Positions 1 through 64,000 of a stretch of 64,000 bases of DNA are shown here, in pieces. The stretch is from Novosphingobium sp. Chol11. GTDB taxonomy: Bacteria > Pseudomonadota > Alphaproteobacteria > Sphingomonadales > Sphingomonadaceae. The stretch is from assembly GCF_945870625.1 (NCBI RefSeq), contig NZ_CAMBTS010000002.1, positions 18,379-82,378 of the forward strand. The letters run 5' to 3'. A program made the translations under genes and the position numbers. Every line of letters starts with the position of its first letter. Within the stretch, counting starts at the first letter, position 1. A model generated the notes under the pieces. The model did no database searches and was not told the origin of the DNA. It worked only from the letters and a program-made list of their open reading frames with translations.

Positions 1-265
1 CCAGATCCATCTGGAAAAACCGCTTGAGCGCCAGCACCACGAATTCCATCGGCGTGTAATCGTCATTCAGCATCAGCACCTTGAACATGCTGGGCTTTTT
101 GGGGCGGGTGCGGGTCTTGGTGGCGATGCCCACCTGATCCTTGTCATCACCATCGGGGATGCGCGGCTCATCATCCTCAGAAGCGCGAAACACCGGGGCC
201 GCCGCGCACACAGCAAGAAGCGCGGCGAGGTGCGGATCGGCGGCGTAAGTCGGGGACTGATTCAT
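1..265 (-). CDS. clpS: ATP-dependent Clp protease adaptor ClpS (partial, C-terminus outside window)
   Basis: ClpS delivers N-degron substrates to ClpA/ClpAP in the cytoplasm. The reverse strand reads [17 protein letters not shown] and later [20 protein letters not shown] followed by [11 protein letters not shown]. This is the ClpS core, with the conserved [12 protein letters not shown] substrate-binding segment. The ATG at 263-265 begins an N-terminal extension of about 50 residues, rich in acidic residues, before the core. The gene is missing from the ORF track because its 3' end lies beyond the window start; 88 codons are visible. The call is firm; the start is the only ATG close to the core that keeps the frame open. 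Confidence 0.9.
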
Positions 266-376
266 CACATAAATATCGCATTGCAACGCGCTCGGTACAA
301 GAGGCCGCACCCGCGTTCCTCCCAGAAAGGCATGAACTTTTTTTGTGCCGGGCGATGGATGGAGCACAAACCAATC

Positions 377-405
377 GGGCCGGGCAGGAATGTCCTGCCC
401 GGCCC
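377..405. terminator. Perfect 13-bp inverted repeat, probable bidirectional terminator
   Basis: GGGCCGGGCAGGA and its exact complement flank an ATG triplet loop. On the plus strand the stem is followed by GCTGTTTTT; on the minus strand by GATTGGTTTG. It lies between the 3' end of the phasin gene and the 5' end of clpS, so it may back up the phasin terminator just to its right. Confidence 0.5.
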
Positions 406-425
406 GCTGTTTTTAGACGACCAGT

Positions 426-456
426 AAAAGCGCGCGCATCGGATCGCGCGCGCTTT
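426..456 (-). terminator. Rho-independent terminator of the phasin gene
   Basis: Read on the minus strand, AAAGCGCGCGC pairs with GCGCGCGCTTT around a short loop and ends in TTTT. It begins about 12 bp after the phasin stop codon, where an intrinsic terminator is expected. Confidence 0.7.
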
Positions 457-467
457 CAGGTGTATTT

Positions 468-1364
468 TCAGGCAGCGTGCTTGAACTTTTCGACAGCCAG
501 GCTGACGCGGTTCGAGATCGGCTGGAACGCTTCGCTGGCGAGCTTGAGCATCGCTTCGCTGTTCTTCGAGCTGGCGGCAACCGCAGCGTCGAACTGCTTG
601 CGCATCATCGCGCTCTGCTTTTCGAAGAACTCTGCCGGCGACTTGACGGCGGCGAGATCCTTGATTTCGGCGGTCATGGTTTCAACAACCGACTTGCTTT
701 CGGTCATGTAGCCCTTGCTCATTTCCTGCATGCCCGAAGCGAGGATCTTGCCTGCTTCGACGACGGCTTCGACGTTGCCCTTGGCGAATGCGCCCATGTC
801 GCCCATTGCGGCCTGGCTCTTTTCCATGGTGGCCTTGGCCTTCTCGGCAGCGTCCTTCATGGCAGTCTGAATGGTGTCGGTCATCGCGGTGGTGGTCGTG
901 GTCATGGTGAAAACATCCTTCTTGCTGGTTGACGCGCCAACGGGTGCGGCGCTTTTCGGGGGGCTTGGCTTTACAGTTTCCGGTGCAGTTGAAGCTGCAA
1001 CCGGCATTACAGGCATTTTCTCGATTTCAGCGACCGGCGCGGGCGCGGCAATTGCCTCGCTCTTGATCGCAGGCTCGCTTTGCACGGTGGGCTGCACCGG
1101 AGCGGCGGGGACATTCAAAGCCTTGGCAATAACCGGCGCAACAGAAACGGGGGCGTCTACAACAGGGGCGGCAGGAACCGCCGCCGCTTTGGGTGCCGCG
1201 GCCTTGGCAACGGGCTTGGCGGCCTTGGCAGGCGCTACGAACGGTGCCTTGGCGGTTTTCGCGCTCGCCGGATTAATGGCCAGCGGGATCTGCGCCGGGG
1301 CAGCAGTGCCAGCCGCTTTGGGGGCGGCAGGTTTGCGCTTGGGGGTCTTCAATTCTTCGGTCAT
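468..1364 (-). CDS. Phasin family protein with long Ala/Pro/Lys-rich N-terminal region
   Basis: Phasins coat polyhydroxyalkanoate granules. The C-terminal ~145 residues (from MTDTIQTAMKDAAEKAKA onward) are an amphipathic helical phasin domain containing FFEKQSAMMRKQFDAAVA. The first ~150 residues are low-complexity Ala/Pro/Lys sequence, which makes this 298-residue protein about twice the usual length. The start MTEELKTPKRK (1364) has an AGGAG 11 nt upstream and was chosen over the longer ORF. A second ATG near 904 also has an AAGGA about 10 nt upstream and would yield a conventional ~146-residue phasin, so two products are possible. phaC lies directly upstream on the same strand. Confidence 0.85.
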   Translation of the reverse strand: MTEELKTPKRKPAAPKAAGTAAPAQIPLAINPASAKTAKAPFVAPAKAAKPVAKAAAPKAAAVPAAPVVDAPVSVAPVIAKALNVPAAPVQPTVQSEPAIKSEAIAAPAPVAEIEKMPVMPVAASTAPETVKPSPPKSAAPVGASTSKKDVFTMTTTTTAMTDTIQTAMKDAAEKAKATMEKSQAAMGDMGAFAKGNVEAVVEAGKILASGMQEMSKGYMTESKSVVETMTAEIKDLAAVKSPAEFFEKQSAMMRKQFDAAVAASSKNSEAMLKLASEAFQPISNRVSLAVEKFKHAA

Positions 1365-1415
1365 CAAAAACCAACTCCTGCTCTGGGCAAGACATGGTGC
1401 TTTGAAAGCGCCAGC

Positions 1416-1483
1416 ATTGCTGCACTGCACCATTTAAGATTTTTAACGTTGGAGTCAAGGTACCAATGGTGCACTGCAGCAAT
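1416..1483. promoter_or_regulatory. TGC-rich inverted repeat upstream of the phasin gene, candidate PhaR operator
   Basis: ATTGCTGCACTGCACCATTT (1416-1435) is matched on the opposite strand by ATTGCTGCAGTGCACCATTG (1464-1483): a 20-bp inverted repeat with two mismatches and a ~28-bp spacer. It lies 52-119 bp upstream of the phasin ATG, in the phaC-phasin gap. CTGC/GCAG-rich sites upstream of phaP are bound by the repressor PhaR in other alphaproteobacteria. Assignment to PhaR is inference, and no phaR is in this window. Confidence 0.45.
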
Positions 1484-1521
1484 AAATCTGCGGGCGACTT
1501 TCGCCGCCCACACCGCCGCGC

Positions 1522-3399
1522 TCAGCGGGCCTTCACATAGCGCCCCGGCGCATCCTCGATCACCGGATCACCCTTGCCGCCGGGAACCCGCTTGCCCTCT
1601 GCCGCGACTTTGGCCGGGGCAAGCTCCGCGATCCAGTCGATCCAGTCCGGCCACCAGCTGCCTTTGGTCTCGCGCGCGCCTGCGATGAATTCGGCCAGCG
1701 TTTGCGGATCGTCATCGTTGCGCCAGAATTGATATTTGCCCGCCGCTGGCGGATTGACCACGCCCGCGATGTGCCCCGATCCGGCCAGCATGAAGCGCCA
1801 GGGTCCCGCCAGATGGCGGGTCAGCTTCCACACGCTTTCAGCCGGAGCGATATGATCCTCGCGGCCCGCCTGAATGTAGCAGGGCGTGGTGATGCGGTGG
1901 AGATCGAGCGGCGTATTATCGACGATCAGCGAATCCGGCACCACCAGCCGGTTGTCGCGGTAGAGGTCTTCAAGATAGGCCTTGTGCCACTTGGCGGGCA
2001 GATTGGTGGTATCGCCATTCCAATGCAGCAAATCGAACGCGGGATAATCTTCGCCCAGCAGATAATTGCTGACGACATAGTTCCAGATCAGATCGGTGCC
2101 GCGCAGGAGATTGAAGGTTGTCGCCATATAGCGCCCATCAAGGTAGCCATCAGTGACCATGCTTTCGAGCAATTTGATCTGCTGCTCGTCGATAAAGACT
2201 TTGAAATCGCCCGCCTTTTCAAAATCGACTTGCGCGGTGAAGAATGTGGCCGATGCCACTTTGTCGCCTTCGCCGCGCCGCGCCATCAGCGCCAGCGTGC
2301 CGGCCAGCGTGGTTCCCCCAACACAATAGCCGATCGTATGCACCGCCGGGACATCGAGCCGCGCACGGACAAAGTCGATCGCTTCGACTTGCGCCATAAT
2401 GTAATCATCCCAGATGACATCGGACATGCTGGCGTCGGCCGATTTCCACGAGGCGACGAACACCGTCAGCCCTTGCTCCACCGCCCAGCGGATGAAGCTT
2501 TTCTGCGGGTTGAGATCGAGAATGTAGAACCGATTGATCCACGGCGGAAAGATCACCAGCGGCACGGCATAAACCTGCTCGGTCACCGGCGTATACTGGA
2601 TAAGCTGGTACATCGGGGTTTCAAAAACGACTTTGCCCGGGGTGATCGCAATGTTGCGGCCAAGCTCGAACGCCTCCGGATCAGTGTGCGTCAATTGCCC
2701 TTTGCGCAGATCGGCGAACAGATGATCGGCCCCGCGGACAATGCTGTCGCCGCGAGTTTCCAAGATGCGCTCGATCACCACCGGGTTGATCATCGGGAAA
2801 TTGGCCGGGCTCAGCGCGTCTGTGATCACTCGGGTCATGAAGCGCAGCTGCTCGCGGCGCTCGGGAGGCAGACCCTCGGCCTCTTGCGCCATAGCATTGA
2901 GCCGCTCCGCGATCAGCAGATACGTCTGGTGCAGCAGCGCGAACAGCGGCTGCTCGCTCCATTTGGGATCGGCAAAGCGGCGGTCCTTGCGCGGCAGTTC
3001 GCTCTGCCCGGCCTGCGGGCCGATGCCATACCGGCCGAGCACGCTCGTCCACAGCGCCAGCCCGTCTTCCCAAAGCTTCATCTGCGCTTCGGGCTGCGCC
3101 AGAGGCATCGCCTTGAACCAATCGTTGGCAAACGCCGACCATTGGCCAAGATCGCCGATTCGGGCGAGCGCCGGGGGCGTTTGTCCGGCTTGCTCGGCCC
3201 CGAAATCGAGCCACATCTTTTGCAACTTGGCAAACGACATCGCCCAATGCTGCAGATCGGCGGGATCGGCACCGGGGGTTTGCGCAGCGGGGGCGAACGG
3301 CGCGAAGAAGGCCTGCATCACCTCGCCCTGCTGGCGAAACAGATCTTCGAACACGGCCGGATCGGCGTTTGCCACGGGGGGTGTATCAGGTCCGGACAT
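1522..3399 (-). CDS. phaC: Class I poly(R)-hydroxyalkanoate synthase
   Basis: PhaC polymerises (R)-3-hydroxyacyl-CoA into PHA at the granule surface. The 625-residue protein has the N-terminal PhaC domain followed by an alpha/beta-hydrolase core. The lipase-like box GYCVGG carries the nucleophilic Cys (about residue 359). The catalytic Asp is in GREDHIAP and the His in GSGHIAGVVN. The start MSGPDTPPV (3399) is preferred over the track start at 3441 because AGGAG lies 8 nt upstream. The length is typical for class I. It sits upstream of the phasin gene and is divergent from the aminotransferase gene. Confidence 0.95.
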   Translation of the reverse strand: MSGPDTPPVANADPAVFEDLFRQQGEVMQAFFAPFAPAAQTPGADPADLQHWAMSFAKLQKMWLDFGAEQAGQTPPALARIGDLGQWSAFANDWFKAMPLAQPEAQMKLWEDGLALWTSVLGRYGIGPQAGQSELPRKDRRFADPKWSEQPLFALLHQTYLLIAERLNAMAQEAEGLPPERREQLRFMTRVITDALSPANFPMINPVVIERILETRGDSIVRGADHLFADLRKGQLTHTDPEAFELGRNIAITPGKVVFETPMYQLIQYTPVTEQVYAVPLVIFPPWINRFYILDLNPQKSFIRWAVEQGLTVFVASWKSADASMSDVIWDDYIMAQVEAIDFVRARLDVPAVHTIGYCVGGTTLAGTLALMARRGEGDKVASATFFTAQVDFEKAGDFKVFIDEQQIKLLESMVTDGYLDGRYMATTFNLLRGTDLIWNYVVSNYLLGEDYPAFDLLHWNGDTTNLPAKWHKAYLEDLYRDNRLVVPDSLIVDNTPLDLHRITTPCYIQAGREDHIAPAESVWKLTRHLAGPWRFMLAGSGHIAGVVNPPAAGKYQFWRNDDDPQTLAEFIAGARETKGSWWPDWIDWIAELAPAKVAAEGKRVPGGKGDPVIEDAPGRYVKAR

Positions 3400-3544
3400 T
3401 GCGTTTCTCCTGCTCACAAGCGTCGTTGCATCATAGCGCACGCAGGACCTGCATGTTAGCCCCTGCTGTTTCCTTGCGGCAATGTTTCGCGTAAGGCCGC
3501 GCTGGTGCGGCGCATCTGCCGCCGATCAACCAAGAAGAGAGCCC

Positions 3545-4744
3545 GTGGAAGAAGAATTCTACCGCATGAAGCGACTGCCGCCCTATGTCATCGCCGAAGT
3601 GAATGCGATGCGGGCCGCCGCGCGCGCCAGCGGGCGGGATATCATCGACCTTGGCATGGGCAACCCCGATTTGCCGCCGCCTGCGCATGTGATCGAAAAG
3701 ATGTGCGAAGTGGCGATGAAGCCCGACGCGCACGGATATTCGGCTTCAAAGGGCATTCCCGGCATCCGCAAGGCACAGGCCAATTATTACGGCCGCCGCT
3801 TCGGCGTGGAGGTCGATCCCGACACCGAAGTCGTGATGACGCTTGGTTCGAAGGAAGGCATCGCCAGCCTCGCGACCGCGATCACCGCGCCGGGCGATGT
3901 CGTGCTGGCCCCCAATCCCAGCTACCCGATCCACACCTTCGGCTTCATCATTGCGGGAGCGACGATCCGCGCGGTGCCGACCACGCCCGATGCGAACTAT
4001 TGGGAATCGCTCGACCGCGCGATGCGCTTCACCGTGCCGCGCCCTTCGATCCTGATCGTCAATTATCCCTCCAATCCTACCGCAGAGACGGTTGACCTTG
4101 CTTTCTACGAACGGCTGGTGGCGTGGGCGCGTGACAACAAGGTCTGGATCCTCTCCGATCTGGCCTATTCCGAGCTTTACTACGACGGCAAGCCGACCCG
4201 CTCGATCCTCGAAGTGCCGGGCGCGCGCGATGTGGCGATCGAGTTCACCTCGATGTCGAAGACTTATTCGATGGCGGGCTGGCGCGTGGGCTTTGCGGTG
4301 GGCAACAAGCGGCTGATCGCAGCGCTCACCCGGGTCAAATCCTATCTCGATTACGGCGCGTTCACTCCGATTCAGGCTGCTGCTTGCGCCGCGCTCAATG
4401 GCCCGCAGGACATCGTCGAGCAGAACCGCTTGCTCTATCAAAAGCGCCGCGATGTGATGGTCGAAGCCTTCGGCCGCGCCGGATGGGATATCCCCAGCCC
4501 GCCCGCCTCGATGTTTGCCTGGGCCCCGCTGCCCCCGGCGCTGCGCCATATGGGCAGCCTTGAATTTTCCAAGCAGTTGCTGCTCCACGCCGAAGTCGCG
4601 GTCGCCCCCGGGGTCGGCTATGGCGAGGACGGCGAAGGCTTCGTGCGTATCGCAATGGTCGAAAACGAGCAGCGGCTGCGCCAGGCCGCCCGCAACATCA
4701 GGCGCTACCTTGCCAGCATGGGCGTCAACGCCAGCGCCGCCTGA
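3545..4744 (+). CDS. PLP-dependent aminotransferase, AlaC / LL-diaminopimelate aminotransferase-like
   Basis: Fold-type I aminotransferase (399 residues) resembling glutamate-pyruvate aminotransferase AlaC. Near the N-terminus it has RLPPYVIAEV and DIIDLGMGNPDLPPP. The PLP lysine is in SMSKTYSMAGWRVGF, and the substrate-binding region includes NYPSNPTAE. I start at the GTG of VEEEFYRMKRLPPYV (3545), which has GAGAG just upstream and matches the family's N-terminus; the track start at 3482 adds an unlikely leader. The exact amino donor/acceptor pair cannot be read from sequence. Confidence 0.85.
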   Translation: MEEEFYRMKRLPPYVIAEVNAMRAAARASGRDIIDLGMGNPDLPPPAHVIEKMCEVAMKPDAHGYSASKGIPGIRKAQANYYGRRFGVEVDPDTEVVMTLGSKEGIASLATAITAPGDVVLAPNPSYPIHTFGFIIAGATIRAVPTTPDANYWESLDRAMRFTVPRPSILIVNYPSNPTAETVDLAFYERLVAWARDNKVWILSDLAYSELYYDGKPTRSILEVPGARDVAIEFTSMSKTYSMAGWRVGFAVGNKRLIAALTRVKSYLDYGAFTPIQAAACAALNGPQDIVEQNRLLYQKRRDVMVEAFGRAGWDIPSPPASMFAWAPLPPALRHMGSLEFSKQLLLHAEVAVAPGVGYGEDGEGFVRIAMVENEQRLRQAARNIRRYLASMGVNASAA

Positions 4745-4785
4745 TGGCATGCAGACCAAAGCCAACCCCCTGACAGGAACCGACC

Positions 4786-5577
4786 ATGAGATTTCATGAC
4801 CGCGTGAGCATCGCCATCGAAGACCATGTCGCGCACGTGCTGCTCGACCGCGCCGACAAGATGAACGCGCTCGATGATGCGATGTTTGAAGGCATTATTG
4901 CTGCGGGCCAGCACTTGTTTGGCGCGAACGGCGTGCGCAGTGTCGTGCTCTCGGGCGTTGGCCGCTCGTTTTGCGCAGGGCTCGACATGGCGAGCATGGG
5001 CCGCACCGAGCGCGAAATGTCGCTCGTCGAACGCACGCACGGCAATGCCAACCGCGCGCAGGAGGCGGCGATGGTCTGGCGCAAGCTGCCCATGCCGGTG
5101 ATCGCGGCGGTGCACGGGGTGTGCTTTGGCGGCGGCCTGCAAGTGGCCAGCGGCGCGGACATCCGCATTATCGCGCCTGATGCGCGGCTGGCGGTGATGG
5201 AAGTGAAATGGGGCCTCGTGCCCGATATGGGCGGCTACCTGCTGTGGCGGGGCAATGTGCGCGATGATGTGCTGCGCGAGCTGACCTATACGCACCGCGA
5301 GTTTTCGGGCGAGGAAGCGGTTGCTTATGGCTTTGCCACGCATGCCGATCCCAATCCGCTGGCGCGCGCCATGGCCTTGGCGCAGACCATCGCGGGCAAG
5401 AGCCCGCAAGCGGTGCGCGCCGCCAAGCTTTTGTCGAACCGCGTCCCCGAACTTTCGGGCGATGATGTGCTGATGGCCGAGAGCCGCGCACAGCACGAAA
5501 TCATGTATACGCCCAACCAGCGCGAGGCGGTGATGGCCGGCATGGAGAAACGCGCGCCCGAATTCGTCGACCCCTAG
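4786..5577 (+). CDS. Enoyl-CoA hydratase/isomerase (crotonase) family protein
   Basis: A 263-residue crotonase-fold protein, expected to act on acyl-CoA thioesters. It shows the family pattern NALDDAMFEGI near the N-terminus, the first oxyanion-hole segment SFCAGLDMASM, and the second oxyanion segment HGVCFGGGLQVASGADIRI. The position after GADIRI that supplies the first hydratase Glu is not clearly acidic, so the chemistry (hydratase, isomerase or hydrolase) is uncertain. It lies 41 bp after the aminotransferase gene and may be cotranscribed with it. Confidence 0.85.
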   Translation: MRFHDRVSIAIEDHVAHVLLDRADKMNALDDAMFEGIIAAGQHLFGANGVRSVVLSGVGRSFCAGLDMASMGRTEREMSLVERTHGNANRAQEAAMVWRKLPMPVIAAVHGVCFGGGLQVASGADIRIIAPDARLAVMEVKWGLVPDMGGYLLWRGNVRDDVLRELTYTHREFSGEEAVAYGFATHADPNPLARAMALAQTIAGKSPQAVRAAKLLSNRVPELSGDDVLMAESRAQHEIMYTPNQREAVMAGMEKRAPEFVDP

Positions 5578-5662
5578 GACGGTTTACCATAAAGAATCAG
5601 ATTGCGGGCGGCGCGCGCCTCGGCTAACCGCCCCCCTCTCCACACGGTTATGCGTGCATCGA

Positions 5663-5736
5663 GGCCCGATGGCGGAGTGGTGACGTAGAGGACTGCAAAT
5701 CCTCGCACGCCGGTTCGATTCCGGCTCGGGCCTCCA
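5663..5736 (+). tRNA. tRNA-Cys (GCA)
   Basis: A 74-nt cloverleaf with acceptor stem GGCCCGA/TCGGGCC, discriminator T and an encoded CCA. The anticodon stem GAGGA/TCCTC encloses loop CTGCAAA with anticodon GCA. The T arm is GCCGG-TTCGATT-CCGGC. The U73 discriminator is a cysteine identity element. The gene lies between the crotonase gene and the secreted-protein gene. Confidence 0.95.
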
Positions 5737-5749
5737 TTCTTTCCAAAGC

Positions 5750-7213
5750 CTATGACGCCGGGATAGTCAGCGTGCGGTTATAAAGCAGAATCTGCTTGTT
5801 GCTGATGGGACCAGACCACGCCACCAGCTGCACCGATGTCCCCGCACAGCCTGCCGCGCCGGTGCGGAGCAGCGAAACATCGACGATACGCTCGCTGACC
5901 GCCGTTGGCCTGAAAGTCCCGGTCGTTTGAGTAAAGCATCGCGCTGGATTGCCTTGCCCAAGCGGCTCCAGCACCCAATGATAATCTCCAAGCGACTCTG
6001 TCGGGAACAGATGAAACCGAACTGCGGCGCGGTTTGTCACCGTCCCGGTCAGTGCGCCGATCGCGCGGCTGCCGGTTAAATCCGTGTTGAAACGGACCGC
6101 CGGTTTGGTCAGCGGGTTGAGCTCCAGCCGTTCCACGCCAAAACCGGTAGCGGATTGAACGATCAAATTTAGAGTGCGCGTTTGGCCGCCCGAAGGATTG
6201 CGAACGATAATTGGCATGCGGACTTGGCCGACGATCGCGCGGCCCAGCGCAGAGCCAAGAACGATATTGACCGCCCTGTCCTCTGGTACTGTCAATGTGC
6301 GCGGCGTGGAGCTAAAAGCGCGTAAGGTGCCCCCAGCCACATTGGGCAGCTCCACGATAATTCCCTCGCCAAAGCGAGCCGTCAAATGGACGGTACCTAC
6401 CGAAGCGGCATAATTGCGGGAAACGCGGATCGGCAGATTGCGCTCGAAGCAACCGCGTGCCGCCGCGCTCGCCCGGAGATCTGGCAGCGTCAAAAACAAG
6501 TCAGCGCCGCTGATCCGCGCAGCCGACCCTGCCAGATCAGCGATACAGGACAAGACCGGCCGCTCGAAAGTCGGGCCGCTGCTGACCCCCGTCGATCCGG
6601 ATGGACCCAGATAAACTACGGACGTGCAGTTTGTCACAGCAGTGCAATTGGTCGAAGGTGGCGGGGGCGGGGGCGGGGGCGTCGGCAGGGGCGACCCGGC
6701 TTGCTCTGCACGACTCTCCCGTCGCAAGTTGATCGACGACCAGTCGGCAGCGGTCAAGCGTTGGCGGGTGACAATACGCATCGGGACGCGAACACCAGTG
6801 CCGATGCGCAATGCCGCATCGACATCAGTGGTCAAAGTGTCGGGTAGCTTGACATCCATCTTGATCGAACCGATTGGCCCACAACCTCGCTGGGTTGCAT
6901 TCTGAGCACCATTGTAGCGTTTCACGAAACTGATCTCTTCTCCCGAGACCCCTTCGATGACCGGCAGCGCGGAACCCAAGTCTATGCCATGACCAAAGAC
7001 TTCGATTATGGAGAGCGAGCCTGCCGCTGCGACCAGAGGACGGTTATCGCTCGCGTTCAGGAACGCAGTCCGGCACATATCGGGTAACACTGTCCCGTCG
7101 GTTGGGAACGCATAAATGCTGACCCAGCCAGCACTGCTTTGAGCATGCGCTGTTGTCGCAGCCACAAACGCAGCGCCGATCATTGGAGCAAAAAGCGCAG
7201 ATCTTCTGGTCAT
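5750..7213 (-). CDS. Secreted protein of unknown function
   Basis: I do not recognise this family. The 487-residue product has a clear Sec signal peptide (MTRRSALFAPMIGAAFVAA, likely cleavage after AHA). A ~130-residue first module contains CRTAF and RGCGPIGS. It is followed by a linker with eight or more consecutive prolines and then two beta-rich segments with several cysteines, so disulfides in the periplasm or at the surface are likely. The start at 7213 has GAGGGG 5 nt upstream. The long track extension to 7456 would overlap the TetR gene and is rejected. The G-rich tract near 6660-6680 is simply the proline linker. Confidence 0.7.
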   Translation of the reverse strand: MTRRSALFAPMIGAAFVAATTAHAQSSAGWVSIYAFPTDGTVLPDMCRTAFLNASDNRPLVAAAGSLSIIEVFGHGIDLGSALPVIEGVSGEEISFVKRYNGAQNATQRGCGPIGSIKMDVKLPDTLTTDVDAALRIGTGVRVPMRIVTRQRLTAADWSSINLRRESRAEQAGSPLPTPPPPPPPPSTNCTAVTNCTSVVYLGPSGSTGVSSGPTFERPVLSCIADLAGSAARISGADLFLTLPDLRASAAARGCFERNLPIRVSRNYAASVGTVHLTARFGEGIIVELPNVAGGTLRAFSSTPRTLTVPEDRAVNIVLGSALGRAIVGQVRMPIIVRNPSGGQTRTLNLIVQSATGFGVERLELNPLTKPAVRFNTDLTGSRAIGALTGTVTNRAAVRFHLFPTESLGDYHWVLEPLGQGNPARCFTQTTGTFRPTAVSERIVDVSLLRTGAAGCAGTSVQLVAWSGPISNKQILLYNRTLTIPAS

Positions 7214-7347
7214 GTGAACCCCTCGTCTTGCAAACAGATGGGGGCATGATGAACACTTGGCGCGTTCCGCACATCGGCCAAACGGGCTAGCCCAATGGCC
7301 GAGGCCGGGTGGCGGGGCACATGTTCTTTCAGGGGGTCGCCATTGTT

Positions 7348-7995
7348 TCACATCTCGCCGGCGTCGCCATGTCCCCGCCCGCGCAAGATAGCGATGAACG
7401 CGGCGGCGAGGTCTGCGGGGGTGTAGCGGCCTTGGCGGTACCATGTTTGCGACCAATTGAGGCTGCCGAACAGCGCCACCTTGAATAGCCAGCGATCGGT
7501 CGCCGGGTTCAGCGGCAGCGCCGCGATCAGTTTTTCAAAGTGGCGTTCATAACGGTCCCGCTCGGCGTTGAGCATGGGCACCATCGCGGGCGGAAACGAG
7601 CGCACGAATTCGGGGCTGACGATCCGCGCATAAGGGCCGCCATTGAGCAGGATCGAGAGATGCGCGGCGCATGCGGCTTCGAGCACCTGCCAAGGCTCCC
7701 CATTGCTGTGGGCCAATGCGGCGTCGATGGCCTCCTCGAACTGCGCCACGCCTTTGCGATAGACGGCCAGCAGCAGGTCTTCCTTCGAGGGAAAGTGATA
7801 ATAGATCGACCCCGGCAGCATGCCGACCGCGCCGGTGATGCTGCGGATCGAGGTGCCGTCATAGCCTTTGGCGGCGAACATGGCGGCGGCAGTATCAAGC
7901 AAGGCCTCGCGCCGACTTTCGCCCCCGCGCGCTTCGGCCTTTGCCCCCGTTTTCGCCCCCGTTTTCGCCCGTTTTTGCGGCCCTTGCTCTGTCAC
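7348..7995 (-). CDS. TetR/AcrR family transcriptional regulator
   Basis: 215 residues. The N-terminal helix-turn-helix is recognised in SIRSITGAVGMLPGSIYYHF followed by PSKEDLLLAVY; the remainder is a helical ligand-binding domain. The extreme N-terminus is a low-complexity KTGAKTGAKAEA tract encoded by a 12-bp tandem repeat (gcccccgttttc) near 7943-7966. It lies 36 bp downstream of the thiolase gene on the same strand and is probably the last gene of the P450-ligase-thiolase operon, so it likely controls that operon in response to a CoA thioester or substrate (inference). Confidence 0.88.
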   Translation of the reverse strand: MTEQGPQKRAKTGAKTGAKAEARGGESRREALLDTAAAMFAAKGYDGTSIRSITGAVGMLPGSIYYHFPSKEDLLLAVYRKGVAQFEEAIDAALAHSNGEPWQVLEAACAAHLSILLNGGPYARIVSPEFVRSFPPAMVPMLNAERDRYERHFEKLIAALPLNPATDRWLFKVALFGSLNWSQTWYRQGRYTPADLAAAFIAILRGRGHGDAGEM

Positions 7996-8031
7996 CTCTG
8001 GCGCTCCGTTGCCGCGCCCGATTATGCGGAC

Positions 8032-9282
8032 CTAATCGCGCTGTAAAATGATAACCGAACAGGCCGCTTCATCGAAGCCCATGACCCCGCCGCCATTCTC
8101 GGCCAGCGCGGTGCGAGCGCCGCTCACTTGCCGGGGGCCTGCTTCGCCGCGCAGTTGCAGCATCAGCTCGTCGATCATCGACAGCCCGGTCGCGCCGACG
8201 GGATGGCCTTTGCTGACGAGCCCGCCCGACAGATTGATCGGGATCGATCCGCCAAGTGCCGTCGCGCCGCTTTCGGCCAACCTGCCGCCTTCACCGATGC
8301 CGCAAAAGCCCAACATTTCGGATTGATAGAGCTCGCAAAACGAGGTCGCATCGTGGACTTCGGCAAGGTCGATGTCCTGCGCCGCAAGCCCGGCGGCGTG
8401 ATAGGCCTTTGCGGCGGCGAGCTGCGAAAGCCCCGGCTCGTCCAGCCGACGATACTTGCCCGCAGTCATCGTGCTGGCGGCAATGCGCACCGCGCGGGCG
8501 CGGACAGCGGCAGGCTGGCGCGCCAGCCACGCGCCCGAGCAAACCAGCGCCGCCGCCGCGCCATCGCCAATCGGCGCGCACATCGCGCGGGTGAGCGGCC
8601 AGCTGATCGGCCGGTCAGCAAGGACATCCTCTGCCGTTAGAGGAAAGCGATATTGCGCCTTGGGATTATGAACCGAAGCAGTGTGGTTTTTGGCGCAGGC
8701 GACGGCGATCTGGCGTTCGGTGGTGCCATGGGTGCGCATGTGCCATGCGGCTTGCATGGCATAAGTGTCCATGAAGATCGTGCGGCCCGGCCCCGGGGCA
8801 AACGGCTTGCCGGCGGCTTCCCCGGCGGCAGCATAGTACGTGAGCCATTCGTCGCGGTCGTATTGGTCGATGCCGCCGTCGAACAGTTGCATGGTCCGCT
8901 CTGGCGAGGAGGGGTTGAACGTCTTTTCAACGCCGATGGCGATGCTGAGGTCGGTCTGGCCGCTCAGCACATCCTTCCAGGCACCGTGCAGCGCGATCGA
9001 CGCGGTGGCGCAGCCGCCTTCGACATTGATCACCGGCACCCGCTCTGGAAACAGGCCTTCGCGCACCAGCGGGGTAAGGCAGACCTGCCCGCGGATGCTG
9101 CCCTGGCCATCTGTCCACATGCCGCAATTGCCGAACCAGGCCATGCCGATGTCGTTGCCATGGGCAAGGCCAGCATCGGCCAGAACGCCGAGATAGACCT
9201 CGCGCGTGAGATCTTTGTGCGAGCGATCAGGGAATTTGCCAAAGCTGCTCGAATAGCTGCCGACAATGTAAGCGTCTGTCAT
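8032..9282 (-). CDS. SCP-x-type thiolase / acetyl-CoA acetyltransferase-like protein
   Basis: A 416-residue thiolase-superfamily protein. The nucleophilic Cys lies in VEGGCATASIALHGAW, and the C-terminal signature is KGHPVGATGLSM. The overall pattern matches lipid-transfer (SCP-x) thiolases that cleave beta-ketoacyl-CoA or act as acyl transferases. The start at 9282 overlaps the upstream ligase stop as ATGA, which rules out the longer track start at 9477 and implies translational coupling. It is the third gene of the P450-ligase-thiolase-TetR operon. Confidence 0.87.
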   Translation of the reverse strand: MTDAYIVGSYSSSFGKFPDRSHKDLTREVYLGVLADAGLAHGNDIGMAWFGNCGMWTDGQGSIRGQVCLTPLVREGLFPERVPVINVEGGCATASIALHGAWKDVLSGQTDLSIAIGVEKTFNPSSPERTMQLFDGGIDQYDRDEWLTYYAAAGEAAGKPFAPGPGRTIFMDTYAMQAAWHMRTHGTTERQIAVACAKNHTASVHNPKAQYRFPLTAEDVLADRPISWPLTRAMCAPIGDGAAAALVCSGAWLARQPAAVRARAVRIAASTMTAGKYRRLDEPGLSQLAAAKAYHAAGLAAQDIDLAEVHDATSFCELYQSEMLGFCGIGEGGRLAESGATALGGSIPINLSGGLVSKGHPVGATGLSMIDELMLQLRGEAGPRQVSGARTALAENGGGVMGFDEAACSVIILQRD

Positions 9283-10814
9283 TTCGGCTTGTCCCACCAG
9301 GCGCTGCGCAGTTCGCGCTTCAACACTTTGCCCAGCGCATTGCGCGGGAATTCGCTGCGCAATTCGAGGCCCGCCAGCCGCTGGGTGCGCGCCAGCCGGG
9401 CATTGGCCCATTCGAGCAGCGCCGCCGGATCGGGTTTGCCACGCGGAATGACCAGCGCGAGCGGGGTTTCGCCCCACTTGGGGTGCGGAATGCCGATAAC
9501 GGTCACGTCTTGCACCTCGGGATGCTCACCGATCACCGCTTCCAGATCGGCCGGGAAAATATTGAACCCGCCCGAGAGGATCATGTCTTTCTTGCGATCG
9601 ACGATGTGGAGGAAGCCCTCGTCATCCACATAGCCCAGATCGCCGCTGCGCAGGAACGCAGCGCCTGACGGATCGTGCCACAGGATCGCCGCATTGAGAT
9701 CAGGCCGGTTGCGGTATCCGGCCATCGCGCCAAGGCCGTGCCCGACGATTTCGCCGACTTCGCCGCGCGCGCATTCCGCATCATCGGCGCCCACGATGCG
9801 CAAATCGAAGCCGATCACCGGACGACCGACCGCGCCGGGCCGCGTGGGCGCGTCGCCGGGTTTGCGCATCGTGGCGAAGCCTTCGCTGAAGCCATAGAGC
9901 TCATAGACATGCGGGGTCATGCGCGCGATGACCGCTTCGCGCGTATCGGGACGAAGTGACGACCCGGCAGAGAGCAGGCATTGCAGGCTGGACAAGTCAT
10001 GCCTGCCCAGCGCCGGATCATCGAGCGTGACGATGCACTGGGTCGGCACCATGAAAGCGTGCGTGACCCGGTGCTGCTCGATCAGCGCGAGCGCACCCGC
10101 AGCGCTGAACTGCTCCATGATGACGACCGTGCCGCCCAACAGCAGCGGCGGCAGCACCATGAACATCGTGCCGTTGGAGTAAAGCGCGGTTGTAACAAGC
10201 GCTACGCTGTCTCTCGCCATGCCCAGCTCAAGCGCATTGGACCAGGCAAAATGGGTGCGCGCGCCGTGGCTTTGCACGATCCCCTTGGGCAGACCGGTGG
10301 TGCCGGAGCTGTAGATGATGTTGAAGCGGTCTTCGGGGCGACTGCGCACGCCTGGATCGGCATCGGGCGCGGCGGCGAGTATTGCGTCGCCATCGTCCCA
10401 GCCCTCGCCGGTGAACCCGATGGCAATGCGTCGGACATTGGCGGGAAGGCCAGCCGCATCGACAAGCGCGCGATTGGCGGCGGAAACGAAAACCGCCGCA
10501 GCGCCGCTGTCGGCAATCATGGTGGCGACTTGCGCCGGGGTGAGCAAGCCGCTGACGGGCACCATGCAGGCCCCGGCCTTGACGATGCCGAACATGACTT
10601 GCAGCATTTCGAGCGAATTGGTCATGACCAGCGCCAGTGGCTCGTCGTGGCGGACTCCCATCGCCAGCAAGGCATGGGCGACCCGGTTGGTGCCCCGGTC
10701 AAGCGCGCCCCAGCTCAGCCGCTGGTCGCCGCAGATGGCCGCAATCCGATCTGGCGCGAAGCGGGCATGGGTTGCCCAAATGCTGGCGAGGCCAAAGGCA
10801 GGCGCATCAATCAT
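9279..10814 (-). CDS. AMP-forming acyl-CoA synthetase
   Basis: A 511-residue class I adenylate-forming enzyme. The P-loop-like motif is IIYSSGTTGLPKGIVQSH, A5 is YELYGFSEGFATM, A7 is LRSGDLGYVDDEG, and the A8/A10 region contains VDRKKDMILSGGFNIFPADL and NALGKVLKREL. It should convert a carboxylic acid to its CoA thioester; the substrate is not evident. It starts 6 bp after the P450 stop and overlaps the thiolase start by 4 nt, so the three appear to be one catabolic unit. Confidence 0.9.
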   Translation of the reverse strand: MIDAPAFGLASIWATHARFAPDRIAAICGDQRLSWGALDRGTNRVAHALLAMGVRHDEPLALVMTNSLEMLQVMFGIVKAGACMVPVSGLLTPAQVATMIADSGAAAVFVSAANRALVDAAGLPANVRRIAIGFTGEGWDDGDAILAAAPDADPGVRSRPEDRFNIIYSSGTTGLPKGIVQSHGARTHFAWSNALELGMARDSVALVTTALYSNGTMFMVLPPLLLGGTVVIMEQFSAAGALALIEQHRVTHAFMVPTQCIVTLDDPALGRHDLSSLQCLLSAGSSLRPDTREAVIARMTPHVYELYGFSEGFATMRKPGDAPTRPGAVGRPVIGFDLRIVGADDAECARGEVGEIVGHGLGAMAGYRNRPDLNAAILWHDPSGAAFLRSGDLGYVDDEGFLHIVDRKKDMILSGGFNIFPADLEAVIGEHPEVQDVTVIGIPHPKWGETPLALVIPRGKPDPAALLEWANARLARTQRLAGLELRSEFPRNALGKVLKRELRSAWWDKPK

Positions 10815-10820
10815 GGCAAA

Positions 10821-12044
10821 CTACCCTGTCACCATCGGCATTTCGCGCACGCCGCGCATGGTCAGCGTGTCCATGTATTCCACCGTGTCGCTCGCCATCG
10901 CGACGTTGGGGAAGCGCGTGAACAGGCGGCTGATGGCAATGCGCCCCTCGGCCCGGGCCAGCGGCGCGCCAAGGCAGAAGTGGATGCCGTGGTTGAAGGT
11001 GAGGTGGCGATTGGGCGTACGGCCGATGTCGAAACGGGCCGCCGCTTCAAAAACCTCAGGGTCATGGTTGGCCGCGTTGACCATGGCGAACACCCGGTCG
11101 CCTTGGTTCAGCGTTTTCCCGCGCAGTTCGAATGGCGCTTTGACGACGCGGACGACCGCGCCGGTTGGCCCTTCGAAGCGCAGCATTTCTTCCACAGCGC
11201 TGGCGATCAGCGAGGGGTCTGCAAGGAACCGGGCCTTCTGGTCCGGATTTTGGAGCAGCGCGCGGATGCCGTTGCCGATCAGGTTGGTGGTCGTCTCGTG
11301 GCCCGCAAACAGGAACAGAATGCACGAACCGATCAGCTCATCCTCGGTGATCTGGCTTGTTTGCTGGAGCATCACGAAGTGCGAGATCACATCTTCGCGC
11401 GGCTGGCCAAGCCGGTCCTTCGCCGCATCCCGGAAATAATCGGCCATCGCCACGATGCCCGCGCGCCCGGTTTCATACTTATCGCCGCCGCCGGTGGCAT
11501 TGCCGAGGAATGGCTGCAACTGCATCGACCAGTCGCGCAACAAATCCATATCCGCGCGCGGCACGCCGAGCAGATCCATGATGACGCTGGCGGGCAGCGG
11601 ATTGGCAAATTCACTGATGCATTCAAATTGCCCATCGCCGCGCGCCGCGATCCGATCCAGCAGGCTGTCTGCCAGTTCGGCGATGCCATCCTCAAGCCCG
11701 CGCATCACGCTTGGGGTCACAACCTTGTTGAGCAAGCCGCGCAGCCGGGTGTGATCGGGCGGATCCTTAAATACGACCCATGTGTTCAAATACCGGATCA
11801 AGTCGCTCAGGCGGCTTTGCTCGCCGCCCTGCTGGCTTTCGAAAAACGGCGTCAGCCGGTCCGACGAGATACCGCCGTTCATCTGCACCGCTTTGACATC
11901 GTCATGACGGGTGAGCACCCAGCCTTTGAGCAAGGGCGACCAATGCACCGGATCTTCGGCCTGCAGGCGCAGCAAGGTCTCAAGCGGGCGCTGGATCACA
12001 TCGGGATCGCGCGGATCGAAGACCAGAGGGGCGGCAGTTGGCAT
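10821..12044 (-). CDS. Cytochrome P450
   Basis: A soluble bacterial P450 of 407 residues. The I-helix oxygen-binding motif is FAGHETTTNLIG, the ExxR motif is EEMLRFEG, and the heme-ligand loop is FNHGIHFCLGAPLARAEGR with the axial Cys. It needs external ferredoxin and reductase partners, none of which is adjacent. It is the first gene of the minus-strand P450-ligase-thiolase-TetR operon, divergent from the EthD gene, which suggests oxygenation of a hydrophobic compound before CoA activation and thiolytic cleavage (inference). Confidence 0.93.
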   Translation of the reverse strand: MPTAAPLVFDPRDPDVIQRPLETLLRLQAEDPVHWSPLLKGWVLTRHDDVKAVQMNGGISSDRLTPFFESQQGGEQSRLSDLIRYLNTWVVFKDPPDHTRLRGLLNKVVTPSVMRGLEDGIAELADSLLDRIAARGDGQFECISEFANPLPASVIMDLLGVPRADMDLLRDWSMQLQPFLGNATGGGDKYETGRAGIVAMADYFRDAAKDRLGQPREDVISHFVMLQQTSQITEDELIGSCILFLFAGHETTTNLIGNGIRALLQNPDQKARFLADPSLIASAVEEMLRFEGPTGAVVRVVKAPFELRGKTLNQGDRVFAMVNAANHDPEVFEAAARFDIGRTPNRHLTFNHGIHFCLGAPLARAEGRIAISRLFTRFPNVAMASDTVEYMDTLTMRGVREMPMVTG

Positions 12045-12190
12045 GATGCGGGAAGGACTCCGGATTTGTCATTCGGCTATCATCGCGCCCTTGCCATAGC
12101 AATCGCTTGTTTGGTAGCATCAGGTCAAGGCGTAAGGCAGGCGGGACATACCCGCGATGATCGAGCGGAAGCGCCGCAGGAGAGAATGCC

Positions 12191-12508
12191 ATGTTGAAGC
12201 TCGTCGCCGTGTGGTCGCCGCCCAAGCCCGAGGACCGGGACGCTTTCGAAACCGCCTATGCCAACGTCCACGCGCCGCTTGCGCGCGCGCTGCCGAACCT
12301 CACCAGCCTTGATACCATTCTGGTCAGCGAGGGTCTGGAAGGCGCGCCCGCAGACGCTTATCGGTTCGCGATCATGACCTGGCCCGACAAGGCCGCGATG
12401 GAGCGCGATGAGCATACAGCGGAATGGACCGCGCTGCGCACCGATGCCGGCCAGATGATCGAGCGCTTCGGCGTGACTTTGACATCCTCCATCGGCCACG
12501 AAGGCTGA
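12191..12508 (+). CDS. EthD domain protein
   Basis: A 105-residue dimeric alpha/beta-barrel type protein of the EthD family. Characteristic features are the N-terminal MLKLVAVWSPP, the segment ANVHAPLARALPNL with its conserved H-x-P, and FAIMTWPDKAAMERDE. EthD proteins accompany P450 or dioxygenase degradation clusters, but their biochemical role is poorly defined. It lies 9 bp upstream of the SDR gene on the same strand and is divergent from the P450 operon. Confidence 0.8.
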   Translation: MLKLVAVWSPPKPEDRDAFETAYANVHAPLARALPNLTSLDTILVSEGLEGAPADAYRFAIMTWPDKAAMERDEHTAEWTALRTDAGQMIERFGVTLTSSIGHEG

Positions 12509-12517
12509 GCGCGGGCC

Positions 12518-13258
12518 ATGGCCATCCTCGTCACCGGCGGTACCAAAGGTATCGGCCTTGCCATCGCCCGGCGCTTTGCCAAGCCTGATGTCGATGTATT
12601 TCTCAATTTCCGGGCGGACCATGACGCTGCCGACCGGGCAAAGGCGGAGATCGAAGCGGCGGGCGCGCGCTGCCATCTCATCCAGGGCGATGTGAGCACG
12701 CCGGCGGGCGCGAGCGCGGTGCTCGCCGTCGTCGCTGCACAGACCGACCGGCTCGATCAGCTGGTGCACTGCGCGGTGAAAGTGATCCCCGAACCGCTGC
12801 TCACCATCGATCCGGTCAGCCTGACCGAGGCGATCAACCTCAACGGCACCGCGCTGGTCTATCTGGTGCAGGCGGCGGTGCCGCTGTTCAAGCCGGGCAG
12901 CACCGTGTTTTTCCTGTCCAGCCGGGGCAGCCGTTCGCCGCTGCCGAACTATGCGGCGGTGGGCGCGGGCAAGTCGCTGGCGGAGAGCCTGGTCCGCTAT
13001 CTCGCGATGGAACTGGCTCCGCTGGGCGTGCGCGCCAATTGCGTCGCGCCAAGCGCTGTCGATACGGAGGCGCTGCGGCAGGTATACGGCGCGCAGACCG
13101 AAGAAATCATGCGCCAATCGGCAGCGGCCAGCCCCAGCGGGCGAAACGTGGTCGATGACGATTATTGCAGCCTTATTGAATACCTTGCGAGCCCTTCGGC
13201 GGCGATGATTCAGGGTCAGGTCGTGTTCGTAACCGGCGGTGCCTACCTCGCCGCCTGA
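12518..13258 (+). CDS. SDR-family oxidoreductase with FabL-like Y-x6-K catalytic spacing
   Basis: A 246-residue Rossmann protein. The NAD(P) motif TGGTKGIG is near the N-terminus and FLSSRGSRSPLPNYAAVGAG is followed by K. The catalytic Tyr and Lys are separated by six residues (YAAVGAGK) rather than three. That spacing is typical of enoyl-ACP reductases FabI/FabL, and the surrounding sequence, including NCVAPSAVDTEAL, recalls FabL. It could therefore be an enoyl-thioester reductase rather than an alcohol dehydrogenase. It is encoded with the EthD gene. Confidence 0.85.
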   Translation: MAILVTGGTKGIGLAIARRFAKPDVDVFLNFRADHDAADRAKAEIEAAGARCHLIQGDVSTPAGASAVLAVVAAQTDRLDQLVHCAVKVIPEPLLTIDPVSLTEAINLNGTALVYLVQAAVPLFKPGSTVFFLSSRGSRSPLPNYAAVGAGKSLAESLVRYLAMELAPLGVRANCVAPSAVDTEALRQVYGAQTEEIMRQSAAASPSGRNVVDDDYCSLIEYLASPSAAMIQGQVVFVTGGAYLAA

Positions 13259-13271
13259 GCAATGATGCCGT

Positions 13272-14855
13272 TCAAAGCAGCGATTGGCGAAGCTCTCGCT
13301 TCAAAATCTTGCCGCTGGCGTTGCGCGGCAAGTTATCCGCAAACACGACCTTCTTGGGGATCTTGAAGCCGGACAGATGGTCGGCGCAATGTTCGAGCAA
13401 TTCGGCAAGCTCAAGCTGGTGCCCCTCGCGCAGCACGATCACGGCGGTAACGGCTTCGATCCAATTCGGGTCGGGCATGCCGATCACCGCCACTTCGCTG
13501 ATCGCGGCGTGGCGATAGAGCACTTCTTCCACTTCACGCGAGGCGACATTTTCGCCGCCGGTCTTGATCATGTCCTTCTTGCGGTCGACCACGGTGATGT
13601 AGCCCTGGGCATCGGCCACGCCCAGATCGCCGCTGTGAAACCATCCCCCCGCAAAGGCTTCGGCCGTGCGGACAGGATCGTTCCAGTAGCCGCTGAGCAA
13701 CTGGGGCGAGCGATGCACAATCTCGCCGATCTCGCCCGGCGCGACCGGGTTCATCGCATCATCGACAATGCGCGTTTCGACATGCAAGGTCGGCCGCCCA
13801 GCCGAACCCAGCCGCTGCGCGTGCTCTTCGGGAAACAGGATCGTGGCGACCGGGGCAATCTCGGTCTGTCCATAAAGGTTCCACAGGCGCAGTTGCGGCA
13901 GCCGCTCGCGCAGTTCGCGCAGCACCTCGACCGGCATGATCGACGCGCCGTAATAACCCTTTTCCAGCGCCGAAAGATCGCATGTCGCCATCGCCGGGGC
14001 GCGCAGCAGCGAAATCCACACGGTCGGCGGCGCGAAGAACGAGGTGATGCGATGCTGCGCCAGCAGCCCGAGGACATTGTCGGCAGCAGGCGAGCCGGTG
14101 ATCACGTTGCACGCGCCGACATGCAGCGCCGGGCCGATCATGCAATCAAGCTGCGCGCAGTGAAACAGCGGCATGGCATGAAGCGCCACGGTATCCCGGG
14201 TCCATTCGCAATCGATGATGCAGCTTTGATATTCCCACAGCACGCTGTTGTGCGAGAGCATCGCGCCCTTGGGCCGCGATTCCGTGCCGCTGGTATAGAC
14301 GATCTGCAGCAGATCCTCGCCGCCCCGCTCCTCCGGCGGGTGCGGCTCATCGCACAGCAAGGATGTCCACGAGGGGATGCCGGGCGGCGGGGGCGCGTTC
14401 TCGCTATCGATCCCGAGCAGGTGCTCGACCTGTTCGCTGCGGGCGCTCAGCGCGGTGTCGATGGTGCTGACATCGACAAACAGCGCGCGCGCGCCCGAAT
14501 GATCGAGAATGTAGCGCACGTCATCGGCGTTCAGCATGAAGTTGATCGGGACCAGCACCGCATCCGCGCGGGCGATCGCGAAACGCAGCGCGATGAAGGC
14601 ATGGCTGTTGCGCGCGAGGATCGCAATCCGGTCGCCGGGCATCAGGCCAAGGCGGCGCAGGCCCGCTGCAAGGCGGTCCACCTCGCGGCGAAAAGCGGCA
14701 TAGCTCCACGTGACCTCGCCGCAGATGATCGCGGTTTTCTCGCCGTGCCGCTCTGCCGCGCGGGCCAGCATGGCGGAGAGCGATTGCGACCGCGCGCGGG
14801 CTATCAATACATCAGGCGAGGGGTCAGGCAAATCAGCGGCAGAATCGAGGTGCAT
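13272..14855 (-). CDS. AMP-dependent synthetase, long-chain acyl-CoA ligase type
   Basis: A 527-residue adenylate-forming enzyme with IVYTSGTESRPKGAMLSHNS as the phosphate-binding motif, NLYGQTEIAPVATI as A5, and WFHSGDLGVADAQGYI plus VDRKKDMIKTGGENV near the C-terminal hinge. NASGKILKREL supplies the A10 lysine. The substrate is probably a fatty, aromatic or terpenoid acid. It is convergent with the SDR gene (13-bp gap) and downstream of the TonB receptor gene, from which it is separated by a strong terminator, so it probably has its own promoter. Confidence 0.9.
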   Translation of the reverse strand: MHLDSAADLPDPSPDVLIARARSQSLSAMLARAAERHGEKTAIICGEVTWSYAAFRREVDRLAAGLRRLGLMPGDRIAILARNSHAFIALRFAIARADAVLVPINFMLNADDVRYILDHSGARALFVDVSTIDTALSARSEQVEHLLGIDSENAPPPPGIPSWTSLLCDEPHPPEERGGEDLLQIVYTSGTESRPKGAMLSHNSVLWEYQSCIIDCEWTRDTVALHAMPLFHCAQLDCMIGPALHVGACNVITGSPAADNVLGLLAQHRITSFFAPPTVWISLLRAPAMATCDLSALEKGYYGASIMPVEVLRELRERLPQLRLWNLYGQTEIAPVATILFPEEHAQRLGSAGRPTLHVETRIVDDAMNPVAPGEIGEIVHRSPQLLSGYWNDPVRTAEAFAGGWFHSGDLGVADAQGYITVVDRKKDMIKTGGENVASREVEEVLYRHAAISEVAVIGMPDPNWIEAVTAVIVLREGHQLELAELLEHCADHLSGFKIPKKVVFADNLPRNASGKILKRELRQSLL

Positions 14856-14891
14856 GCTGGGCTTTCAAGCTGGCAACCCCGCCAGCGCGGG

Positions 14892-14938
14892 CAAAAAACA
14901 ACCGAAGAGAGCAGCACGTTCGGCACTGCTCCCTTCGG
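14892..14938 (-). terminator. Rho-independent terminator of the TonB receptor gene
   Basis: On the minus strand CCGAAGGGAGCAG pairs with CTGCTCTCTTCGG (one wobble) and is followed by TTGTTTTTTG. It begins 12 bp after the receptor stop codon. Confidence 0.8.
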
Positions 14939-14950
14939 CCATGGGTACTT

Positions 14951-17362
14951 TTACTTCATGCGGACTTTGAGCGACACGCCATAGGTCACCGGCTGGCCGG
15001 TCGCCTGGGTGATGATGTTGTTGTACGAAATCACGTTCTGCACGTTGAACGCGTTGAACACGTTCTTGCCGAAGGCCGACACCGTCAACTTCTCGCCCGG
15101 GAAGGTGTAGCCGATGCGGGCATCGACCAGCGCATAACCGTCGATGCGGAACGGTGTGCGGTTCAGCCAACGGTTCACGCCATTGTCGGGAATCTGCAAC
15201 TGGCTTCCGGCGATATAGGCATCCTGATAGGTCCGGTAATTGATCCCGGCACCGACGAAGAACTCGCCGCCCGAACCTGTCGGCAGCCGGTAATCGATAT
15301 CACCGACGAGCGACCATGTCGGCGCGAAGGGCAGCCGGCTGCCGGCAAAGTCATTCTGCACGCCGAACACCGTGATCCCCGAATACTCATCGACCCGGGT
15401 GTCGAGGTAGCTGGCCGATCCCGAAAGCGTCAGCCCCGCCGTTGGCCGCACCGTCGCCTCGAGCTCGACCCCGAAGATGTGCGACTTAGGCACGTTGTCG
15501 AGCCGCTGCAGCAGCCCGAACAGTGCCGTGTTGACAGTGCCCTGGATCTGCTTGCCGCGATAATCCTGATAGAACACCGCGCCGGCCAGCGAGATGGCAT
15601 TGTTGGCCAGCCGGGTCTTGACGCCCGCTTCATACGAAGTGACCGATTCCTGCCTTGCCGGCGTGAACACCGATTGCGTCGCGCCGGTGATCACCGGGAA
15701 CGCGCCAGCCTTATAACCGCGCGAAATGTTGGCATAGAGCAGCGTGTTGGATGAGGGCTTGAAGTCTACGCCCGCGCGCCAGGAGACATTGCTTTCCGAC
15801 AAGGTGATGTTGATCGGATCGCCCGGCAGGTTTTGCGCATTGAGCGAAATGCAATCGCCCGGGCCGATGGGAATGTCCCGTCCGCCAAGGAGATTGCCGA
15901 GCAGCCGGAACAGGCTCGACAACTGCTGGTCGCCAGTGGTGTCAGACCCGCACATGCGGTTCTTGTTGCGTGAATTGGTATAGCGCACGCCGCCCTTGAA
16001 AGTGATCTGGTCGGTCAGATCATATTCGCCGTTCGCAAATATAGCGAAGATATCCATCCGGCCCCGGTTGAGCACGTTGGACTCATGGATGAAGTTGGTG
16101 CCGGCGTTGCTCAGCGAGTTGTCACCGTAGGTGATGATCTGAAGCTCGTTGACCTTGCTGTTGTTGTAGTTTCCGCCGACCGTCCAACGGAACTTCGTGC
16201 CCGGTGCCGCGGCATTGGACAGCCTGATTTCCTGGTTGAAATCCTGGATCGTGCCTTCGCCGCGCGGATTGTCGACCAATTCAAACTGCGAGCCATCAAG
16301 ATCAAACGCCATGTCTTGCTTGAAGCTGTTGTAAGTGGTGATCGAGGTTAGCACGATATCGTCGGTGACATTAAGATCCCCGCGCAAAAACGCCTGGAAT
16401 GTCGTGCGATTGCCGCGTGGGCGGGCGGACTCTGTATCCGATTGGGTGCCGACGCCGCGGCGGCCCGAGAAGGACCAGTTCGCCGCACGGAGATTGCGCG
16501 GAGTCAGCGGTGCCGTCAACTCCTGCGGCGTGGGGGCTGCCGGGTTTGACGGCAGCGAGGCGATGATATGCAGCGCTTGCGGCTCGGAACGATCAACCGA
16601 ACCATTGAGGTTGAGTTCGAGCTTAAGCTGGTCGTTGACCTGCCAGTCGGTGATCAAACGGGCGGCGATATAGTTCTGTTCGCCGTTCGTGTCTGCGCGG
16701 GTGTAGTTGTACTGCCAATCATCGCGGTGCAATGCGTCGATGGCAACGCGCATGCCTACAGTCTCGCTGATCGGGCCGCTGACGTACAGGCTGCCATGCA
16801 CTTCATTGAAGCGGCCATAATCAAGATTGAAGCCAGCCTCGAGTTCCTTGGTCGGCTTGGCGGCGACAAAGTTGATCGCACCGCCGGTCGAGTTCTGGCC
16901 GAACAGCGTGCCTTGCGGCCCTTTCAGCACTTCGACACGCTCAAGATCATAGAGCGAATGCCCAGCCAGCACCGGGAAAGGCATCGGCGCCTGATCGAGC
17001 GAGAGGCTGACGGCGGGATAGACGCCCAGCGAGTCGGAGTTGAAACCGATGCCGCGCAAAGTGAACACTGGCGTGCCGTGGGTCGATGGCGCGAGCGCCA
17101 GATTGGGAACCGCCTTGGCCAGTTCGTCGAGGCGGACGATGCTGCGCTTTTCGAGCAGCGAGGTGTCGAAAGCGACGACGCTGGCGCCGACCTTGCTGAT
17201 GCTCTCGTTCCGCTTGTTGGCGGTCACGATGATCTCGCCGGCCGGAACCTCTTCGGCTGCATCGGCAGCTGCTGGAGCAAGGGCCGCGAACGCGGGATGA
17301 GCGATGCTTGCGAGACTTAACGTCGTGGATGCCGCCAGAACGGTGCGCCGGATAGTGTTCAT
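14951..17362 (-). CDS. TonB-dependent outer-membrane receptor
   Basis: 803 residues. A signal peptide (MNTIRRTVLAASTTLSLASI, cleavage near AFA) is followed by the TonB-box region EIIVTANKRNESISKVGAS and the plug domain, with LERVEVLKGPQGTLFGQNST (the conserved plug motif). The remainder is a beta-barrel ending in LKVRMK. The start at 17362 has GGAGAGG upstream; the track start at 17473 is rejected. It is a sphingomonad-type receptor next to catabolic genes and probably imports a hydrophobic or aromatic substrate rather than a siderophore (inference). Confidence 0.92.
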   Translation of the reverse strand: MNTIRRTVLAASTTLSLASIAHPAFAALAPAAADAAEEVPAGEIIVTANKRNESISKVGASVVAFDTSLLEKRSIVRLDELAKAVPNLALAPSTHGTPVFTLRGIGFNSDSLGVYPAVSLSLDQAPMPFPVLAGHSLYDLERVEVLKGPQGTLFGQNSTGGAINFVAAKPTKELEAGFNLDYGRFNEVHGSLYVSGPISETVGMRVAIDALHRDDWQYNYTRADTNGEQNYIAARLITDWQVNDQLKLELNLNGSVDRSEPQALHIIASLPSNPAAPTPQELTAPLTPRNLRAANWSFSGRRGVGTQSDTESARPRGNRTTFQAFLRGDLNVTDDIVLTSITTYNSFKQDMAFDLDGSQFELVDNPRGEGTIQDFNQEIRLSNAAAPGTKFRWTVGGNYNNSKVNELQIITYGDNSLSNAGTNFIHESNVLNRGRMDIFAIFANGEYDLTDQITFKGGVRYTNSRNKNRMCGSDTTGDQQLSSLFRLLGNLLGGRDIPIGPGDCISLNAQNLPGDPINITLSESNVSWRAGVDFKPSSNTLLYANISRGYKAGAFPVITGATQSVFTPARQESVTSYEAGVKTRLANNAISLAGAVFYQDYRGKQIQGTVNTALFGLLQRLDNVPKSHIFGVELEATVRPTAGLTLSGSASYLDTRVDEYSGITVFGVQNDFAGSRLPFAPTWSLVGDIDYRLPTGSGGEFFVGAGINYRTYQDAYIAGSQLQIPDNGVNRWLNRTPFRIDGYALVDARIGYTFPGEKLTVSAFGKNVFNAFNVQNVISYNNIITQATGQPVTYGVSLKVRMK

Positions 17363-17450
17363 TTCCCTCTCCTTTGGGTTGTCATTTTCTCTTTTTTTGG
17401 CGTGCTGCCTGTCGAACGTCCGGACAATCGGACGCCCTAAAGGGTGCACG

Positions 17451-18377
17451 TCAGCTTGGCATTGAACTGGCAAAGGCCGCGACCGCGCGGCGCATGATAT
17501 GATCGGCGGTGGGGAAAGCGGCGCGCATGGTCGCCAGCCCGTGGATCAGGCCTTTTGCCTCGATGAAATGCACCTCGATGCCCTGCTGGGCGATGCCGGC
17601 CGCGAGCGCCCGGCCCTGATCGCGCAAGGGATCGAGCCCGGCCGTGACGAGCACGGTCGGCGGAAGTCCGGCGGGGATCGGGTGGAGCACGGGCGAGGCA
17701 GCGGTGCCCCCGGCATCTGCCGCTTCCGGCAGATAATCCGCCACGAACCGGTCGAGCAGCTTGCGATCAAGGATGTAGCCCTCGGCGAGATCCTGATAAG
17801 ACCCATGGTCAGGGCTGGTACAATCGACCCAGGGGTAGATGAGCAACTGCGCCAGAACGCCGCCGGGCCCCATGGCGCTGGCCACGTAGAAAGCAAGATT
17901 GCCCCCCGCGCTGTCGCCGGCCACGGCAAGGCCCGTCACAGGCGCTTCCAGTGCGGACGGGCCCGCCAACACGAAGCGCGCGGCTGCCAGGCAATCGTCG
18001 TGGGCGGCAGGGAACGGGTGCTCGGGCGCGAGACGATAATCCACCGCCACCACGCGCAGCCCGGTCTCGGCCGCAATCATCGCGCAGAGCGGATGGTGCG
18101 TCTCCAGATCGCCGATCACCCAGCCGCCGCCATGCATATAAAGGATGACCGGACCGGCCTTGGCCTCGCCGGGGAAATAGGCGCGCAGCGGGCAGCTTGC
18201 GCCGTCCACATCGGTCCAGCGCACGCTAGGCTCGAGCGGCGCATCGAATGCGGCGCCCATCTGCTGATAGGTGGTGCGCATGTCCGCCGCCGAAAGATCG
18301 GCCAGATGCGGGCCGCCTTGCTCGGCGCCTGCCGCAAGCACAGCGGCGACCTCGGGCAGGATAAAGGGCTGCTCCAT
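17451..18377 (-). CDS. Alpha/beta hydrolase, hormone-sensitive-lipase family esterase
   Basis: A 308-residue HSL-type esterase. The oxyanion-hole motif is YMHGGGWVIGD, the nucleophile elbow is GDSAGGNLAFY, and the acid and His are in VLVTAGLDPLRDQG and GLIHGLATM. The start MEQPFILPEV (18377) has GGGAG 8 nt upstream. Just upstream, in another frame, lies a signal-peptide-like reading (LTLALTLALTLAA) built on a 12-bp tandem repeat, so a frameshifted former N-terminus cannot be excluded. It lies 88 bp upstream of the TonB receptor gene on the same strand. Confidence 0.87.
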   Translation of the reverse strand: MEQPFILPEVAAVLAAGAEQGGPHLADLSAADMRTTYQQMGAAFDAPLEPSVRWTDVDGASCPLRAYFPGEAKAGPVILYMHGGGWVIGDLETHHPLCAMIAAETGLRVVAVDYRLAPEHPFPAAHDDCLAAARFVLAGPSALEAPVTGLAVAGDSAGGNLAFYVASAMGPGGVLAQLLIYPWVDCTSPDHGSYQDLAEGYILDRKLLDRFVADYLPEAADAGGTAASPVLHPIPAGLPPTVLVTAGLDPLRDQGRALAAGIAQQGIEVHFIEAKGLIHGLATMRAAFPTADHIMRRAVAAFASSMPS

Positions 18378-18704
18378 CACGAGGCTCCCGCTTTGCAGCG
18401 TGACAAACCGGGCCGACGAGCGGCATTGCGGCAAGGGTCAGCGCCAAAGTCAGCGCCAAGGTCAGTGTCGGTCTGCTGCGGCGAGGAAGGCGCAGCATAG
18501 CCCTGTCCCGCACCGGCCAAGACCTTACCAAATCTCTGTGAGATAACGATTCCCCCGAATTTTCTTCTGATTAGGCAGAAAGCTAGGCAGTTTCGATTCG
18601 CTGCGCCATGACGCTGCTCGCCAAGTTATTGACGGATGTGGCCAGTGCCCGCTACTCTGCACGGAAGAGGATTGTATAATAATAATCGAGAGAGGGACGG
18701 CGTC
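18378..18704. other. Intergenic region between esterase (-) and AraC regulator (+), with tandem repeat and promoter-like boxes
   Basis: No gene is supported here. It holds an imperfect 12-bp tandem repeat (gtcagcgccaa units near 18436-18465). A sigma70-like pair TTGACG (18629-18634) and TACTCT (18653-18658) is spaced 18 bp and points to the AraC gene. A TATAAT lies at 18675-18680. The AraC ATG has AGAGGGA about 9 nt upstream. Confidence 0.4.
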
Positions 18705-19733
18705 ATGGACTCCAACGCACTCTACGCAACATTGCCGGATCTGAGCGCGCGGATCATGTGCAATGCGCTGGTCAACGAGTTCAAGGTCGATTGGGAAACG
18801 TTCTGCCGCAACAGCCAGATCCGGCCTGTTCGCTTTGACGAACAGGCGCGCGATTTGCTCGCGCAGGAAGAAATGCTGCTCCAGCACGCTTTCGCCGATT
18901 GCACCGCAAACACACGGAACATCTGGTTCGACGTCGGTTTGCGCTACCGGGCCATCAAGTATGGCGAGCTTGGCCTCGCCATGATGACCGCGCGGACGCT
19001 GGGCGAGGCGCTGGAGATCGCCTGCCGCTGCCAATCGCTTACGTATTCGTTGATCAACTATCGCTTTGCCTCTGCGCCGAACGGGGCCTGCGCGTTGATC
19101 GGCAGCTGCGGCAAACTTTCCGAGCAACTGCACGATTTCACCCATTACCGCGATCTTGGCGCGATCCGCACCTTGATTGCCGATCTGATGGGTGGGGACC
19201 TGCCGCTTGAACGCGTCACCCTAACCACACCGCCGCCGCCAAACTGGTCGCGGCTGCGCCAGCATTTTTCCTGTCCGGTCGAATTCAATGCCGACCAGAC
19301 GCAGTGGCTGTTCCGGCCGGGCGCCGCCAGCCTGCCGCTGCCACTCGCGGATAGCGATCTCCTGATGCTTTATAGCTCACGCTGCGACTCCATGCTCAAG
19401 CGCGCGCAAGCCGACTCCACGATCAAGGCCCGGCTGGCGGCCCAGCTCAGCCGCACCAATGGCGAATTCCTGACTGCAGGCGAAGCTGCGCGCCTGCTCG
19501 CGCTTTCCGAGCGGACGCTGCACCGGCGGCTGGCCGAAGAAGGAACGCGGTTTTCGGCGATGGTGGACGAGGCACGCTATGGCCGCGCGCGCGAACTGCT
19601 GATGGATCGGCGCATGACGATCGAGGGGATTGCCTTCGCGGTCGGCTTTGCCGAACCATCGAGTTTCTCGCGCGCATTCAAACGGTGGTCGGGGATGGGC
19701 GCGCTGGAATATCGGCGGCAACGTCAGGGTTAG
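18705..19733 (+). CDS. AraC-family transcriptional regulator (arabinose-binding-domain subtype)
   Basis: 342 residues. The N-terminal ~200 residues fit the AraC 'arabinose-binding' effector domain found in OruR- and MmsR-like regulators. The C-terminal helix-turn-helix contains TAGEAARLLALSERTLHRRL and GIAFAVGFAEPSSFSRAFKR, the AraC signature. The start at 18705 is preferred to the track's 18636 because of the preceding AGAGGGA. Likely targets are the adjacent esterase, TonB receptor and BVMO genes (inference from position). Confidence 0.9.
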   Translation: MDSNALYATLPDLSARIMCNALVNEFKVDWETFCRNSQIRPVRFDEQARDLLAQEEMLLQHAFADCTANTRNIWFDVGLRYRAIKYGELGLAMMTARTLGEALEIACRCQSLTYSLINYRFASAPNGACALIGSCGKLSEQLHDFTHYRDLGAIRTLIADLMGGDLPLERVTLTTPPPPNWSRLRQHFSCPVEFNADQTQWLFRPGAASLPLPLADSDLLMLYSSRCDSMLKRAQADSTIKARLAAQLSRTNGEFLTAGEAARLLALSERTLHRRLAEEGTRFSAMVDEARYGRARELLMDRRMTIEGIAFAVGFAEPSSFSRAFKRWSGMGALEYRRQRQG

Positions 19734-19744
19734 GGCCAGAAAAA

Positions 19745-19790
19745 GGGCCAGCCCCCCTCGATCCGCCTCAGGATCGAGGGGGGCTGGCCC
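19745..19790. terminator. Perfect 20-bp inverted repeat between convergent genes, bidirectional terminator
   Basis: GGGCCAGCCCCCCTCGATCC and its exact complement enclose the loop GCCTCA. On the minus strand the stem is followed by TTTT. It separates the AraC gene (+) from the BVMO-like gene (-). Confidence 0.75.
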
Positions 19791-19810
19791 AGCTTTGTCG
19801 CGGCACTTGC

Positions 19811-21391
19811 TCAGCTATAGGCAAACTCTTCGCCATCGAGATTGATCGCGGGGATATCGACCGCCTCGCGCCAATAGTCTTGCGTGTGGCGCCATTCGGG
19901 TTGCTCGCCAAGCCGCTTGGGCAGCTTGTCCATATCGCGCACCAAGTAGCTCGGATTGAAGTTATCGTCCTCGATCCACGGCATCAGCGTCTCGCCCGCC
20001 AGCCCAGCCGGCACCACAATGTTCACCTTCGCCGCACCCTTCGCATCCATATGGCGCAGCAGCTCGCACACGAAATCGCCCAGCAGATCGACCCGCAGCG
20101 TCCACGCCGCGCGGAAATAGCCGAACACCCACGCCATGTTCGGCACGCCTTCGAACATCATGCCGCGATAGGTCGCCTTCTGCGACCAATCGACCGGCAC
20201 GCCGTCCACCTCGAAAGCGATGCCGCCCATCACCAGCAGATTGAAGCCGGTCGCCGCAACGACGATATCGGCTTCCAGATCCTTGCCCGAGCTGAGCTGG
20301 ATGCCGCCGGGAGTGAAGTGGTCAATGGTATCGGTCACCGCCGAGACTTTGCCCTCGCGGATGCGCTCAAACATGTCGCCATCGGGGATGAAGGCCAGGC
20401 GCTGTTGCCACGGCCGGTATGTCGGGGTGAAATCGGGCTCGAACTGGAAGTCCGGTCCGGCATACTGGCGGATCAGTTCCTTCAGTTCTTCGAACACCAT
20501 GTCGGGCTCTTCGCGCGCCCGGCGGTCTAGCATTTTGAGGTTGTGCAGATAATCGAGCCGCACACAGCGGTGCACGGTATCCTCGTCCACGCCGATTTCG
20601 CGCAGCCGGTCGGCCAGATCGCTGCGGTTGGGGTAGCAATAGAAATAGGTCGGCGAGCGCTGCAGCATGGTGACGTGCTCTGCCTTGTCCGCCATCGCCG
20701 GGATCACCGTCGCGGCGGTCGCGCCCGAGCCGATAACCACGACCTTTTTGCCGGTGTAATCGATATCGTCGGTCCACTTCTGCGCGTGAACGAGCAAGCC
20801 CTTGAAGTCGCCCGCACCCGGCCATGCCGGCAGGTAGGGGTTCTCGTGGTCGTAGTAGCCTTGGCACATCCACAGGAAGTTGGCGCGGTAAGTCGGCCCC
20901 GCAGCCCCGCCCGGGGTGCGCGTCTCGACCGTCCAGAGCTTTTCTGCGCTCGACCATGAGCAGCGGTTGATCACCGTGCTGAAGCGGATCGACGAATCCA
21001 GATCGTTCTCGGCCAGAACATCGCGCAGATACTTGCGGATTTCCTCTGCCGTGGCGATTGGCGGGCCGATCCACGGCTTGAACCGGTAACCAAAGGTGTA
21101 AAGGTCAGAATCCGACCGTGCCCCGGGGTATTTGTGCGTGTGCCAGGTGCCGCCGATATCGTCCTTGGCCTCCAGAATGGCAAAGCTCTTGCCGGGCAAC
21201 TGGGTCTTCAGATGATAGGCGCTGCCAATGCCGGAAATGCCTGCGCCGATGATCAGGACATCGAAATCCTGAACCCCGCTGGCGACATCTTGCTGCTGTC
21301 TTTCCATCACTTCGGTCACATCAAACTCCACTTCGGTCCCAGCCCGGTCACGGTAACGGTTTGGCGGGGAGGCAATCAGGATAGTCGTCAT
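19811..21391 (-). CDS. Flavin-dependent monooxygenase, Baeyer-Villiger type
   Basis: The FAD-binding motif is LIIGAGISGIGSAYHL and the NADPH Rossmann motif is VVVIGSGATAATVIPAM. The BVMO fingerprint F-x-G-x3-H-x3-W is present in FKGLLVHAQKW. It should oxygenate a ketone to an ester or lactone, or act as a related flavoprotein monooxygenase. I take the ATG at 21391 (526 aa); the downstream ATG at 21307 (498 aa, MERQQQDVASGVQDFDV) gives a more typical length and is equally possible. It is divergent from the isoquinoline-oxidoreductase-type genes. Confidence 0.88.
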   Translation of the reverse strand: MTTILIASPPNRYRDRAGTEVEFDVTEVMERQQQDVASGVQDFDVLIIGAGISGIGSAYHLKTQLPGKSFAILEAKDDIGGTWHTHKYPGARSDSDLYTFGYRFKPWIGPPIATAEEIRKYLRDVLAENDLDSSIRFSTVINRCSWSSAEKLWTVETRTPGGAAGPTYRANFLWMCQGYYDHENPYLPAWPGAGDFKGLLVHAQKWTDDIDYTGKKVVVIGSGATAATVIPAMADKAEHVTMLQRSPTYFYCYPNRSDLADRLREIGVDEDTVHRCVRLDYLHNLKMLDRRAREEPDMVFEELKELIRQYAGPDFQFEPDFTPTYRPWQQRLAFIPDGDMFERIREGKVSAVTDTIDHFTPGGIQLSSGKDLEADIVVAATGFNLLVMGGIAFEVDGVPVDWSQKATYRGMMFEGVPNMAWVFGYFRAAWTLRVDLLGDFVCELLRHMDAKGAAKVNIVVPAGLAGETLMPWIEDDNFNPSYLVRDMDKLPKRLGEQPEWRHTQDYWREAVDIPAINLDGEEFAYS

Positions 21392-21580
21392 GCACGCCCC
21401 GCGATGCAAGGTCGCAAGCCGCCAACAAACTGGCCGGGTTCGCCATTTGGCAGGGCTTCTTGCCGCGCCGAACTTGCCGCCGGTTCGCTTGCCCAAGATG
21501 TCTGTGGCCATGCCCGATATGGGTTGCTATACGCAACCTTATGGCGAAGACGCACGTAAGCGTGCACGGGGGCAGGCAGC

Positions 21581-22054
21581 ATGGCAATCGAAGCAAAGGT
21601 CAACGGCAAGCCGGTGTCGTTCGAAGGAGAAACGGATACGCCGCTGCTCTGGGCGATCCGCGAAGAACTGGGCATGACGGGCACGAAGTTCGGTTGCGGA
21701 ATTGCCGCTTGCGGGGCCTGCAGCGTGCATATCGATGGCCAGATCGCCCGCTCGTGCAGCGTGCCGATCAGCGATGTGGCCGGCAAATCGATCACCACGA
21801 TCGAAGGGTTGGCCGCCGCAGATGGCAAGCTGACCGCGTTGCAGGCCGCATGGATCGCGCATCAGGTGCCGCAGTGCGGCTATTGCCAATCGGGCCAGAT
21901 CATGGCGGCGGCGGCGCTGCTCGCGGCCACCCCCAAGCCAAGCGATGCGCAGATTGACGCCGCAATGACCAATATTTGCCGCTGCGGCACCTATCCCCGC
22001 ATCCGCGCGGCGATCCACGACGTAGCTGGCAACGCCGCCGCCGTTCAGGCCTGA
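21581..22054 (+). CDS. iorA: (2Fe-2S) subunit of isoquinoline 1-oxidoreductase-type molybdoenzyme
   Basis: A 157-residue ferredoxin-like subunit of the xanthine dehydrogenase family. The plant-type cluster motif is [20 protein letters not shown] followed by C, and the second [2Fe-2S] site is in [10 protein letters not shown] with [10 protein letters not shown]. It passes electrons from the molybdenum subunit encoded 12 bp downstream. The symbol follows the family; the real substrate may be another N-heterocycle or an aldehyde. Confidence 0.88.
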
Positions 22055-22066
22055 GGAGACAAGCAG

Positions 22067-24265
22067 ATGGGCATGATCCGTAGAGCGTTCCTCGTGGGCG
22101 GAGCCGCTGTGATCGGCGGCGGGGTGTTTGCGATCAAGTACGCCGACGGCGCGGCGGAATCGTCGGCAGCGGCGATGACCAATGGCAAGGACGGGCACAA
22201 CTTCGCCACCTGGCTGCGCATCGGCGAAGACGACACCGTCACGCTTTATTCGCCGCACACCGATATCGGGCAGGGATCGAACACGGGCCTTGGGCAGATG
22301 CTGGCCGAGGAGCTCGATGCCGCGTGGGACAAGATCGCGGTGGTTTCTGCGCCTGCCGAATCCCCCTTTGCCAATGTCGTGCTCGGGCGCGGCTTCCTTA
22401 GCGAGATGAGCGGTTATCCCGGGATCGTCGCCTCGCTGCCCGAATCGCTTCTGTCGATGGTCGCGCGTTCGATGAACCTGCAGATCACTGGCGGTTCTTC
22501 CGCGCTGCGCTTTACCGGCGAGCGCGGGTTTCGCGTGATCGGCGCGGCGACGCGCATGGCGCTGGTCGAAACGGCGGCCAAACGGCTGGGGGTTCCCGCA
22601 GCCGAGCTGACCACGGCGGACAGCAAGGTCCTTCACGCCAAGACCGGCCGCGCGCTGCGCTATGGCGAACTGGCCGCCGAGGCCGCGACCCGCTCGCTCG
22701 ATACCGCTCCGGCGCTGAAAGCCGCAAAGGATTTCCGCTATATCGGCAAGTCGGTGCCGCGCTTTGACATCCCCGCCAAAGTCGATGGCACCGCGCAATA
22801 TGGCATGGATGTGATCAAGCCCGATATGCGTGTGGCCACGGTGATCGCCGCGCCCGTGCGCGGCGGCAAGCTGCTATCGGTCGATGCCGCGCCCGCCATG
22901 GCGATCAAGGGCGTCGAGAAGGTGATCAGCCTCGATAGCGCGGTGGTCGTCGTGGCCAGGGGATATTGGCAGGCGCTCAAAGGCGCGCGCGCGCTCCAGC
23001 CCAAATTCAGCGATGGCGGCAACGAAAAGATCTGGACGGCCAATATCTTTGCCGAGCAGGACAAGCTGCGCGTCGCTGGCAAGCCGGACAAGACCGTGGG
23101 CAATGGCGATGTCGAGGCCGGGTTCATGACTGCCGGCGCGAAGCTGGTCGAGGCTGATTACAAGCTGCCATTCCTGCACCACGCGATGATGGAGCCGTTC
23201 GCGCTGACCGCGCATTTCAAGGATGGCAAGCTCGATGTCTGGGGCGGGCTGCAGGATCCGCTGGGATCGAAGATGCAGGCGGCCAAGGCCGCTGGCCTCG
23301 CCGCTGACAAGGTCACCTTCCACCCGATGCTGATTGGCGGCAGTTTTGGCCGCCGCTTGCCCATGTATACCGAGATCGTCGATCAAGTGGCGCGCACTGC
23401 GATGCAGGTGCCGTATCCGGTCAAGCTGATCTGGTCGCGCGAGGAAGAAGTGAAACAAGGCGCCTATCGCCCGCAAAGTTCGGCCAAGCTAAAAGCCGCG
23501 CTGACGGCGGATGGCAAGATCGCGGCCTGGAGCTACGATTTTGCCCAGCCCGAAGACGGTCTGCGCGAAGTGCCGCTGTTTTACGATCTGCCCGCAGCCA
23601 CACGGCGGCATTTCAAACAGGTGTCCAACCAGACAGTGGGCGCTTGGCGCTCGGTCAACGCGACGCAGCACGGCTTTTTTGCCGAAAGCTTCATCGACGA
23701 GTTGGCGCATGCCGCCGGGGCCGATCCCTTCGAATTCCGCAAGCGCCACCTGAAGCCCGGCTCGCGCCATCTCGCGGTGCTGGAAGAAGCGGCCAAGCGC
23801 AGCGGCTGGGGAACTCCGCTCCCCGCCGGCACCGGACGCGGCATCGCCATTGTGGAATGTTTCGAGACGATCGCCGCGCATGTTGTCGAGGCAACGCTGA
23901 AGGATGATGGCACGCCGAAAGTCTTGAAAGTGACCGCGGTTGTCGATTGCGGCACCGTGGTGAACCCGGTCAATGCGGAGGCGCAAGTCATGGGCGGTAT
24001 CGTCATGGGCCTTTCCACCGCGATCAGCGAAGCGATCACGCTCGAAAAGGGCATCGTCGTGCAGAGCAATTTCAATGATTATGAAGTGCTCAAGCTTGCC
24101 GATACCCCAGCGATCGATATCCATTTCCTGAGCAGCAGCGCCGCGATGGGCGGTCTTGGCGAGCCCGGTCTGCCGCCCGCCGCGCCCGCGCTAGCCAATG
24201 CGCTGTTCGCTGCCACCGGCAAACGCGTGCGTCAGCTGCCGATCGGTGTGCAAGCAAAGGCCTGA
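22067..24265 (+). CDS. iorB: Molybdopterin-binding subunit of isoquinoline 1-oxidoreductase type, Tat-exported
   Basis: A 732-residue large subunit of the xanthine dehydrogenase superfamily. The N-terminus MIRRAFLVGGAAVIGGG is a twin-arginine-like leader, so the holoenzyme probably acts in the periplasm. Two molybdopterin-binding modules are visible, with GGLQDPLGSKMQAAKAAG, GGSFGRRLPMYTEIVDQVAR, and the conserved GGLGEPGLPPAAPALANALF near the C-terminus (catalytic Glu region). It hydroxylates an N-heterocycle or aldehyde. Cofactor-insertion genes (xdhC type) are not adjacent. Confidence 0.88.
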   Translation: MGMIRRAFLVGGAAVIGGGVFAIKYADGAAESSAAAMTNGKDGHNFATWLRIGEDDTVTLYSPHTDIGQGSNTGLGQMLAEELDAAWDKIAVVSAPAESPFANVVLGRGFLSEMSGYPGIVASLPESLLSMVARSMNLQITGGSSALRFTGERGFRVIGAATRMALVETAAKRLGVPAAELTTADSKVLHAKTGRALRYGELAAEAATRSLDTAPALKAAKDFRYIGKSVPRFDIPAKVDGTAQYGMDVIKPDMRVATVIAAPVRGGKLLSVDAAPAMAIKGVEKVISLDSAVVVVARGYWQALKGARALQPKFSDGGNEKIWTANIFAEQDKLRVAGKPDKTVGNGDVEAGFMTAGAKLVEADYKLPFLHHAMMEPFALTAHFKDGKLDVWGGLQDPLGSKMQAAKAAGLAADKVTFHPMLIGGSFGRRLPMYTEIVDQVARTAMQVPYPVKLIWSREEEVKQGAYRPQSSAKLKAALTADGKIAAWSYDFAQPEDGLREVPLFYDLPAATRRHFKQVSNQTVGAWRSVNATQHGFFAESFIDELAHAAGADPFEFRKRHLKPGSRHLAVLEEAAKRSGWGTPLPAGTGRGIAIVECFETIAAHVVEATLKDDGTPKVLKVTAVVDCGTVVNPVNAEAQVMGGIVMGLSTAISEAITLEKGIVVQSNFNDYEVLKLADTPAIDIHFLSSSAAMGGLGEPGLPPAAPALANALFAATGKRVRQLPIGVQAKA

Positions 24266-24582
24266 ACCCTAAAGCACTTTCCAGCCGCGTCTCACCGGGG
24301 CGCGGAAACTTGCTTCTCGGATCGGCTTCACGGTGTCATCCTGATCGCCGGGCCATTGCCGCTCGGCCAAGTTGGGCGGCCTGCGACCATCGCCGCAGCA
24401 CCGCGCTCACGGCGCTGACTCCTCCCGAAGTTCCGCCGCATGGCGCGTTGCGGGCCGGAAAAAATGCCTTTCTGGGATAGTCGTTTTTTGATAATCGCTA
24501 CACTATGGTTCTATCACGAACCGTGCGCACAGGGCCGAAGGCGGCTACGTTCGGTGGGTTTGCAGCCAAGAGGAATGACACA
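24266..24582. other. Intergenic region upstream of the cytochrome c gene
   Basis: 317 bp without a convincing ORF or RNA gene. A possible promoter, TTGATA (24488-24493), 17 bp, CTATCA (24511-24516), points to the cytochrome gene. Nothing else is recognised. Confidence 0.3.
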
Positions 24583-25131
24583 ATGAAGGCAGTATCAAAC
24601 AATCGTTTTGGGCTTTTGGTGATCGGCGTTGCAGTAAGCACGCTGGCGCTTTCCGCATGCGGCGGCGCGAAGCAGGAAGAAGCAAGCGCGGACGCAGCGC
24701 CAGCGGCTGATGCAGCCCCTGCAGCACCCGCCGCAGATGCAGCCGCCGCACCGGCAGCAGCCCCGGCAGCAGCCGCAGTTGCCGCCGACAACACCGACAC
24801 GACCGACGGCCTCAAGTATGCCAGCTATACCGGCGATGCGGCCAAGGGCCTTGCTGCGTTCGCCACGTGCAAGACCTGCCATGCAGTCGAAGAAGGCGCG
24901 AACCGCATCGGGCCGTCGCTGCACAAGATTGTCGGCCGTGCGGCGGGCACCGTTGCGGGCTACACTTACTCGGCAGCCAACAAGAACAGCGGCATCACCT
25001 GGTCAGAAGCCAAGCTGTTCCAGTACCTCGAAAAGCCGGCACGCGTTGTGCCGGGCACGAAGATGTCGTTTGCCGGTTGGTCTGATCCGCAGAAGCGCGC
25101 GGACGTGATCGCCTACCTCAAGACCATCTGA
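24583..25131 (+). CDS. Class I cytochrome c lipoprotein with Ala/Pro linker
   Basis: 182 residues. The N-terminus ends in a lipobox (LALSAC), so the protein should be membrane-anchored facing the periplasm. A ~45-residue Ala/Pro spacer follows, then a cytochrome c2-like domain with heme site CKTCH and axial Met in GTKMSFAGW. The start at 24583 has AGAGGA upstream. Its position at the PGC edge makes it a candidate electron carrier between the bc1 complex and PufC or the reaction centre, but it could equally serve respiration. Confidence 0.88.
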   Translation: MKAVSNNRFGLLVIGVAVSTLALSACGGAKQEEASADAAPAADAAPAAPAADAAAAPAAAPAAAAVAADNTDTTDGLKYASYTGDAAKGLAAFATCKTCHAVEEGANRIGPSLHKIVGRAAGTVAGYTYSAANKNSGITWSEAKLFQYLEKPARVVPGTKMSFAGWSDPQKRADVIAYLKTI

Positions 25132-25139
25132 TGGCGTGT

Positions 25140-25169
25140 GCGGCCCGGGGACAATCGTCTCCGGGCCGC
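25140..25169. terminator. Hairpin after the cytochrome c gene
   Basis: GCGGCCCGGGGAC pairs with GTCTCCGGGCCGC (one wobble) around AATC, 9 bp after the stop codon. There is no T-tract, so termination efficiency is uncertain. Confidence 0.5.
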
Positions 25170-25217
25170 ATGAGCACCCGCGACAACCGCTTGGTTGCGC
25201 CGTGATGTGTAACGCAG

Positions 25218-25505
25218 CTAACGCTTGTGCCGCGCAAGATCGGCAAGATGGACCGGAAACGACATCAACAGCGGCGCAGCAATCCAGACCCAGCCCCATC
25301 CACTGAGCGCGGCGCGCAGCGCCACCAGCATCAGCGCCCCGGGGGCCAGCCGCAACGCAGCATCGGCCATGCGCCAGCGCCCCGCGGTGACCAACCAGCC
25401 AAATTCGAAGACGATCACCGCCAGCACCACATCGGCGGCGCGTCCGCTGGCGAAAAACCCGGCCATAGCTTGCGCAGCGCTTCCGGCCAAAACGCTCAGG
25501 GCCAT
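25218..25505 (-). CDS. Small membrane protein downstream of tspO, unknown function
   Basis: A 95-residue, three-helix hydrophobic protein (MALSVLAGSAAQAMAGFF start, VVLAVIVFEFGWLVTAG helix, WVWIAAPLLMSFPVHLADL C-terminal helix). The ATG at 25505 lies 5 bp after the tspO stop, so it is the last gene of the bchG operon. I do not recognise a family. Its placement suggests a role linked to bacteriochlorophyll or membrane assembly, without proof. Confidence 0.65.
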   Translation of the reverse strand: MALSVLAGSAAQAMAGFFASGRAADVVLAVIVFEFGWLVTAGRWRMADAALRLAPGALMLVALRAALSGWGWVWIAAPLLMSFPVHLADLARHKR

Positions 25506-25510
25506 CAGAC

Positions 25511-25996
25511 TCAGGGGAACGGTCCGTTCAAACGGACGACCATCAGATTGAGATACCCGGCGAAACTCACCCACAACAAATAAGGGAGGAGGAGCAGCGC
25601 GGCGACCTTTGATCGGCGCGAGGTGAGGATCACCAGCGCTGCAATCGACAACCACAAGCCCACTACCTCAACCAGCGCCCAATCCGGCCGGTGAAAACGG
25701 AAGAACAGGAAGCTCCACAGCAGATTGAGAAAGCCGTTCAGCGCGAACCATCCGATCAGCCATTCGCGCTCGCGCCAATCAGGGGTGGCGAGCCAGGCGT
25801 TGACCCCCGCGATCGCGATCAGCGCGAAAATGATCGTCCAGCCAATCGCATAAACGAAATCGGGCGGGGCCCACGCCGGTTGGGCGAGGCTGCGATACCA
25901 TGGACCGATTTCGGTGATCGTCGCGCCCATGATCGCGACCGCGAAGGCCACCAAGGCAGCGATCACAACGGGGAACAGCCATGCGCGGTCGGTCAT
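25511..25996 (-). CDS. tspO: TspO/MBR family tryptophan-rich sensory protein
   Basis: A 161-residue five-helix membrane protein. It has the TspO signatures PWYRSLAQPAWAPPDFVYAI and LNLLWSFLFFRFHRPDWALV, plus several conserved Trp. TspO binds porphyrins and, in Rhodobacter, negatively influences photosynthesis gene expression. It starts 5 bp after the stop of the bchP remnant, inside the bchG-pucC-bchP operon, consistent with a tetrapyrrole-related role. Confidence 0.93.
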   Translation of the reverse strand: MTDRAWLFPVVIAALVAFAVAIMGATITEIGPWYRSLAQPAWAPPDFVYAIGWTIIFALIAIAGVNAWLATPDWREREWLIGWFALNGFLNLLWSFLFFRFHRPDWALVEVVGLWLSIAALVILTSRRSKVAALLLLPYLLWVSFAGYLNLMVVRLNGPFP

Positions 25997-26000
25997 GGGT

Positions 26001-26252
26001 TCACCGCGCCGTCTGCAACACGTGGCGCATATCTTTGAAGAAGATGCGCAGATAGGCCATCGGGCGCGCGTAGACGAGCTTCTTGTTCATATCGGCGGGC
26101 CACAGCAGGTTCTGCACATCGCGGTTGTCGCACATGCACGGGATATTGACAGCTATATCCCACGGCCCGATCATCCGCGCCATCATCGAACGGCCGACGA
26201 CCACCCAATCGTAAACGGCAGGTTCGCCGACGCTCCGGCCAGCAAGGCTCAT
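26001..26252 (-). pseudogene. bchP: Internally deleted remnant of geranylgeranyl bacteriochlorophyll reductase (bchP)
   Basis: An 83-codon open frame. It begins at an ATG overlapping the pucC stop (ATGA) and reads EPAVYDWVVVG, like the FAD-motif start of BchP (YDVVVVGGGPAG). Instead of continuing with GGGPAG it goes on to RSMMARMIGPW, then DNRDVQNLLW, MNKKLVYARPMAYLRIFFKD, which I recognise as the BchP C-terminal tail (about 400 aa is normal). Roughly 300 central residues, including the FAD and substrate domains, are absent. The place in the order bchG-pucC-bchP matches intact PGCs. It cannot be catalytically functional; translation may survive to couple to tspO. Confidence 0.7.
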
Positions 26253-27628
26253 GCCGGTTCGCCCCCGAACGCCGCAGGCTCTGCAGGCCTTGCCGCGCCG
26301 CGCAGCACGAGCATCGCGGCAACGATGAACAAAAGGGCCTCGGCGCCGAATACCATCAGGAATGTGCCCGGCGTCGAGCCGGTGATCGTCCGCCCGACAT
26401 CGACGCCCACCGCGCCGACCAGCCCGCCAAACCCGAACGCCATCGCTTGCGCCGCACCCCAGACCCCCATGCGGATGCCCTCGCGCCCGCCATCTGCGCT
26501 GGCCAGTGCCATCATCTGGCCGATCGCGGCGACAGCGAACACCCCGTTGGCAAAGCCGAGCACCGCGACATTGGCAGCCAGCGGCCAGCCCGGACCGATT
26601 ACCGCCGCCAGCGCCAGCCCGGCCAGCGCGATGGCCGACCCGGCACACCCGCCCACGATCCAGCGCGCCAATCCCGCCGAGCCCCGCCCGGCGAATGCTC
26701 CGCCGCCGATCCCGACGAGGATCATCCCCACCAGTACGCCCCCGTTCTGGACACCCGACAGCTTGGTCGATTGTCCCGGTGTAAACCCGAACAGCAGGCC
26801 GGAAAACGGTTCAAGGATGAGGTCCTGCATCGCATAGGCAAACATCGACAGAAACACGAACAGGGTGAACCGCCGCGCGGCGGTGTCGGCCCACATCATT
26901 TTCAAGGCAACGCCAAATGCCTGCGCACTTCGCGCATCGGCAGAGGGCTTGGCTGCTATCAGCGGCGGCGCACCTTCAACGCCCCATATCGCCAGCAGCG
27001 CGACCACAAAGGCCCCGCCAGCGACACCTTGCGCGACCATCGTGAGACGGGCCAGCGAAAATGGGTCGATCATCGATCCAGCGACACCGGCCGTCACGAC
27101 AATGCCGGCCACCATCATGATCCACGTGATCGATGCCGCCGCCGCACGCCGCCCGGGCGCGACGCGCGTTGCCAGCAAGGCCAGCAGCGATGTGCCCGCT
27201 GCGCCGACGCCTGCGCCGATCAGCGTGAACGCGAGGATCGCGAGCGCATAGCCCCACGCGGCAGATCCATCCGGCACGCGGGCAGCGAGAAGCCCCAGCG
27301 CCCGAACGGCCAGCACCGCGCCCAGCGCCAGCGTGCCCATGCCAAACACGATCCACGGGGTGCGCCGCTGGCCGCGGTCCGATCCGTGGCCCCATGCCGG
27401 ACGCGACAGTTGCACGGCATAATGCCAGGCGACAAGGCCGGCCGGTAGCGCCGCAGGGAGGGCATATTCGACGACCATCACGCGGTTGAGCAGCGACGTG
27501 GTAAGCATCACAATCGCGCCGATCGCGCTCTGCACCAGCCCGAGGCGGACAATGCCGAGCCAGCCGAGCCCGTTTTCGTTCGGCCCGTTTTGAAGCGGCC
27601 CTTTCCCGCCCAGCGGCGCGGTGGTCAT
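26249..27628 (-). CDS. pucC: BCD-family MFS transporter PucC/Bch2-like
   Basis: A 459-residue, 12-helix MFS-type membrane protein of the bacteriochlorophyll-delivery family. It has LTTSLLNRVMVVEYALPA, GHGSDRGQRRTPWIVFGMG and LILEPFSGLLFGFTPGQSTK, all paralogous to LhaA encoded later in this window. It is thought to aid bacteriochlorophyll delivery or antenna assembly. The ATG at 27628 overlaps the bchG stop; the track start at 27709 is rejected. Confidence 0.9.
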   Translation of the reverse strand: MTTAPLGGKGPLQNGPNENGLGWLGIVRLGLVQSAIGAIVMLTTSLLNRVMVVEYALPAALPAGLVAWHYAVQLSRPAWGHGSDRGQRRTPWIVFGMGTLALGAVLAVRALGLLAARVPDGSAAWGYALAILAFTLIGAGVGAAGTSLLALLATRVAPGRRAAAASITWIMMVAGIVVTAGVAGSMIDPFSLARLTMVAQGVAGGAFVVALLAIWGVEGAPPLIAAKPSADARSAQAFGVALKMMWADTAARRFTLFVFLSMFAYAMQDLILEPFSGLLFGFTPGQSTKLSGVQNGGVLVGMILVGIGGGAFAGRGSAGLARWIVGGCAGSAIALAGLALAAVIGPGWPLAANVAVLGFANGVFAVAAIGQMMALASADGGREGIRMGVWGAAQAMAFGFGGLVGAVGVDVGRTITGSTPGTFLMVFGAEALLFIVAAMLVLRGAARPAEPAAFGGEPA

Positions 27629-28533
27629 AGCCCCGCCACCCCGCCAAGCCCGAAGGCCGAGGCGAGCATGCCCAGCACATAAAGCGTGGTGCCCGTGGCA
27701 TTGTACCAAGGTGTATGTGCGCGCGGATCGCTGAGCAGGCGGTTCATCAGCCCCAATTGCACCAGCAGCAGGACGCCGACGATGCCGCCAACCAAGGCAT
27801 GCCCCCAGCTGAGCAGGAGCGCCACGACCACGATCTGCGGCACGGCCATCACCACGCAGGCAATCCGCGCCGCCGGGCCCACGCCGAGTGTCGCGGGCAG
27901 CGAGCGGATGCCCATCGCGCGGTCGCCTTCGACCGCCTTGAAATCATTGAGCGTCATGATTCCAAAAGCACCCGCCGAATAGAGCGCGAGGATCGCCAGC
28001 ACCTGCGGCGGGGGCAGCGCGCCCGCCATCACGCTCGCGCCGGTAAACCAGGTCAATCCTTCATAGGTCAGCGCGACCGAGGCCGGTCCCCACACGCCGC
28101 TCATTTTGAGGCGGAAAGGCGGCGCGCTATAGGCCCAGGCGAAAAACAGCGCCACGATCGTCGCGGCAAACACCCAGAACCCCATGAAGGCGGCCGCAAC
28201 CAGCCCGCAGGCGGAGCCGATGAGCGCGATCCGCAATCCCCAGGTTCCCGCGATCCGGCCCGAGGGGATCGGGCGGTTCGGCTCGTTGATCGCATCGACA
28301 TGGCGATCAAACCAGTCATTGACTGCCTGGCTCGTTCCGCAAACCAGCGGCCCTACCAGCAAAATGCCCGCGATAAGGAACTGCCAGCGGCTGGAAATGG
28401 AGACGCCCGACGACACCACACCGCACATGAACGCCCAGATCGGCGGAAACCAGGTGATCGGCTTCAGCAGCTCGAGGATGTCCCGGGGGGCGGGAATTGA
28501 TGTCGCGAATCCCGGGGTTTTTGCAGTTTCCAT
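27625..28533 (-). CDS. bchG: Bacteriochlorophyll synthase (geranylgeranyl/phytyl transferase) BchG
   Basis: A UbiA-superfamily prenyltransferase of 302 residues with about nine membrane helices. It attaches the isoprenoid tail to bacteriochlorophyllide. The first Asp-rich motif is VNDWFDRHVDAINEPNRP and the second is LNDFKAVEGDRAMGIRSLP. I choose the ATG at 28533 because the track start at 28593 would place a PpsR-like operator (28564-28581) inside the gene. No clear Shine-Dalgarno precedes this ATG, so a leaderless transcript is possible. Confidence 0.93.
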   Translation of the reverse strand: METAKTPGFATSIPAPRDILELLKPITWFPPIWAFMCGVVSSGVSISSRWQFLIAGILLVGPLVCGTSQAVNDWFDRHVDAINEPNRPIPSGRIAGTWGLRIALIGSACGLVAAAFMGFWVFAATIVALFFAWAYSAPPFRLKMSGVWGPASVALTYEGLTWFTGASVMAGALPPPQVLAILALYSAGAFGIMTLNDFKAVEGDRAMGIRSLPATLGVGPAARIACVVMAVPQIVVVALLLSWGHALVGGIVGVLLLVQLGLMNRLLSDPRAHTPWYNATGTTLYVLGMLASAFGLGGVAGL

Positions 28534-28563
28534 CGCAGAAAGGCTAACCTTGACAGCCAGTGG

Positions 28564-28581
28564 CGTCAAATCCAATTGACG
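28564..28581 (-). promoter_or_regulatory. PpsR/CrtJ-like operator overlapping the bchG -35 box
   Basis: CGTCAAATCCAATTGACG is an 18-bp palindrome with the TGT-N12-ACA geometry (both outer T/A replaced by C/G). On the minus strand its TTGACG end is followed 17 bp later by TAGCCT, giving a sigma70-like promoter just before the bchG ATG. Confidence 0.55.
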
Positions 28582-28684
28582 GTTTTGCCGCAATTTGCCC
28601 CTTCGGTCGCCGCCTAGTCAGACCGAAATCCCGCGCCCCCTGCCCGGCGCTGCGCGCCCAATCGCGACCGGCGAAAAAGGGCTT

Positions 28685-30118
28685 CTAAACGTCGGACGAC
28701 ATCAGATTGCCAAGACCGTGGCGATGCAGCTTGGAATAGAGGCTCTGTCGGCTGACGCCGAGGATTTCCGCCGCCGAAGCCCGATTGTCGGAGGTATAGA
28801 CCAGCGCCGCCTCGATGCACAGGCGCTCGATCAGATCGGTACTTTCGCGCACGATATCCTTGAGCGACATCCGGCCCACCAGCTCGGTCAATTGCCCTAC
28901 CGAGCGCGGCACATCGCCTACGCTCTCGCCGCCATTTCTCTCGCGGCGGCCGACATCGCGAATGGTGAAGCCATAGCACTCACCATCCCCCATCGGCGCG
29001 GACACGCCCGAGACTTCGATGGAATCCTTCGATCCTGCTGCGCCGCGCAGGATGGTCGCGACATTGCGGACCGAGCCATGCTCGCGCAACTGCGCGATGA
29101 TCAGGTCAAGATCGATGCCCGGTCGCCCCAGCCACGTATCCAGCCGCGCGCCGACCACCCGGTCCATCGAGGGCATCTGCGTCATTTCAAGGAACGCGGC
29201 GTTCGCGCTCAGTACATTCAGATCGCTGCCGACGAGGACGAACGAATCGGGCATCCGCTCGATCACTTCGCCGAGCGTGGCATCCATCGCCTTTCCGCCG
29301 ACGGCTCCGCCGGCCACGTCGATCCGGACAATGAACAGCGCTTTGCGAGCCTGACGAAACAGGCGCGCCGAAATTCTCGCGTCACCGCGGCTATCGACCA
29401 GACGCAGTGCGATCGGAGCCAGATCATCGGCGGCTTCCGCAGCGCCGAGATAAGCGATCAGGTCATCGCGCTGCCCGTCGGCGACGATGGTCTGGACGGG
29501 GACACCGGCAAGTTCGCCCGGCATCGCATCCAGCAACCGATAAGCCGCCGGATTGGCCTCGCTGATCCGGCGGTCGTCGGCATCGACGATCAGCACGGGT
29601 TCGGAAACCACATCGAACAGCAGGCGGTAGCGGGTTTCTGTTTGCCGCAGCCGGATATAGTCGCGCTCGATTGCCTGCTGCGATTGGAGCAAGCGCTGCT
29701 GAAGTGCAGCAGTGGCGCGCATATCGCGCCCGATCGCGATGAGGCGGCCCCCATCGCCCAGCGCCATCATCAGATAGCGCACCGCGACATCGCCGCCCGC
29801 CGCGACATGGTTGACCTGCCGCCAGCGAGGCGCACCACCAGGTTTGGCCGCCTCGGTCAGCATGTCATTGATCTTCACCCGGCTTTCCACCGTGACTGTA
29901 TCGATCAAGGGCGTGCCCACCCAATCGGCAAAACCGTGCTTGGCGAGTTCGCCGTCCGAGACCGAGATATCGAGAACGTCGCCTTCAGGAGAAAGAATGA
30001 ACGCAACGTCCCCCACAGATGCCAGCATGTTGGCGGCCGCGCCCGCAGACAAGGCTCCCGTCATGCTGTCACCCGACGCAAATGGGGTCGTCCCAGAGGG
30101 AGCATTATGCATGTTCAT
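28685..30118 (-). CDS. ppsR: Photosynthesis regulator PpsR/CrtJ
   Basis: A 477-residue redox/light-responsive repressor of photosynthesis genes. It has tandem PAS domains (the central one with ETRYRLLFDVVSEPVLIVDA) and a C-terminal Fis-type helix-turn-helix NRASAAEILGVSRQSLYSKL. A Cys just before the HTH (LIERLCIEAAL) matches the redox-active Cys of CrtJ. A second Cys equivalent to the PAS-region Cys of Rhodobacter CrtJ is not seen. The start MNMHNAPSG (30118) lies 28 bp after ppaA. Its presumed operators occur at five places in this window. Confidence 0.93.
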   Translation of the reverse strand: MNMHNAPSGTTPFASGDSMTGALSAGAAANMLASVGDVAFILSPEGDVLDISVSDGELAKHGFADWVGTPLIDTVTVESRVKINDMLTEAAKPGGAPRWRQVNHVAAGGDVAVRYLMMALGDGGRLIAIGRDMRATAALQQRLLQSQQAIERDYIRLRQTETRYRLLFDVVSEPVLIVDADDRRISEANPAAYRLLDAMPGELAGVPVQTIVADGQRDDLIAYLGAAEAADDLAPIALRLVDSRGDARISARLFRQARKALFIVRIDVAGGAVGGKAMDATLGEVIERMPDSFVLVGSDLNVLSANAAFLEMTQMPSMDRVVGARLDTWLGRPGIDLDLIIAQLREHGSVRNVATILRGAAGSKDSIEVSGVSAPMGDGECYGFTIRDVGRRERNGGESVGDVPRSVGQLTELVGRMSLKDIVRESTDLIERLCIEAALVYTSDNRASAAEILGVSRQSLYSKLHRHGLGNLMSSDV

Positions 30119-30146
30119 TGCCGAGCGCCGCGCTCCACCTATCGTA

Positions 30147-31109
30147 TCAACTAACAGCCAAGGCTTCTCGTTCGCGCTTGCGAACAAGGGCCAAGGCAAC
30201 TTTCAAGGCAAGCTTTGCGTCAGAAGCCGTAGCATCCGCCCCGATTTTCGCCGCTAAATCAGGATCTGTGCAGAAGACCGGGCCGCCAACCATGATGCAA
30301 ACGCGCGAATTTCTGGACACATTCCGCAGTGCAACAATCAGCGAGCTAACTTTTTCGATATGGCAATCGCAGCTTACCGTCAATCCGATCAAGTCAAACC
30401 ATTCGCGCCTGACCCCCCTCAGAAGATCGGATGTCTCGGCGCTGGTCATGCGTTCGGTAATCCAGCCCTCACGGCGAAAGAGTTCGTCCATGACGACAGT
30501 GCCAAAGTTATGCTGGTCGCCCGGCATGGCGGCAAACAGCGCGCGGTGGCCGCCGGCCGCAAGCAATCGCTCCGACGGCGCGCGCGCCGCGATCTCGCGC
30601 ACCACTTCCTGCAAACGCCATAGCCCCATCGTTACGTCGATGAAGTCGCAGCGGTCACTTTCCCAATATTCGCCCAACAAGCGCGCCGCCGGCCCCAGCA
30701 AATCGACCATGACCGTATCGACGCCCATGCCCCGCGCGAGAACCGCCTCGACACTGGCCAGCAACGCATCGGCTTCGACTTCGAGCACCAATTCGGCAAG
30801 CGCCGCGACCTCGCCAATGCCGATCTCCGCAGCCGAGGGGCTGCGCGCGTCCCCGACATGCGCAATTACCAGGCGGGGGATGATCTCGTTTTCGATCAGT
30901 TTCGACAGCGACTTGTCGTGTTCCAAGGCCCCATCATGCGCAAAGGCTGCACCATGATCCGGGCTGTCATGATGGTTGACGGCGTCATGGGCCATGCTGG
31001 CGAACGCCAGAAACGCTTCGGAGCCTTGCGCCTCGTCGATCAATCTTTGCGTATGCCTCGCGCGACCAATTGATCCAGATTGTGAGCCTGAAGGAGCCAA
31101 TGATGCCAC
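30147..31109 (-). CDS. ppaA: PpaA/AerR family cobalamin-binding antirepressor
   Basis: Partner of PpsR/CrtJ that modulates it in a B12-dependent, light-sensitive way. The segment KLIENEIIPRLVIAHVGDAR and the helical region up to GLWRLQEVVREIA precede a B12-binding-like Rossmann domain containing LTVSCDCHIEKVSSLIVALR and VCIMVGGPVF. I start at the GTG of VASLAPSGS (31109), preceded by GGGGGG. Alternatives are the TTG at 31127 and the ATG at 30995, so the N-terminus is uncertain. It is encoded upstream of ppsR and divergent from bchF. Confidence 0.9.
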   Translation of the reverse strand: MASLAPSGSQSGSIGRARHTQRLIDEAQGSEAFLAFASMAHDAVNHHDSPDHGAAFAHDGALEHDKSLSKLIENEIIPRLVIAHVGDARSPSAAEIGIGEVAALAELVLEVEADALLASVEAVLARGMGVDTVMVDLLGPAARLLGEYWESDRCDFIDVTMGLWRLQEVVREIAARAPSERLLAAGGHRALFAAMPGDQHNFGTVVMDELFRREGWITERMTSAETSDLLRGVRREWFDLIGLTVSCDCHIEKVSSLIVALRNVSRNSRVCIMVGGPVFCTDPDLAAKIGADATASDAKLALKVALALVRKREREALAVS

Positions 31110-31248
31110 AAACGGCCCCCCTGCCAACGCGTTAAAAGCTTAAAGACAACCTAGCGCAACTGCCGCGGCGCAAGGAGTCCCTCTGCCGCGAATCGTATGC
31201 TGAACGCTCCGGTCTCGCAATAGCATAAATGCACTAAAGGGCAAAAAG

Positions 31249-31282
31249 TGTCAAACTATTTGGACGTCAATTTTTATTGACA
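31249..31282 (+). promoter_or_regulatory. Two overlapping PpsR/CrtJ-like operators at the bchF promoter
   Basis: TGTCAAACTATTTGGACG (31249-31266) and CGTCAATTTTTATTGACA (31265-31282) each match TGT-N12-ACA with one outer mismatch and share 2 bp. The TTGACA end of the second (31277-31282) is a consensus -35 box, with TAGTCT 18 bp downstream (31301-31306). The pair lies between divergent ppaA and bchF and could control both. Confidence 0.65.
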
Positions 31283-31339
31283 CCCCCTTGATCGCTGACC
31301 TAGTCTCTCTGTCAGACAGGTTGGGGATAGCGGGACGTG

Positions 31340-33174
<1,835 letters not shown>

Positions 33175-33178
33175 GGCG

Positions 33179-34751
33179 ATGCAGCTCACTGTCTGGACCT
33201 ACGAAGGACCTCCCCATGTCGGCGCGATGCGGATCGCAACCGCGATGGAGGGCGTGCATTATGTGCTCCATGCGCCGCAGGGCGATACGTATGCCGATCT
33301 GCTGTTCACGATGATCGAGCGCCGGGGCAAGCGTCCGCCGGTCACCTACACGACGTTTCAGGCCCGCGATCTTGGCAAGGATACCGCTGAGATGTTTCAG
33401 TCGGCGGCACGCGGCGCGTATGCCCGGTTCCAGCCGCAGGCGATGCTCGTCGGCGCTTCGTGCACGGCCGAGCTGATTCAGGACGATCCGGCCGGCCTTG
33501 CCGAGGCGATGCGCCTGCCCTGCCCGGTGATCGCGCTTGAACTGCCCAGCTATCAGCGCAAGGAAAACTGGGGCGCGGCGGAGACCTTTTACCAGTTGGT
33601 GCGTAATCTGGCCGACAAGGATGCCAGGCCCGCCCCGCGCGAAGGCCGCAAGCCATTGGCCAATCTGCTCGGCCCCACCGCGCTGGGTTTCCGCCACCGC
33701 GACGATGTGATCGAGATCACCCGGCTGCTGGCGACGCTCGGTATCGAGGTTAACGTCACCGCCCCGCTGGGGGCCAGCCCTGCCGATCTGGCGCGGCTGG
33801 GCGAGGCCGATTTCAACGTGTGTCTCTATCCCGAAATCGCCGACACCGCCTGCCGCTGGCTGGACAAGACCTTCGGCCAGAAGACCGTGCGTACTGTGCC
33901 GATCGGCCACGCCGCTACGCGCGATTTCATCGCCGAAGTCGCGGCGCTGGCCGGCGTCGATCCTGCCGCTGCGCTCGATACCTCGAACATGCCGTGGTGG
34001 AGCCGGTCGGTCGATTCGACTTATCTGACCGGCAAGCGGGTGTTCATTTTCGGCGACGCCACGCATGCGGTGGCGGCAGCCCGGGTGGCGCGCGACGAGC
34101 TGGGTTTCGAAGTGGTGGGCCTTGGCTGCTACAACCGCGAATTTGCCCGCGATGTGCGCGAGGCCGCCAAGCTTTATGGCCTCGAACCGCTGATCACCGA
34201 CGATTATCTCGAAGTAGAGGACGCGATTCAGGCGCTGCAGCCCGAACTGGTGCTGGGCTCGCAGATGGAGCGGCACATCGCCAAGCGCCTGCGCATCCCC
34301 TGCGCGGTGATCTCCGCCCCGGTTCACGTGCAGGATTTCCCCGCGCGCTACAGCCCGCAAATGGGCTTCGAAGGCGCAAACGTGCTGTTCGATACCTGGG
34401 TTCATCCGCTGGTGATGGGGCTGGAGGAGCATCTCCTCACCATGTTCCGCGATGATTTCGAATTCAGCGACGCCGCAGGCGCATCGCATCTCGGCCATGG
34501 TTCCGCGCCAGCCGCCGCGCGCCGCGACATCCATGATGACGCGCCCATTGCAGTTCCCGAGGAGCCCGTCGTCATGGCTGCGGCCGAGCACGGCGTGACA
34601 GCCACCGGCTGGTCTGCCGAGGCCGAAAAGGAACTCTCCAAGATCCCGTTCTTCGTGCGCGGGAAAGCACGGCGGAACACCGAGCGTTATGCCGCCGAGC
34701 AGGGCATAGCCGCTATCACGCTCGAAACGCTCTATGACGCGAAGGCGCATT

Positions 34752-34762
<11 letters not shown>
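33179..34762 (+). CDS. bchB: Light-independent protochlorophyllide reductase subunit B
   Basis: A 527-residue partner of BchN. It begins [20 protein letters not shown], the highly conserved BchB N-terminus, and contains [19 protein letters not shown]-terminal PCP-reductase-like domain ([20 protein letters not shown]) completes it. Its last codons overlap the bchH start by 11 nt. Confidence 0.96.
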
Positions 34763-39373
<4,611 letters not shown>

Positions 39374-39374
39374 A

Positions 39375-40061
39375 ATGACCACGGCGACTTACGACCGGTT
39401 TCGCGAGAACCTCACCACGTATTTCGATCGCACCGCGTCGAAAGCGTGGGAGCAGTTGACGTCCGACGCGCCGGTCAGCGGTGTGCGGGCAACGGTGCGC
39501 GCCGGGCGCAACGAAATGCGGGGCACCTTGCTGTCGTGGTTGCCTGCCGACATGACCGGGCTGCGCCTGCTCGATGCCGGCTGCGGCACCGGGGCGCTGG
39601 CCGTCGAAGCGGCGCAGCGCGGAGCGGAAGTTGTCGCCATCGATGTCGCGGGCAGTCTGGTCAAGATCGCCGCTGACCGCGCCCCTGCCGGTCTCAACAT
39701 CGATTGGCGCGTGGGCGATATGCTCGATCCGACGCTCGGGCAGTTTGACCATGTCGTGGCAATGGATTCGCTGATCCATTATAAGGCGGCAGATATTGTC
39801 TCGGTGGTGCGGAAAATCGCCGACACCACGCGCGGCTCGTTTGTCTTCACCTTCGCGCCACAGACCCCCTTGCTGATGGTGATGCTAGGGATGGGCCGCC
39901 TGTTTCCAAGCAGCGACCGTTCGCCTGCGATTCTCCCCGTCGCGCATCAGAAACTGCGCTCGCAGATCAGCCATGCGCTGCCCTCGGCGACGATCGGGCG
40001 CGACCGCCGGGTTTCCGGGGGCTTTTACAAGAGCCATGCGCTGGAGGTGGTGCTGGGATGA
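39375..40061 (+). CDS. bchM: Magnesium protoporphyrin IX O-methyltransferase
   Basis: A 228-residue SAM-dependent methyltransferase acting after Mg-chelatase. The SAM motif I is LRLLDAGCGTGALAVEAA. The N-terminal YDRFRENLTTYFDRTASKAW and the C-terminal VSGGFYKSHALEVVL are typical of BchM. It starts 1 bp after the bchL stop and overlaps the lhaA start (ATGA). Confidence 0.95.
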   Translation: MTTATYDRFRENLTTYFDRTASKAWEQLTSDAPVSGVRATVRAGRNEMRGTLLSWLPADMTGLRLLDAGCGTGALAVEAAQRGAEVVAIDVAGSLVKIAADRAPAGLNIDWRVGDMLDPTLGQFDHVVAMDSLIHYKAADIVSVVRKIADTTRGSFVFTFAPQTPLLMVMLGMGRLFPSSDRSPAILPVAHQKLRSQISHALPSATIGRDRRVSGGFYKSHALEVVLG

Positions 40062-41485
40062 CCACGAGCCGCGTCCACGGATTCTGGAACAACGCAGGGC
40101 GGCGATTCCTGCCGTTTGCCGATGCCGCGACTACCGAGCTTCCGCTTGGTCAGTTGCTGCGGCTATCGCTGTTCCAGGTTTCGGTGGGCATGGCAGCGGT
40201 TTTGCTGACGGGGACGCTCAACCGGGTGATGATCGTCGAGTTGAACATGCCAGCCTCGCTCGTGGCCGTGATGGTCTCGCTGCCGCTGCTGTTTGCCCCG
40301 TTGCGCGCGCTGATCGGGTTCAAATCCGACAATCATGTCTCGCTGCTGGGCTGGAAGCGGGTGCCCTACATCTGGTTCGGCACGCTGTTCCAGTTTGGCG
40401 GATTTGCCATTCTGCCGTTCGCGCTGCTGGTGATGACGGGGGGCGGCCACGGCCCTGCGATCTTCGGCCAGATTGGCGCGGCGATCGCCTTCCTGCTGAT
40501 CGGCGCAGGCATGCATACCACCCAGACCGCCGGGCTCGCGCTGGCGACCGACCTTGCACCCGAACACGCCCGGCCCCGCGTCGTGGCGCTGCTTTATGTC
40601 ATGCTGCTGGTCGGCACAGCGGCAAGCGCCATCATCATCAGCCAGATTCTTGCCGACTTCACCGCAACCAAGCTGGTGCAGGTGGTGCAAGGGGCGGGCG
40701 CGCTGACGATGATCCTCAACGTTATCGCGCTGTGGAAGCAGGAACCCCGCAACGCCGCAACGACTGCGGCGCGGCCGGATCGGGCGCCGTTCAGCGCAGT
40801 CTGGGCCAGCTTCATCGCCCAGCCCAAGACCATGCGGCTGTTGGTTGCGGTCGGGCTGGGCGCGGCGGCCTTCAGCATGCAGGATGTCCTGCTGGAGCCA
40901 TATGGCGGCCAGATTCTGCACATGTCCGTCGGCGCGACCACATCGCTCACCGCCTTGTGGGCGATAGGCATGCTGGCCGGCTTTGCGATCGCTGCGCGCG
41001 AGCTGGCGGCAGGCGCCGATGCGCATCGCCTTGCCGGCTATGGCGCGGTTGCCGGCATCGCGGCCTTCGCGCTGGTGATCTTTGCCGCCCCATCGGAGCA
41101 GGCCGGTTTCCTTTACTTGGGCGCATCGCTCATCGGCCTCGGCGCGGGGCTGTTCTCGGTCGGCACGTTGACCGCCGCCATGGCGCTATCGCGCGAAGGC
41201 AACAACGGCCTGGCGCTCGGCGCATGGGGCGCGGTCCAGGCGACAAGCGCCGGCCTTGCCATCGCTATCGGTGCCTTTGCGCGCGATGCGATTTCATCCG
41301 CGGCAATCGCCAACGACCTGGGGCCCACTCTGGCCGGACCGGCAACCGGTTATGGATTTGTCTATTGTTCTGAAATTACGTTACTTTTCGCAACCATCGT
41401 GGCGTTGGGGCCTTTGGTGCGTGGGCGTGCGGCTGGCCAAGCCATATCGCCCTCTCGCTTTGGTCTCAGCGAGTTTCCAACCTGA
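40058..41485 (+). CDS. lhaA: BCD-family MFS transporter LhaA, LH1 assembly factor
   Basis: A 475-residue 12-helix membrane protein paralogous to PucC. It has LLTGTLNRVMIVELNMPASL, LGWKRVPYIWFGTLFQFG and QDVLLEPYGGQILHMSVGAT. LhaA supports assembly of the LH1 antenna, probably by handling bacteriochlorophyll. It is encoded between bchM and puhA as in Rhodobacter. Confidence 0.93.
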   Translation: MTTSRVHGFWNNAGRRFLPFADAATTELPLGQLLRLSLFQVSVGMAAVLLTGTLNRVMIVELNMPASLVAVMVSLPLLFAPLRALIGFKSDNHVSLLGWKRVPYIWFGTLFQFGGFAILPFALLVMTGGGHGPAIFGQIGAAIAFLLIGAGMHTTQTAGLALATDLAPEHARPRVVALLYVMLLVGTAASAIIISQILADFTATKLVQVVQGAGALTMILNVIALWKQEPRNAATTAARPDRAPFSAVWASFIAQPKTMRLLVAVGLGAAAFSMQDVLLEPYGGQILHMSVGATTSLTALWAIGMLAGFAIAARELAAGADAHRLAGYGAVAGIAAFALVIFAAPSEQAGFLYLGASLIGLGAGLFSVGTLTAAMALSREGNNGLALGAWGAVQATSAGLAIAIGAFARDAISSAAIANDLGPTLAGPATGYGFVYCSEITLLFATIVALGPLVRGRAAGQAISPSRFGLSEFPT

Positions 41486-41496
41486 GGGAAATCGGC

Positions 41497-42276
41497 ATGA
41501 GTTATAGCTTCACCCAACACATCGACGTGGCGCTCGTTGTTCTCAACGCGTTCTTCCTGTTTTTCTTCGGGCTCATTCTCTATTTGCGCCGCGAAGACCG
41601 GCGCGAGGGCTATCCGCTGGAAAACGAGTTGACCGGGGCGCTCGACCCAGCCGGCGGCCCGATCCTGACCGCAAACCGCAAGACCTTCCATCTGCCGTTC
41701 GGCCATGGTTCGGTCACGGTGCCCTCGCTAGAGCGCGAACCGGTCCAGATCGCAGCGCGCCGCACCGATTTCGGCTTTGGCTCGCCGATCGAACCGACGG
41801 GCAATCCGCTGGTCGACGGCGTCGGGCCGGCCGCTTGGGCCAATCGCGCCAAGCGCCCCGATCTCGATTATGAGGGCCATGCCCGCATTGTGCCGATGAG
41901 CACGGTCGCTGAATTCAGTGTCGCCATGCAAGACGCCGATCCGCGCGGCTTCAAGGTCGTCGCCGCAGACGGCGTCGTGGTCGGTACGGTCAGCGAACTG
42001 TGGATCGACAAGGCCGACCGGCTGATCCGCTATCTTCAGGTTTCGTTGCAGGGCGAGGCCCCGCGCGAAGTGCTCGCGCCGATGATGATGGCCTCGGTCA
42101 AGCGCAAGACCGGCACCGTCACGATCGATGCGATCGTCTCGGGCCAGTGGGCAGAGGCCCCTGCGATGCCCGAGGGCAGCGCGGTCATCACGCTCTATGA
42201 AGAAGAGCGCGTCCAGGCCTACTTCGGCGGCGGTTATCTCTACGCGACCCCGCAGCGTTCGGAGCCGCTGCTATGA
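41497..42276 (+). CDS. puhA: Photosynthetic reaction center subunit H
   Basis: 259 residues. One N-terminal transmembrane helix (VALVVLNAFFLFFFGLILYL) is followed by LRREDRREGYPLE and a cytoplasmic PRC-barrel domain with DFGFGSPIEPTGNPLVDGVG and GTVSELWIDKADRLIRYLQV. It caps the PufLM core on the cytoplasmic side and shapes proton delivery to QB. Its stop overlaps the puhB start. Confidence 0.96.
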   Translation: MSYSFTQHIDVALVVLNAFFLFFFGLILYLRREDRREGYPLENELTGALDPAGGPILTANRKTFHLPFGHGSVTVPSLEREPVQIAARRTDFGFGSPIEPTGNPLVDGVGPAAWANRAKRPDLDYEGHARIVPMSTVAEFSVAMQDADPRGFKVVAADGVVVGTVSELWIDKADRLIRYLQVSLQGEAPREVLAPMMMASVKRKTGTVTIDAIVSGQWAEAPAMPEGSAVITLYEEERVQAYFGGGYLYATPQRSEPLL

Positions 42277-42944
42277 TCACCGAGTATGAGAACGAGCCGA
42301 TCCCCGGCTTGCCTGGGTTTCTCCCCAAGGGAGAGCGGATTCTGTGGCAGGGCTCGCCGCAGTGGCGCAAACTTGCCGCCACGGCCTTCCACACGCGCCT
42401 GATCACCGGGTATTTCGCGCTGCTGGTGGGGCTGGCCGTGGTGAATGCGCTCGTTCAGGGCGGTCAATCGCTGGGCGATTTCAAGGGCATCGCGATCACT
42501 GTGGTGCTCGGCGTCATCGGTGTCGGACTGCTCAATCTCATTGCCTGGGGCACCGCGCGTTCGACTATCTACACCTTGACCGAGCGGCGGATCGTGATGC
42601 GCGTTGGGATCGCCCTGCCCAAGTGCATCAACCTGCCGCTCGGCCTCATCGAGTCGGTTGATCTGCTGATGCGCGCGGATGGCACGGGCGATCTGCCGCT
42701 CAAGGTCAAAGGCAGCCAGCGGATTGGCTATGCCGGCCTCTGGCCGCATGCGCGGCCCTGGCACTATCAGGTTCCGCAGCCGATGTTGCGGTCTGTGGCC
42801 GATGCCGACAACGTTGCGGCGCTCGTGGCACGCACCTGCCTTGCCGCCAATCCGGGCAGCCAGATCGCCACCATCGAACCGCTCGCCAATCGTCCGCAGA
42901 CCGGCTTCACCGAAGCGCGGCTAGCTGAGAGTGCCGCCGCATGA
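42273..42944 (+). CDS. puhB: Photosynthetic complex assembly protein PuhB
   Basis: A 223-residue membrane protein with a PH-like domain. Signatures are FLPKGERILWQGSPQWRKLA, two or three membrane helices (YFALLVGLAVVNALV), and STIYTLTERRIVMRVGIALP. PuhB dimers assist reaction-centre and LH1 assembly. Starts and stops overlap puhA and puhC by 4 nt. Confidence 0.93.
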   Translation: MITEYENEPIPGLPGFLPKGERILWQGSPQWRKLAATAFHTRLITGYFALLVGLAVVNALVQGGQSLGDFKGIAITVVLGVIGVGLLNLIAWGTARSTIYTLTERRIVMRVGIALPKCINLPLGLIESVDLLMRADGTGDLPLKVKGSQRIGYAGLWPHARPWHYQVPQPMLRSVADADNVAALVARTCLAANPGSQIATIEPLANRPQTGFTEARLAESAAA

Positions 42945-43462
42945 GCGCAGTCCACAATGAAACCGTGCCGAAGGGCGCGCTGATCGCGGCAGCGAGCCTC
43001 GTGATCATGTCGATCGCGGTGACCGGCATTGTCCGCCTCACCGGTACGCCGCCCGACGCGTCGCCCGCTCTGCTGCGGGCCAAAGAAAAGCCCATGGCGG
43101 TTTCGTCGCGCGATCTGCGGTTCACCGATCGCGCCGACGGTGCGGTCGTCATCGAAGATGTGGGCACGGGCGCGAAGGCCGGCATGGTCGAGGCGGGCAG
43201 CAAAAGCGGCTTCATCCGCGGCGTGATGCGCGGCCTCGCCCGCGAGCGCCGGATGCATGGCGTGGGCAATCAGCCTCCTTTCCGGCTGACCTTGTGGACC
43301 GATGGCGAGCTGTCGCTGGTCGATACCGCGACGGGCCGCAATCTTGAGCTCGGTGCGTTCGGCGGCACCAACCGCGCGGCCTTCCTTGCGCTGCTCCCTC
43401 CCGCCGCGAAAAATGCCGCGCCGGACATCAACGGTATCAAAACAGCGGAGAACGCATTGTGA
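42941..43462 (+). CDS. puhC: Photosynthetic complex assembly protein PuhC
   Basis: A 173-residue single-pass membrane protein (helix LIAAASLVIMSIAVTGIVRL) with a periplasmic domain containing VGNQPPFRLTLWTDGELSLV and DTATGRNLELGAFGGTN. It supports RC-LH1 organisation. It is encoded between puhB and orf98, overlapping both by 4 nt. Confidence 0.9.
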   Translation: MSAVHNETVPKGALIAAASLVIMSIAVTGIVRLTGTPPDASPALLRAKEKPMAVSSRDLRFTDRADGAVVIEDVGTGAKAGMVEAGSKSGFIRGVMRGLARERRMHGVGNQPPFRLTLWTDGELSLVDTATGRNLELGAFGGTNRAAFLALLPPAAKNAAPDINGIKTAENAL

Positions 43463-43755
43463 GATTGTTCGCGCGGTCGAGCTTCGACACCCCCTGCCGG
43501 ATCGAGATCGAGCATAGCGACCGCTTCTTGTCCGCCCATGTGAAGCTCGCTGGCGGCGTGGCGATCAATCCGGGCGACCGGGTCCGCGTCCACGGCGACC
43601 CCATTCGGGTCGGTTTTGGCGAAAGTGCGGTGTTTAACCGGATGGCGACGGTCGAACGGGCGGGTCCCGTTGCCCGCCTCTGGACCAAGATCAAGGGACA
43701 TTTCGAGATGTCCGAGCTTTATGAAGTCAGCTTCAGCCCGCGGAGGAACGCATGA
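43459..43755 (+). CDS. Conserved PGC protein of unknown function between puhC and acsF
   Basis: 98 residues, starting at a GTG overlapping the puhC stop (GTGA) and ending in an ATGA overlap with acsF. It has no signal peptide or membrane helix; it reads [20 protein letters not shown] and ends in [14 protein letters not shown] small gene at this spot is common in Sphingomonadales and Rhodobacterales PGCs, but I know no function. Strict overlap with acsF suggests a role linked to the cyclase or to complex assembly (inference). Confidence 0.85.
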
Positions 43756-44831
43756 ACGCGATTACCCAGATCAAGGCAGCGCCGCTCACGGATGTGCCTG
43801 ATACGATGAAGATCGCGCGTGAGAACACTCTGCTGTCTCCGCGTTTCTACACCACCGATTTCGCCGCGCTCGACAGGATCGACGTATCAAGCGTGCGGGC
43901 CGAATGGGATCAGTTGATCGCCGAAATGCAGGCAGACCCCAACAAGCTGCATTTCAAGCGCACCGAGGCCTTCAACGGCGTGATCGAAGGCCTGCCCGAG
44001 GCGCTGCGCGAAGAGTTCATCGATTTTCTGGTCAGCTCGCTCACCGCCGAGTTCTCAGGCTGCATCCTCTATGCCGAGATCCAGCGCCGCGCCAAGAACC
44101 CCGATATCAAGATGCTGTTCAAACTGATGAGCCGGGATGAAAGCCGCCATGCCGGGTTCATCAACGATACGCTCAAGGATTCAGGGATCGGCATCGATCT
44201 CGGGTTTCTGACCAAGACCAAGAAATACACGTATTTCCGCCCCAAGTTCATTTTCTACGCAACGTACCTTTCGGAAAAGATTGGTTATGCGCGCTACATC
44301 ACGATTTATCGCCATCTGGCCAAGCACCCGGAATTGCGGTTTCACCCGATTTTCAACTGGTTCGAGCAGTGGTGCAACGACGAGTTCCGCCACGGCGATG
44401 CCTTTGCCCTGCTGATGCGCAACGATCCCAAGCTGCTCACCGGCTTCAACAAGCTGTGGGTGCGCTTCTTCCTCGTGGCGATCTACGCCACCATGTACAT
44501 CCGCGATCATAATCGGCCTGCGTTCCACAAGGCCCTTGGCATTGATCCGACGGATTATGACCTGCAGGTTTTCCGCGTCTGCTCGCAGATCACCAAGCAG
44601 GTGTTCCCGATGACACTCGACACCGACTCGCCGCGCTTTCAGGCCGGGCTTGAGCGGATGCGCGTGGTCTCGGCCAAGATCGATGCGGCAAAGGAGCAAG
44701 GCGGCATTCTCGGCGGGATCAAGCGAATTGGCCTCAGCGCCACCGCTGCGGTCAATTTCTTGCGGCTCTACCTTACGCCGGTTCACACCAACACGGCACC
44801 CGCGCAGGTCTGCATGGTCCCCGCCTGGTGA
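43752..44831 (+). CDS. acsF: Aerobic Mg-protoporphyrin IX monomethyl ester cyclase AcsF
   Basis: A 359-residue di-iron oxygenase forming the isocyclic ring of protochlorophyllide with O2. Di-iron ligand motifs are [10 protein letters not shown] and [12 protein letters not shown], with upstream acidic ligands in the [14 protein letters not shown] region. Its presence, and the lack of bchE in view, indicate oxygenic ring closure as in aerobic anoxygenic phototrophs. It may need a small auxiliary subunit not seen here. Confidence 0.95.
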
Positions 44832-45649
44832 CAATGCCGCCGCTCATCTTTGCGTTGTTGACGTGGTTTGTCGGCACGGCTGCGGTGGTCTGGCTTGATA
44901 GTCGCCCGCGCGAGACGTTCCAGACCAGCCACCGGCTTGGCGGCCTCACCGCGTTGCTGGCAGCGGCGGTGATCGCCTTCTACGCTGATGATAGCAGCGC
45001 CGCCGGGGCCTACATCGGGTTTGCGGCGGCCATCGTGATCTGGGGCTGGCACGAGATGGGCTTCCTGATGGGGTTTGTCGCGGGGCCCCGCCGCTTGCCC
45101 TGCCCGCCCGAGGCGCAGGGATGGCGGCGGTTTCGCCTGGCCATGGCGACCGTCATCCACCATGAAATCGCGCTCGGCGCGACGCTGCTGCTGCTCGTCG
45201 CGCTGACCTGGGGGCAGCCTAACCAGGCGGGGCCGCTCACCTTCGCGCTGCTGTTCGGCATGCGGCTTAGCGCGAAGTTCAATCTGTATCTGGGCGTGCC
45301 CAATCTCAGCGACGAGGTGTTTCCGGCGCACCTTGAGTATCTGAAAAGCTATTTCCGCAAGCGCGCGTGCAATGCGCTTTATCCGTTCTCGTTGGCCGGC
45401 GGGATCGCCATCACGGTATGGGCGTGGTCGGTGTCTGAATCCGCGCCAGTGGCCAATGGCACTTGGGCTACAGGCGCGCTTCTGGCGGGGTTTGCGGCGC
45501 TCGGCGTGATCGAGCATCTGTTTCTCGTCCTGCCGATAAAGGACGCCGCCATGTGGCAATGGGCGGCATCATCCGGTAAGCCGGTCTCGCGAGGACCGGC
45601 TGCGCAGCCAGCAACAATCAAGGCGCCCACGCGCGCCATCATCGACTGA
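44828..45649 (+). CDS. puhE: Photosynthetic complex assembly protein PuhE
   Basis: A 273-residue polytopic membrane protein (about seven helices). Signatures are [39 protein letters not shown] and [20 protein letters not shown]. It affects bacteriochlorophyll production and RC-LH1 assembly. A GTG at 44828 overlaps the acsF stop as GTGA, like the other junctions in this operon; the ATG at 44834 is an alternative. Confidence 0.92.
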
Positions 45650-45668
45650 ATTCTTGGGGAGTGTTGAA

Positions 45669-46889
45669 ATGGATTATGAGGCTTTTTTCCGCGCGCAGCT
45701 CGACACACTGAAAGACGACGGGCGCTACCGGATATTTGCCGAACTGGAACGCAAGGCTGGCGCATTCCCTCGCGCGCGCCACCATACCGAAGATGGCGTC
45801 AACGAGGTCACGGTGTGGTGCTCCAACGATTATCTTGGCATGGGCCAGCATCCCAAGGTGCTGGCTGCGATGCATGAATCGCTCGATAGCTGCGGCGCTG
45901 GCGCCGGGGGCACGCGCAACATTTCGGGCACCACGCATGCGCATGTCCAGCTTGAGGCTGAGCTGGCCGACCTTCATGGCAAGGAAGCAGCGCTGCTGTT
46001 CACCAGCGGCTATGTCTCCAACTGGGCGGCGCTCAGCACGCTCGCATCGCGTCTCCCCAATTGTGTCGTGCTGTCCGATGCGCTCAATCATGCCTCGATG
46101 ATCGAAGGTATTCGCCACAGCCGCGCCGAATGCATTCGCTTTGCGCATAACGATCCCGCCGACCTCGACCGCAAGCTGGCCGCGATCGATCCCTCGCGGC
46201 CCCGGCTCGTGGCGTTTGAAAGCGTCTACTCGATGGACGGCGATATTGCCCCGATCGCCGAGATCCTTGATGTCTGCGAGAAGCACGGCGCGATGTCGTA
46301 TATCGACGAAGTGCATGCGGTGGGCCTCTATGGCGCGCGCGGCGGCGGCATTGCCGAGCGCGAAGGGCTGATGGACCGGATCACCGTGATCGAAGGCACG
46401 CTGGGCAAGGCGTTTGGCGTGATGGGTGGCTATATCGCCGGAACCGCCGCGATGTGCGATTTCGTGCGCAGCTTTGCCAGCGGCTTTATCTTCACGACCG
46501 CCCTGCCGCCCGCGCTGGCAGCCGGCGCGACCGCCAGCATCCGCCACCTGAAGAACAGCAACGCCGAGCGCACGGCGCACCAGACCCGCGTGGCCGAAGT
46601 GCGCAAGCGGCTTGACCAGATCGGCATCCCTACGGTCGACAACCCCAGCCACATCATTCCGATCATGGTCGGCGATCCGCACAAGTGCAAAAGGATCAGC
46701 GACTGGCTGCTCGAGCATCATGGCATCTACGTGCAGCCGATCAATTATCCGACCGTGCCGATGGGTACCGAGCGTCTGCGCGTCACGCCGTCGCCGGTCC
46801 ACACGCCGGGCGACATCGACCGGCTGGTGAGCGCGCTCTCCGAGATCTGGTCAATGTGCGAGCTGGCCCGCCGCGCCATGGCCGCCTGA
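45669..46889 (+). CDS. hemA: 5-aminolevulinate synthase
   Basis: A 406-residue PLP enzyme condensing glycine and succinyl-CoA to ALA, the first step of tetrapyrrole synthesis in alphaproteobacteria. Key segments are [35 protein letters not shown], and the PLP lysine in [17 protein letters not shown]. The ATG at 45669 has GGGGAG 9 nt upstream. It closes the bchF-hemA operon and is followed by a strong hairpin. Confidence 0.96.
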
Positions 46890-46908
46890 TCATCCTTGGA
46901 ACCAACGC

Positions 46909-46949
46909 ATGCAAAGCGTCCCCGGACCAAGTCCGGGGACGCTTTGCAT
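46909..46949 (+). terminator. Perfect 19-bp hairpin after hemA
   Basis: ATGCAAAGCGTCCCCGGAC and its exact complement enclose the loop CAA, 19 bp after the hemA stop. No T-tract follows, so it may act as an mRNA 3' stabiliser or insulator as well as a terminator before the crtD promoter. Confidence 0.65.
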
Positions 46950-47007
46950 TGCGCAGCTTTCTGGCTGCGATCCCTGAAAGCGTCCGGCTTCGGCAGCCTC
47001 CACCTAC

Positions 47008-47050
47008 TGTCAACACGGCTTAACATAGTGCTTGTCAAAAGATTTTGACA
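47008..47050 (+). promoter_or_regulatory. Two tandem PpsR/CrtJ operators upstream of crtD (copy 1)
   Basis: TGTCAACACGGCTTAACA (47008-47025) and TGTCAAAAGATTTTGACA (47033-47050) both match TGT-N12-ACA exactly, separated by 7 bp. The second ends in TTGACA, a consensus -35 box, 47 bp upstream of the crtD ATG. Confidence 0.8.
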
Positions 47051-47097
47051 CATGCTAGCCTTGCGACATGACTTGCCTCTTTCCCTTCTGCTAGATC

Positions 47098-48690
47098 ATG
47101 GCGCAACCGCCGATCCTGATCATCGGTGCCGGAGTCGCGGGTCTCAGCGCGGCAGCGCTGCTGGCGGCGCGGGGCGAACCGGTTGTCGTGCTCGAACGCC
47201 ACGGCCACCCCGGCGGCAAGCTGCGCGAAGTGACTGCAGGCGGCCAACAGGTCGATGCCGGGCCCACCGTGTTCACCATGCGCTGGGTGTTTGAGCGCCT
47301 GTTTGCCGAAGCAGGCGGCGATTTTGACAGCGCCATCAAGCTTATCCCCACGCACATCTTGGCGCGCCACGCTTGGGACGGCGAGCGCCAGTTCGATCTA
47401 TTCGCCGATCAGGGCGAAAGCGAGGCCGCCATCGGGGACTTCTTTGGTGCGCGAGAGGCGGCGGGCTACCGGGACTTTTGCCGCGAGGCGCGCAATATCT
47501 TCGAGGTGCTGCGCGAATCGTTTCTCGATGCCACCCTGCCAACGCCGCTCTCGATGATGCAGCGAATCGGTTGGGCGAAGTTGCCAACTGCGCTCGCCAT
47601 CCGGCCGCACCAGCCCCTGTGGCGTGCAGTCTCGCGGCATTTTCGGGATCCCCGGCTGCGGCAGCTGTTTGGGCGTTATGCCACGTATTGCGGATCATCG
47701 CCCTTTGTCGCGCCCGCCACCCTGATGCTGATCGCGCATGTCGAGCGCGAGGGTGTCTGGCTGGTCGAAGGCGGCATGCATGCGGTTGCCAAAGCGATCG
47801 AGCGGCTGGCGCGCGCCAATGGCGCGATTTTCCGCTACAATGCGCATGTCAGCGAAATACTCGTCGAGAATGGCCGCGCCTGCGGCGTCAGGCTGGCGGG
47901 GGGTGAGGAAGTTCGCGCCCGCGCGATCGTCTGCAACGGCGATCCGGCGGCACTGTCGATCGGCCTGTTCGGCGCAGCAGCGCGCACCGCAACGCCGCCG
48001 GTGCCGGCGGCGCAGCGCTCGCTCTCCAGCTTCACCTGGATGCTGAACGCGGCAACCTCCGGAAGTTTCCCGCTGGTCCGCCACAACGTGTTCTTTTCGC
48101 CGGATTACAAGGCAGAGTTCGACGCGATCTTCCGCGATCGCAAAGTGCCGGCGCGCCCGACCATCTACATTTGTGCGCAAGACCGCGACGACGGCGGCGG
48201 ACGCACCGGCACCGGGCCAGAACGGCTCCAGTTGATCGTTAACGCTCCGCCCATCGGCGACACCCATCACTTCTCTGAAACGGAGAGAGCCACATGCGAG
48301 ACGCAAACATTCGCCTTCCTGGCAGCCTGTGGCCTGACGATCGAGCGCACGGCGCCGTCATCAGTTCCGGCCTCAACACCGGCAGCGGTGCTGGTTACCC
48401 CGACGGATTACGAGGGCTTGTTCCCGGCGACCGGCGGAGCGCTTTATGGTCGGGCGAACCACGGGTGGCAGGCGCCGTTCCAGCGGCCCGGCTCGGCAAG
48501 TCGCCTGCCGGGGCTCTATCTGGCGGGCGGCGGGACTCATCCGGGCGCCGGGATCCCGATGGCGAGCTTATCCGGGCGGCTGGCGGCAGGCCAGCTGTTG
48601 GCGGACCTGCCTTCGATGCCGTGGTCCCAGCCGGGGGATATGCCTGGTGGTACATCGACGCGCTCAGCGACGACGGCCGCCACGGCCTGA
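47098..48690 (+). CDS. crtD: Carotenoid 3,4-desaturase CrtD, copy 1
   Basis: A 530-residue CrtI/CrtD-type FAD desaturase of the spirilloxanthin branch. The dinucleotide motif ILIIGAGVAGLSAAALLAA and PGGKLREV are N-terminal, and GLYLAGGGTHPGAGIPMASL is the C-terminal signature. After the usual end (GRLAAGQLLAD) a 28-residue tail runs through the beginning of crtC in another frame. No Shine-Dalgarno precedes the ATG. A second CrtD lies at 60255, sharing FGRYATYCGSSPF and many other blocks. Confidence 0.9.
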   Translation: MAQPPILIIGAGVAGLSAAALLAARGEPVVVLERHGHPGGKLREVTAGGQQVDAGPTVFTMRWVFERLFAEAGGDFDSAIKLIPTHILARHAWDGERQFDLFADQGESEAAIGDFFGAREAAGYRDFCREARNIFEVLRESFLDATLPTPLSMMQRIGWAKLPTALAIRPHQPLWRAVSRHFRDPRLRQLFGRYATYCGSSPFVAPATLMLIAHVEREGVWLVEGGMHAVAKAIERLARANGAIFRYNAHVSEILVENGRACGVRLAGGEEVRARAIVCNGDPAALSIGLFGAAARTATPPVPAAQRSLSSFTWMLNAATSGSFPLVRHNVFFSPDYKAEFDAIFRDRKVPARPTIYICAQDRDDGGGRTGTGPERLQLIVNAPPIGDTHHFSETERATCETQTFAFLAACGLTIERTAPSSVPASTPAAVLVTPTDYEGLFPATGGALYGRANHGWQAPFQRPGSASRLPGLYLAGGGTHPGAGIPMASLSGRLAAGQLLADLPSMPWSQPGDMPGGTSTRSATTAATA

Positions 48691-49520
48691 CCATCATTGC
48701 CTTTATCGGCAGCGTGTTCTCGCCCTACTATCACTGGTCGGGGCGCGGTGATCCGGAAAATCACGTTGCCATGAACGTCGCGCTCTATGGCCCAAAGGGC
48801 GGCTGGGCGATGACCGAGCGCGGCCGCGGATCGCTCCATTGCACGCACGACACGCTGGCGATCGGACCGAGCAGCATGGCATGGGACGGCACCAAGCTGA
48901 CCATCGACCTCGCCGAAGTAACCGCGCCGTTTCCCTCACGCATCCGGGGCCGGATCATGCTCCATCCGCGCGTTATGCCGGGCACGTTGTGGCCGCTGGA
49001 CGCTGCCGGTTGCCATGCCTGGCGGCCGATAGCCCCGCGCGCAGTCGTGGAGGTCGATCTGGGCAGCCCCAACTTGCGCTGGCGCGGTGAGGGCTATTTC
49101 GACAGCAACGCCGGGATCGAGCCGCTGGAACATGCCTTTGCCGATTGGCACTGGTCGCGTGCGCATCTGCAGCGCGATACGGTGGTGATGTATGAAGGCA
49201 ATCGGCGCGACGGTTCAGACTTTGCGATGGGGCTGCGCTTTGCCGAAAGCGGCGCCATCGACGAGATCGCCTTGCCGCCTTCGCAGACCTTGCCGAAGAC
49301 CCTGTGGCGGGTGTCGCGCCGTGCTCGGGCCGATCAGGGCCATCCCGCCGCAATCCGCCGCACCTGGGAGGATACGCCGTTCTACGCGCGCACCGCGCTG
49401 ACGGCGCGGGTTCTGGGCGAAGATGCCGAGATCGTGCATGAAAGCCTGTCGCTGGACCGGCTGACCAACCCGGTCGTGCGGCTGATGCTACCCTTCCGGA
49501 TGCCCCGTTTCGTCAGATGA
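48621..49520 (+). CDS. crtC: Hydroxyneurosporene synthase CrtC (carotenoid 1,2-hydratase)
   Basis: The conserved CrtC start FDAVVPAGGYAWWYIDALSD is followed by SVFSPYYHWSGRGDPENHVA and later WHWSRAHLQRDTVVMYEG. It hydrates the acyclic carotenoid end group. The start is uncertain: no ATG/GTG/TTG lies just upstream of the conserved FD, so I use the GTG inside DAVVP (48621), giving 299 residues. The long track ORF from 48294 is a crtD shadow. crtC overlaps the crtD tail by 70 nt, and its 3' end overlaps the convergent small gene by 33 nt. Confidence 0.85.
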   Translation: MVPAGGYAWWYIDALSDDGRHGLTIIAFIGSVFSPYYHWSGRGDPENHVAMNVALYGPKGGWAMTERGRGSLHCTHDTLAIGPSSMAWDGTKLTIDLAEVTAPFPSRIRGRIMLHPRVMPGTLWPLDAAGCHAWRPIAPRAVVEVDLGSPNLRWRGEGYFDSNAGIEPLEHAFADWHWSRAHLQRDTVVMYEGNRRDGSDFAMGLRFAESGAIDEIALPPSQTLPKTLWRVSRRARADQGHPAAIRRTWEDTPFYARTALTARVLGEDAEIVHESLSLDRLTNPVVRLMLPFRMPRFVR

Positions 49521-49646
49521 AGGCTGGTCCGCTTCGCGCAGCGAGCGGCGAACCGACCAATATTGCCAGGCGCAAAAGCCGAGCGGCAGCGCCGCCGACA
49601 GTGTCATTTCGATCAGGCCGATGTTGTTGCCGATCCAAGCTGACAT
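49488..49646 (-). CDS. Small single-pass membrane protein, unknown function
   Basis: A 52-residue ORF too short for the track as such. It reads MSAWIGNNIGLIEMTLSAAL then PLGFCAWQYWSVRRSLREAD, i.e. one hydrophobic helix followed by a basic W-x-V-R-R-S end. Its start shares one base with the stop of the upstream membrane-protein gene (TGATG), so the two are translationally coupled. Its 3' end overlaps crtC on the other strand. Confidence 0.6.
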   Translation of the reverse strand: MSAWIGNNIGLIEMTLSAALPLGFCAWQYWSVRRSLREADQPSSDETGHPEG

Positions 49647-50356
49647 CAGCGTAAGCTCCCTGCTGCGGCACGGGCCCGTCCGAATGTGAACCAGGCAATC
49701 AGCGCGACGCCAATGATGCTGGGGATCGCCCAGATGACCGGATTGAACACATGGTCTGGCACCAGCCGGATCAGGCCGACCGACAGAAATGCGGTATAGG
49801 CCGAAATCCCCATGCCCAGCAACGAGCGAAAATGTTCGGCGACATGGCCGCCGCGCGGCGGCCGCGCGCGCCAGATATAGAACAACTGGGTCGCCGTGGC
49901 GATCAATCCGATCAGCGCGACCAGCGCCATCAAGGGCTGGCCGGTCCACAGTCCATAGACCCCGCAATTGAGCGCTGACACGGTCACGGCAGCAAACACC
50001 AGCTGGTGGCGCGGCCGGCGCAGCGCTTCGCGGCGCGAACGGTGCCGCACGACGCTCAGCCCATAATCGGCAAAGGATAATGTCAGCATGCCGAGGTACA
50101 GCATCATCCAGCCGAACAGGCCGCGAAACAGCACCCGGTCCTTGATCATCGGCAAGCGTTGTTCAGGCCCGAAGAGCGAAAGCAGCGCCATCGCTATCGC
50201 CAGAACGCCCGCCGCCATGAACGCGCGGGCCGCTATCTGGCCCCATGAGCGGTGGCTGGCTCCGCCCTTGACCACCGCGATCGGCACCCAAAATGAAACG
50301 AGACCCACGGTCCCGCAGATCACATGAAGAACGACGATGGATTCAAAAAGGCTCAT
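49646..50356 (-). CDS. Seven-helix membrane protein of unknown function downstream of pufC
   Basis: A 236-residue polytopic protein. It has ESIVVLHVICGTVGLVSFWV then KGGASHRSWGQIAARAF, followed by FRGLFGWMMLYLGMLTLSFA and a C-terminal LVPDHVFNPVIWAIPSIIGV. It loosely recalls DUF2306-like proteins, but I cannot name it. It starts 66 bp after the pufC stop on the same strand and so may be transcribed with the puf operon. A coupled 52-residue gene follows. Confidence 0.75.
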   Translation of the reverse strand: MSLFESIVVLHVICGTVGLVSFWVPIAVVKGGASHRSWGQIAARAFMAAGVLAIAMALLSLFGPEQRLPMIKDRVLFRGLFGWMMLYLGMLTLSFADYGLSVVRHRSRREALRRPRHQLVFAAVTVSALNCGVYGLWTGQPLMALVALIGLIATATQLFYIWRARPPRGGHVAEHFRSLLGMGISAYTAFLSVGLIRLVPDHVFNPVIWAIPSIIGVALIAWFTFGRARAAAGSLR

Positions 50357-50422
50357 GAACCATCATCTCGCCCGGGCGCTGAGAGCCCCGCGCCGCCTTT
50401 GCAGGCGGCGCGGGTGCCATCA

Positions 50423-51577
50423 TCAATGCGCTGGTGTGGACTTCTTGGGCCCGGTGCTGGCCGGCGCGCCAGACACAGCGGCCGCGGCAACTGCCGGCGC
50501 GGCAGCAGCCCCATCTTCCGCCGGTGCGGCGGCGGCTGGCGCAGGTTCCATCCCGGCAGGAGGTCCGACCGGCCCCTTTAGCGACGGCGCCATCGAGATC
50601 ATGCTGACCCCGCCCAGCGGCTTGTTCTGGCCCTGGTGGCAGGTGAGGCAATTGACCTTGTAGGGATCACCCAGCGGGCCCTTGCGGTGCGCCGGCATCA
50701 CCGAGGCAAGGCCATTGATATAGCCTTCGTTGACATCGCGGACCATGCGAATGCCGTAGTAGGCGGTCACGCGCTGCGGGCGGCTGTTCGGCCACGAACG
50801 GAACGAGTCCGTATTGTGGCAGAAGGTGCAGTTCACCCCGAGCCCCGTGCTCATATGCATCATCAGACCATAGGTCTTTTCTGCATCCTTGGTCGACACA
50901 ACGTGGTTGGGCGAGGGCAGGCGCGAGTCGCTGGCAACCCGGATCTGCGACTTGCCCTGGAAATAGGTCGAGAATGCGTTGTTCGGCAGCGACGCATAGG
51001 AGACGTCAATGTCGGGCGCATTCTGGCCAAACTTGTTGCCGGTGATCGTCGACGGGTTGATCGACCCGGGCTTGACCGCCCAGATGTTCGCCGGAACCGC
51101 GTTGCCACGGTGACAGGTATAGCAAGTCACCCCGGTCTGCTTGACATGGTTTGACCAGCGGCTGTTGATCTGCTGCGTCATCTGCAACATGCGCCGCGCC
51201 ACGACCTTGGTATACTTCTCATCCGAGGCCATGTTTTCAGGGTTGTGGCAATAGTTGCAGCCTTGCTCGGGCGGCGCGATCCACTGGTTCATCTGCGCCA
51301 TCAGCAGATTGAACTCTTCGGTCCGCACGTTGCCGAGCACCTGCACGTTCTTGTAAGAGACCGACGAGAGCGGGCCCAGATCGGCAGGCAGATCGTAGGG
51401 CTTGGCCGGGATCACCGCCGCCGGGATCTTCAGGCGGGGATTATTGACTTGGTTCATGCCGGTGCCGCGATAGCCGAGCTGATCGCTCTGCTTCGGGCCG
51501 ATCTCGCAGCCGCCAAGGGCCAGCGAGAGTACGGCGATGGAACCGGCGATTGTTGCCTTTTTTATATATCCAATCAT
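50423..51577 (-). CDS. pufC: Photosynthetic reaction center tetraheme cytochrome c subunit
   Basis: A 384-residue lipoprotein (lipobox LALGGC, acylated Cys near residue 24) on the periplasmic face of the RC, rereducing the special pair. The four heme sites are CNYCH, CYTCH, CTFCH and CLTCH. A ~55-residue Ala/Pro-rich C-terminal tail follows the last heme. The ATG at 51577 overlaps the pufM stop (ATGA). Confidence 0.96.
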
Positions 51578-52548
51578 GGCGTTGCTCCCGGAAGAGTAGC
51601 TGGATCGACGACACCTGTGGTCGGATACGATGGCGCATAGCCATGCTGCATCGCCCACAGATACCAGTTATCGACGACGGTACCGGTCAACAATATGCCT
51701 ATTCCGCCACTCAGCGTGGTCAACACGGCGAACCACCAGGCCCAGCGATGGATCGATTCCATCGTGGCATTGAAGCCCATCGTCCAGCGCCAGAACAAGG
51801 CGGCACGCTCCGAAGCGGTTCCACGATCGGTGATCTGCTCGATCTCGCGCTCACCGCCATAACGGCCGACCGCAAGAATGGTGGCGCCGTGCATCGCGAA
51901 CAGCAAGGTCGATCCATAAAGGAACACGATCGAGAGGCAGTGGAACGGATTGTAGAACAAATTACCGTAGCGGATCGAGAATGCTGCGGTCCAGTCAAGG
52001 TGCGGGAAGATGCCATAAGGCACCGCCTCGGCCCAGCTGCCCATCATCATCGGCCGGATGAAGCCGAGGACGGCCATCAGCCAGATGGCGCTGAGGAATG
52101 CCCAGGAAACGTGCGTGCCCATGCCCAGTTCGCGTGCCCGCAGATACGTGCGTGCCCACCACAGCAGCACCGACGCGCTGAAGAAGAAGCCTGTGATGAT
52201 GAACCAGCCGCCCTCATTCAGCGGCACCATGGCGCGAAAGCCCCACTCCGGGCCGGGCGGTTCAAGCGAAAGCCAAAAGAGCTGGCGAACGAATTGAACC
52301 GGATCCCAGCCCACCGAAGCGAACATGTTTAGCCCGATGATCTCGAATGCGATGATCCCGCAAAGCAGCGAAGCCGTGCCCAGACCGCCAAGATAGATCG
52401 GTCCGATTTGCGCATTGCCAATCTTGCCAAGGAGCCAGGCGAAGCCGGGATTACCGATCCTCGGAAAGCTGCCTTTGGGCAGGTCTGGCCCCATTTCGGC
52501 GGGTCCGCGTAGCTGGACCTGCGTGAAAATGTTTTGATATTGTGCCAT
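51574..52548 (-). CDS. pufM: Photosynthetic reaction center subunit M
   Basis: A 324-residue five-helix core subunit. Recognised by [32 protein letters not shown], the bacteriochlorophyll-ligand helix [20 protein letters not shown] and [20 protein letters not shown], which holds iron- and quinone-site residues. The ATG at 52548 has GGGGAG 10 nt upstream; the track start is a TTG three codons earlier. Confidence 0.97.
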
Positions 52549-52565
52549 TTTCGTCAATCTCCCCT

Positions 52566-53405
52566 TCAGGACCAGATCGGCAGGTTAAGCCACCAAGTCC
52601 ACCATTCGGGCCAGCCGCGTGTCCAGAGCGGGCCGCTGATGATGATGCAGATCGCGCTCCAGAAGCCGGCCGACAAAGCCAGGAACAGACCCACGCGATG
52701 GATGCCAAGCGTGCCAACCGAATAGCCGATCGTGTCACGGAAAAAGGCATCTTCGTATTCGGGCGACTTCACTTCGCCGCGCACCCCGTTTGAATCCTTA
52801 GGGGGATTGACCGCCGACAACACCAGCGCGCCATGCAGCGAAAGCGCCAGCGTGGTCGTGAAGAAGAAGGTCACCGCGATCATATGCGCTGGATTGTAGT
52901 GGAAGTGAAGATATTGGTAGCCCGTGTTCGAGACCCAATCGAGATGGCTAAAGATGCCATAAGGAAAGCCGAAACCCCACGCACCCAGCATCAACGGCCG
53001 GATGACCACGAGCGAAGTGTAGGCAAAGATCGCAAAGCCGAACGCGAACGGAACATGATAACCCATGCCCAGTTTGCGGCAGATTTCAACTTCGCGCAGC
53101 GCCCATGAGACGAACGCGCCGAGTGCGCAGATCGTGATGATCTGCCAGTCGCCGCCCTTGGTCAGCGGTGCCAACGCCAGACCATAGCTGATGTCCGGCG
53201 GAGCGATGCTGATCAACCACGGGTTCCACGTTGGCCCGCGAGACGCCGAATAAAAGATCAACAGGGTGCCCAGCGCCGCGAAAAGCGCGCCGATGATCCC
53301 GAAAAATCCAACATAAAACGGTCCGAACCAGTAATCGAACAGGTCGCCGCCAATCAGCGTTCCCCCTCGCACCCGGTATTTTCGCTCGAAGCTCAGCAAC
53401 GCCAT
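52566..53405 (-). CDS. pufL: Photosynthetic reaction center subunit L
   Basis: A 279-residue core subunit. It begins [20 protein letters not shown] and contains [39 protein letters not shown] and [20 protein letters not shown] (iron ligand region). With PufM it binds the special pair, pheophytins and quinones. The ATG at 53405 is the family start; the track's 53609 start would run through the pufA-pufL hairpins. Confidence 0.97.
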
Positions 53406-53464
53406 GGCTATCTCTCCGCACCCGCCGATCGGGTGGTTCGTGTCCCAGAAACATTCGTTTAATG

Positions 53465-53496
53465 GGCGGGGATGGTCGAACTTGACCATCCCCGCC
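53465..53496 (-). other. Intercistronic hairpin 1 between pufA and pufL
   Basis: On the minus strand GGCGGGGATGGTC and its exact complement enclose AAGTTC. It lies downstream of pufA without a T-tract. In Rhodobacter, hairpins here block 3'-exonucleases and raise pufBA mRNA over pufLM mRNA. Confidence 0.8.
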
Positions 53497-53505
53497 ATGC
53501 CTGTA

Positions 53506-53527
53506 GTCGCGCCCCGAAGGACGCGAC
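53506..53527 (-). other. Intercistronic hairpin 2 between pufA and pufL, UUCG tetraloop
   Basis: GTCGCGTCC-TTCG-GGGCGCGAC on the minus strand forms nine pairs (one U-G) closed by a C(UUCG)G tetraloop, 12 nt after the pufA stop. Together with hairpin 1 it forms a double 3' stabiliser for pufBA. Confidence 0.75.
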
Positions 53528-53538
53528 CGACAGTTTTG

Positions 53539-53730
53539 TTAGGTAGCCGGCGCTGCCACAGGCGCGACCGAAGCCGCTGCCACGGCAGGAGCCGGGGTGG
53601 GGGCTTCAAGCCAGTTGTACCTGTTGGTGCTGAGCAGGATGAAATGAATCAAGATTGCCAGCGTGAACAGGAAAATGGCAAGCGAGACCAGCGTACGACG
53701 CGGATCGAAAGTGCTCCACATTTTATGCAT
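53539..53730 (-). CDS. pufA: Light-harvesting LH1 alpha polypeptide
   Basis: A 63-residue antenna protein. It begins [20 protein letters not shown], and the bacteriochlorophyll-binding His is in [17 protein letters not shown]. After the usual end it carries an Ala/Pro/Val tail of ~20 residues ([12 protein letters not shown]...). AAGGGAA precedes the ATG. It is encoded between pufB and the hairpins. Confidence 0.96.
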
Positions 53731-53745
53731 TGCGGAATTCCCTTC

Positions 53746-53967
53746 TTAGACCTTCTGGACTTCTTTGGCGAGAACTGGAGCCGACATGGCCATGCCAGCC
53801 TTGTACGGTGCAGTACCCGGGAACCATGGGCGCCACGACCAGACGAGGAAGTGAGCGATCACGGCCATTCCGACAAAGAAAGCCATACTAATGACGAAAA
53901 GGGTATGAAACTCTTTCGCCTCTTTCTCGGTTAGATAGGTCGTCAGACCTAGTTTTTCATCATGCAT
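53746..53967 (-). CDS. pufB: Light-harvesting LH1 beta polypeptide
   Basis: A 73-residue antenna protein with an acidic N-terminus ([18 protein letters not shown]) and membrane helix with the ligand His in [24 protein letters not shown] lies 8-9 nt upstream of the ATG at 53967. It has a longer C-terminal tail than many LH1 beta chains. No pufQ-like ORF lies upstream. Confidence 0.96.
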
Positions 53968-54109
53968 GGGGTATTCTCCTTGCTTCTAGTCTTGGAAGGA
54001 TGCTGCATTTGCATCCTCCAGGCGATACCCAGAAGGTTTTCCCATCCGGATGAGGTAAGCCCCTCGAAGGGCTGATCGGTGGCTTCTTGCGCGCGCAAAA
54101 GAGAGGCGA
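53968..54109 (-). promoter_or_regulatory. puf leader between bchZ and pufB
   Basis: 142 bp with no ORF. A hairpin GGATGC-N7-GCATCC (53998-54016) lies upstream of the pufB ribosome-binding site, and a smaller AGCCC/GGGCT stem lies closer to bchZ. It may hold an internal promoter or an RNA-processing site; no TGT-N12-ACA operator is seen. Confidence 0.35.
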
Positions 54110-55555
54110 TCATGTCATCGCTCCCACTTTGATCGCCTCGGCAAGACGCTGTTCGGTAACGTGGGTTTCGCCGGCGCGGCGAGCGGCGCTTTCGGCCGCA
54201 TCGCGGATGCGCTTGGCAGCCGAGATGCGCACCAGCACCGGCTGATCCTCAACCAGCTGATCAAGCCGCGCCTTGGCCGCGCTTTCCCAGGCAATCTCGC
54301 GTTCGATCCGCGCCGGGGTCGCCTCGACCTTGTCCAGCTGGCCAGCCAGCGGCAGGATATGAAACAGCGCCTCGAACAGGGCGTTGCACACTTCCTGCAC
54401 GAGGTAGGTCGCGCCTGCGTAGCCCATGAACGGGGTGCCGGTATGGCGGCGGATCACCGCGCCGGGGAAGCTGGCCGGGATATAGACCCCGCGCCCGCCC
54501 GCTTCGGCCATATACATCCGCTCGTTGAAACTGCCGAACAGGATGAGCGGCGGATTGGTGGCGATGATGTTCTTGATCGCCTCGTTATCAGGCTTGGTCC
54601 CGGCGCAGCGCGAAAAGGCGAAATTGCAGGGCAGGCCCATGTCGTCTTCGAGGAACTTGCGAATGCCGCGCGCATACGTGTCGGTCGCCACGATCCCGAA
54701 GCTGGCGGTGCCGAAGAAGTCCTGCGTCACCGAGCGCCACAGATCCCACAACGGCTTGATCGTGGTGTGCTTCTCGCGCGCAATGAACGGCTCGGGATCA
54801 AGCCCGGTCAGTTCGCCCAGCTTGCGCAAAAACAGCGTGGTGCTTTCAAGGCCGATCGGCGCCTGCAGATAAGGTCGCTCCAGCGCCTCGCACAGGCCGC
54901 GGCCAAATTCGCGGTACATGCAGACGTTTACGCGGGCGAGCGCCAGCTTCTTCATGTCCGCCAGATGGCTGCCGAGCGGGAATACCATGCCGACCTCGGC
55001 CCCAATGCCCTCGATCAGGCGACGAATCTCGGCCAGATCGGAAGGCATGTTGAACGTGCCGTACATCGGGCCGATGATGTTGACCTTGGGCTTCTCGCCG
55101 TCGCGCAGCGGCTTCAGCTCCGGCACTTTCTTCGGGCCGAACTGGGTCCATAGCCAGGTGAGCGCGCGGTCGCCCGCCTGCCACTGGTCCTCATCGATCG
55201 TGCGCGGCAGGAAACGCTGCACATTGGTGCCCTCGGGCGTCACGCCGCCGCCGATCATCTCGGCGATCGAGCCGGTGACGACCACAGCGGGAAGATCGGG
55301 ATCGAGCGTCTGCCACGCGCGCCGCATCGCGCCCTCGGTGCCATCGCGGCCAAGCTCCTGCTCGCCCAGACCCGTGACGACAATCGGCAGCTCGTGCGGC
55401 GGCAAAGCGTCGGTATAGTGCAGCACCGACGTCACCGGCAGGTTCTCGCAGCCGACGGGGCCGTCGATGATCACCTGCAACCCCTTGATCGCAGTGAACG
55501 CGTAGACCGCGCCCCAATAACCGCCTGCGCGATCATGATCGATGACATACGTCAT
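54110..55555 (-). CDS. bchZ: Chlorophyllide a reductase subunit Z
   Basis: A 481-residue nitrogenase-like subunit of COR, reducing chlorophyllide a to bacteriochlorophyllide. It begins [20 protein letters not shown] and has [20 protein letters not shown] (cluster/ligand Cys) and the C-terminal [20 protein letters not shown]. Its start overlaps the bchY stop (ATGA); the track start at 55648 is rejected. Confidence 0.96.
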
Positions 55556-57072
55556 GTGCCGATGTGCTCCTCCGCCTTCGCGGCGGCGATGCGTTTGGCG
55601 GCATATTTGGCCTTGAATTCGGGGCGGTCGACCGGGGTATCTTCCCACACACCGGCGGCAGCGCCTGTGCCCACGCCTTCGAAAAACGCGGTCATCTTGT
55701 CGAACCGATGCTGGTTGCCCAGCGCAGCATTGACCACCATGGCGAGGCTGCCCGCCCCGGCCGGCCCCATCAGCGGCCGCGCCGAGATGAGATTGGTGAA
55801 GTAAAGCGCGGGAATGGCCTTTTGCTTGGCATGCTGCACCACAGGCGTGGTGCCGATCGCCAGATCCGGGCCATATTCCGCAATCGCGGCGATGTCCTGC
55901 TCAAGGCTGGCGCGATATTGCACACGGCAACCATGCGCCGCGAGCCATTCGCGATCAGGATCGGACCAGACCGTGCGCGGGCAGGCGGTGCCGACATAGG
56001 GCACCTCGGCACCGCTTTCGATCAGCAGGCGGGCGACAAGCAGCTCGGAGCCTTCATAGCCCGAAACGGTGATCCGCCCCTTGATCGGCTTGGCCGCCAG
56101 TGCGCCGCGAATGGCGGGAATGAACGTGTTCTTGGCCGCATCGACCTTGTCCTGCGCAATCCCGCAGGCAGCGCCAATCGCATCGAGCCAGGCCGCTGTG
56201 CCATCCACGCCGACAGGGGCCGAGCCGACCACTGTCCGCCCGGCGGCTTCAAACTCGCGGATGCTGGCGGTGTAAAACGGATGGATTGCGCCGACCACGG
56301 CGCAATCGAGCGCCTGATAAAGCTCGCGCCATTCGCGCGTTGGCACGACCGGCCCGGCGGCAAGGCCCAGCGGCTCCAGCATCAGCCCGATCCCCGGCGG
56401 GTCGGCGGGGAACATCTCGCCCAGCAAGGTGACCGTCGGCCGGTCCGCGCGCTGCCGGGGCGCGGCAACCGGGCCCAGTTCGGCTTCGCGCCGCGCATAG
56501 GCGAGCATGGCCCCGGCCAGCACATCCTTGGCCTCGGCATGGGTGGGCACGCCAAAGCCCGGCACATCGATGCCGATCACGCGCACGCCGTTGATCTGAT
56601 CGGGCAAGAGCTGGAGCGGCACGCCCGAGGCAGTCGGCACGCATAGATTGGTCACCACGATGGTGTCGTAAAGCGCCGGATCAGCCAGCCCTTCGACCGC
56701 TTCCTTGATGTCTTCAAACAGCTTGCCGGTGACCAGCGTCTCCGATGAAAACGGCACATAGCCGACGCTGCGCTTGGCCCCATAGAAATGCGAGGTGAAA
56801 GTAAGCCCATAGACGCAGCATGCCGAGCCCGAGAGCACCGTGGCGGTGCGGCGCATGCGCAGGCCCACGCGCAGCGATCCGAACGCCGGGCACATCGATT
56901 GCGGCTGGTCGTGCGGCCCTTTCGGATAATCCGCCGCGTAGCGGGCCAACACATCGGATTTCCCGGCCAGAACCGCCGCATCGCGCATCGTATCCTTCGA
57001 TCCGCAGCCGCCTGCTTCGGCGGCTGCCAGATCGATCCGGTCGCGATCGCGGAGAGGTGTCTGGGTGGTCAC
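55552..57072 (-). CDS. bchY: Chlorophyllide a reductase subunit Y
   Basis: A 506-residue partner of BchZ. Cysteine motifs include [41 protein letters not shown] and [19 protein letters not shown]. It starts at a GTG 4 bp after the bchX stop. With BchX as Fe protein, BchYZ catalyses the step distinguishing bacteriochlorin from chlorin pigments. Confidence 0.96.
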
Positions 57073-57076
57073 GCCG

Positions 57077-58060
57077 TCAGACCGTGTCGTACACGACTTC
57101 GAGGGTCGGCTTGATCACGAAGTCGGTGCCGCGCATGTCGGCCTGCGTCGCGGGCTTCAGCGCAAAATCGGCGCCGGTCACATCGGCGCTGAACAAGTTC
57201 AGCAAGCCATCCTGATCGAGCGGCGTCGGGCGCAGCGGCGGGGCCTCGGCCACATTGATCGCCAGTTCCTCGAACAACGAGGCCCACTGGCCGCCGGGCT
57301 TGCCGATGATCTGGTAGTTCGCGCTCTTCTTGCGGATATCCTCGTTGGCCGGGATCGCGGTCAGCACCGGAATGCCCACCGCCTCGGCAAAAGCATTGGC
57401 CTCGCCCGTGCCGTCGTCCTTGTTGAGGATCATGCCGGCCACGCCGACATTGCCGCCCATCTTGCGGAAGTATTCGACCGCTTTGCAGACATTGTTCGCC
57501 ACATAGAGCGACTGCAGATCGTTCGATGCGACGACGATCACCTTCTGGCACATGTCGCGCGCGATCGGCAGACCGAACCCGCCGCAAACCACATCGCCCA
57601 GAAAATCGAGCAGCACATAATCAAAGCCCCACTCGTGGAAGCCCAGCTTCTCGAGCGTCTCGAACCCGTGAATGATCCCGCGTCCGCCGCAGCCGCGGCC
57701 GACTTCAGGCCCGCCCAGCTCCATCGCGAACACACCGTCGCGCATGAAGCAGACGTCTTCGATGCCGATTTCTTCGCCCGCGAGCTTCTTTTTCGAACTG
57801 GTCTCGATGATCGTGGGGGTGGATTTGCCGCCAAACAGCAGGCTGGTGGTATCGCTCTTGGGATCGCAACCGATCAGCAACACCCGCTTGCCCTGCTGCG
57901 CCATCATGTAGCTGAGATTGGCCAGCGCGAACGATTTGCCGCTCCCGCCCTTGCCATAGATCGCGATGATCTGGGTTTCCTTGGTCACCGGGCCGGTGGC
58001 CACCGCATCTGGCTCGATCGCGGCTTCTTCGCGCAGCGATTTCGGGTCAAACACACTCAT
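57077..58060 (-). CDS. bchX: Chlorophyllide a reductase iron protein subunit X
   Basis: A 327-residue NifH/BchL-like ATPase. The P-loop is YGKGGSGKSFALANLS, followed by IGCDPKSDTTSLLFGGKSTP, and the cluster cysteines are in VGRGCGGRGIIHG and [14 protein letters not shown]. The ATG at 58060 overlaps the bchC stop; the track start at 58093 is rejected. Confidence 0.96.
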   Translation of the reverse strand: MSVFDPKSLREEAAIEPDAVATGPVTKETQIIAIYGKGGSGKSFALANLSYMMAQQGKRVLLIGCDPKSDTTSLLFGGKSTPTIIETSSKKKLAGEEIGIEDVCFMRDGVFAMELGGPEVGRGCGGRGIIHGFETLEKLGFHEWGFDYVLLDFLGDVVCGGFGLPIARDMCQKVIVVASNDLQSLYVANNVCKAVEYFRKMGGNVGVAGMILNKDDGTGEANAFAEAVGIPVLTAIPANEDIRKKSANYQIIGKPGGQWASLFEELAINVAEAPPLRPTPLDQDGLLNLFSADVTGADFALKPATQADMRGTDFVIKPTLEVVYDTV

Positions 58061-58983
58061 ATTACTCTCCAGTCGAGCACCATTTTCAGGCAAGCCGGGT
58101 CGTTGAACGCCTGCGGATAGGCCTCGACGGCCTCTCCGGCAGGGCGGGCGTGGCTGATGAGGCCGCCTAGATCGAGCGTCCCGGCTTCGAGCAGCGCGAT
58201 GACAGCGGCGACATCCGCAGGGGTAAATTCAGCGGCGATGCGCATCCGCGCCTCGCGCATGAAGGCAGGCGGGAAAGCAAACGACAGGCGGTCATAGAAC
58301 CCGGCGAGCACGACCTCGCCGCCCTTGCGCAGCCTGGCAAATGCGATGTCGAGCACATCGGGCGCGCCGCTTGCATCGCAAATCAAGGCATAATCGCGGC
58401 GCTCATCGGCGGCGGGATCAATCGCGGTGTTATGCAAATCTTCGCGGCGATCGGGGTTGGTTTCCCACACCGTCGGCGCCGCGCCGCCCATGGCGACCGT
58501 GATCCGCGCGACCAGCCGGCCCAGAATGCCGTGGCCGATTACCAGTTCGGGAATCCCGCCACCCGCGATCGCATGACGCGCGGTTGCCGCCAGCGCCAGC
58601 AAGATGCCATCGCGGCCCAGCGATTCGCTGATCGGGATGGCGCGGGCATGGGGCAGGATGACCGTGCGCGCGGTGCCGCCGAACAGACCGCGCGCACCAT
58701 CATAGCAATTGGCACCGGGCACAAACACCCATTCACCGATTCGTCCGCGCGCCTCAGCGCCGGCATCGACAATGCGGCCTATCGATTCGTAACCGGGAAC
58801 CAGCGGATATCCCATGCCCGGAAAACTCGGCATGCGGCCCGCCCAAAGCAGCTTTTCGGTGCCCGAGGAAATTCCACTCCAGTCGATCTCGACCCGAACA
58901 TCACCCGCCGCCATCGGAGACAGCGTCAAGGATCGCAGCGCGAGCCTTTCCGGTGCTTCCAATATGACTGCCAAAGTGTCCAC
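58057..58983 (-). CDS. bchC: 3-hydroxyethyl bacteriochlorophyllide a dehydrogenase
   Basis: A 308-residue MDR-type dehydrogenase oxidising the C3 hydroxyethyl to acetyl. Recognised by IDWSGISSGTEKLLWAGRMP, YPLVPGYESIGRIVDAGAEA and VIGHGILGRLVARIT. The GTG at 58983 (MDTLAVILEAPERL) has AGGGGA 8 nt upstream; the track start at 59022 would reach the operator region. It is the first gene of bchCXYZ-pufBALMC. Confidence 0.95.
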   Translation of the reverse strand: MDTLAVILEAPERLALRSLTLSPMAAGDVRVEIDWSGISSGTEKLLWAGRMPSFPGMGYPLVPGYESIGRIVDAGAEARGRIGEWVFVPGANCYDGARGLFGGTARTVILPHARAIPISESLGRDGILLALAATARHAIAGGGIPELVIGHGILGRLVARITVAMGGAAPTVWETNPDRREDLHNTAIDPAADERRDYALICDASGAPDVLDIAFARLRKGGEVVLAGFYDRLSFAFPPAFMREARMRIAAEFTPADVAAVIALLEAGTLDLGGLISHARPAGEAVEAYPQAFNDPACLKMVLDWRVI

Positions 58984-59023
58984 CCGTCGATCCCCTGTTG
59001 CGGCGATTGCGATCCGCCACAAC

Positions 59024-59067
59024 CGTAACCTTAACTTGACGGTTTATGTTGTCAACCAGATTGGACA
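59024..59067 (-). promoter_or_regulatory. Two tandem PpsR/CrtJ operators upstream of bchC
   Basis: TGTCAACCAGATTGGACA (59050-59067) matches TGT-N12-ACA exactly. CGTAACCTTAACTTGACG (59024-59041) is a CGT/ACG variant. They are 8 bp apart. On the minus strand the distal site ends in TTGACA (-35), and the proximal site covers the -10 region. Confidence 0.75.
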
Positions 59068-59073
59068 CACGAT

Positions 59074-60198
59074 TCAACGCGTCGCGATAATCGCGCTGGC
59101 GTTGAGCGGCATGGCGGTCGGCAGATTCCGCGTTTGCACAAAACCGGCCTCGCGCAGCATGGCTGCAATCTCTGCAGCGCTGCGCGGGCGCCCTGAGCCC
59201 ATAGCGAGCAGATAGAAGCCAAAATAGGCGTCGCCCATCGTCTCGGCGCCGGGGGTCTGCGCCATGGGTTCGGCGATGAACAGCGCGCCGCCGGGGGGCA
59301 ATGCCGTGTGAATGCTGCGCAGCAGCGTCATCGCGGGGCCATCGTCATGATCGTGCAAAACCCGGATAAGCGAAACGATATCATACCCTTGGGGTAGCGC
59401 ATCGGCGAGGAAATCGCCGCCGAACACGGTTGTCCGTGAGGCGAGTCCTGCCGCCTCGAATCGCGCCTTGGCGCGATCGACGACAGCGGGAAGGTCGAAC
59501 AGTCCCAGTTCAAGGCCCGGCACCCGCCCGCCGACTGCAGTCAGGAAAGCGCCCTCGCCGCCGCCGACATCGAGCAGGCGGCGATGCTTGTGAAACGAAT
59601 AGGCGTTGATCGCCTGCGCCGCGACCATTGGCTGCGATGCGGCCATCAGCGCCGAATAATCGGCCACCGCGGCGGCCTCCCCGGTGCCCGCTTGCTCGGC
59701 ATAATGCCACAGCCGCGACAAGGCCCCGCCCCCGCCGCCGCGCCGCAGCAGCGCCACCGGATCGGCCAGATCGGCATAGAACAAGCGGTGGTGCGCGATC
59801 ATCTCGGCGATCCCGCGATTGCCGCGCAGCGCTGCGCCGCTTCCGCCCAGAACCCACGCCGCGCCCACCGATTCGGCCAGCCCCAGTGCCGCCGCAGCGC
59901 GCAGCAGGCGCAGCGCCCCCGCTTCGGGCAGATCGATTCGCGCCGCGATCGCGGCCACATCCTGCGCGCCATCGGCCAAGACATCGAGCAGCCCGGTCTC
60001 GATGCAGGCTGCCAGGATCTGCGAATAGGTGAACCCCGCGACCATATCGAACATCGCCCGCGCGCGTCGCTGGGCAATCGGCCGGGTGAGCGGGAAGCGG
60101 GCGGCAAAGTCCTGAAAACGCGGTGATGCGAGCAGCCGGTTGCGCCGGTCGATCCACCATCCGCGCCAACCGAGAGTATTCTTGTCGGGCGATTTCAT
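59074..60198 (-). CDS. crtF: Hydroxyneurosporene O-methyltransferase CrtF
   Basis: A 374-residue SAM-dependent methyltransferase acting on 1-hydroxy carotenoids in the spirilloxanthin branch. The conserved N-terminus GWRGWWIDRRNRLLASPRFQ is followed by a dimerisation domain; the SAM motif is RRLLDVGGGEGAFLTAVGG. The ATG at 60198 is fixed by the conserved N-terminus. An operator ends 1 bp before this ATG, and no good Shine-Dalgarno is present, so the mRNA may be leaderless. Confidence 0.92.
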   Translation of the reverse strand: MKSPDKNTLGWRGWWIDRRNRLLASPRFQDFAARFPLTRPIAQRRARAMFDMVAGFTYSQILAACIETGLLDVLADGAQDVAAIAARIDLPEAGALRLLRAAAALGLAESVGAAWVLGGSGAALRGNRGIAEMIAHHRLFYADLADPVALLRRGGGGGALSRLWHYAEQAGTGEAAAVADYSALMAASQPMVAAQAINAYSFHKHRRLLDVGGGEGAFLTAVGGRVPGLELGLFDLPAVVDRAKARFEAAGLASRTTVFGGDFLADALPQGYDIVSLIRVLHDHDDGPAMTLLRSIHTALPPGGALFIAEPMAQTPGAETMGDAYFGFYLLAMGSGRPRSAAEIAAMLREAGFVQTRNLPTAMPLNASAIIATR

Positions 60199-60199
60199 A

Positions 60200-60217
60200 T
60201 GTCCACTTTTGTGGACA
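60200..60217. promoter_or_regulatory. PpsR/CrtJ operator between divergent crtF and crtD (copy 2)
   Basis: TGTCCACTTTTGTGGACA is an exact TGT-N12-ACA palindrome. It lies 1 bp from the crtF start codon and 37 bp upstream of the crtD2 ATG, so it can repress both divergent genes. Confidence 0.75.
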
Positions 60218-60254
60218 CCTGATAGCCTGCCGTCAATTGGAGGAATGAAGTTCG

Positions 60255-61835
60255 ATGCAAGTGAGACGCCCAAGCCCGGACAGAGGGTCGGTGCAAGCGC
60301 GCGGCGTGGTCGTGATCGGCGGCGGGATCGGCGGGCTCGTCAGCGCGGCTTTGCTCGCGGCAAAGGGCTGCGATGTCACCCTGATAGAGGCAGCGGCCGG
60401 TCCCGGCGGCAAATTGCGCACGGTGATCTCAGGCGGCGCGGCGATCGACGGCGGACCAACCGTGTTCACCTTGCGCCGCGTGTTCGAGGATGTTTTCGCG
60501 GCATGCGGGGCCGATCTGGCGGATCATGTCACGATGCAGCCGGCCACCACGCTCGCCCGCCACGCCTGGGGAGACGCGCGGCTCGATCTGTTTGCCGATC
60601 CGGCGCGAAGCGAAGCCGCCATCGGCGATTTTGCCGGCCCCGCAGAAGCGCGCGGTTACCGCGCCTTTCGCGCCGAATCGCAGCGCCTGTTCGAAGCGCT
60701 CGACCGGCCGTTCCTCCATGGCAGCAAGACCAATCCCTTGACGCTGGGCTGGCGCATGGGCGCGCGCGGCTTGCCCGATTTCGTCAACTTGCGCCCGTTC
60801 ACCACGATGGCGCGCGCGCTGGGCGGCTATTTCAAGGATCCGCGCCTCCGGCAATTGTTTGGCCGCTATGCCACGTATTGCGGGTCCTCCCCGTTCCAGT
60901 GCCCGGCCACGCTGATGCTGGTCGCGCATGCCGAGGCCAGCGGGGTGTGGCTGATCGATGGCGGGATGCACCGGCTGGCGCTGGCGCTCGAGGCGCTGGG
61001 CCGCAGCCAGGGCGTGCGCTTTCGCTATAATGCGCCGGTGCGCGAGATCGTGGTCGAACGGGGCCGCGCGGCGGGCGTGGTGCTGGCCAGCGGCGAACGG
61101 ATCGCGGCCGGATCGGTGGTGTGCAACGCCGACGCTGCCGCACTTGGCGCCGGGCACTTGGGCGAAGCCGCCCGCCGCGCCGCCAGCCCGGTCCCGGCGC
61201 GCCGCCGCTCGCTGAGCGCGATGGTGTGGACCGCCAGCGCCCGCACCAGCGGCTTTCCGCTCACGCGCCACAACGTGTTCTTTTCCGATGACTACGCCGC
61301 CGAATTCGCCGCGCTCGCCGCCGGGCGGCTGGCCGATGCGCCCAGCGTCTATATCTGCGCGCAGGACCGCGATAGCGCCGGTGCCGCGCCCGGGGGCGCA
61401 GAACGTATTCAGATCATCGTCAACGCTCCGGCGATTGGCGATGGCGCGGGCTTCAGCGCGGCCGAGATCGCCGCCTGCCAGCGCCAGATGCTGGACACCG
61501 TCGCGCGGTCAGGGCTTTCGCTCGATCTCGAACCGGGGGCCGTGCTCACTACGCCATCCGAATTTGCCGGGCTTTTTCCCGCGACCGGCGGCGCGCTCTA
61601 TGGCGCGGCTTCGCATGGCTGGGCGGCATCGTTCCAGCGGCAGGGCAGCCGCACGCGCATTCCGGGGCTTTATTGCGCAGGCGGCAGCACCCATCCCGGC
61701 GCGGGCGTGCCGATGGCGGCGCTTTCCGGCCGGCTTGCCGCCCATTGCCTGCTGCAGGATCAGGCCGCCCAGCGCCCGGCGCAATGGCGCATCGGCAATC
61801 TTCCCCGGCCAGCGAACCTCGAACCCGCCAAATAA
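60255..61835 (+). CDS. crtD: Carotenoid 3,4-desaturase CrtD-like, copy 2
   Basis: A 526-residue CrtI/CrtD-family FAD desaturase. It has VVVIGGGIGGLVSAALLAAK, PGGKLRTV, the central block DPRLRQLFGRYATYCGSSPF and the end GLYCAGGSTHPGAGVPMAAL. Almost every block is shared with CrtD copy 1 (47098), so they are paralogues with possibly divided specificity (3,4-desaturation versus another step). GGAGG lies 12 nt before the ATG. It is divergent from crtF and convergent with bchO (3-bp gap, no terminator). Confidence 0.9.
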   Translation: MQVRRPSPDRGSVQARGVVVIGGGIGGLVSAALLAAKGCDVTLIEAAAGPGGKLRTVISGGAAIDGGPTVFTLRRVFEDVFAACGADLADHVTMQPATTLARHAWGDARLDLFADPARSEAAIGDFAGPAEARGYRAFRAESQRLFEALDRPFLHGSKTNPLTLGWRMGARGLPDFVNLRPFTTMARALGGYFKDPRLRQLFGRYATYCGSSPFQCPATLMLVAHAEASGVWLIDGGMHRLALALEALGRSQGVRFRYNAPVREIVVERGRAAGVVLASGERIAAGSVVCNADAAALGAGHLGEAARRAASPVPARRRSLSAMVWTASARTSGFPLTRHNVFFSDDYAAEFAALAAGRLADAPSVYICAQDRDSAGAAPGGAERIQIIVNAPAIGDGAGFSAAEIAACQRQMLDTVARSGLSLDLEPGAVLTTPSEFAGLFPATGGALYGAASHGWAASFQRQGSRTRIPGLYCAGGSTHPGAGVPMAALSGRLAAHCLLQDQAAQRPAQWRIGNLPRPANLEPAK

Positions 61836-61838
61836 GCG

Positions 61839-62744
61839 CTATTGCGGCGATGCCGCGAATTGGCGGATGAGCACGGCGACGTCGGCGGGGCGCTCTTCGT
61901 GCGCGAGGTGTCCCAGCGCGGCGAGCCGGGTGACGCGCGCGCCGCCGATCAGCGCCGCCGCCTCATGGGCGTTTGCCAGCGGGATCGCCGCATCGGCTTC
62001 GCCGTGCACCAGCAGCAGCGGGGCCTTGAGGCGCGGCAGATCGCGCTTCAGCGCGGCCAAATCCCAATCCGCCATCATCGTGATCGCGCCCGCGCAATGC
62101 CCCGGCGTGGCAAACAGCCGTTCGTAGTAGCCAGCGCCCTCGGCATCGATCTGCGAGCCGGTGCTGCGCGCGAGAAACCGCGCCGTCTCGCCCGGCCGCC
62201 GCGCGATCCCCGCGAAGAAATGCGGCGCGAACGGATTGACGAACAGCAGGCGCGCCAGCGTGGGAAACAGCTTTGCCGCCAATCCCGGAAACGGCAATAG
62301 CGCGGCGTTGAGGCCAACGATGCTGCGCGGGCTGACAACATCGTCCAGCGCCATGCGCAGGGCAATCGCCGCGCCTGCGGAATGGCCGACGACATGGATC
62401 GGCGCAAGATCCAGCGCTTTGAGCAATTTGCCGAGTTCGCGCGCCATGGCAGACATCGTCAATCCGCCCAGCGGACGCCCGGTGGTGAAGCCATGGCCCG
62501 GCAGATCGGGGGCGACGACGATGAAATCGGCCGCCAGCAATGGTGCCAGCGCGCGCCAGCTGTGGGTGGCAGCGCCGGTGCCATGGAGCAGGAGCAGCAC
62601 CGGCTTGCCGCTATCCTCACGCCCGCTATCCTCAGGCCCGAAGACCTGCACATGCCAGCGCAGCCTGCCGCTTTCGACAAAGCGGCTGCGCGCGCGGCTT
62701 GGCCAGTCGCGCCCTTCGGCGTCCCAGCGCGGCGTCTGGCTCAT
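61839..62744 (-). CDS. bchO: Alpha/beta hydrolase BchO, Mg-chelatase-associated
   Basis: A 301-residue alpha/beta-hydrolase conserved in PGCs as BchO. Features are LLLHGTGAATHSWRALAPLL, the nucleophile elbow VVGHSAGAAIALRMA, and the His in LAALGHLAHEERP. A role accompanying Mg-chelatase is assumed from its constant linkage to bchID. An in-frame 15-bp tandem repeat encodes EDSGREDSGK. Its ATG overlaps the bchD stop (ATGA). Confidence 0.92.
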   Translation of the reverse strand: MSQTPRWDAEGRDWPSRARSRFVESGRLRWHVQVFGPEDSGREDSGKPVLLLLHGTGAATHSWRALAPLLAADFIVVAPDLPGHGFTTGRPLGGLTMSAMARELGKLLKALDLAPIHVVGHSAGAAIALRMALDDVVSPRSIVGLNAALLPFPGLAAKLFPTLARLLFVNPFAPHFFAGIARRPGETARFLARSTGSQIDAEGAGYYERLFATPGHCAGAITMMADWDLAALKRDLPRLKAPLLLVHGEADAAIPLANAHEAAALIGGARVTRLAALGHLAHEERPADVAVLIRQFAASPQ

Positions 62745-64000
62745 GAAGGGGCCGAGGCCTTGACCGCAGCGTGCATCGTCGCCGCATCGGCGCGCGGCAG
62801 CGGCAGATAGCGGGCACGCATGGCCGCTGCCAGCGCCGCGCCTTCGGGCCGAGGGCGCACCGAGATATCGACAAAGGCAGAGGCGATATTGGCATTGCCC
62901 ATCGCCCGCGCCGCCGCCTCGGCATCGGACTGGGCGAGCGCGCGCACCGCGCTGCCATCGGCGGCGATATTGGCGCGGCCATCGGTCAGGATCACCACGA
63001 ACGGGGTCTTCCCCCGCGCGCGGGCCACTTCCGCCAGCTCGCGCGCCGCGTTCAACCCGGCGGCCAGCGGCGTCCCCCCGCCGCCCGGCAGCTCGGCCAG
63101 CGAGCGCCGAGCGCGGGCCAGCGAGCGGGTCGGCGGCAGCAGCAGCTCGGCCACCACCCCGCGAAACGCCACCAGCGCAACTTCGGCGCGCTTTACGTAA
63201 GCTTCGGCAAGCAAGAGCTCGACCGCGCCCTTGGCCTCGGCCAGCCGGGTGAGCGCGGCCGAGCCCGAGGCATCGACGGCAAAGATCGTCAGCGCCTGCG
63301 CGCGCGTTTCGAAGCGGCGCACGCGCAGATCATCGCGGCGCACCGACACCCGCCCCGCGCTGCCGCGCACTTTTTGCCAGGGGGCCGCCGCGCGCAAAGT
63401 ATCGATCAGGCTCAATCGCACCCCGCCGCCGGGCACACCCGCGCGCGCGCCCATCGGCCGCCCCCGCGCATTCGATTTGCGCCGCTCGCCCGCCCCGCTC
63501 GCGCGTGTCGCGGCGCGCCCGCGCCCCGCCGCGATCCGCGCCAGCACATCCTTGGGCAAAGCCGCCAGCGCGGCGGCCAGCACCATGTCTTCGGGCGGCA
63601 TCGGCTCGCTCTGCTCCTCGTCGCCCTGATCGGATTCGGGCGGCGGCGGCGGCTCTTGCGCTTCGCCGGGAGGCTCAGGTTCTGGCGCGGGTTCCGGCGC
63701 CGCCATCGGCACCCGCGTGGCGCGAGGCGCATAGACCAGCCGCGCCGCCAGCGCCGCGTCTTCTTCATCAATCGCATCGCGCCCGGCCAGCAGCGCCGCA
63801 GCACGCGCGGCGCGCAAGGCGAACAGCGGCGCGCGGGCGGAATCGATGCCCAGCGCGGCGGCGGTTGCGGCCAGCACTTCGAGGATCTGCGGCGAAGGCG
63901 CGGCAAAGGGGTGCATGTCACCTTGCTGCGGGTTCCAGCCGTCCCACGGCGTTGGCTCCCACCGGCCCTCATGGCCACCTAAAATTCGGACATGATCCTG
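62741..64000 (-). CDS. bchD: Magnesium chelatase subunit D (partial, N-terminus outside window or interrupted)
   Basis: 419 open codons reach the window edge. Recognisable BchD starts at about ILEVLAATAAALGIDSARAP. An acidic/proline linker (PEPAPEPEPPGEAQEPPPPP) follows, then a VWA domain with the MIDAS FAVDASGSAAL and LTDGRANIAADGS. The N-terminal AAA+-like half is not in view. The 28 codons before the first Met (63916) read ILGGHEGRWEPTPWDGWNPQ, which does not resemble BchD as I know it and may mark an insertion or rearrangement. bchI would be expected further right. Confidence 0.85.
   Translation of the reverse strand, partial: QDHVRILGGHEGRWEPTPWDGWNPQQGDMHPFAAPSPQILEVLAATAAALGIDSARAPLFALRAARAAALLAGRDAIDEEDAALAARLVYAPRATRVPMAAPEPAPEPEPPGEAQEPPPPPESDQGDEEQSEPMPPEDMVLAAALAALPKDVLARIAAGRGRAATRASGAGERRKSNARGRPMGARAGVPGGGVRLSLIDTLRAAAPWQKVRGSAGRVSVRRDDLRVRRFETRAQALTIFAVDASGSAALTRLAEAKGAVELLLAEAYVKRAEVALVAFRGVVAELLLPPTRSLARARRSLAELPGGGGTPLAAGLNAARELAEVARARGKTPFVVILTDGRANIAADGSAVRALAQSDAEAAARAMGNANIASAFVDISVRPRPEGAALAAAMRARYLPLPRADAATMHAAVKASAPS

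Follow-up and report, generated by a model that had tools for sequence, protein, structure and literature searches.

A Decaying bchP Remnant in the Photosynthesis Cluster of Novosphingobium sp. Chol11 and Its Probable Displacement by a Foreign bchP Outside the Cluster

Results

The bchP Slot in the Window and in Related Genomes

The window, a stretch of 64,000 nucleotides from Novosphingobium sp. Chol11, is part of contig C2 of a 3.2 Mb draft genome (179 contigs, 93.8% complete, 2.2% contamination) and contains a photosynthesis gene cluster in which the place between pucC and tspO is occupied by a short open frame, hereafter the stub, as shown in Table 1. The start ATG of the stub shares an ATGA with the stop codon of pucC, and ACCC separates its TGA from the ATG of tspO. 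A preliminary description of this DNA had reported an 83-codon frame in the bchP slot with BchP-like ends, the ATGA coupling and the 4-nt gap to tspO, all of which is borne out by the coordinates and by a match to the BchP/ChlP profile TIGR02023. A comparison with close relatives, proposed in the same description, revealed a full-length bchP between pucC and tspO in 8/8 relatives examined. A tree built from BchG, PucC and TspO together places G160, G196, G201, G115 and G198 as the sister group of the window genome, and BchP matches with E<=1e-50 were observed in 39 of the 196 genomes of the genus (this one counted), with 38 exceeding the family cut-off. A plasmid search returned Novosphingobium capsulatum as top match, where chlG, a BCD-family transporter (pucC), geranylgeranyl diphosphate reductase and TspO are annotated; it bears out the usual arrangement of genes and the affinity to Novosphingobium and adds nothing further.

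Some irregular loci were also encountered. The bchP of one draft of the genus that is 81% complete (G020:C34:414-1569) is split into two overlapping frames, by a frameshift or a sequencing error; in another genome of the genus bchG/pucC lie at the end of a contig (G026:C142) and no strong BchP match was detected in the genome, where bchP may simply have escaped assembly, as that contig breaks off within the operon. At 40130-41374 the window encodes another PucC-like transporter, only distantly similar (32% identity to Sandarakinorhabdus PucC) and presumably an lhaA/pucC-type paralogue of the cluster.

Table 1. Positions of the stub, its parts and the surrounding features in the window.
Feature	Position	Strand	Description	Basis
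tspO	25511..25996	-	intact, 4 nt 3' of the stub	
bchP stub	26001..26252	-	remnant of native bchP, 83 codons, open frame	profile and alignment
Stub piece 3	26004..26138	-	residues 39/40-83, native BchP C-terminus	TIGR02023 347-386; identity to relatives
Deletion junction 2	26136..26139	.	~272 codons lost	alignment
Stub piece 2	26139..26192	-	residues 21-38, internal BchP segment (relatives: RVxxARMIxPSDxxVDMP)	alignment
Deletion junction 1	26192..26193	.	~52 codons lost	in-phase repeats in relatives
Stub piece 1	26193..26219	-	residues 12-20 AVYDWVVVG, native N-terminus to first G of the FAD motif	alignment to bchP of G198/G201/G160
pucC	26249..27628	-	BCD-family MFS transporter, intact, ATGA overlap with stub, sole close pucC in the genome	
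bchG	27625..28533	-	intact	
ppsR-like gene	28685..30199	-	putative regulator gene of the cluster	named by translation and position, not by profile
PpsR-type box	60200..60217	+	TGTCCACTTTTGTGGACA	15/18 bases as in the box upstream of C22 bchP (post hoc reference)

Structure of the Stub

Codon-level alignment resolved the stub into three pieces of native bchP joined in one frame, with two deletions between them that measure 52 and 272 codons against the relative G201. The FAD-binding GxGxxG motif is left without completion, as VVVG is followed directly by the first deletion and the remainder of GGGPAG is gone, and nearly all of the catalytic sequence is missing with it. The second piece represents 18 codons that survived between the deletions (RSMMARMIGPWDIAVNIP, aligned to RVTAARMIGPSDNAVDMP of G201), and residues 1-11 (MSLAGRSVGEP), ahead of the first piece, exhibit no clear BchP likeness. 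The preliminary description had read the locus as an in-frame internal loss of bchP in an otherwise intact operon; the loss within bchG-pucC-(bchP)-tspO stands, and the single deletion gives way to two.

The third piece carries most of the recognizable similarity. Residues 39-78 match positions 347-386 of TIGR02023 (E=5.9e-6, 25.5 bits; NCBIfam profile search), without reaching the curated cut-off of 343.3 bits over ~388 positions, and no other family was matched by the stub in the NCBIfam and Pfam search, so that the profile comparison suggested earlier supports a BchP C-terminal end. Elsewhere, residues 39-82 are most similar (80% identity) to the C-terminal end of the full-length BchP of a close relative, and identities of the C-terminal piece to the nearest relatives range between 70 and 80%. 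No stub frame of similar length was found in the 195 other genomes of the genus, where the matches fall in longer bchP frames; a small-protein family would be expected to have homologues of similar length in other genomes, and the stub does not appear to represent one.

The two junctions differ in their edges. At junction 1, the relatives have TCGTCGGC or near-identical repeats on both sides, in matching codon phase, so that excision from one short repeat to the other leaves the reading frame intact without selection. Little repeat was observed at junction 2. If both deletions were random, the frame would survive the two in about 1 in 9 cases.

Evolutionary Constraint on the Stub

Eight residues of the stub are never found in 117 full-length BchPs over the 61 columns compared. 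In a leave-one-out control the maximum was four unseen residues for any full-length BchP, with none in 86/117. Three of the 17 near-invariant columns are broken in the stub (D to N, Y to D, L to V). The codon model estimated omega on the terminal branch leading to the window genome (G000) at ~0.05 for the C-terminal piece and ~0.08 for pieces 2 and 3 together, with a background of 0.04-0.05, and the test for relaxation on the stub under this model gave no significant result (2dlnL 3.05 at best, with few codons and a long branch). Under a two-phase model, the part of the branch spent under neutrality was estimated at 0-7.5% for pieces 2 and 3. The low branch-wide dN/dS fits either a loss that is young compared with the species split or some residual constraint, and the count of unseen residues gives the clearer signal of decay. 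Taking these sequence comparisons together, we read the stub as a young, decaying pseudogene and not as a conserved mini-protein.

An Intact bchP of Foreign Ancestry on Contig C22

The only full-length BchP of the genome is encoded at C22:23983-25230 (-), between motB (flagellar) on one side and a VOC-family gene on the other, and scores 461.5 bits over TIGR02023 positions 2-386, which makes it a full member of the BchP family by the curated cut-off; it is a putative reductase of the geranylgeranyl tail. Its protein is 86% identical in amino acids to that of Sandarakinorhabdus, a freshwater bacterium of a different family from the window organism, and at most ~64% identical to those of genera outside that group; on a tree of 119 rows it groups with Sandarakinorhabdus (SH-aLRT 99), far from the native Novosphingobium clades. 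The alignment of the gene to its donors is gapless (84-85% identity), with dN/dS of 0.12-0.16. The preliminary description had proposed a search of the remaining genome for a full-length BchP and had offered a distant reductase as a possible replacement; the search succeeded, and the apparent replacement is an ordinary BchP from a Sandarakinorhabdus-like donor at an unlinked site.

The edges of the foreign segment are sharp. DNA similarity to Sandarakinorhabdus (82%, blastn) is confined to ~1.46 kb (L005:7976-9439, corresponding to C22:23975-25438). The left flank, 8 kb of flagellar genes, has its best matches among the genomes sampled in members of the genus (69-80%), the right flank is matched by 196/196 genus genomes (best 75-79%), and against Sandarakinorhabdus both flanks yield short pieces, mostly of 65-71%. 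The foreign DNA thus appears limited to the insert, with the bchP set in DNA of host type. In the Sandarakinorhabdus cluster the order is pucC then bchP, and upstream of the C22 bchP lie ~200 nt of the donor pucC 3' end, which, being frameshifted and with indels (~61% identity), is dead. Among donor species a comparable distance apart, the pucC tail is itself more variable than bchP (68-75%), and decay after the transfer therefore accounts for only part of the divergence of this scrap. The motB and VOC blocks lie on separate contigs, not adjacent, in the relatives checked. Several synteny breaks against relatives were observed along C22 (L005 near 7.9-9.5, 14.3 and 16.4 kb), and the foreign bchP is situated at one of them, between the flagellar and VOC blocks.

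PpsR-Type Boxes

TGT-N12-ACA is the target pattern of CrtJ/PpsR. The term is present in the literature (PMC5362033). Such a box was detected at L005:9273-9290, 42-59 nt upstream of the start of the C22 bchP, and its sequence is without counterpart in the donors. It is the single match within 3 mismatches to the window box at 60200, a reference picked post hoc from seven, and 200 shuffles gave 0 matches. By chance the bare pattern would turn up 0.86 times per 18 kb, and therefore only the position of the box on C22 is suggestive. A scan for sigma-70 promoters and terminators upstream of the C22 bchP found nothing. The C22 bchP is probably under host PpsR control through this putative box. Within the window, TGT-N12-ACA boxes were observed at 18827, 47008-47050, 59050 and 60200, with one tandem pair (TGTCAACACGGCTTAACA, TGTCAAAAGATTTTGACA); these are probable PpsR sites of the photosynthesis cluster, and their total is not above chance.

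Discussion

The combined observations are best explained by xenologous displacement of bchP, in which a foreign copy was gained outside the cluster and the native gene then decayed, a reading to which we assign a probability of roughly 0.85. The features of such an event appear in both genes: the replacement branches with a distant donor and away from the relatives of the host, and the native copy is non-functional. A ~1.46-kb piece of a Sandarakinorhabdus-like photosynthesis cluster, comprising the pucC 3' end and the whole bchP, would have been captured next to motB, after which the foreign bchP stayed intact and probably gained host PpsR control via the box, and the pucC scrap decayed. The native bchP in the cluster may have become redundant once BchP was supplied from C22, and would have lost its FAD and catalytic parts through two or more deletions, of which one fell between short in-phase repeats. 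The leftover pseudogene would then keep its frame by chance, with pucC and tspO undisturbed. We infer that the foreign gene works and is regulated by PpsR, and that its acquisition may have come before the loss. Against displacement are counted the draft state of the genome (179 contigs), the low dN/dS of the stub without significant relaxation, and the separation of the motB and VOC blocks in relatives.

As the BchP of C22 is plainly foreign, contamination was the source considered first, and it was largely discarded in view of the flanks and the pucC remnant. Under this alternative, which we judge improbable, the C22 bchP would come from a co-occurring Sandarakinorhabdus through contamination or a chimeric contig, and the window organism would lack BchP and carry geranylgeranyl tails. 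The number of contigs, the estimated 2.2% contamination and the separate contigs of motB and the VOC gene in relatives could be taken in its favour, but on this contig the flanks on either side match the window genus and enclose a foreign part of merely 1.46 kb, and the further synteny breaks along C22 mean that the break at bchP is not special. A true Sandarakinorhabdus piece would also carry intact pucC and tspO, whereas here pucC is a frameshifted scrap; neither a Sandarakinorhabdus-like pucC nor a second pufM was found in the genome, where one pufM, its pufL and one close pucC are present, all on C2, and a second phototroph is not visible in the assembly. An assembly error in C2, by which an intact native bchP was collapsed by the assembler, is scarcely credible even for a draft genome: such a collapse would not give two separate in-frame junctions together with point changes at conserved sites, and the BchP-profile search of the genome found no trace of the missing native-type middle.

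A retained 83-residue product, which the preliminary description had offered as a mini-protein with a new role, is now strongly disfavoured. Such a product might be a membrane or partner-binding piece of BchP, for example a BchG-binding peptide working with the foreign BchP, or a coupling ORF aiding the translation of tspO, with selection having kept frame and coupling. Two frame-preserving deletions without a stop codon, the retained ATGA and 4-nt spacing, and the low branch-wide dN/dS of the C-terminal part are what this alternative would predict. Against it, the stub is unique among the 196 genus genomes, its unprecedented residues are twice the maximum of any full-length BchP and are accompanied by broken near-invariant columns, the repeats at junction 1 keep the frame without selection, and a low dN/dS can reflect the time before the deletions, given the small neutral share of the branch.

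Displacement also alters the expected pigment. The preliminary description had predicted a geranylgeranyl tail in the absence of another bchP; with an intact bchP elsewhere in the genome, there is no longer ground for this prediction, and the bacteriochlorophyll tails are predicted to stay phytylated. The case warns against concluding, from the lack of bchP in a cluster alone, that the pigments carry geranylgeranyl. Accounts of photosynthesis clusters usually treat them as transferred or lost whole or in operons, and here one pigment gene appears to have been swapped across families, leaving a well-preserved intermediate of a one-gene replacement, in which the old gene persists as a stub and the new copy lies outside the cluster with its own apparent photosynthesis control box.

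No bchP transfer in Novosphingobium, nor an equivalent case, was found in the literature searched; the event would be a one-gene swap caught midway, of a kind already known. Compared with BchP/ChlP (TIGR02023) and the native bchG-pucC-bchP-tspO operon, the stub is alike in its slot and in its N-terminal, internal and C-terminal pieces, and differs in lacking the FAD motif and most of the catalytic sequence, with the intact copy outside the cluster by motB. Natural changes of bchP in purple phototrophs include Rhodospirillum rubrum, which has GG-BChl a and whose BchP acts only on bacteriopheophytin, and Halorhodospira halochloris, with an insertion in bchP, and purple bacteria with GG-BChl a can grow, more slowly (PMC9066304); those variants change the chemistry of the tail, whereas here phytyl is expected to be kept. 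Horizontal operon transfer of photosynthesis clusters in Rhodobacteraceae (PMC6052148) resembles the present case as a horizontal move of photosynthesis genes, although here a single gene and a neighbouring scrap, not a cluster or operon, would have moved. Xenologous gene displacement is alike in that a foreign homologue is present and the native homologue reduced to a remnant; the present example differs in that the replacement lies outside the cluster with its own putative PpsR box, and a frame-keeping stub still marks the old gene.

Follow-up and report, generated by a model that had tools for sequence, protein, structure and literature searches.

The end of the puf operon of Novosphingobium sp. 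Chol11 carries two genes for membrane proteins of 236 and 52 residues, which raises the question of whether these proteins serve photosynthesis and, if they do, whether they act as one unit and as parts of the RC-LH1 complex. In the stretch of DNA analysed (64,000 nucleotides; hereafter the window), the minus strand reads bchCXYZ, then pufL, pufM and pufC, the gene for the 236-aa protein and finally that for the 52-aa protein (the 52-mer). The coordinates agree with the preliminary description of two open reading frames that follow pufC on the same strand and overlap by a single base in a TGATG:

48639..49520, plus strand: crtC, convergent with the 52-aa gene
49488..49646, minus strand: gene for the 52-aa single-helix protein (ATG at 49646-49644; stop ending at 49488)
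49644..49648, minus strand: TGATG stop/start overlap of the 236-aa and 52-aa genes (common base 49646)
49646..50356, minus strand: gene for the 236-aa membrane protein (ATG at 50356; TGA at 49648-49646)
50357..50422, minus strand: pufC/236-aa intergenic region, with a strong 12-bp hairpin and no U-tract
50423..51574, minus strand: pufC, reaction-centre cytochrome subunit, the upstream neighbour (stop at 50423-50425)
51574..52557, minus strand: pufM
52566..53609, minus strand: pufL

Both open reading frames are real genes, as homologues of each are conserved in relatives. The TGATG overlap makes translational coupling of the two possible, and the 3' end of the 52-aa gene has 33 bp in common with crtC, which runs towards it on the plus strand and ends at 49520. 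The gap between pufC and the 236-aa gene is 66 bp; given this short distance, the common strand and the finding of no promoter-like site in the region, co-transcription with puf is plausible. Coming right after pufC, the 236-aa gene has the position of a puf-operon member, with attenuation possible at this point: the 12-bp hairpin (-40.9 kcal/mol and z -3.5 for a 72-nt piece) could be an attenuator or an mRNA-stability element. In close relatives, namely S. psychrolutea and several MAGs, the gap after pufC measures 32-42 bp and lacks such a hairpin, whereas in Blastomonas a hairpin with a T-run behind it occupies this position. These Blastomonas hairpins and T-runs belong to the loci L020-L023, with a longer inverted-repeat block in three strains. 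In Blastomonas aquatica the two open reading frames abut (TGA ATG), and 12-17 bp lie between them in other Blastomonas.

The distribution of the 236-aa protein was set against that of the reaction centre (RC), a genome being counted as RC-positive if it had a PF00124 match above the cut-off of that model. The home family (f1, Sphingomonadaceae in the wide sense) is represented by 251 genomes including the window genome G000, and 46 of these are RC-positive. Homologues of the 236-aa protein, with 40-79% identity, were found in 14 of the 250 other home-family genomes and at 16 loci of named genomes; within the home family they occur in 15/46 RC-positive and 0/205 RC-negative genomes (Fisher 1e-12, a value that overstates independence as the genomes are related). 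A second family, f128 (around genome G377), gives 6/7 versus 0/16 (p = 7e-5, overstated for the same reason). The broad occurrence in non-phototrophs that the preliminary description had named as its refutation was not found for the close clade. The named carriers belong to Sphingomonas, Blastomonas, Erythrobacter and Porphyrobacter or are MAGs, one of them labelled Hyphomicrobiales, and the further carrier genomes tested (13 named ones including the Hyphomicrobiales MAG, plus G377) are RC-positive in 14 cases out of 14. A class-wide scan returned full-length matches in G000, G043 and G377 only, all of them RC-positive, the remaining matches being partial and mostly N-terminal. Since 31 of the 46 phototrophic Sphingomonadaceae are without the 236-aa protein, phototrophy does not depend on it.

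With a broader profile, a scan across the phylum brought in one more close homologue, within the photosynthesis cluster of G944 (family f187), as well as distant homologues (24-30% identity) in family f195 and in G685. The loci of the distant homologues have no photosynthesis genes; it is to the close clade alone (approximately 38% identity and above) that the phototroph-only distribution applies. In a tree of the family, which has long branches and whose exact order is uncertain, all sampled phototroph sequences form one clade (support 95/94) apart from the distant homologues. The ancestral function of the superfamily may have been non-photosynthetic, and its wider membership appears from gene context to work with or under a two-component system. 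Among the loci of the distant homologues (L169-L174, from f195 and G685), most of the f195 ones read have the homologue divergent from or beside genes for a sensor kinase and a NarL-type response regulator.

Beyond the window, the 236-aa gene lies directly after pufC in S. psychrolutea, in Blastomonas spp. and in several Sphingomonas MAGs, so that for the larger gene the conservation beside pufC in other Sphingomonadales, proposed earlier as a check, was found. In three genera (g25, g43 and g22) it lies apart from pufLM, and at the Erythrobacter and Porphyrobacter loci no gene of the window's photosynthesis set was found within 10 kb around it. According to passages of two published studies, Erythrobacter-type photosynthesis clusters are mostly without pufC (PMC4919336, PMC3338782), and the 236-aa gene, being found in genomes of this type, has no fixed tie to PufC.

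The unlinked copies were searched for PpsR/CrtJ-type operators (TGTN12ACA) with a matrix derived from 26 sites in promoters of photosynthesis clusters, and p-values were computed relative to random windows from the loci themselves. In the window, the 236-aa gene stands behind the bchCXYZ-puf genes, whose operator is the following:

59050..59067, no strand assigned: PpsR/CrtJ-type operator TGTCAACCAGATTGGACA, upstream of bchCXYZ-puf

Upstream of the unlinked copies, the operator is found at -27/-28 from the ATG in L010, L012 and L013 and at -41 in L029 and L031, its position being common within lineages. It reaches p<0.01 in 5/11 unlinked copies (Fisher-combined p 3e-8, which overstates the strength as the sequences are related); in the other 6/11 it is absent or weak. 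No good operator was found upstream of L008, L011, L028, L030 and L032, and the g22 copies have none. Independently of synteny, these predicted operators speak for membership of the unlinked 236-aa gene in the photosynthesis regulon of the organisms that have them. Within the window, sites of this type at 47008, 47033, 59050 and 60200 fall in promoter regions near hemA/crtD, bchC and crtF/crtI.

These results bear on the suspicion that the locus is nothing more than a gene for a generic membrane protein with a spurious small reading frame behind it, both hitch-hiking beside puf. The great distance of the 236-aa gene from puf in Erythrobacter-type genomes would be in keeping with such a passenger, as would the occurrence of distant homologues in regions that have no photosynthesis genes. 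However, the co-occurrence with phototrophy is strict even where the gene is unlinked, PpsR-type operators precede several unlinked copies, and both reading frames are conserved. The co-occurrence results largely refute the passenger explanation, which we consider very improbable. Taken together, co-occurrence, gene neighbourhood and operator sites indicate that the 236-aa gene is probably a photosynthesis-regulon gene, and we are highly confident that the function of its product is specific to photosynthesis.

Where the gene is not next to puf, its neighbours are suggestive of the kind of function it may have. In f128, in G944 of f187 and in the Hyphomicrobiales MAG, the homologue lies beside or near a cytochrome P450 gene, and in f128 and f187 it is also found with bchO, bchD/bchI, crtB, crtC, crtD or crtI and an IspH-like gene, several of these neighbours having been assigned by eye. 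The P450 may possibly take part in carotenoid modification. The P450s near the homologues (L127-L131, L168, L033) are 54-96% identical to each other, and an ATP-grasp-like gene is also near the P450 and the homologue in G944. A counterpart of this P450 in the window was considered and rejected, the only P450 match in the window (10839-11366, minus strand) being 25% identical to the photosynthesis-cluster P450 and without bearing on the present finding.

Two AlphaFold runs on the 236-aa protein (mean pLDDT 82 and 84) gave models with seven long helices, in line with its earlier designation as polytopic, the last 40 residues being weaker. Across 37 of 37 sequences, the distant homologues included, H11, G15, F22, W23, K30, G31, H35, G39, H175, G183, I184, T188, A189, F190, G194, W209, P212 and G216 are invariant; H11 lies inside helix 1, H35 at the start of helix 2 and H175 at that of helix 6, and the C-terminal part carries the motif EH-x7-G-I-x2-YTAF. 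From these features we infer a cofactor- or ligand-binding membrane protein. The family has no model of its own in Pfam or NCBIfam, where it yielded sub-threshold matches to DUF2306 and DUF420 and a single pass for MtN3_slv. Foldseek searches with two models returned no significant fold match, and loose matches to other seven-helix proteins (GPCRs) were rejected at an rmsd of approximately 15 A.

The sub-threshold matches could point to a membrane protein with a redox function or with haem or another cofactor, of the DUF2306/DUF420 or b561 kind, co-opted to the photosynthetic electron-transfer or quinone environment. The first two helices of DUF2306 (PF10067) and DUF420 (PF04238) bear H-x(3)-G and KG-x(3)-H-x(3)-G as does the 236-aa family, DUF2306 is matched by 9/30 family members at E<=10 (best E 0.019) with an hhalign probability of approximately 30%, and cytochrome b561 (4o7g) has the top TM-score among the 50 listed matches (0.41-0.44). 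None of these matches is significant, however, and the family falls below the Pfam gathering cut-off for DUF2306; it differs from both DUF families in its greater number of helices and possibly also in its invariant C-terminal EH...GI..YTAF block. Cytochrome b561 has four haem ligands, whereas the 236-aa family has only three invariant histidines. We therefore hold a co-opted redox protein to be unlikely. A small-solute transporter related to SWEET/MtN3 (PQ-loop) would likewise have seven helices, and the Erythrobacter dokdonensis member does score above the Pfam cut-off for MtN3_slv (PF03083; 28.5 vs 23.7 bits), with weak matches in 15/30 family members. Yet the window protein reaches 14.9 against 23.7 bits, one of ten scored members passes, the match spans helices 3-5 only and no SWEET protein is among the listed fold matches, all of which leaves a transporter with hardly any credit.

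The 52-mer has a different history. Its helix conforms to a family consensus, G-x-IE-x(8)-LGF-x2-WQ-x-WSV, with a single helix. In tblastn searches with the window 52-mer, Blastomonas copies were found at E 1e-11 to 1e-14 and further copies, linked to bchO, at 33-48% identity; a profile made from four puf-tail copies matched the bchO-linked ones down to E 1e-12. In most phototrophic home-family genomes the small gene lies, as a rule, 10-13 kb upstream of pufM and on its strand, and the ten such regions read have the standard order bchD-bchO-small gene, convergent with crtC. A small gene, located either close to bchO or as far from pufM as expected, was found in approximately 42 of the 46 RC-positive Sphingomonadaceae, some of these being weak matches; it is seemingly absent from G074, G108 and G142, and the region in G103 ends at a contig edge. 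G023 and G065, in which pufLM was undetected, have a small-protein match beside bchO and bchD, and because both genes adjoin it these two are probably phototrophs with incomplete assemblies. At bchO loci outside Sphingomonadaceae the small gene was found in 0/22.

The bchO locus of the window departs from this standard order:

61839..62744, minus strand: bchO, with its usual small downstream partner absent; crtI ends at 61835

Here crtI directly follows bchO, and the small gene is found beside crtC at the end of puf instead; in Blastomonas it is crtF that follows bchO, with the small gene likewise at the puf tail. By profile match and gene order, the 52-mer belongs to an unnamed family of single-helix proteins normally encoded downstream of bchO, its own gene having been relocated. 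The earlier claim that it stands outside the standard photosynthesis gene set accordingly falls for Sphingomonadaceae, to whose usual cluster it belongs. In S. psychrolutea and one other Sphingomonas the two genes are apart, the large one at puf and the small one at bchO, from which it follows that relocation of the small gene created the pair and that the overlap is a local feature. Most phototrophic relatives lack the large gene and have only the small one. The "coupled pair" of the preliminary description is therefore not conserved as a unit, and a fixed functional pair of the two proteins was rejected. We regard a photosynthesis-specific function of the 52-mer as very likely. Several of the bchO-linked small proteins (L107, L049, L055, L175, L177) have a conserved GH-x2-GEH-x-LDD-like C-terminal tail; the window 52-mer stops after GHPEG, at its run into crtC. 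Pfam and NCBIfam scans gave no family for the 52-mer or its relatives, and PDB matches of the small family to xylanases, through the local string WQ/FYQ-YWSVR, and to one CP47 (E 1.2) were set aside as chance.

The proposal that brought attention to the locus was that one or both proteins are stoichiometric RC-LH1 subunits, which might for instance open the LH1 ring or stabilise the complex near PufC. Lineage-specific extra polypeptides of RC-LH1 are indeed known, among them PufX, protein-W and protein-Y (PMC10214105), and the proteins described here are phototroph-only in distribution, the large gene being right after pufC in one lineage group and the small protein being a single helix of approximately 30-66 aa. 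Like PufX, protein-W and protein-Y (PufY, protein-U), they are lineage-specific photosynthetic membrane polypeptides, small in the case of the 52-mer, and one of them is puf-linked here. Against a place in the ring, however, many carriers have the large gene away from puf, it also occurs where pufC was not found, and the usual home of the small gene is the bchIDO operon. A further difference from the known polypeptides is that the small family was confined to Sphingomonadaceae within our sample; protein-Y has two helices (PMC10214105) where the small family has one. PDB sequence searches with both proteins and with profiles gave no relevant match to a chain of a known RC-LH1 accessory polypeptide, which leaves the likening of the 52-mer to PufX/W/Y without sequence support. 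Stoichiometric RC-LH1 subunits are in our estimate a rather unlikely explanation. A known polytopic membrane protein of the photosynthesis cluster that invites comparison with the 236-aa protein is PuhE (DUF3623):

44828-45649, no strand assigned: PuhE gene, assigned from sequence and cluster position

The two proteins have no sequence similarity (BLASTP E 2.4).

The explanation that we favour, with some reserve, is a puf-operon tail that holds two photosynthesis accessory genes of different origin. For the 236-aa protein, the neighbours (P450, crtB/C/D/I, bchO) and the copies far from puf argue for a role in the maturation of pigments or of the photosystem over that of a stoichiometric RC-LH1 subunit, a choice that we put at about even. 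It would be a membrane maturation factor for carotenoid modification or delivery or for RC-LH1 assembly, the invariant H11, H35 and H175 probably acting as cofactor or pigment ligands. The 52-mer family is normally made from a bchI-bchD-bchO-small gene operon of Sphingomonadaceae, and its gene has moved to the puf tail in the window lineage and in Blastomonas; in the present case it adjoins crtC and overlaps the 236-aa gene. In view of that usual operon, the 52-mer probably serves either the photosystem or BchO/Mg-chelatase, as a small anchor in the membrane or as an assembly factor. Bolder, and offered tentatively, is the proposal that the 236-aa protein is a novel seven-helix, His-bearing maturation factor of several unrelated aerobic anoxygenic phototrophs, PpsR-controlled off-cluster in Erythrobacter-type genomes, and that the 52-mer family is a core and overlooked photosystem polypeptide of Sphingomonadaceae.

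Decades of work on photosynthesis gene clusters have still left two conserved phototroph-restricted membrane proteins without a family name. Neither is described in the literature passages searched, among them passages of Sphingomonadales cluster surveys that draw grey "hypothetical" genes (PMC3176799, PMC4919336, PMC3338782, PMC5989583). The off-cluster 236-aa gene of Erythrobacter-type genomes, which often carries the operator of the photosynthesis repressor, would be missed by cluster-based surveys. Both genes are open to single-gene deletion in culturable Blastomonas, Sphingomonas, Erythrobacter and Porphyrobacter, and both polypeptides could be sought in Sphingomonadales RC-LH1 structures. 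As a minor observation from the RC scan, four genomes of genus g7 (G006, G102, G164, G213) have four RC matches each, corresponding to two pufLM sets that lie far apart; the same situation is reported for Citromicrobium in a passage of PMC3338782.
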